In this document: positions 1 to 25,221 of the stretch, piece by piece
How positions within the stretch are numbered: the first letter of the stretch is position 1
How the letters are laid out: each line of letters opens with the position of its first letter
NCBI GenBank assembly: GCA_027064085.1
Contig: JAMOQH010000193.1
Span: 1-25,221, forward strand
DNA length: 25,221 nucleotides
DNA from: a bacterium
GTDB lineage: Bacteria > UBP6 > JAFGXH01
Reading direction: 5' to 3'
Position numbers and translations under genes: made by a program
Notes under the pieces: model-generated
What the model saw: the letters and a program-made list of their open reading frames with translations, nothing else
Databases searched by the model: none
Told to the model about the DNA's origin: nothing

Positions 1-2
1 CT

Positions 3-254
3 AATAATAAAATAAATAATATTTCTTCATTAAAAAACTTAAAAAACTTAAAATATTTAAATTTATCAAATAATAAAATAAAAAATATTCCTTATAATTT
101 TAGTGATTTAGATAAATTAATTATTTTAGATTTAAGCAATAATAACATTAAAGACATTTCATTTGCAAAAAAAATGAAGAATTTAAAAGTTTTGATTATT
201 AAAAATAATCCTATTGAGTTTGAAAGTAATTCAGAATTAACTATTATTAAATAA
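3..254 (+). CDS. Leucine-rich repeat protein, C-terminal part (5' end outside window)
   Basis: The frame is open from the window edge to a TAA at 252-254, giving 83 residues. It contains LRR units such as LKNLKYLNLSNNKIKNI and LDKLIILDLSNNNIKDI, with the LxxLxLxxNxI spacing of internalin-like or ribonuclease-inhibitor-like repeats. The last unit ends in LKVLIIKNNPIEF and is followed by a short tail, so this is the true C-terminus. The N-terminus, any signal peptide and other domains lie upstream. LRR arrays of this kind usually bind proteins at the cell surface or in the periplasm, but no partner can be named. The gene converges with the prs pair, with 42 bases between the stops. A second, complete LRR lipoprotein lies at 3350-3946, so this genome probably holds a family of them. 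Confidence 0.75.
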   Translation, partial: NNKINNISSLKNLKNLKYLNLSNNKIKNIPYNFSDLDKLIILDLSNNNIKDISFAKKMKNLKVLIIKNNPIEFESNSELTIIK

Positions 255-296
255 AAGCAAGATTATTATATAGTTGCTAAAAAAAATGATTAAACT

Positions 297-1298
297 TTAT
301 AACAATGCAGATACAGAGTGTTTATGATTAATATTGTAAATAACTTTTGCAAATAATGGAGCCATAGATATTTCTTCATACCATGGATGCTCTATAGAAA
401 ATTCTTTACCCAAATTTACTGCATCTGTACCAAGTATTTTTTTGAAAATTCCTTCTTTATATGCTTTATCAAACTTTTCCACGGCGTTACCATTAAAGTA
501 GGGGAGAGAAGTTGCTATATAAATATCTTTTGCTCCATTTTTCTTTAATTCTGTAATCGCAGAAATTAAAGTACCTCCTGTTGCTATCATATCATCAACA
601 ATAATAAGGTTTTTATCCTTTACATCGCCTAAAAGCTTCATATTTGCAATTGTAGAGGCTTTTGAGTAGTTACGCTCTTTATCTATTACGGCTATACCAA
701 AATGAAGAGCATTGGAATAAATACGAGCTCGTTCTGTGCTTCCCATATCAGGTGCAACAACAACAGTATTTTCTTTCTCTAAGTTTAAGGACTTAAAATA
801 GTTTATAAATGTTGTAGAGGCATGTAAATTTTCTAATTTAGCTTTTGGAAAAAAACCTTGTATTGCTTCAGCATGTATGTCAAGAGTAATAATTCTATTT
901 ACCCCTGCGGATTCAAGATGTCGGGCTACCAGCTTGGCGGTTATGCCTTCTCTTGATTTTCTTCTTTCTTGTCGTGCATAAGGAAATTGAGGAATTACAG
1001 CAGTGATACTATCAGCATCTGCATATCTTGCTGCATCTATAGCTGTTAAAAGTGCAAAAAAGTTGTCATTTATATTATTTTTAGAGTTTGGATCATCAAT
1101 ATTTTGAAATATGTATATATCATTTCCCCTTACATTATTTTTAATAATTGTTTTAACCTCTCCATTAGCAAAGTAATATTCTTTAGAACCAGGAATGCAA
1201 ATAGAGTGATTTACCATTTTTTTTAATTCTTTTATAACTTTTTTATAAAAAGGAACACCAGAGTTGCAAGCTATAAGTGATAATTTTCCTCTATCCAT
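297..1298 (-). CDS. prs: Ribose-phosphate pyrophosphokinase (PRPP synthetase), catalytically intact copy
   Basis: This cytoplasmic enzyme converts ribose 5-phosphate and ATP to PRPP and AMP, the entry point for purine, pyrimidine, histidine and NAD synthesis. The 333 residues match the length of class I enzymes. Visible motifs are FANGE (43-47), the ATP-site segment YARQERR (107-113), DIHAEAIQGFF (140-150) and the PRPP-binding loop VDDMIATGGT (234-243). In the flexible catalytic loop, K207 and R209 (in IDKERN) match the Lys and Arg known to be catalytic in the family. The ATG follows GAGGAG by a short spacer and directly abuts the TAA of the upstream paralogue, so the two are translationally linked. 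The fold and function are secure. The exact class and regulatory behaviour are not visible. Confidence 0.92.
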   Translation of the reverse strand: MDRGKLSLIACNSGVPFYKKVIKELKKMVNHSICIPGSKEYYFANGEVKTIIKNNVRGNDIYIFQNIDDPNSKNNINDNFFALLTAIDAARYADADSITAVIPQFPYARQERRKSREGITAKLVARHLESAGVNRIITLDIHAEAIQGFFPKAKLENLHASTTFINYFKSLNLEKENTVVVAPDMGSTERARIYSNALHFGIAVIDKERNYSKASTIANMKLLGDVKDKNLIIVDDMIATGGTLISAITELKKNGAKDIYIATSLPYFNGNAVEKFDKAYKEGIFKKILGTDAVNLGKEFSIEHPWYEEISMAPLFAKVIYNINHKHSVSALL

Positions 1299-2357
1299 TT
1301 ATTTCTCCTCTTGAGATTGAGCGTATAGTAATTCAGCAACTGAAAGTTTATGATTAATATGAAAGATAACTTCTGCAAATAATTTTGCAACAGAAACTTC
1401 TTGATACCATGGGTGTTTATTAATGAATTTTTGACCCCAAAAGACAGCATCTGTACCAACAACTCTTCTGATTTTACCTTCTTTATAATAGTTATCAAAC
1501 TTCAGGTAGGCTTGTCGGTTAAAAAAAGGCATACTTGTGTATATCTCCACAGACAAGGCTCCCTTTTCAAGTAGTATATCAATTGCTTTAAAAATAGTAT
1601 TTCCTGTAGATATCATGTCTTTTACCATTATGACATGCTTGTTTTTTACATTGCCGACAAGTTGAAATTCGAATTTATCATCAATTTCAGAACTAATTGT
1701 ATATGCTCTAACTATGGCCATATCAACTTTTAATTCTGATGCATAATATCTTGCAACTTCTGCTGCCCCTAAATCATGAGCTACAATAACTAAATTATCA
1801 TAATTAGGTTTTAATTTTTTTATATATTTGATAAATTCTCTTGAAGCATACATGTTATCTAATTTAGCTTTACTAAAAAAACCTTGTATAGCTTTTTCAT
1901 GTATATCAAGTGTTAATATTCTGTCAACACCTGCATCTTCAAGCATTGAAGCGATTAATCTTGCTGCAATACCTTCTCTTTTACTTGTTTTTTCATGTTT
2001 GGAGTAAGGAAATTGAGGAATTACTGCGGTTATGCTATCCGCATCAGCGTTTCTTGTAGCATCTATTGCTGTTAAAAGAGCCATTATATTATCATGAAGT
2101 GAATTTATATCATTCATTTGTGGACTATCAAATGCCTGAATAATGTATACATCATTCCCTCTAATATAGTTCTTGATTTCTGTCTTTATTTCTCCGTTTG
2201 CAAATTTTGTTTCAATTGTTCCTGGGGTATGAATATTTTTAATACCTAATGTTCCAAAATACCTTTTATTGATTTTTTGTAATTCATTAAATACTCTGTT
2301 AAAAAATGGTTTACCTGCATCACAAGAAAAGATTGATAGCTTTCCACGGTTTTCCAT
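1299..2357 (-). CDS. PRPP synthetase paralogue with degenerate active site (possible pseudoenzyme)
   Basis: This 352-residue protein is clearly homologous to the downstream Prs along its whole length, sharing SITAVIPQFPY, a DIH..AIQGFF segment and a GTDAV..G.....HPWY.E segment. The key residues differ, however. The ATP-site YARQERR becomes YSKHEKT (118-124). The catalytic IDKER becomes IVRAY (215-219), losing the Lys and Arg. The PRPP loop VDDMIATGGT becomes VKDMISTGNT (245-254). It also has about ten extra residues near 30-42. The frame is intact with a good Shine-Dalgarno (AGGAG, 2366-2370) and it is the first gene of a two-gene operon, so it appears to be maintained. By analogy with mammalian PRPP-synthetase-associated proteins it may assemble with and regulate the active Prs, but that is inference. 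An altered substrate is the alternative. Confidence 0.85.
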   Translation of the reverse strand: MENRGKLSIFSCDAGKPFFNRVFNELQKINKRYFGTLGIKNIHTPGTIETKFANGEIKTEIKNYIRGNDVYIIQAFDSPQMNDINSLHDNIMALLTAIDATRNADADSITAVIPQFPYSKHEKTSKREGIAARLIASMLEDAGVDRILTLDIHEKAIQGFFSKAKLDNMYASREFIKYIKKLKPNYDNLVIVAHDLGAAEVARYYASELKVDMAIVRAYTISSEIDDKFEFQLVGNVKNKHVIMVKDMISTGNTIFKAIDILLEKGALSVEIYTSMPFFNRQAYLKFDNYYKEGKIRRVVGTDAVFWGQKFINKHPWYQEVSVAKLFAEVIFHINHKLSVAELLYAQSQEEK

Positions 2358-2385
2358 AAAAGCAACTCCTATTATAGAAAACTGT

Positions 2386-2414
2386 ATTATTAATTATTTT
2401 TCTAATTATTTCAA
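2386..2414 (-). promoter_or_regulatory. Candidate promoter of the prs operon
   Basis: Reading the minus strand, TTGAAA (2414-2409) is separated by 17 bases from AATAAT (2391-2386). This puts a start site about 20 bases upstream of the first prs ATG. The match to a sigma-70 promoter is moderate and the region is extremely AT-rich, so chance matches are likely. Confidence 0.3.
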
Positions 2415-2473
2415 GTTTGATAGATAAAATACTTAAAATTTTTGTTTTTATTTTTTATTTCACTCCAATTAGG

Positions 2474-2493
2474 ATACTTTTATATAAAAGTAT
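2474..2493. repeat. 20-base perfect palindrome
   Basis: ATACTTTTATATAAAAGTAT is a perfect inverted repeat. It lies about 60 bases upstream of the candidate prs promoter and is followed by a smaller imperfect hairpin (TATTGG/CCAATA, 2528-2546). It could be an operator for a dimeric regulator or an AT-rich cruciform. It has no T-run that would make it a terminator. Confidence 0.4.
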
Positions 2494-2712
2494 ATTTATA
2501 TATTTAACTTATTCTTTAATTACAGCCTATTGGGTATAAACCAATATTTTGATTATTTGCACCTCCTTTAAACTATTATCTAAGCAGAGAGGATATCTTA
2601 ATAAATCAAAAGAAACCATTCTGGATATTGTTTAATTTTAATAAATCTCTTGATTAGAATAATGTTTTTGCACAAATTATTAAAATAATATATAATAATT
2701 TGTTATTCCTAT

Positions 2713-2802
2713 ATTTTGGGTTTACGAAGCATTAATGATTTTGATGAAAGGGGGCCTGCGTTTGGACCGTCATTGATGATTAAGTATAGGGTTGTGGAGT
2801 AG
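2713..2802 (+). pseudogene. Possible 3' remnant of an unidentified gene
   Basis: A short open stretch ending in TAG (2800-2802) reads as protein-like sequence (LRSINDFDERGPAFGPSLMI is part of it) and is noticeably richer in G and C than its surroundings. There is no start codon or Shine-Dalgarno in frame, and an in-frame TAA lies about 30 bases further upstream. It may be the tail of a lost gene. I do not recognise a family, and a chance open frame is possible. Confidence 0.25.
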
Positions 2803-2847
2803 ATTATTAATCTTTATTCTATTCATTAATTTAAGCTTGGGAGAGTT

Positions 2848-3344
2848 ATGAAATACTTGTTTATAGCGGTACTATTTTTTTTAACAATCATAGACATATA
2901 TTCACAAGAAAATAAAGTTTTAACCGTAGGATATGAGTTGTCATCACCTTTTGTAGTTAAATCTAATGGAAAATTGCAAGGTCCATCTGTTTGGTTATGG
3001 GAAAAGGTTGCAGAAGAGAATAACCTTAAATATAAGTATGTTGAGTTAAGTTTTAATGATTTATTAAAAGGATTGAGTGATAGAACAGTAGATATTGCTC
3101 TATCTCCGCTTACAATAACAAGTAAAAGATCGAAAAAAATGGATTTTTCTACTCCTTATTATATAGCTCATTTAAATTAGAAAAGTATAGACTTCTCCCT
3201 ATTAAATATTATCCTCAGTTTTATGCTATGGGAATGAATAAAGATTTACCTGTATCATTAAAGCATAATATTAATTTAAAGATATTAAGCAATATTGAAA
3301 AAATGGACTGGAAAGTTTTATTGTCTGAATATAATTTTGATTAA
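2848..3344 (+). pseudogene. Periplasmic binding-protein/receptor gene with internal deletion and frameshift
   Basis: A good start (GGGAGAG then ATG) begins a signal peptide (residues 1-19) and the first lobe of a family 3 solute-binding domain. It includes VGYELSSPFVV and the segment IALSPLTITSKRSKKMDFST, typical of glutamate-receptor-like and amino-acid-binding proteins. That frame stops at 3178-3180 after 110 codons, whereas the family normally has about 220-250 residues. Directly downstream, in the next frame, coding-like sequence continues (KYRLLPIKYYPQFYAMGMNK and on) to a TAA at 3342-3344 and reads as the end of the same domain. The simplest reading is loss of the middle, possibly including a GluR0-like channel segment since DFSTPYYI sits where such channels insert one. 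A 110-residue product could still be made but would be half a binding domain. Confidence 0.7.
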
Positions 3345-3349
3345 TTTAT

Positions 3350-3946
3350 TTATTTTATTACTTTCTTAACCTTTTTAACCGCAGAATAATTTTTGATATT
3401 ATTTGCTGATAACTTAAGCTTTTTCAAGTTTTCTAAATCTTTTAGTGCGGTAATATCTGTTATTTTGTTATTAGCAATATTAAGCATTTCAAGTTTTTTT
3501 AAATTTTTTAAGGGAGAAATATCTTTAATTTGATTACTAGATAAATAAACTTGTTCTAAATTTGTTAAATTACTTAATACTGAAATGTCAGTAATTTTAT
3601 TTCTAGTTAAATTTAAATATATTAAATTTTTAAAATTAGATAAAAATGATATATCTTTTATTCCTCTTCCTCTAAAATCTAATCTTACTATTTTATCAAA
3701 ATCTACTTGCCCGACTTCAGACTTAATTAGTGTTTTCAAACTTACTGAATCGTTTTTAATATTAGATATTACTTCTTTTGAAGCTTGTTCTGAAGCTGAT
3801 TTAGAATTAGCTTTCTTTACTGATTCATTAGTGTTATTTTGTATTGTAGCTTTAGTTGTGATTTTATTATGTTTTTCACTAGTATCTTTTTTATTGCAAG
3901 AGACTAAAATTAAGTTTATCACTAATATTATTAAAATATTTTTCAT
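3350..3946 (-). CDS. Small LRR lipoprotein
   Basis: The chosen start (ATG at 3946) follows GGGAGA. A TTG four codons earlier is in frame but overlaps that Shine-Dalgarno. The 198-residue product has a lipoprotein signal ending in LILVSC (C17), so it should be lipid-anchored. A Lys/Ser/Thr/Asn-rich linker (about 18-65) follows, then five 22-residue leucine-rich repeats (about 86-107, 108-129, 130-151, 152-173, 174-195) of the internalin pattern, for example LIYLNLTRNKITDISVLSNL. There is no C-terminal cap domain, and the protein ends three residues after the last repeat. A role in surface protein binding is typical of such arrays, but no ligand is suggested here. The gene converges on the receptor remnant with five bases between the stops. 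Confidence 0.8.
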   Translation of the reverse strand: MKNILIILVINLILVSCNKKDTSEKHNKITTKATIQNNTNESVKKANSKSASEQASKEVISNIKNDSVSLKTLIKSEVGQVDFDKIVRLDFRGRGIKDISFLSNFKNLIYLNLTRNKITDISVLSNLTNLEQVYLSSNQIKDISPLKNLKKLEMLNIANNKITDITALKDLENLKKLKLSANNIKNYSAVKKVKKVIK

Positions 3947-3965
3947 ATTTTCTCCCAAGTGAAAA

Positions 3966-4003
3966 CATCATGTAGGCTTGCCCTGCCACTTTGTGGCATG
4001 ATG
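3966..4003. repeat. Nested inverted repeat upstream of the LRR lipoprotein gene
   Basis: GCCAC (3985-3989) and GTGGC (3993-3997) form a short hairpin with a TTT loop. CATCATG (3966-3972) and CATGATG (3997-4003) form an outer pair that shares one base with it. It sits about 20 bases before the lipoprotein start, between that gene and the vor terminators, so it is probably in the 5' leader or is a leftover of a repeat element. Function unknown. Confidence 0.4.
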
Positions 4004-4013
4004 CTTGAACGAC

Positions 4014-4040
4014 AAAATTAAGACCATCGGGCTTAATTTT
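4014..4040. terminator. Hairpin with flanking T/A tracts, candidate terminator
   Basis: AAAATTAAG (4014-4022) pairs with CTTAATTTT (4032-4040) around a nine-base loop, and two further T follow. The stem is AT-rich and so weaker than the hairpin at 4068-4086. It could act on either strand between the vor operon and the LRR lipoprotein gene. Confidence 0.4.
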
Positions 4041-4067
4041 TTGTGGAAAACATTTTTTTTGGCAGAT

Positions 4068-4086
4068 AAAAAGGCACGGCTGTGCC
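4068..4086 (-). terminator. Intrinsic terminator of the vor operon
   Basis: On the minus strand GGCAC-AGCC-GTGCC is followed at once by five T. The GC-rich stem and T-run lie 32 bases after the stop of the gamma subunit, in the right place and orientation to end the oxidoreductase transcript. Confidence 0.7.
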
Positions 4087-4102
4087 GCTCTTCCATAAAA
4101 AA

Positions 4103-4120
4103 TGGTTGAAACAGCCCCTA
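4103..4120 (-). repeat. 18-base dispersed repeat, copy 1
   Basis: On the minus strand this reads TAGGGGCTGTTTCAACCA. The leading TAG is the stop codon of the gamma subunit gene. The same motif with one change (CTG to CCG) occurs on the plus strand at 8185-8202, just after the stop of a gene remnant. Two copies in 4 kb of AT-rich DNA suggest a dispersed element boundary or a recombination relic. Confidence 0.5.
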
Positions 4121-4663
4121 CTTAATAGCTTCAGCTAATTCATATCCTCTTCTTAAAGCCTTTTCGTTTAAAGGAATAAGATTATGCCTTCTTTCAGGAA
4201 GTGTTTTCTTTAATACTTCTAGAATAGTTTCAATTTTAACAGCCTCTGTTTTTTGAACAAATGCACCAAGTAAAATCATTCCCATAACAACTCTATTTCC
4301 TAATTTTACAGCTTCTTTGTAAGCAGGAATAGGGACATTGGTAATATCTGTTCTTGTAGGGCCATTTACAATATTTGTAGATTCCCATATCATTAATCCA
4401 CCAGATTTAATCTTAGCTTCATATTTAGCAATAGAAGGTTGATTGAGAATAACACCTGTATCAAATTTAGCCAAAATAGGAGAAGAAACAGGTTTATCAC
4501 TAACTGTAACAGTACAACCAGCTGTTCCACCTCTCATTTCTGGGCCATAAGTAGGAAACCAACAAGTTTCTCTTTCTTCCAACATAGCAGAATAAGCAAT
4601 ATTTTTAGCAATAGTTAAAACACCTTGCCCGCCAAATCCAGCAAAAATAACTTCTTGTAGCAT
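4118..4663 (-). CDS. 2-oxoacid:ferredoxin oxidoreductase, gamma subunit
   Basis: This is the gamma subunit of a CoA-acylating 2-oxoacid:ferredoxin oxidoreductase, a cytoplasmic enzyme that decarboxylates 2-oxoacids to acyl-CoA while reducing ferredoxin. The 181 residues start with IFAGFGGQGVLTIAK, the signature of the family (residues 6-20), and carry the conserved YGPEMRGGTAGC segment near 39-50. The size is normal for a free gamma chain. Its ATG overlaps the stop of the beta subunit by one base (TAATG), indicating coupled translation. It is the last gene of the operon and is followed by a good terminator. Confidence 0.9.
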   Translation of the reverse strand: MLQEVIFAGFGGQGVLTIAKNIAYSAMLEERETCWFPTYGPEMRGGTAGCTVTVSDKPVSSPILAKFDTGVILNQPSIAKYEAKIKSGGLMIWESTNIVNGPTRTDITNVPIPAYKEAVKLGNRVVMGMILLGAFVQKTEAVKIETILEVLKKTLPERRHNLIPLNEKALRRGYELAEAIK

Positions 4664-5469
4664 TATTTACCTCCTTTTTTTTCTACTAAAACACCCTTAT
4701 CTTTGATAACTCCAAGTGGGTAGTAAGGTATCATATTTTCTTCCCACCAATCGTAAGATTCTAAAGGCGTCATTTTCCAACCAGAAGGACAGTTACCAAC
4801 GATTTCTACTAGGCAAGTTCCTTTTTTTTCTAAGCTGTAATCAATAGCTTTTTCTATTGCTTTTTTGGCTTTTCTACTGTTAGTAGGATTATTAAATGCA
4901 ACTCTTGTAACATAGTGAGTTCCTGGAAGCATTGCAACCATATCAGATATTTTAATAGGGTAACCCATAGTTGCCAAGTTTCTACCATCGGGAGAAGAAG
5001 AAGTTACTTGACCTCCTAAAGTTGTAGGAGCCATTTGCCCACCAGTCATACCGTATATAGCATTGTTTACAAAGAAAATAATAATATTTTCTCCTCTGTT
5101 ACATGAATGAATAGTTTCTGCTGTACCAATAGCTGCTAAATCTCCATCGCCCTGAATTGTAAAAACTAAGTGGTCGGGAAATACTCTTGAAATACCTGTA
5201 GCAACAGCAGTTGCTCTACCATGAGCAGCTTCATGCATATCAACATTCATATAGTCGTAAGCAAAAACAGAACAACCAACAGGAGCTACCCCAATAGTTT
5301 TTTCTTTTAAATCTTTTTCATCAAGAACTTCCATGATAAATTTTTCTAAAGTACCATGAGCACAACCAGGACAATAGTGCATAGGTTTGTCTTTTAAACC
5401 CTTTGGCTTTTCCCATACAACTTCAAATTTTTGCCCATCTTTTTCTATATATTTTTTTTCTTTAGCCAT
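4663..5469 (-). CDS. 2-oxoacid:ferredoxin oxidoreductase, beta (TPP-binding) subunit
   Basis: This subunit binds thiamine diphosphate and a [4Fe-4S] cluster and performs the decarboxylation step. The 268 residues contain the CPGC pair (C33, C36), VAPVGCS (cysteine near 67), the TPP-motif start GDGDLAAIG, and its end NNAIYGMTGGQMAPTT. All expected cofactor elements are visible. The start overlaps the alpha subunit stop by one base, and the stop overlaps the gamma start by one base. The VorB-type alpha subunit beside it suggests branched-chain 2-oxoacids as substrate, but the beta chain alone does not distinguish this from 2-oxoglutarate or related acids. Confidence 0.92.
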   Translation of the reverse strand: MAKEKKYIEKDGQKFEVVWEKPKGLKDKPMHYCPGCAHGTLEKFIMEVLDEKDLKEKTIGVAPVGCSVFAYDYMNVDMHEAAHGRATAVATGISRVFPDHLVFTIQGDGDLAAIGTAETIHSCNRGENIIIFFVNNAIYGMTGGQMAPTTLGGQVTSSSPDGRNLATMGYPIKISDMVAMLPGTHYVTRVAFNNPTNSRKAKKAIEKAIDYSLEKKGTCLVEIVGNCPSGWKMTPLESYDWWEENMIPYYPLGVIKDKGVLVEKKGGK

Positions 5470-6530
5470 TATTTTTCCTCCATCATTTTTTTGATTTCAT
5501 CAACAATTTCTTCTGGAGCAGGAATAATTCCTCCCATTTTTCCATAGTGTTTAACTGGAACTCTACCATTTGATGCAAGTCTAACATCTTCAATCATCTG
5601 TCCTGCACTTAATTCTATAGATAGAAAGCCTTTTGCACCTTTTTCAATTAAATCTGATATTGGTTTAGTAGGGAAGGGCCATAAAGTAATAGGTCTTAAT
5701 AACCCTGCTTTAATTCCTTGTTCTCTTGCTAAATCAACAGCTTTTTTAGATAATCTTGATGAGATACCATAAGAAACGATAACTATTTCTGCATCATCAG
5801 TATGATATTCTTCATATTCTAAAACTTCTCTCTCTATTTTTTTATATTTAGCTTGTAGTTTTAAATTAACTTGTTCCATTACTTCAGGCTCTATAAATAA
5901 AGAAGTAATAATATTTGCTTCTCTATCAGGTGTCTTACCTGTTGTTGCCCAAGACATATCTGCTTCCCATCTTTTATATTCTTTAAATTCAACTTTTTCC
6001 ATCATTTGGCCTAATGCACCATCAGCTAAAATAAGTACAGGCATTCTGTATTTTTCGGCTAAATTAAAGCCAAGACCTGGAAAATCAGCCATTTCTTGAA
6101 CAGAATTAGGAGCAAGAACTATCATTCTGTAATCCCCATGTCCGCCACCCTTGGTTGCTTGAAAATAATCACCTTGTGAAGGTTGTATAGTTCCAAGACC
6201 CGGGCCACCTCTTTGTACATTTACTAATACACATGGAATTTCAGCACATGCAATATAAGAAACACCTTCCATCATTAAAGAAAATCCAGGAGAAGAAGTT
6301 GAAGTCATAACTCTTTTTCCACAACCACCAGCACCATATACCATATTTATAGATGCAACTTCACTTTCAGCCTGAACAAATGCAATTCCTTTTCTTGGAA
6401 GCCATTTTGAGAAATATTCTAAAATTTCACTTTGAGGAGTAATAGGATAGCCAAAATAAGCATCTATTCCTGCTCGTATAGAAGCTTCTGCTAAAGCCTC
6501 ATTTCCTTTCATTAATAACTTTTCACTCAT
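5469..6530 (-). CDS. vorB: 2-oxoacid:ferredoxin oxidoreductase, alpha subunit (VorB-type)
   Basis: This is the alpha chain of the oxidoreductase, holding the pyrimidine-binding domain and the transketolase C-terminal-like domain. The 353 residues open with LLMKGNEALAEASIRAG and FGYPITPQSEI, then show the AESEVASINMVYGA and SSPGFSLMMEG segments, RGGPGLGTIQPSQGDYFQA, and the C-terminal GKMGGIIPAPEEI. This pattern and length match the 3-methyl-2-oxobutanoate dehydrogenase VorB group as I remember it, rather than pyruvate oxidoreductase. The substrate assignment comes from family resemblance and is not proven. The start follows GGAGG and lies 11 bases after the ferredoxin gene stop. Confidence 0.9.
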   Translation of the reverse strand: MSEKLLMKGNEALAEASIRAGIDAYFGYPITPQSEILEYFSKWLPRKGIAFVQAESEVASINMVYGAGGCGKRVMTSTSSPGFSLMMEGVSYIACAEIPCVLVNVQRGGPGLGTIQPSQGDYFQATKGGGHGDYRMIVLAPNSVQEMADFPGLGFNLAEKYRMPVLILADGALGQMMEKVEFKEYKRWEADMSWATTGKTPDREANIITSLFIEPEVMEQVNLKLQAKYKKIEREVLEYEEYHTDDAEIVIVSYGISSRLSKKAVDLAREQGIKAGLLRPITLWPFPTKPISDLIEKGAKGFLSIELSAGQMIEDVRLASNGRVPVKHYGKMGGIIPAPEEIVDEIKKMMEEK

Positions 6531-6541
6531 TATCTCCTCCT

Positions 6542-6796
6542 TTATTTTTTCTTTTCTTTTGCTAGTTTATAAACAGTAATTACACTATCAGGACATACTA
6601 TAGCACAGTTACCACAACCTATACAATTGTCTTTAACTTGCATAACAAAATGATAGCCTTTCGCATTAGTATTTGGGGTTTGCCCTTCTACTTCATTTGA
6701 CATTGTTAAACATGCAACTTTAGGTGGACATGCAGGTATACATAATTCGCATCCTTTGCATATCTCAACATCTACTTCAATAAAAGCTTTTATCAT
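6542..6796 (-). CDS. 2x[4Fe-4S] ferredoxin subunit (delta) of the 2-oxoacid oxidoreductase
   Basis: This is the small electron-transfer subunit that takes electrons from the beta-chain cluster. I place the start at ATG 6796, preceded by GGAGG at a normal distance. An in-frame upstream ATG at 6868 would add 24 residues without homology and would run through the promoter. The resulting 84 residues have C13-x2-C16-x2-C19-x3-C23-P and C58-x2-C61-x2-C64-x3-C68-P, so both [4Fe-4S] sites are complete. It is the first gene of the delta-alpha-beta-gamma operon, and its Lys-rich C-terminus is common in such subunits. Confidence 0.9.
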   Translation of the reverse strand: MIKAFIEVDVEICKGCELCIPACPPKVACLTMSNEVEGQTPNTNAKGYHFVMQVKDNCIGCGNCAIVCPDSVITVYKLAKEKKK

Positions 6797-6839
6797 AGTT
6801 TTTCCTCCAAAATAAGAGTCGTTAAAATATATCAAAGCC

Positions 6840-6868
6840 ATTCTATTTCTTTTAATTGTAAAAATCAA
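6840..6868 (-). promoter_or_regulatory. Promoter of the vor operon
   Basis: On the minus strand TTGATT (6868-6863), a 17-base spacer and TAGAAT (6845-6840) give a sigma-70-like promoter. The start site would be near 6833 and the leader about 37 bases before the ferredoxin ATG. It supports the shorter ferredoxin start. Confidence 0.5.
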
Positions 6869-6973
6869 TCTTTTTTATAATTAAAAGTTGTTTTTTTATT
6901 TTTTTTATGATTTTTTATTCTTTTACCATTACAACCAGCTTGCCATTAAATGATGGGGCGAATATAGAATTTA

Positions 6974-7092
6974 CCATGCAAGGCGTTTTACATGGAATAT
7001 TCAACTAATTTTTATAAAATTATTTTCATATTAATTTTGAGACTAGGTCTCAAAATAATTAAGATTATTTTTTCCATATTTCATTATATTTA
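6974..7092. repeat. Duplicated block, copy A (ArsC-like gene 3' end and flank)
   Basis: This stretch, from CCATGCAAGGCGTTTTACATGG through the hairpin at 7034-7056 into the last codons of the ArsC-like gene, has a diverged and shortened counterpart at 8200-8283 in the same orientation. Copy A is the parent, because it is attached to the intact gene. Confidence 0.55.
7034..7056 (-). terminator. Hairpin downstream of the ArsC-like gene
   Basis: ATTTTGAGAC and GTCTCAAAAT form a perfect ten-base stem with a TAG loop, nine bases after the stop of the ArsC-like gene. The T content lies within the stem and the following T-run is poor, so it is a reasonable but not perfect terminator. Confidence 0.5.
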
Positions 7093-7406
7093 TCTTTATT
7101 AAAACCAATAATTAATTCTTCATTAAATTCAATAACAGGTCTTTTTACAAGTAAAAACTCCTTGCAAAGCCATAATTTCATACCATTTTCATCAAGATTG
7201 AGTTCTTTTAACTTTAAATCCCTATATTTACGGCTTCTTTTATTAAATAAAAGTTCTATTTGAGTGTTTTTTAGCCACTCTTCAATTTTATCACAATCAG
7301 GTGCATCTTTTTTTAAATCAATAAATTCATACTCAATATTCTTTTCTTTAAAATATTTAAAAGCTTTTTTTACTGAACTACATGTTTTAATTCCATATAT
7401 TTTCAT
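7065..7406 (-). CDS. ArsC/Spx-family thioredoxin-fold protein
   Basis: The 113 residues begin MKIYGIKTCSSVKKAFKYF, the opening beta strand and single-cysteine motif (C9) of the ArsC/Spx/YffB family. Later they contain LLVKRPVIEF, the conserved Arg-Pro segment (cis-Pro region). Length and layout fit the short YffB-like group rather than Spx of Bacillus, which has CxxC and about 130 residues. YffB-like proteins are thought to be glutathione- or thiol-dependent reductases, but the substrate is unknown, and arsenate reduction should not be assumed without an ars context. GAGGAG precedes the ATG. The gene is transcribed away from the DUF486 unit. Confidence 0.8.
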   Translation of the reverse strand: MKIYGIKTCSSVKKAFKYFKEKNIEYEFIDLKKDAPDCDKIEEWLKNTQIELLFNKRSRKYRDLKLKELNLDENGMKLWLCKEFLLVKRPVIEFNEELIIGFNKDKYNEIWKK

Positions 7407-7455
7407 TTTTACTCCTCACATAGTATTTGTAAAAATATATTACTTTTTAAGATAT

Positions 7456-7484
7456 TTGCAATTATTTTTTATAAAATATATACT
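7456..7484 (+). promoter_or_regulatory. Promoter for the small ORF and DUF486 gene
   Basis: TTGCAA (7456-7461), a 17-base spacer and TATACT (7479-7484) predict a start near 7491, 18 bases before the GTG at 7509. TTGCAA is self-complementary, so the same hexamer could also serve as the -35 of a divergent promoter for the ArsC-like gene. Confidence 0.45.
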
Positions 7485-7508
7485 AAAACTTAACTAGGTT
7501 GAGGAATT

Positions 7509-7580
7509 GTGAAAACTATATTATATATTTTGCTATTTATCTTAGGGAATTCATGTTTTTATGAAAGAGGTTGTAAGTGA
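7509..7580 (+). CDS. Very small membrane or secreted peptide (23 residues)
   Basis: A GTG start five bases after GAGG begins a 23-residue frame, MKTILYILLFILGNSC followed by seven more residues. Lys at position 2 and a hydrophobic stretch give it the look of a signal peptide, with a Cys at position 16. The residues before the Cys (GNS) are a poor lipobox. Its TGA overlaps the GTG start of the next gene by three bases, so it could serve as a coupling leader peptide or an entericidin-like lipopeptide. It is too short for homology, and I mainly trust the start signal and the overlap. Confidence 0.4.
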   Translation: MKTILYILLFILGNSCFYERGCK

Positions 7581-7945
7581 AAGTATATTTAACAATTGGA
7601 CTCCTTATTTTATCCAATACATTTATGACAGTTGCATGGTATGGACATTTAAAGTTTTCTGAATGGAAATGTTTTAATAAACTAGGCTTATTCTCTATTG
7701 TAATTATAAGCTGGTCTATTGCTTTATTTGAATATGCCTTTCAGGTACCTGCAAATAAAATTGGTTTTGAAGGTAATGGTGGTCCTTTCACTTTAGTTCA
7801 GTTAAAGGTAATTCAAGAGGTAATAACTCTGATTGTATTTACTGGATTTACCTTGTTAGCATTTAAGAATCAATCTTTGAAATGGAATCATGGTGTTGCA
7901 TTTTTATTAATTATTTTGGCTGTTTATTTTGTTTTTAGAGATTAG
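7577..7945 (+). CDS. DUF486-family small membrane protein
   Basis: This 122-residue integral membrane protein has four hydrophobic segments (about 4-22, 36-54, 80-98 and 104-120). It carries the DUF486 hallmarks MTVAWYGHLKF, ALFEYAFQVPANKIG, LKVIQEVITLIVF and AVYFVFRD. DUF486 proteins resemble one half of drug/metabolite (DMT) transporters, and no substrate is established. The GTG start overlaps the stop of the tiny upstream frame, with a moderate AGAGG before it. Length is normal for the family and nothing appears truncated. Confidence 0.85.
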   Translation: MKVYLTIGLLILSNTFMTVAWYGHLKFSEWKCFNKLGLFSIVIISWSIALFEYAFQVPANKIGFEGNGGPFTLVQLKVIQEVITLIVFTGFTLLAFKNQSLKWNHGVAFLLIILAVYFVFRD

Positions 7946-8055
7946 TGTAATTTAATTTTAGGAACTATAATACTTCATATTAGGATTATTAATTAAGTAT
8001 GCTTTTTATTAAGTATTTATCTCTGATTCTTATAAGGAAAGAATTGAAGCTTTAA

Positions 8056-8181
8056 ATGATAAATATCAATGACTCAGTTGTTGAAATGACTTTGCTAGAA
8101 AATAATACCCAAATTTTTGCTAGTAAGTATCAGATATGGTATTTACCTAATAAGAAGGTATTGATTGGTGTGTTGGACTGA
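8056..8181 (+). pseudogene. 3' remnant resembling a DUF1016/YhcG-type nuclease
   Basis: The frame from ATG 8056 to TGA 8181 reads as 41 residues. It includes INDSVVEMTLLENNTQIF and ASKYQIWYLPNKKVL, which resemble the end of DUF1016 (PDDEXK, YhcG-like) proteins, where a VVEY...-type strand is followed by SKYxLxLP. A preceding in-frame TAA and a neighbouring open stretch in another frame (8013-8072) show that the rest of the gene is broken or gone. No Shine-Dalgarno precedes the ATG. DUF1016 genes are often linked to mobile defence islands, so loss of one here is plausible. The family call rests on a short segment. Confidence 0.4.
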
Positions 8182-8184
8182 GGC

Positions 8185-8202
8185 TAGGGGCCGTTTCAAC
8201 CA
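8185..8202 (+). repeat. 18-base dispersed repeat, copy 2
   Basis: TAGGGGCCGTTTCAACCA matches 17 of 18 bases of the minus-strand motif at 4120-4103. It starts three bases after the stop codon of the DUF1016-like remnant and runs directly into the duplicated block at 8200-8283. Confidence 0.5.
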
Positions 8203-8283
8203 CCAAAAGGGTGTTTTACACGGATTTTTGAGCCTAAGTCTCAAAAATGAAAGTTTGTTTTTCATATTTCATTGTATTTATCA
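8200..8283. repeat. Duplicated block, copy B (ArsC-like 3' flank and last codons, decayed)
   Basis: GGGTGTTTTACACGGA matches the copy A element with a few changes. The ATTTTTGAG/CTCAAAAAT hairpin (8224-8248) matches the hairpin at 7034-7056. CATATTTCATTGTATTTATC (8263-8282) matches the ArsC-like gene's terminal codons (DKYNEIW, minus strand) with one base change. About 35 bases present in copy A are missing. A frameshift removes the Trp codon, so this is a relic and not a gene. Confidence 0.55.
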
Positions 8284-8361
8284 CTTAAACTTCTTCAAGT
8301 AGTAAGATTTTTTGAATAAAGGTATTAATTTCTTAGTCTAAGCTTTTATTTGGGAGATAAA

Positions 8362-8859
8362 ATGAGAAAATTTAGTATTCTAATAGTATTAATCCTTACT
8401 GTTTTTATTGTTTCTTGTGGAGAAGATAGTAATTATGATGGTTTTTATGAAACTACTAAGTATGAAAAACAAGAAAATTCATGCTCTGGTGAATTTAGAC
8501 CTATTTCCTATGATGATTTTGAGTTTTTTACTTTAAGAGAAGAAAGCATAATGGGGACAAAATTTAATGAAATGTATAAATGCAAAAGTAATGATAAATC
8601 TAGTTGTGAAACTGAATTTGGAACTATGCTTGATGAATATGAAGAAGCACAAGGATATGGTAATGAAAAAGAGTGTGTTGTCGGTAAGGTATCATATAAA
8701 ATCGAGTCTATTTCAGGTGGAGTAAGGATTACAAGAATGCATAGAAGTATAAAATTTACCAATATAGAATTAAAGGATTGTGATACTGAATTAATGAAGG
8801 GGCATGAAGATGAATTAAAATGTGAAAAAGTTTTTGTTAGGGAAGCTAAAAAGCTATGA
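8362..8859 (+). CDS. Lipoprotein of unknown function
   Basis: The start is ATG 8362 after GGGAGA. An in-frame TTG four codons earlier overlaps that site. The 165-residue product has a lipoprotein signal ending FIVSC (C19) and a mature part with seven more cysteines, acidic patches and no recognisable domain. Even cysteine content suggests disulfides in the periplasm. I do not recognise a family. It stands alone between decayed DNA and the convergent dtd gene, and has the same GGGAGA-ATG start style as the LRR lipoprotein and the receptor remnant. Confidence 0.7.
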   Translation: MRKFSILIVLILTVFIVSCGEDSNYDGFYETTKYEKQENSCSGEFRPISYDDFEFFTLREESIMGTKFNEMYKCKSNDKSSCETEFGTMLDEYEEAQGYGNEKECVVGKVSYKIESISGGVRITRMHRSIKFTNIELKDCDTELMKGHEDELKCEKVFVREAKKL

Positions 8860-8916
8860 TTTTTGCATGTGTCTGTAAAAAAGTTTCAATGAGTTTATTT
8901 TAGTAAAATGGAAAAC

Positions 8917-8931
8917 TCTGCCATAGGCAGA
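8917..8931. terminator. Short hairpin between convergent genes
   Basis: TCTGCC and GGCAGA form a six-base stem with an ATA loop in the 98-base gap between the convergent lipoprotein and dtd genes. Flanking AACTC/GAGTT may extend it. On the minus strand it is followed by GTTTT, so it may end dtd transcription, but the T-run is weak. Confidence 0.4.
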
Positions 8932-8957
8932 TGGAGTTATGAAAATAAATATTAATT

Positions 8958-9410
8958 TTAATAAAATTTCCTATCACTATCAAGAAAAATTGTAACGGGA
9001 CCATCATTTATGAGTGAAATATCCATCATTGCTTGAAATTTACCAGTTTTTATGTTTGGATACTCATGTTTAAACCTTTTAATGAATTCTTTAAAGTAGA
9101 GCTTGGCTTTACTTACGGGCATTGAACGACTGAAAGAAGGGCGTCTGCCTTTTCTTGTATCCCCATAGAGTGTAAATTGAGACACAATTAATAAATCAAG
9201 ATTTAGGTCAAGTAATGATTTATCAAAGTTACCATCTTCATTTTCAAAAATTCTTAGATTTAATGTTTTATTAATTATATAGTCAAAATCTTTATTTGTA
9301 TCATCTTCATGAATTGCAACAAAAAGCAAGATGCCTTTATTTATTGATGAAATAACTTCTTTTTCAACTGTTACTGATGCTGACTTTACTCTTTGGATTA
9401 ATCCTCTCAT
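8958..9410 (-). CDS. dtd: D-aminoacyl-tRNA deacylase
   Basis: DTD hydrolyses D-amino acids (and Gly) mischarged on tRNA, keeping them out of translation. The 150 residues are the usual length. The two family motifs are clear: SQFTLYGD (77-84) with the following TRKGRRPSFS, and NDGPVT (135-140), which holds the Gly-Pro that acts across the dimer. The start follows AGGA at a good distance. It lies 60 bases downstream of the GGDEF-EAL gene on the same strand and may be cotranscribed with it, although the gap leaves room for its own promoter. Confidence 0.95.
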   Translation of the reverse strand: MRGLIQRVKSASVTVEKEVISSINKGILLFVAIHEDDTNKDFDYIINKTLNLRIFENEDGNFDKSLLDLNLDLLIVSQFTLYGDTRKGRRPSFSRSMPVSKAKLYFKEFIKRFKHEYPNIKTGKFQAMMDISLINDGPVTIFLDSDRKFY

Positions 9411-9470
9411 TACATATCCTAAAATATTTTATTGTTATAACATATTCTGACAGTAAATTATAATTTGTAG

Positions 9471-11333
9471 TTACTTTTTAGGAGAATTTTCTTCTATAAT
9501 TAAGTTTTCTATCTCCTGTTTGCTTACCGGTTTTGAATAATAATATCCTTGATATAATTTACAGCCACTTTCTTCTAAAAAATCTTTTTGATATTTTGTT
9601 TCTATACCTTCTGCAATTATTTCAAGGTTTAAATTCTGACTCATTGCTATAATTGCCTTGATTATTGGTTTATCATCTTCGTTTTCTTCAAGTTTCCAAA
9701 TAAACGACTTATCTATTTTTACTTTATCTACATTAAATTGTTTTAAATAGGCTAAAGAGGAGTAGCCTGTACCAAAATCATCTATACTGATTTTTACACC
9801 TATTTGTTTTAATAGGCTTATTTTATCAATAATAGAATTATCTTGTTCCATTAATCCTGTTTCTGTTATCTCTAATTCTAGGTATTTAGGGTCAATTTGT
9901 GTGTTTTCAATAATTGTTTTTATTCTTTCTACAATATTTGGTTGCTTAAATTGTAATGTAGCCATATTAACGGAGATAGATAGCTTTTTACCATTATCAT
10001 GCCATTGTTTTAAATCTTTACAAGCTTTTTCTAGTATCCACTCTCCAATTTCAACAATTAATCCACTTTCTTCTGCAATAGGAATAAATTGGTCAGGAAA
10101 GATCATTTCATTGTTAAGCTTCCATCTAATTAGTGCCTCTAAACCTAATATTTTATTATCTTTTATATCTGTTTGTGGTTGATAATGAATAATCAATTCA
10201 TTTTTTGAAATTGCTTTTCTAAGTTTATTTTTGATATCAATTTTTTGTGTTATAATATCTTTTAAATCAAGATGATAGTATTGAATTCTATTTTTCCCTT
10301 CTTTTTTGGCTTTATACATTGCAATATCAGCATGTGTGATTAATTCTTTTCTTGTATTAGAGTTGTCAGGATAAATACTAACTCCTATACTTGCTGTAAT
10401 TTCAAATTCGTGTTGATTTACGGTATAAGGGATGTTAAATAATTTTAGTATATTATTATTTATTTTATTTTTTAATTTATCAAATGAATAATTATATTCC
10501 ATAAACAATATAAATTCATCACCTCCAAATCTTGCTATTTGATAATATTGAGAAGCAGTTTCTTTTAGTTTATTTGATATTTCTATTAAAAGTTTGTCTC
10601 CTGCATCATGTCCTAATCTATCATTTATTTCTTTGAAATTATCTAAATCAATAAATAATAATGCTATTTTATTGTTATTGTGTTGTTCTAGTATTTCAGT
10701 TAGGGCTTCTTGTAAGCCTGCTCTATTTAATAGATTTGTTAAAGAATCATGTGTTGCATTATATAGTAATTCTTTTTTGGTTTGATTTAAAAATGTCATA
10801 TTTAGGTAAGTTAAATATCCTACAGCAAGAACCATAACCAAAGTATTGTATATTACATTTAGTATTAATGAAACATTGTCAGGATTACCTGTTATTGGAG
10901 TATAGATTCCAGAATATTGTAATATTGCTAGGAGTATAACATAAATGGTAAAAGAAATACTAGTAAGTAAGGCATATTTAGGTTTTATTAAAGTTCCACT
11001 AACTAAAACTATCCAAATAAATAAATTATTACTTGCCGATAATGCTCCTTTAAATAAAAAAACTGCAAGAATTACAACAACTGTAGTCCCTATTATATAT
11101 ATTTTTAAGCCTTTTTGGGTATTTCCTTTTTTAGATATTTTATAAACAATATAGCTAAATGGATACATAAACATTGGAAATAGAGCTGTAAATAGTATTT
11201 TATTTTTAGGGAAATTAAAATATAAGTAAACTGATGTTATTGTAATCGTAATAAGTGTACTAATAACTAAGCCAATAATTAATAAATAGCTAAATAGCTT
11301 ATGTCTTCCTTTTTTTTCTTTTAGCTCATACAT
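9471..11333 (-). CDS. Membrane-bound GGDEF-EAL cyclic-di-GMP protein
   Basis: I start the gene at ATG 11333, just after GGGGG. An in-frame TTG 18 codons upstream lacks a ribosome site. The 620 residues comprise about six membrane helices (roughly 14-185), a GGDEF diguanylate cyclase domain with an intact GGDEF (270-274), and an EAL phosphodiesterase domain with EAL (399-401), DDFGTGYSSL (518-527) and EGIET (575-579). Both catalytic signatures look complete, so synthesis and hydrolysis of c-di-GMP are both possible. The RxxD inhibitory site expected a few residues before GGDEF is absent. The helices do not match MHYT or MASE signatures I can name, so the sensed signal is unknown. Confidence 0.9.
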   Translation of the reverse strand: MYELKEKKGRHKLFSYLLIIGLVISTLITITITSVYLYFNFPKNKILFTALFPMFMYPFSYIVYKISKKGNTQKGLKIYIIGTTVVVILAVFLFKGALSASNNLFIWIVLVSGTLIKPKYALLTSISFTIYVILLAILQYSGIYTPITGNPDNVSLILNVIYNTLVMVLAVGYLTYLNMTFLNQTKKELLYNATHDSLTNLLNRAGLQEALTEILEQHNNNKIALLFIDLDNFKEINDRLGHDAGDKLLIEISNKLKETASQYYQIARFGGDEFILFMEYNYSFDKLKNKINNNILKLFNIPYTVNQHEFEITASIGVSIYPDNSNTRKELITHADIAMYKAKKEGKNRIQYYHLDLKDIITQKIDIKNKLRKAISKNELIIHYQPQTDIKDNKILGLEALIRWKLNNEMIFPDQFIPIAEESGLIVEIGEWILEKACKDLKQWHDNGKKLSISVNMATLQFKQPNIVERIKTIIENTQIDPKYLELEITETGLMEQDNSIIDKISLLKQIGVKISIDDFGTGYSSLAYLKQFNVDKVKIDKSFIWKLEENEDDKPIIKAIIAMSQNLNLEIIAEGIETKYQKDFLEESGCKLYQGYYYSKPVSKQEIENLIIEENSPKK

Positions 11334-11402
11334 TTTCCCCCAAATATAAAGCGAACGAAGCTTATCATAGTTTTTAAATAAATACAAATAAAAGCCTTAT
11401 TC

Positions 11403-11430
11403 TTGCTTTAATTTTTATTCTGATTATAAT
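11403..11430 (+). promoter_or_regulatory. Promoter for hemW and the downstream lipoprotein
   Basis: TTGCTT (11403-11408), 16 bases, then a consensus TATAAT (11425-11430) predict a start near 11437. This is upstream of all candidate hemW start codons. Confidence 0.45.
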
Positions 11431-11496
11431 GTTAAAAAGTATATGTAATAATCGTATCAATTTATTATGTATCATACAGGTTTAATGACGGAGAAC

Positions 11497-12636
11497 ATGA
11501 AAAATCCTTTTATAAATAAAGAGTATGGTTTGTATGTACATATTCCTTTTTGTGCTAAAAAATGTTTTTATTGTGCTTTTAATGTAAATATCTTAAAAAA
11601 TATTCCAGAAAGTGATTATTTAGATAAATTGATACAAGAATTAAGCTTTTATAATAAAAAATGGAAAACTGTTTACATTGGAGGTGGAACTCCTAATTTA
11701 GTAACTAATGATTTTTATTTAAAATTATTTAAACATCTTGATGTTACCAACATAGAAGAAGTAACAATTGAGCTTAACCCAGAATTTGTAACTAAAAAAC
11801 AAATAGATTTTTATAAATCACTTGGTGTAAATAGGTTTTCTTTGGGAATACAAACATTTAATGAAAATGGACTTACGGTTCTAGGGAGAAATCACAATAA
11901 AAAGCAGGCTTTAGATGCTTGTTTCCTATTAAAAAATGAAAATTATTCTTTTGACTTAATATATGGTTATCCTACTCAAACGATTAGTGAATTAAAAATG
12001 GATTTAGAGTTTATAAAAAAGTTTTCACCTCCACATTTGTCTATTTATAACTTATCTTATGAAAAGGGAGCATTTTTCTATAAGTGGAGAAAAAAGGGAA
12101 AAATCCAAGCTCTTGATGATGAAATTGAGCTTAAAATGTATAATCTAATAAATGAAAGTGTTGAAAAAACAGGATTAAAAAGATATGAAATTTCAAATTT
12201 TGCAAAAGTGGGTTATGAATCAAAACATAATATGCTTTATTGGACATCTTATCCTTATATAGGAGTAGGAACGGGTGCTCATTCTTATTATTATGATAAA
12301 GATACTGTTGTAAGGTCTGAAAATGAGAAAAAACTAAGAAATTATTTAAGTAATAGTGTTAAAGAGATTAAAACGCTAAATATTTTAACTAAAAAAGACT
12401 ATGTTTTTGACAAGTTCTACAGTGAAATGAGAAAATTATATATTAATTATGATGATTTTTTACTCCAAACGGGAGTTAATTTATTTAACTTATTTAAAGA
12501 TAATAATAATTATGAGTCTCTCAGAAAGTTTATTGAGTTTAGAGAAAATCTAATTTATTTTACTGATATGGGAGTTATTAATTCTGATTCGGTTTTTGAA
12601 GTATTTTATAATATAATTGAAAATATGGAGATATAA
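11497..12636 (+). CDS. hemW: HemW-type radical SAM protein
   Basis: This protein of the HemN/HemW radical SAM family was formerly annotated as coproporphyrinogen III oxidase. HemW members are now regarded as haem chaperones. The motif HIPFCAKKCFYCAFN gives Cx3Cx2C (C19, C23, C26 from this start) for the [4Fe-4S] cluster. GGGTPN, the ELNPE segment and GIQTFNENGL follow in the usual order, with a C-terminal HemN_C-like part. I use ATG 11497, after GGAG. ATG 11485 and 11467 are in frame and would add 4 or 10 residues. No other haem synthesis gene is nearby, so whether haem is made or scavenged is open. Confidence 0.85.
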   Translation: MKNPFINKEYGLYVHIPFCAKKCFYCAFNVNILKNIPESDYLDKLIQELSFYNKKWKTVYIGGGTPNLVTNDFYLKLFKHLDVTNIEEVTIELNPEFVTKKQIDFYKSLGVNRFSLGIQTFNENGLTVLGRNHNKKQALDACFLLKNENYSFDLIYGYPTQTISELKMDLEFIKKFSPPHLSIYNLSYEKGAFFYKWRKKGKIQALDDEIELKMYNLINESVEKTGLKRYEISNFAKVGYESKHNMLYWTSYPYIGVGTGAHSYYYDKDTVVRSENEKKLRNYLSNSVKEIKTLNILTKKDYVFDKFYSEMRKLYINYDDFLLQTGVNLFNLFKDNNNYESLRKFIEFRENLIYFTDMGVINSDSVFEVFYNIIENMEI

Positions 12637-14148
12637 TTGAAAATTTTTTTCTTTTTTATTGTAGTTTTTTTGATACTGTCGTGTGGTAATGAAACTGATA
12701 AGAGCTATATCATTGAAAAATGTGTAAAACCAAGTGATTGTAATGATAATTTCGAGTGTAAGTTTAATGATTTACAAGCTCTTGATGGGGAGTGTAGTAA
12801 ACGAATTGACTGTGAATATTCTTATGAATGTGATAATAATAGAACTTGTCAAAAAGATTATGATTTAAATAAAAATTTTTGTGGAAACAATAAAAGGTTT
12901 TCTGTTTTTACAAAAAGTTTAAATAATGCTTATTTATACAAAGAGTATTTTCAAAAAATTGAATTATCTTACCCACAAGGTGAGTATTTTTTTAGTATTA
13001 TCAAAGGAGAGCTACCTAAAGGAATAAATTTAAGTAAAAACGGTGTTCTTAGTGGATTAGCAGATGATGAAATTAAAGAATATAGCTTTACTATTGAAGT
13101 GCTTAATGCTCCAGAAAATAGTAATATATTCTATAATTATAAAAAGTTAGAAAAAGAATTTACTATAAAATTATTTGATAATGATCCTTGCAATTATAAA
13201 TGTAATGAATACCAAATTTGTAATAATGATAATCAAACTTGTGAGGAAACAGCTATCCCTAGTGGCTTAACTAGGATATATACTGAAAATAATGATATTT
13301 ATCAAGGAAATTTGATATCAGTTTATGACCATAGTAAATGGTGGTGGGATAGCAGTGATGAATTTACTTATGCATTATTTATAGAGGATGGTTTTCAAAA
13401 TACCGGAGATAGAAGCGTTATGATAATTTCATCTTATCAAATAAATAAGATAGAAACTTCAAGTAATTATTTAAGTATTGAAAACTATTTAAACTTCTTG
13501 AAAACCAATAACTTTTTATTGAAATTACCATTTAATGAAGAAGTTTTTGTAATAGAAGGTAATGAAGGCTATCATAAAGAAGAAAGTGGCTATGGAGATT
13601 TTGCTTATGATTTTGTTATAAATGATGTTAATGAAAACAATTTTCAAAATGATGGTTTAAATAACGAAGATTATTATATTTATAATAAACCAGTTTATTT
13701 ACCCATTGAAGCTACTGTTTTTGAAATTCATGACAATCATCCTGATAATGTACCAGGGGAGTATATTGATGAATCTGAAGCAAATATGCTTGGTGTGAAA
13801 TTAAATGGAAATTATTATGTTTATTTATTACATTTAAAAGAAAACTCAATACCTATGCTTGAAAACAATAATTGTGAAAGGGATATTAATGATGTTAAGT
13901 GTATCAAAGTAGGTGATGTACTTGAAGAAGGTACCTACATAGGGAGAGTAGGGAATAGTGGAGTTAGTTTGTTACCTCATTTACACTTAACTATGTTTGT
14001 TTATGATATAAATAATATTGATAATGTAAGAATGTGGAGTATTCCTTCATTGTTTAAAAATTTAGAACAAAATGTAAATGGAGAATTAAGTTATTATGAT
14101 TTTTATCAGCCTAAAACTGGAGATTATTTAAAAAATAATGAAAATTAA
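12637..14148 (+). CDS. Lipoprotein with Cys-rich, Ig-like and M23 peptidase-like domains
   Basis: A TTG start six bases after GGAG directly follows the hemW stop, so the two are coupled. The 503-residue product has a lipoprotein signal ending LILSC (C16). Next comes a Cys-rich segment (about 24-83) of the CxxDxDC type common in myxobacterial lipoproteins. A putative-Ig-like (He_PIG) domain with LPKGINLSKNGVLSGLA follows near 126-185, then a second Cys patch. A C-terminal LytM/M23-like domain spans about 310-475. In that domain D325, H399 and H448-L-H450 match the Asp ligand, a catalytic His and the HxH pair. The expected first His ligand of HxxxD is D321 instead. It may be an atypical zinc peptidase or an inactive peptidoglycan binder. 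Confidence 0.75.
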   Translation: MKIFFFFIVVFLILSCGNETDKSYIIEKCVKPSDCNDNFECKFNDLQALDGECSKRIDCEYSYECDNNRTCQKDYDLNKNFCGNNKRFSVFTKSLNNAYLYKEYFQKIELSYPQGEYFFSIIKGELPKGINLSKNGVLSGLADDEIKEYSFTIEVLNAPENSNIFYNYKKLEKEFTIKLFDNDPCNYKCNEYQICNNDNQTCEETAIPSGLTRIYTENNDIYQGNLISVYDHSKWWWDSSDEFTYALFIEDGFQNTGDRSVMIISSYQINKIETSSNYLSIENYLNFLKTNNFLLKLPFNEEVFVIEGNEGYHKEESGYGDFAYDFVINDVNENNFQNDGLNNEDYYIYNKPVYLPIEATVFEIHDNHPDNVPGEYIDESEANMLGVKLNGNYYVYLLHLKENSIPMLENNNCERDINDVKCIKVGDVLEEGTYIGRVGNSGVSLLPHLHLTMFVYDINNIDNVRMWSIPSLFKNLEQNVNGELSYYDFYQPKTGDYLKNNEN

Positions 14149-15785
14149 TATAATTTCTTTAGTTTAGAGTTAGTATAGTAGTGAGTTAAAATCTCTTTAA
14201 AACTTTTTTTGTATTCGGCCATTCCTATTGCTCCCGTTTGGCACATTCCTACACCATGCCCCCAGCCACCACCTATAAATTCAATTTTATTTAGTTGTTT
14301 TTTATTATTATAGGTTTTATTCATATAGAACATAGCCGATTTTAGTGAGCCTAAAAATCTTCTTATTTGTAATTCTCCATAAACGGTAAAATTGCCTTTA
14401 GAATTTTTGCATATAACTCTTAAAGCCATTAATCGCCCACTTACTCCTCTTCCTTTAGGTTTTAAGTCTTTTAGTAAACATTTTTTATTGATTTTGTATT
14501 TTTTTAGATATTTTTTTATGAAATTATTTAACTTATCAATATTATAAGTTTTTTTCCACCTAAAAACGCCTTCTCTTGAATAAGATGACTCTTGACTATA
14601 GGTTTTAGGAGGAGAATCTATAAACTTTTTTAGATTACTATTTGTAATTCCTATCATAAATATTCCAGAGTTGTTCCAGTCTATAAAATCATCTCTTCCT
14701 CTAAGTGAAATTCTACTTCTTGCAAGCCAGACATTTTCATTATTTTCTGTATAGCCACCACTATTTGCACTATAGTAGGCATCTATTATTCCTTCTTTAT
14801 CAATTAATACCATACCTTTTGTGTTTTTAATTGCTTTATTTGTTTTTTTATTTTCTATTGTTTTACCTTTGTAAACTTGACAATGTTGATTTCCACAGAT
14901 ATCAAAAGGGTCAAGAAAATGTCTTGTTCCTATTTTGGCTAAAATATCAGACCTTGCTGCAACAGCTTGGGCTTTTAGTGCTTCTTTGGGTGCAGATGCA
15001 AATATTTCAGCAGGTATAATTCCTTTTAATAGTGTTTCTATGTCTATTTTATTTACTATTGTTAATTTTTGATTTAAATTTATTGTAAATATTAATTCCC
15101 CTCTTGCCCTTAGTGTTATTTTTTTCTTTTTTATGAATCCCCAATCTAAATTAACTAGTTCAAGTGAATTAGCATCTAATCTTAATATATTATTGTTTTT
15201 ACTAATTATTTTGTTTTTATATCTTACTGTTATTTCAGCAGATGGATATGTTTTGATTTTAGCATAAAACTCTGTTTTGAGTCTTAGATCTATGTATAGT
15301 TTTTGCTTGATCCTTTGTGCTTCAATCTTATTTTTAAATGGTCCAAATATAATTAATTGCCTTCTGATATCAATAATATTACCATTAATCACAGATAAAT
15401 TTCCAATATGGGCTACTTCTAGTTTTTTATTTTTTAAATTTGATAATTTATTAATATATTTTTGATATAGTGCCAAATTAGGTTTTATGTTATATGGATA
15501 TTTATCAAAAATAAGCCACAATGAATAATCTCCTTTGTTAATAATTGTATGTCTTATTTCTATTTCTTCGTTTTTAGGGATATTAATCTTATTTATTTTA
15601 ATGTTTTCAAGAATCTTTATTTTAATATTTTTTTTTGTTTCAGATATTCCAATTTTAACTATTGGTATATTATTTTTGTTAAATGTTAAATATTTTTTAT
15701 ATAAGGATTTCATATTTAAGTTGTCATTTGCTGATATTACTAATGATTGCGTTAAAATAAAAATTGTAATTATTATATCTTTCAT
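14145..15785 (-). CDS. Secreted SpoIID/LytB-domain protein with SPOR-like segment
   Basis: The preferred start is ATG 15785, which gives a clear signal peptide (MKDIIITIFILTQSLVISA). It is preceded by GGAGGG at a long spacing of 11. The in-frame ATG 19 codons upstream lacks a ribosome site and would spoil the signal. The 546 residues include a SPOR-like stretch (IIFGPFKNKIEAQRIKQKL) and a SpoIID domain with ALKAQAVAARSD, an AYYSANSGGYTE segment and the C-terminal GGGWGHGVGMCQTGAIGMA. SpoIID proteins are lytic transglycosylases acting on peptide-stripped glycan, widespread outside spore formers. Its stop overlaps that of the convergent M23-like lipoprotein by four bases, so two cell-wall genes meet tail to tail. 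Confidence 0.85.
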   Translation of the reverse strand: MKDIIITIFILTQSLVISANDNLNMKSLYKKYLTFNKNNIPIVKIGISETKKNIKIKILENIKINKINIPKNEEIEIRHTIINKGDYSLWLIFDKYPYNIKPNLALYQKYINKLSNLKNKKLEVAHIGNLSVINGNIIDIRRQLIIFGPFKNKIEAQRIKQKLYIDLRLKTEFYAKIKTYPSAEITVRYKNKIISKNNNILRLDANSLELVNLDWGFIKKKKITLRARGELIFTINLNQKLTIVNKIDIETLLKGIIPAEIFASAPKEALKAQAVAARSDILAKIGTRHFLDPFDICGNQHCQVYKGKTIENKKTNKAIKNTKGMVLIDKEGIIDAYYSANSGGYTENNENVWLARSRISLRGRDDFIDWNNSGIFMIGITNSNLKKFIDSPPKTYSQESSYSREGVFRWKKTYNIDKLNNFIKKYLKKYKINKKCLLKDLKPKGRGVSGRLMALRVICKNSKGNFTVYGELQIRRFLGSLKSAMFYMNKTYNNKKQLNKIEFIGGGWGHGVGMCQTGAIGMAEYKKSFKEILTHYYTNSKLKKLY

Positions 15786-15901
15786 TATTTTTTTAACCCT
15801 CCTGCATAGGAATATAGACAAAGTATCATAAGCTTTATTCATAATGCAAATTATGTTTAAAATAATTTTATATTAATTAATTTACTAAATTCTTATATAA
15901 G

Positions 15902-15930
15902 TTGACAATTTATTACTCATTTGATAGTAT
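15902..15930 (+). promoter_or_regulatory. Strong promoter of the PEGA-kelch unit
   Basis: A consensus TTGACA (15902-15907), a 17-base spacer and TAGTAT (15925-15930) form the best promoter in the window. The start site would be near 15937, about 22 bases before the ATG. It probably drives the PEGA, kelch and DUF4388-like genes and may read through to def-fmt-alr, since no terminator is seen between them. Confidence 0.6.
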
Positions 15931-15958
15931 ACAATATCATTTTTTTTAGGATGTATTT

Positions 15959-16921
15959 ATGAGTAAATCAGTATTAATTACATTAGTTTTAATTCTACTA
16001 ACATCATCTATCTATGCCAAAAAGCCTACTCTTGGTATCTTACAATTTGAAATCAAAACACCAAAGGTTGAAAAGATTTCAAAACATATGTATTCTTATC
16101 TAAAAGATGAGGTTACAAGGCTTGTTTCAGATAAATATAGAATTATACCAGCCCCTAAAATGGACTTAGAAGAATTGTATATGATGTTTGCATGCGATAG
16201 TCCTAATGAAGCTTGTATGGTTTCCATTGCTAAAATGATGAAAGTAAAATTTATTGTTTATGGAACTGTTAGTTTTCAAAGAGGTAAATATGAATTAATT
16301 TTAAGGTTGTTGGATGTTAAAACTAAAAAACTAAAAAAAGGTCGTTTACTTGGTAATTTATCTAGTAAAAAAGCAATGAATGAAAATATTGATAAAGCAT
16401 TAAGAGCTATGTTTGAAATTAAAGAAAAGCAAATAGAAACAAGGCTTCTTAGTGTTACAACAAATGGAGTTGTTTCAGATGTTTATCTTGATGGTAAAAA
16501 AATTGGTGTAACTCCAATAACTTTAACAAATAAGACTCTCAAACCAGGTAAATATGGAATCTTAATAAAAAAAGAAGGATATGAGCCTATTAAAAAGGAA
16601 ATTTTTTTGTCTGAAAATAAAATAGAAACACTTGATTTAAAATTATCTCCTATAGTTATTCCTGCCCTTAAAAAGGATAATAAAAAGATTGTTGCTAATA
16701 ATAAAAGTAATAAAGTTAAGTCTAACTTAGTAAAAAAAGATGAAACATTGGATTTAACAAAAGATAGCAACTCTAATCAAAAACCAAAAGAATGGTATCA
16801 AGAATGGTGGCTTTGGGGAGTTACAGGAGCTGTAATAACTGCGACTGTTGTTACTGTTATTCTTTTAAATGGAGACGAACCTTCAAATAGTTCTTCTCAT
16901 AATGTAGTTATAACATTTTAA
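15959..16921 (+). CDS. PEGA-domain envelope protein with C-terminal membrane anchor
   Basis: The 320 residues have a signal peptide ending near A20. An alpha/beta domain (about 23-150) follows that resembles the periplasmic TolB-N/CsgG-like fold seen before PEGA repeats (LGILQFEI, then VKFIVYGTVSFQRGKYEL). One PEGA domain spans about 163-230, with VYLDGKKIGVTPITL and PGKYGILIKKEGY. A Lys-rich linker leads to a single C-terminal membrane helix (about 285-305) with a short polar tail. This layout is frequent in Myxococcota and related deltaproteobacteria. PEGA domains are thought to bind surface or cell-wall components, and no enzymatic residues are visible. AGGA lies seven bases before the ATG. 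The kelch-like lipoprotein gene follows after ten bases. Confidence 0.75.
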   Translation: MSKSVLITLVLILLTSSIYAKKPTLGILQFEIKTPKVEKISKHMYSYLKDEVTRLVSDKYRIIPAPKMDLEELYMMFACDSPNEACMVSIAKMMKVKFIVYGTVSFQRGKYELILRLLDVKTKKLKKGRLLGNLSSKKAMNENIDKALRAMFEIKEKQIETRLLSVTTNGVVSDVYLDGKKIGVTPITLTNKTLKPGKYGILIKKEGYEPIKKEIFLSENKIETLDLKLSPIVIPALKKDNKKIVANNKSNKVKSNLVKKDETLDLTKDSNSNQKPKEWYQEWWLWGVTGAVITATVVTVILLNGDEPSNSSSHNVVITF

Positions 16922-16931
16922 GGAGATTATA

Positions 16932-18842
16932 ATGATTAATAAGATAATATTTTTATTTCTTTTAAGTTTTGTTTTTATTTCTTGCGGTGATATAAATAAT
17001 AATGATACAGCAATAGGTATGAAAATTACTCCTTTGTCAACTTTTGAGGGCTTATCTTCTTTTAAAGTTACTGCACAAGAAATAGACGAAGCTGGAAAAC
17101 CTTTTGGAAAATTATATGAATCATGTAAGGATTATTCTGAAAATAAAGAAGTTACTTTTGATTTAGATAAAAGTGATAGTTATTTATTTAAATTTTCAGG
17201 TTATATAAAGCCTAATTGTTCTGGTGATAGAGATTGGCTTGGAAGCTCTATATCTAAAATAAACATAAATGATGTTAATAATGTGAAAATATCGGTATCT
17301 AAGATTAATTCATTTGTATTTTCTTCAACTGAAATGCATCAAGCAGTTGCCTTTATGGATGTAACAATGCTTAATGATGATATTATATTATCAGGTGGAG
17401 CATTATATACTAATAAAACCTTAAAAAGAATTAAAAACTTACAGTGTGATGAATCTAGCACAGATGATTTAAATTTTAAGTGTAGTGCAAAAGATTTAAA
17501 TAATGAAGGTAAAGATTGGATATGCAATACCGATGGTGAAGGTAATTATACATCATGTTATGATGTTATTGATGCAACAGAGTGTAAAGCTCAGGGGGGA
17601 GATGATGATGATTGTGTTGCTTGTTTAGTTGCTAATGATCATAAATTTGATTTACCGGATTCTGAATGTTATGCTGAAACTTGTTTAATTAATGCTGAAG
17701 GATATGGTTGTAATTTAAAAGGTAGTGTTTTAGTCCAGAAAATTGATACTAATAACTTGTCATCAAATTTATTAAGAGATAAAGACAACAATTTTTTAAA
17801 ATTATCTGAAACTAGAATTCTTCATCAGTCACTTTCCTACAATAATGAAGATATTTATTTTGTTGGTGGAGCCGCAGAAGCCAAAATAAGCAATAGGGCT
17901 CCTTTTATCTTTCCTAAAAAAGCAGGAAATAGAACAAATTTAATAGATGTTTATAACAAAGGAATAATTAGTAACTTTTCATTAAATACTGATTTAGGTA
18001 ATGATATTTTAGTAGATTTTAATGTTTTTAGAACTGATGATAAATTTTTTGTTTTAAATGGTAGAAAAAATGAGTTTTTTAATGATGATTCTTATTTTGA
18101 TAAAGTTATAGAATGTAATATGTCTACTAGTAATTGTAATTTTGTTACTACAAATAATCCACATGGCATTTATTCTATTGGAGCAGGAATAATAGATACA
18201 CTAAATAATGAAGGGAACTTTATTTCTTTTATTATTGGTGGTATTTCAAATTTACTTAACAATTATAAAATTAAATACAATAATTCTTTGGCAATAGAAG
18301 GTGTTTCTGGCACTTTAACATTCGGAAGTTTATATAAACCTCATGTTTTTCATAGCAATGACCTAACTTATGTTCTTGGAGGATTAAAATTTAGTCATAC
18401 TAATGATGGAATTAAATTTAATGGTATCAATAATGAAATATATGTTTACCAACAAGACGGTAGAGAAGTAGCAACTTATACAATTAGTGGTGATTTTAAA
18501 GATACTGTATTCTCTCAAATTTTAACATATAGCTATAATGGTAAAGAAGGGCTACTTTTTGTAGCTGGCTTGAAAAAGGATAGTAATGATGATTTTGATG
18601 CAATCAATAGCGTTGCGTTTATTTCATTTGAAGATATTAATTCTCAACAAGCATTTATTCCGTTACCTTCATTAAACAAACCAAGATTCGGACATTCAGT
18701 TGTAATTGATAAAAATAATAGGATTTGGGTTGTGGGTGGTCTTACGAACACTATTAATAGTCGTGGAGAAGTTAATAAAGGAGATTTTTTTGTTGATAAA
18801 ACAATAGAAATTTATACTCCTAAACCAGATGAGGCTAATTAG
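16932..18842 (+). CDS. Kelch-like repeat lipoprotein
   Basis: AAGGAG precedes the ATG, ten bases after the PEGA gene stop. The 636 residues have a lipoprotein signal ending VFISC (C18), an N-terminal beta-rich domain (about 25-125), and then kelch-type blades marked by His-plus-GG segments such as MHQAVAFMDVTMLNDDIILS, LHQSLSYNNEDIYFVGGA and PRFGHSVVIDKNNRIWVVGG. A Cys-rich insert (about 170-260, ten or more Cys, including DDDCVACL) interrupts the first blades. The protein is probably surface- or periplasm-exposed and binds a partner. Such kelch lipoproteins with Cys-rich inserts are typical of myxobacteria. No catalytic site is visible and the ligand is unknown. Confidence 0.7.
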   Translation: MINKIIFLFLLSFVFISCGDINNNDTAIGMKITPLSTFEGLSSFKVTAQEIDEAGKPFGKLYESCKDYSENKEVTFDLDKSDSYLFKFSGYIKPNCSGDRDWLGSSISKININDVNNVKISVSKINSFVFSSTEMHQAVAFMDVTMLNDDIILSGGALYTNKTLKRIKNLQCDESSTDDLNFKCSAKDLNNEGKDWICNTDGEGNYTSCYDVIDATECKAQGGDDDDCVACLVANDHKFDLPDSECYAETCLINAEGYGCNLKGSVLVQKIDTNNLSSNLLRDKDNNFLKLSETRILHQSLSYNNEDIYFVGGAAEAKISNRAPFIFPKKAGNRTNLIDVYNKGIISNFSLNTDLGNDILVDFNVFRTDDKFFVLNGRKNEFFNDDSYFDKVIECNMSTSNCNFVTTNNPHGIYSIGAGIIDTLNNEGNFISFIIGGISNLLNNYKIKYNNSLAIEGVSGTLTFGSLYKPHVFHSNDLTYVLGGLKFSHTNDGIKFNGINNEIYVYQQDGREVATYTISGDFKDTVFSQILTYSYNGKEGLLFVAGLKKDSNDDFDAINSVAFISFEDINSQQAFIPLPSLNKPRFGHSVVIDKNNRIWVVGGLTNTINSRGEVNKGDFFVDKTIEIYTPKPDEAN

Positions 18843-18853
18843 TAATAGATCCA

Positions 18854-20236
18854 ATGAAAAAAATATATACCGATAAAATAGATAGTGCAAAATCTCTAAA
18901 TTTAGAATTTGAATTCTTAGTGATAGATGATTATGATAGTAATGTAAATTCACTATTTTTAATCTTTGATAATAAATTTAAAATTGAGAGTATCTTGGAT
19001 AAAGGGTATATCGTTACTTTATTTCATTCTGATTTTAGTGATTTTGAGATATTGGATACTGAAAAAATAATTATAAGAGATAAGTTAAATTTATTTTTTG
19101 ATTTAATAAAAAAATCAAGAATTGAAAATATCAGCAATGAGGAACTAACTAGAGTTGAGAATAAATTATTATTAAGTACTAAAGAAGAAGTAGAGCTAGA
19201 CGATAGCGTTTTAATTGAAGAATATTCATCTTTTAAAGGTATTTATGTTAATGATATTTTAATAAAAAAAGGAAATATTAGATTTATACCTGTCTACGAA
19301 GTGATTCTTCATATTTTTAAAGAAAAATTTAGTGGTAAGCTTGTAATAACCAAGAAAAATACTGAAATTTATATTATTAATTTTTATAATGGAGAAATAA
19401 CTAATATTGAAAGCTTTAAAGAAACTGATAATTTTCAATATTTTTTAAAAAAATATGGCTATATTTCAAGTATCAATAAAGATATCTATCTTTACCCAAT
19501 AAAAAAGCAGTTAGATCTGTATATTGCTAGTAATAGCGTGTTTAAGCATGAAAAGAATATTATTTTGAAGGATTTTTTCTCTTTTTTGTTTAGAAATATA
19601 ATTAGTTTGAATAGTGGTGATTTTGAAATCAATAATAACTGTGATAATAATTCAAGGGTTTTTAGTGATTATTTGAATTTTTTATATAATTTTATAAATT
19701 ATTTAAAAAATAAATTAAAATTGCCAGAATACTTATCAATCTCCAATGATATTATTTTAAATGAAAATCAATTTAATGAAGAAATGATTAATATATTAAA
19801 TGAAGTAAAAAATGGTAAATCCATAACAGAAATTCAAGCTTTTTTTACCAAATATGACAAAAACTATATAATTAATGCTTTATATTTTTTTAAAATTCTA
19901 GGCATTATTAAAGAAAATAAAAGTTCAGATGATTTTATTGTTTCTTCAACGAGTGTTGATGAAAATATTTCTCGAAGAATAAGGATATGGATGGATAAAA
20001 TAAAAAAGGAAAATTACTTTAATTTATTAGGTATAAATATTAATGATAATGAGCAGTATATAGAGGAAAAGTTTAGAAATTTATTTTCTCAGTTTAGTAC
20101 TTATTTATCTTCTGAAGAATTAAGAATTAAGTATAGAAACGATTTAGATGATATTATTTTTGAATTAGAATCTGCTTATAATGTTGTAAAAAATAAGAAA
20201 TTAAGAAATGAATATTATAAAAAAATGTTGAAATAG
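18854..20236 (+). CDS. DUF4388-like protein with C-terminal J-like domain lacking HPD
   Basis: This 460-residue protein has no signal peptide and is predicted cytoplasmic. The middle (about 128-215) resembles the DUF4388/PATAN domain (FSGKLVITKKNTEIYIINF followed by YNGEITNIESF), which in deltaproteobacteria is found in signalling and gliding-associated proteins. A helical part resembling a winged-helix segment follows (about 310-360). The C-terminus (about 383-459) looks like a J domain: it starts YFNLLGININDNEQYIEEKF and ends AYNVVKNKKLRNEYYKKML. The diagnostic HPD between helices II and III is not present, so it is unlikely to stimulate Hsp70 in the standard way. There is no clear Shine-Dalgarno. 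The gene lies 11 bases after the kelch gene and 8 before def, so coupling is likely. Confidence 0.6.
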   Translation: MKKIYTDKIDSAKSLNLEFEFLVIDDYDSNVNSLFLIFDNKFKIESILDKGYIVTLFHSDFSDFEILDTEKIIIRDKLNLFFDLIKKSRIENISNEELTRVENKLLLSTKEEVELDDSVLIEEYSSFKGIYVNDILIKKGNIRFIPVYEVILHIFKEKFSGKLVITKKNTEIYIINFYNGEITNIESFKETDNFQYFLKKYGYISSINKDIYLYPIKKQLDLYIASNSVFKHEKNIILKDFFSFLFRNIISLNSGDFEINNNCDNNSRVFSDYLNFLYNFINYLKNKLKLPEYLSISNDIILNENQFNEEMINILNEVKNGKSITEIQAFFTKYDKNYIINALYFFKILGIIKENKSSDDFIVSSTSVDENISRRIRIWMDKIKKENYFNLLGININDNEQYIEEKFRNLFSQFSTYLSSEELRIKYRNDLDDIIFELESAYNVVKNKKLRNEYYKKMLK

Positions 20237-20244
20237 GAGGAAAT

Positions 20245-20799
20245 ATGGCTATTTTAGATGTTTTAATACATCCAAATCCTAAATTAAGAAAAATTTCAAA
20301 AAAAATAAATAAAATAGATGATGAAATGTTGCAATTTCTAGATAATTTAACTGAAACAATGTATGAAAAGGATGGTGTTGGTCTTGCTGCTCCACAGGTT
20401 GGGGTTTTAAAGCGGGTTGTTGTTATTGATATATCAGATCCTGAAACAGAAAGTAGAAATCCTATTATATTTATAAATCCAGAAATACTTAAATCAGCGG
20501 GAAGTGTTATTATTGAGGAGGGATGTTTATCTGTTCCTAAAATATACGAGGAAGTCGAAAGATTTGAGAAAGTTACTGTAAAAGCTTATGACAAAAACAT
20601 GAAAGAGTTTACAATAGATGCTAATGAAATGCTTTCTGTGGCAATACAACATGAAATAGATCATTTAAATGGTAAATTGTTTATTGATAAACTTTCATCC
20701 TTAAAATATTCAAGAATTACACAAAAAATGATAAAATATAAAAAAAAGCTTGAAGACAAAAAAAAGAAAAAAAATGTAAAAAAGAAAAAAAGAAGGTAA
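20245..20799 (+). CDS. def: Peptide deformylase
   Basis: This cytoplasmic metalloenzyme removes the formyl group from the initiator methionine of new proteins. All three motifs are present: GVGLAAPQVG (44-53), EGCLS (92-96, metal-ligand Cys 94) and QHEIDH (135-140, ligand His 136 and 140, catalytic Glu 137). The 184 residues are slightly longer than usual because of a very basic C-terminal tail of about 25 residues, mostly lysine (KKKKKNVKKKKRR at the end). The start follows an excellent AGGAGG. fmt comes two bases after the stop, the usual def-fmt pair. Confidence 0.96.
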   Translation: MAILDVLIHPNPKLRKISKKINKIDDEMLQFLDNLTETMYEKDGVGLAAPQVGVLKRVVVIDISDPETESRNPIIFINPEILKSAGSVIIEEGCLSVPKIYEEVERFEKVTVKAYDKNMKEFTIDANEMLSVAIQHEIDHLNGKLFIDKLSSLKYSRITQKMIKYKKKLEDKKKKKNVKKKKRR

Positions 20800-20801
20800 C
20801 A

Positions 20802-21755
20802 ATGAGTAAAATAAAAATAATTTTTATGGGAACACCTCATATTGCAGATGAAGTATTAAAATCTGTTCTAAAAAACGATAATCTAGAGGTTTTAGGAGTT
20901 GTTACTCAACCTGATAAACCTGTTGGCAGAAAAAAAAGATTAACTCCGCCTCCTGTAAAAATAACAGCACTTGAAAATAATTTACCTGTTTTTCAGCCTG
21001 AAAGAGTTAGGAAGAATAAAGAATTAAAAGAGGTTCTTGTAAAACTTGCTCCTGATTTCTTTTTAGTGGTAGCTTATGGGCAGATTTTACCGCCTTCTGT
21101 GCTTAGAATACCAAAATATCTTCCTATTAATGTTCATACTTCTATTTTACCCAAATATCGTGGAGCTAGTCCCATTCAATCTGCTTTGCTTAATAGAGAT
21201 AAGATTACTGGTGTTACAATAATGGAAATGAACCGAAAAATGGACGAAGGAGATATTTTTGTTATTAAAAAAGTTGAAATAACAGATAGAGATGATTATT
21301 TTTCACTTGAAAACAAACTTATAAATGAGGCAAATAAAGCTTTGCAAAGTTTTTTTACTGATTTTATTGATAATAAAATAAAAAGAGTAACTCAAAATCA
21401 CTATGAAGCAACATATTGTAAAAAAATAGAAAAATCAGATGGTTTTCTTGATTTTAATGAAGATGTTAATACTTTAATAGGCAAAGTTAGAGCTTATAGT
21501 TTATGGCCTAAGACATATTTTAAAATTGATAACATTACTTACAATGTTATTGATGCAAACGGAGTTGAGGAAAATCATGCTTATCAGACAAGCACCATAA
21601 AAATAAATAAAAAATCTATGAAAATATATTGTAAAAACGGATATATTGATATTGTTGTAATTCAGCCACAATCTAAAAAGCCCATGCCGGTTTCTGCATT
21701 CTTTAACGGGACTGGAAGAAATTTAAATGATAAGGTCATAAATGGAAGCAATTAA
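20802..21755 (+). CDS. fmt: Methionyl-tRNA formyltransferase
   Basis: This enzyme transfers a formyl group from 10-formyl-THF to Met-tRNA-fMet, the step that def later reverses on the nascent protein. The 317 residues show FMGTPHIADEVL at the start. The catalytic Asn and His are in NVHTSILPKYRGASPIQ, and the Asp is in MDEGDIF. A C-terminal OB-like domain includes KVRAYSLWPKTYF. AAGG precedes the ATG. The last 14 bases overlap the start of alr, indicating tight coupling. Confidence 0.96.
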   Translation: MSKIKIIFMGTPHIADEVLKSVLKNDNLEVLGVVTQPDKPVGRKKRLTPPPVKITALENNLPVFQPERVRKNKELKEVLVKLAPDFFLVVAYGQILPPSVLRIPKYLPINVHTSILPKYRGASPIQSALLNRDKITGVTIMEMNRKMDEGDIFVIKKVEITDRDDYFSLENKLINEANKALQSFFTDFIDNKIKRVTQNHYEATYCKKIEKSDGFLDFNEDVNTLIGKVRAYSLWPKTYFKIDNITYNVIDANGVEENHAYQTSTIKINKKSMKIYCKNGYIDIVVIQPQSKKPMPVSAFFNGTGRNLNDKVINGSN

Positions 21756-22872
21756 AAACCTCACTTTAAGGCCAACTTATGCAAAAATAAATTTAAGAAA
21801 ATTAAAACAAAATTTTGAAATTTTACAAAATAAAGCAAATAAGTCTATTGTAATGCCAATTCTAAAAGCGAATGCCTACGGACATGGTATGACTAAAATT
21901 GCTAAGTTTTTAGAAAAAAACGGAGCAAAAATATTTGGAGTTGCATTTCTAGAAGAGGGGATTTTATTAAGAAAAAATGGTATTAAAGCAGATATTTTGG
22001 TTTTAGGTGGGTTAAGTGGTTATCAGGTAGAACTTTTTATTGAGTATGATTTAATAATTACTGCGTCTTCTATAGATAAGCTAAAATTAATTGACTGGGT
22101 TGCATATAAAAAAGGTAGGAAAGCGAGAGTTCACTTAAAAATTGATACAGGAATGGAAAGAATAGGGGTTCATTCATATAATAGTGAAAATTTTTTTGAG
22201 ATTTCATTGCTTTTAAAAAATATTGTAGTTGAGGGGGTATATTCTCATTTTGCCAATTCTGACGCAGAACAATTATTTGAAACATATAAACAATTTGATA
22301 AATTTATGGATGCAATTTCTTTTTTTGAGAAGAGAGATTATTATTTATTGAGGCATATTGCCAATAGTGGTGCTATTATTAGGTTTGAAGAAAGTCATTT
22401 AGATATGGTTAGAACTGGTATTGCTCTTTATGGCTATATGCCTGATAGTAACCTTGAAAATGTTCTTAAACTATCTCCAATATTATCCTTGCATTCTAAA
22501 GTAGTCTATTTTAAGGTAATTGAAAAGGGATCAAAGGTATCTTATGGTTCTACATGGAAAGCTGACCGGCAAACAAGAGTTGTAACAATCCCAATTGGTT
22601 ATGGAGATGGATATCCAAGAGCATTGAGTAATAAAGGGGAAGTTCTGATAAAAGGGAATAGGTATGGTATCGCAGGACGAGTTTGTATGGACCAAATTGT
22701 TGTAAACATAGGAAATGGAGAGGCATACAATCAAGATGAAGTTATAATTATTGGTAAAAGTGGAAAAGAAATTATTACAGCAGATGATATTGCAAATAAA
22801 GTTGGGTCAATTTCCTATGAAATTTTAACACAAATAAATACAAGAGTTCCAAGAATTTATATAAGTGAATAG
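21742..22872 (+). CDS. alr: Alanine racemase
   Basis: This PLP enzyme interconverts L- and D-alanine for peptidoglycan. The 376 residues have the PLP lysine in PILKANAYGHG (K42), the catalytic tyrosine in SYGSTW (Y268), and the GYGDGYPR and AGRVCMDQIVVN segments of the second domain. It starts inside fmt after an AAGG motif. Sharing a transcript with def and fmt is unusual but not rare. It ends three bases before the stop of the convergent U32 gene, with no room for a terminator between them. Confidence 0.95.
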   Translation: MEAIKNLTLRPTYAKINLRKLKQNFEILQNKANKSIVMPILKANAYGHGMTKIAKFLEKNGAKIFGVAFLEEGILLRKNGIKADILVLGGLSGYQVELFIEYDLIITASSIDKLKLIDWVAYKKGRKARVHLKIDTGMERIGVHSYNSENFFEISLLLKNIVVEGVYSHFANSDAEQLFETYKQFDKFMDAISFFEKRDYYLLRHIANSGAIIRFEESHLDMVRTGIALYGYMPDSNLENVLKLSPILSLHSKVVYFKVIEKGSKVSYGSTWKADRQTRVVTIPIGYGDGYPRALSNKGEVLIKGNRYGIAGRVCMDQIVVNIGNGEAYNQDEVIIIGKSGKEIITADDIANKVGSISYEILTQINTRVPRIYISE

Positions 22873-22875
22873 TGA

Positions 22876-24054
22876 TTACTTCTTTCTAAATAAAACATTA
22901 TATTTAGTAGTATTTTGAGGTATAGTAATAAATGCAACAGTATTAGGGTTAGCTTTCTCCAAGGGAATCCCGCTATAATCATAAAATTTATTTATTTTAT
23001 ATTCACTATTATCAGAAGTTAAGAGATAAATATTATCACTATTATTAAAACCATTCTTTACTTTTATTAATGCAGTATTCTTTTCAATTTCTTCAATTAT
23101 TCCTAAATATTCTTCTTTGGATTGATATTTTGTTGAATCAAGTCTTACTGAGTTTTTAGCTTCAGATTTTAAAAACAACTCATTAAAGCCTCTGTTTGAT
23201 ACATTTTCTATTTTTTGTAATTTTTCTTTTGATAAATCTTTACATTTTAATATAGTATCAATAGCATCTCTATAAATAGAGACTGTTCTAGCTATGTAAA
23301 AATTTGACTTCATTCTTCCTTCAATTTTTAAAGATTTTATACCTTTATATATAAAGTCCTCAAGTAAATTAATACCAAGTAAATCTCTCGAATTAAGAGG
23401 ATAGCCATCAAAGAGGGGAGTTCCATTTAGAGTATCACTAACTTTATAGTTCCATCTACAAGATTGAACACAACCTCCTCTATTTGCATCTCTATTTGCT
23501 GTAAAATTTGAAATCATACATTTACCAGAAAATGACATACAAACTGCACCATGTAAAAACATTTCTATTTCAATATTGGCTTTTTTAGATATCTCTTGTG
23601 CTTCATCTATAGATGTTTCTCTACCAAGTACTATTCTTGATACTCCTAGTTTTTTCCAGAATTTAGCTGTTTCATAGTTTACAGTACTTGCTTGTGTTGA
23701 TAAATGTTTTTCAAATTTATATTTTTTAGTATTTATAATCGTAAATATTCCTGGATCTGAAAATATAACAGCAGAAATTTTAACACTATCTAATAAATCT
23801 AAATATTTTTCAAATTCTTCTAAATCTTCATCATAGGCGTAAATATTAGTTACAACATAAACTCTTTTATTGTTTTTTATTGCATATTTTGAAATTATTT
23901 CTATTTCTTTTATTGTAAAATTACCAGCAGCTTTTCTAAGTCCCCAATTTGGGCCTCCTATATAAATTGCATCTGCTCCATAATTAAAAGCCACAAATGC
24001 TTTTTCAAGATTACCAGCAGGAGCGAGTAATTCGCTATTGTTTTTATTTATCAT
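22876..24054 (-). CDS. trhP: Peptidase U32-family protein, TrhP/YegQ-like tRNA hydroxylation factor
   Basis: The 392 residues open with ELLAPAGNLEKAFVAFNYGA and carry the U32 signature HGAVCMSFSGKCMISN, the NRDANRGGCVQSCRW segment and SLKIEGRMKSNFYIARTVS. These match E. coli TrhP (YegQ) more closely than RlhA or UbiU/UbiV. TrhP takes part in prephenate-dependent 5-hydroxyuridine formation at the tRNA wobble position. The four conserved Cys (in HGAVC, GKC, GGC and SC) would bind an Fe-S cluster. Despite the family name, protease activity is doubtful. AAGGA stands six bases before the ATG. The protein is slightly shorter than TrhP at the C-terminus. Confidence 0.8.
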   Translation of the reverse strand: MINKNNSELLAPAGNLEKAFVAFNYGADAIYIGGPNWGLRKAAGNFTIKEIEIISKYAIKNNKRVYVVTNIYAYDEDLEEFEKYLDLLDSVKISAVIFSDPGIFTIINTKKYKFEKHLSTQASTVNYETAKFWKKLGVSRIVLGRETSIDEAQEISKKANIEIEMFLHGAVCMSFSGKCMISNFTANRDANRGGCVQSCRWNYKVSDTLNGTPLFDGYPLNSRDLLGINLLEDFIYKGIKSLKIEGRMKSNFYIARTVSIYRDAIDTILKCKDLSKEKLQKIENVSNRGFNELFLKSEAKNSVRLDSTKYQSKEEYLGIIEEIEKNTALIKVKNGFNNSDNIYLLTSDNSEYKINKFYDYSGIPLEKANPNTVAFITIPQNTTKYNVLFRKK

Positions 24055-24153
24055 AAGAATTCCTTCTTAATGTTACTAATAAAGCTTATAATGTAAAATC
24101 AATATTTATTCAAGATTTTTATTTCTTGTTTAATAATATAAGTTGCTTAATCG

Positions 24154-24174
24154 TAATCCGATAATGATTATTTT
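24154..24174 (+). promoter_or_regulatory. Fur-box-like direct repeat, copy 1
   Basis: TAATCCGATAATGATTATTTT contains GATAAT-G-ATTATT, which matches 11 of 12 bases of the 6-1-6 Fur half-site pair GATAAT-N-ATTATC. It lies in the 344-base gap between the divergent trhP-like and M20 genes, about 100 bases upstream of the trhP-like start. Confidence 0.4.
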
Positions 24175-24214
24175 ATAAACTACTTCGTAGATTACAAAAT
24201 AATATAGTTTCATT

Positions 24215-24235
24215 TAATCTGATAATGATTATTTT
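24215..24235 (+). promoter_or_regulatory. Fur-box-like direct repeat, copy 2
   Basis: TAATCTGATAATGATTATTTT repeats the upstream copy with one base changed, 61 bases further on. TGATAAT-G-ATTATTT matches 12 of 14 bases of the 7-1-7 Fur consensus. The rest of the gap (24055-24398) is AT-rich, with a small CTAC/GTAG hairpin at 24180-24190 between the repeats. Confidence 0.4.
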
Positions 24236-24338
24236 TGTAAACTTATTAATGAATTTGATAAAATACCTAATTAATTTCCTTAGTTATATATAAAATAAAA
24301 GATATTTTTTATTTTTTACATAAAAACATTATTATTTC

Positions 24339-24368
24339 TTTACAAAATTAATTCATTTATTATAGAAT
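24339..24368 (+). promoter_or_regulatory. Candidate promoter of the M20 peptidase gene
   Basis: TTTACA (24339-24344), an 18-base spacer and TAGAAT (24363-24368) predict a start near 24375, with a leader of about 24 bases. Both hexamers are near consensus, but the surroundings are very AT-rich. Confidence 0.4.
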
Positions 24369-24398
24369 ACTAATCCTATTTATTATTAAGGAAGTGTT

Positions 24399-25221
24399 AT
24401 GAAAACATTTTTTAAAAATCAAAAAGATTATCTTATTAAATTCTTATCAGATTTAGTTTCTCAGGATACAACTAATCCTCCTGGAAATGAGTATTTAGCT
24501 GCAAAGTTTGTAGAAGATGAATTTAATAAACTTGAAATCCCTTATCAAATACATGAAAAGGAAAAGGGAAGAACAAATATTATTGGTCAAATCGGAAGCA
24601 AGGGGCCGGTTATTATGCTTGCTGCACATTTAGATGTTGTTCCTGCGGGCAAAGGCTGGGATACACCTGCATTTGAACCTATTGTAAAAGGTGACAGAAT
24701 GTGGGGTAGGGGTTCTTTGGATGACAAAGGATTAATGGCGTCTTTAATGGTTATTGCAAAATATTTAAAAAGCATTGAAAATGAGTTAAATATAACTGTT
24801 TTGATTGCTGGAGTAGCAGATGAAGAAACAGGGTCTGAATATGGTATGACATATTTAGCTGATAATAATTTGATTTCACCAAAACCTGACTACGCAATTA
24901 TTCCTGATAATGCTGGTAATATGACTGAAATAAATATTGCAGAAAAGGGACATTTAAAAGTAAAAGTTTTTAGTAAAGGATTACAAGCTCATGCAATGGC
25001 TCCACATAAAGGTATTAATGCTATTAATCATTTAGCTAGATTTTTAATGGAATTAGAAAAATATAAATTTAAATATGAAGAGCATGATTTACTAGATCCT
25101 CCAACGCTAAATGTTGGAATTATAGAAGGTGGAACAGTTATAAATTCTGTACCAAATGAAGCAATTGCTTTTCTCGATATTAGATATTTACCTTCTCAAA
25201 ATATAAATGATATTATTAGTG
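24399..25221 (+). CDS. M20-family metallopeptidase (ArgE/DapE/dipeptidase type), 3' end outside window
   Basis: A clean start (AAGGAAG then ATG) opens a frame that continues to the window edge, giving 274 residues of what is usually a 400-470-residue protein. The metal-site motifs are present in order: HLDVVP, GRGSLDDKG (bridging Asp) and the catalytic Glu in GVADEETGSEYG. QAHAMAPHKGINAI marks the dimerisation domain. These define a di-zinc hydrolase of the M20 family. The substrate (acetylornithine, succinyl-DAP, or Xaa dipeptides as in PepV-type enzymes) cannot be told from this part, and no arginine or lysine genes are adjacent. Two Fur-like repeats lie 165-245 bases upstream. Confidence 0.9.
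   Translation, partial: MKTFFKNQKDYLIKFLSDLVSQDTTNPPGNEYLAAKFVEDEFNKLEIPYQIHEKEKGRTNIIGQIGSKGPVIMLAAHLDVVPAGKGWDTPAFEPIVKGDRMWGRGSLDDKGLMASLMVIAKYLKSIENELNITVLIAGVADEETGSEYGMTYLADNNLISPKPDYAIIPDNAGNMTEINIAEKGHLKVKVFSKGLQAHAMAPHKGINAINHLARFLMELEKYKFKYEEHDLLDPPTLNVGIIEGGTVINSVPNEAIAFLDIRYLPSQNINDIIS

Follow-up and report, generated by a model that had tools for sequence, protein, structure and literature searches.

A conserved PRPP-synthetase paralogue without the catalytic lysine, encoded next to a normal prs gene in two related uncultured bacteria and very likely non-catalytic

The window analysed in this study (25,221 nt) is one entire contig of a 3.65-Mb draft bacterial genome, and it carries two PRPP-synthetase genes in a row on the same strand (Table 1). 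The second gene, prs, encodes a canonical enzyme, and the first encodes a degenerate Prs paralogue, for which we use our own label PrsX. The earlier note on this DNA had described two full-length paralogues without a spacer, a good ribosome site before the first gene and an intact frame in the degenerate copy. Both open reading frames were found in place, the TAA of prsX (1301-1299) touches the ATG of prs (1298-1296) when read from the sequence, so that the spacer is 0, and AGGAG stands before prsX at 2370-2366. TIGR01251 matched both PrsX and Prs above its cut-off, at 5.6e-80 and 2.2e-94, respectively, and PrsX belongs to the PRPS family over nearly its full length (265-268 bits against a cut-off of 113). 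The two genes were the sole Prs genes detected in the genome assembly. Because the upstream flanking gene is divergent (from 2848) and the downstream one is convergent (ending at 254), the prsX-prs pair stands alone. The promoter and terminator scan gave no more signals than were found in shuffles.

Table 1. Genes, ribosome-binding sites and altered or kept motifs of the prsX-prs pair
Feature	Position	Strand	Description
prsX	1299..2357	(-)	352 aa; first gene of the pair; open frame
prs	297..1298	(-)	333 aa; second gene of the pair; open frame; canonical PRPP synthetase
GAGGAG, prs ribosome-binding site	1305..1310	(-)	6 nt ahead of the ATG; within the last sense codons of prsX, at its 3' end
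AGGAG, prsX ribosome-binding site	2366..2370	(-)	8 nt before the ATG
YSKHEKT in PrsX	1986..2006	(-)	residues 118-124; R96 and Q97 replaced
FANGE in PrsX	2190..2204	(-)	residues 52-56, E. coli 35-39; kept loop, donated by a Prs subunit to the ATP site of its neighbour (trans role: PMC9232217, PMC10227994)
VRAYTISSEID, catalytic flexible loop of PrsX	1680..1712	(-)	residues 216-226; catalytic Lys deleted; Arg probably R217
VKDMISTGNT in PrsX	1596..1625	(-)	residues 245-254; D220->K and G227->N; D221, T225 and T228 kept

Several other genes of the window were also named. The gene at 2848-3345 (+), of the family-3 solute-binding or glutamate-receptor-like ligand-binding type, breaks off within the domain after 110 aa (SBP_bac_3 positions 1-84 of 132), and is apparently broken or a gene fragment. 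Leucine-rich-repeat (LRR) proteins flank the Prs pair, one at 3-254 (+), recognized by eye, and one at 3350-3958 (-), recognized as LRR_4 by Pfam and likely a lipoprotein. A three-gene 2-oxoacid:ferredoxin oxidoreductase-like operon, with abutting or nearly abutting gamma-, beta- and alpha-like ORFs named from their sequence only, lies at 4118-6530 (-). The 460-aa protein encoded at 18854-20236 (+) has no Pfam match, its end reads like a J-domain-type segment, and its gene lies between one for a Kelch-like protein and another that resembles peptide deformylase.

Residues are numbered here as in E. coli Prs unless they are stated to be PrsX residues. The changes in PrsX are R96K, Q97H (N in a relative from a second genus), P169H, deletion of K194, D220K and G227N (T in the relative), and the retained residues are F35, N37, E39, H131, D170, D221, T225, G226 and T228. 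In both genera, PrsX departs at 7 of the 46 columns that are near-invariant (at least 90% identity across 34 diverse canonical Prs), and the neighbouring Prs departs at 1. Six of the seven lost columns (R96, Q97, P169, K194, D220 and G227) belong to the protein's own (cis) active site. The catalytic Lys (K194) is deleted in both PrsX proteins and present in the Prs of both genera, the paired acidic residues D220/D221 of the PRPP loop have become K-D in both, and the same replacements stand at PrsX residues K120, H194 and K246. Comparison of KARIYTKAS in the Prs of the relative with VRAYTKSS in its PrsX indicated that a 3-residue deletion (D-K-x) takes out the catalytic Lys; a later 3-residue insertion leaves the length of the flexible loop unchanged. 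The second gene proved to have the ATP segment YARQERR, its own catalytic K207/R209 and the PRPP loop VDDMIATGGT, just as the earlier note had said. The note had also read YSKHEKT, IVRAY and VKDMISTGNT as the loss of all three motifs in the first gene. The altered motifs were seen and the catalytic Lys is gone, but the loop Arg is probably retained as R217 of PrsX, and the PRPP loop is only half lost, with D220->K and G227->N/T on one side and D221, T225, G226 and T228 remaining on the other.

The same pair, in the same order, was found in another genus of the family (MAG ZodW_Metabat.349, JAFGXH010000101.1; G001), as the earlier note had proposed to check. Its PrsX shares 65-66% identity with that of the window and has the altered motifs YSKNEKT, AIVRAYT and VKDMISTG. 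The two genes are separated there by a 77-nt spacer, so the overlapping ribosome site of prs is not conserved. A MutS2-like gene and others, named from sequence, surround the pair in the relative, and LRR and oxidoreductase genes surround it in the window; because these neighbours differ, the pair has been kept amid changing surroundings. The relative also has a third Prs-like protein (L033, G001:C73, ORF ~150-1070), which was not found in the genome of the window; it shares 29% identity with PrsX over the match and has K194, R196, D220 and D221, with T-M in place of R96-Q97. Another genome of the family (G002, 82% complete) has neither prsX nor prs, and we tentatively read the absence of both genes as an assembly gap. 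PrsX carriers therefore number two genomes only. The phylum has three further families, and a single Prs with canonical residues was present in 24 of their 25 genomes; the 25th is 59% complete. A single-sequence PrsX search of genome contigs gave no matches. An alignment-based scan of genome contigs, limited to the patterns [VI]IMVKDM and KFD[NK]YYK, returned only the record of the relative and five ordinary Prs of another class. Similarly pattern-limited scans found no PrsX in viral contigs, and in plasmids only matches below 60% identity (32-35% for those listed).

The degenerate copy is thus not confined to one strain, and it does not evolve neutrally; confinement with neutral rates was the outcome that the earlier note had named as speaking against its idea. 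The pN/pS values between the two genera were 0.321 and 0.323 for PrsX and Prs, respectively; since dS is 1.6-1.7, near saturation, these ratios are rough and only their equality can be trusted. In the protein tree, PrsX forms one clade (100/100) whose stem is 1.3-1.7 changes per column long, with tips of 0.45-0.51 for PrsX against 0.43-0.58 for Prs. As judged from these branch lengths, the history of PrsX is a burst followed by ordinary constraint. Past its single long stem branch, PrsX is as constrained as Prs, so it is not decaying. An unrooted tree without distant outgroups places the PrsX and Prs proteins of this family in one group, apart from all others of the phylum (100/100); with distant outgroups, the grouping is not settled (p-AU 0.435 for holding both together). 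The simplest reading of the trees is that prs was duplicated on the stem lineage of this family. PrsX shares 51-54% identity with the Prs proteins of the same family and 33-36% with human PRPS1. We also considered descent from, or transfer with, the eukaryotic PRPP-synthetase-associated proteins (PAPs), and judged it unlikely on identity and on a tree that carried no PRPSAP.

The AlphaFold2 model of PrsX had a mean pLDDT of 81.9 and a pTM of 0.82, with weak spots at both ends, in the altered ATP segment (119-128) and in part of the loop (224-227). The model is a complete two-domain PRPS fold (Z of 35.7 to human PRPS1 with 305 residues aligned), so that the structural core which the earlier note had seen in the first gene is kept, at least as predicted. 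The Z score to PAP39 and PAP41 was 33.6, close to that of many true synthetases, and the fold alone is therefore not discriminating. At the sequence level, the best PDB match for PrsX residues 47-226 was human PRPSAP1 (119.8 bits, against at most 111.3 bits for true synthetases), helped by YSK, LASML and an H-Q/E-K/R step after the metal-binding His; the matches of the neighbouring Prs favour true synthetases. Otherwise rare residues shared with PAPs numbered 7 and 5 in the two PrsX rows and 0-4 in 33 canonical rows. We read the top match and the shared residues as a partial convergence, and the argument is modest because R96K also occurs in other Prs with an intact catalytic Lys.

The mammalian proteins resemble PrsX in several respects. 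PRPSAP1/PAP39 and PRPSAP2/PAP41 (2c4k and 2ji4) are likewise full-length Prs paralogues that have lost the catalytic Lys and kept the fold and N37/E39, and both they and PrsX have R96->K and a shift of A132-E133 towards Q/E-K. In human PRPSAP2, D171, K194, R196, N200 and T225 are replaced by S, G, A, E and D, respectively, and the loop carries an insertion (PMC12238573). The details differ: PAPs have an insertion (NHR) in the catalytic loop, whereas PrsX has the deletion and later insertion described above; PRPSAP2 has Ser for D171, whereas PrsX keeps D170; and K194->G and T225->D in PRPSAP2 correspond to a deleted K194 and a kept T225 in PrsX. PAPs come from eukaryotic Class I genes, whereas PrsX groups with its own bacterial Prs. 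The earlier note had stated that the mammalian proteins restrain the enzyme. This is the older view, and scaffolding is now considered their role more than braking. Mouse cells without PRPS-associated proteins had lower proliferation and impaired complex assembly (PMC12238573), so a restraining action should not be assumed.

Second Prs copies are known in other bacteria. For example, Prs II of Thermus (5t3o/7pn0) and second copies of other classes also give two Prs per genome, but the sampled copies keep K194, R196, D220 and D221 and are not adjacent, unlike PrsX. All 22 further bacterial Prs that we inspected, mostly second copies from several lineages, keep these four residues, and none was degenerate at them. 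No adjacent copies were found in genomes with two full-length Prs from two phyla, as read from the listed coordinates. Both R96K and Q97G occur in other bacterial Prs that keep K194 and D220. In one other phylum, second Prs copies (L063-L069) have YAKGDKKD or YGKGDKKD in place of YARQD and keep K194/R196/D220/D221, and so form a kind of Prs whose ATP segment is altered. Replacement of R96 or Q97 in copies that have the catalytic Lys means that these two changes do not on their own indicate inactivity.

In this study, we consider that PrsX is most likely a PRPP-synthetase pseudoenzyme, serving the Prs oligomer as a non-catalytic subunit. A conserved, structurally intact and non-catalytic Prs paralogue beside a normal Prs is very likely and well supported. 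PrsX alone is strongly expected, from its residues, to make no PRPP at an ordinary rate, and its assembly with Prs is the favoured possibility. We infer the loss of activity, the co-assembly and the direction of any effect. Studies of E. coli Prs have shown that ADP stacks on F35 of the neighbouring chain and bonds with its D37, while R99, H131, D170, D220, D221, T225 and T228 act within the chain (PMC9232217), and human PRPS2 uses F35, N37 and E39 of the neighbour (PMC10227994). PrsX keeps the parts that are given to a neighbour and has lost part of what it would need itself. The comparison of subunit interfaces covered the donated loop F35/N37/E39, which is kept. In an oligomer of PrsX only, this loop would serve a dead site, whereas in contact with Prs it would serve an active one; the argument is suggestive rather than proof, because FANGE may be held for structural reasons. 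Together, the kept loop residues and the conserved gene pairing strengthen the functional link between PrsX and Prs.

The proposed course of events would begin with a tandem duplication of prs that predates the divergence of the two genera, after which prsX would have changed fast and then evolved as constrained as usual. When PrsX and Prs form a mixed bent dimer, PrsX would supply its F-N-E loop to the ATP site of the Prs partner, and its own site, without the catalytic Lys and D220, would allow no turnover. PrsX would then set the assembly, stability or allosteric behaviour of Prs, and its ribose site, which is half kept, may bind R5P, PRPP or phosphate.

Other readings of PrsX were weighed against this one. 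PrsX could be a stand-alone, non-catalytic sensor or regulator of R5P, PRPP or a nucleotide outside the Prs oligomer, much as PyrR and PurR reuse the phosphoribosyltransferase fold; the ribose-phosphate loop residues D170, D221, T225 and T228 and also H131 are kept while the chemistry residues are lost, and regulators of that fold such as PyrR were among the weaker fold matches. We regard this as unlikely, although the most credible of the alternatives, since Prs is indicated as the partner by residues that serve only the ATP site of a neighbour and by the conserved gene pair, and the PRPS match is so nearly full-length that an extra DNA- or RNA-binding domain would not fit. Constraint equal to that of Prs would also be expected of a working enzyme, namely a synthetase that has diverged to use a different substrate or has its catalytic residue elsewhere, in which H131, D170, D221 and probably the loop Arg remain and R96 and Q97 are positions that vary in other Prs with an intact catalytic Lys. 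Against this stand the deleted catalytic Lys and D220->Lys in both genera, two residues that all 22 further bacterial Prs keep, and the title of a study cited in PMC12238573 calls Lys197 and Arg199 of B. subtilis Prs catalytic; we hold an enzyme to be distinctly improbable. The lost catalytic residues alone would also fit a functionless, decaying duplicate, but an open frame, a pN/pS the same as that of Prs across genera at 65-66% identity, and identical K120, H194 and K246 in both make this hardly credible. A prsX pseudogene was rejected on the intact frame in both genera and the pN/pS of 0.321.

The reading of PrsX as a subunit of Prs has counterparts elsewhere. HisZ with short-form HisG is a bacterial case in which a dead enzyme relative is a required regulatory subunit, and HisZ is not a paralogue of its partner. 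In the AdoMetDC prozyme of trypanosomes, too, a dead enzyme relative is a required regulatory subunit (PMC5201418). The folds of both systems are unrelated to that of PrsX, and the plan of a dead relative as a subunit is alike. Closer in kind are Prs1/Prs5 of yeast and the eukaryotic PRPS pseudoenzymes, of which a 2026 pan-domain preprint counts 37 events (Karki et al. 2026, PMC13252144) and which, like PrsX, mostly followed duplication, with catalytic residues lost and an active copy retained; their interfaces are said to be preserved, and all of them are eukaryotic, whereas PrsX is bacterial. The preprint reports that the major prokaryotic classes retain catalytic residues, and that bacteria made new enzyme classes while eukaryotes made pseudoenzymes (PMC13252144). 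Because its pseudoenzyme screen is described only for the eukaryotic set (PMC13252144), rare bacterial pseudoenzymes may have been missed. Our literature search found no bacterial PRPS pseudoenzyme, and the published ones that it found were all eukaryotic.

The pair looks like a bacterial counterpart of helper subunits described so far only in eukaryotes, including animals and fungi. The bacterial equivalent of the mammalian proteins suggested by the earlier note has gained a conserved, intact and very likely non-catalytic paralogue beside Prs, and the link to Prs is still one that we infer. We lean slightly towards a dedicated, operon-encoded dead Prs subunit that acts as a regulator of the one further Prs detected in the genome, and that arose independently of the eukaryotic ones with partly the same residue changes. 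PRPP synthesis is a chokepoint for the synthesis of nucleotides, His, Trp and NAD, and the prsX-prs pair is a candidate counterexample to the contrast between bacteria and eukaryotes drawn in PMC13252144. The mammalian complex has four components and is harder to study, whereas prsX-prs is a small two-protein system, expressible in E. coli, in which a dead PRPS subunit could be probed. The partial convergence with PAPs would reveal the active-site positions that go when a Prs turns into a subunit.
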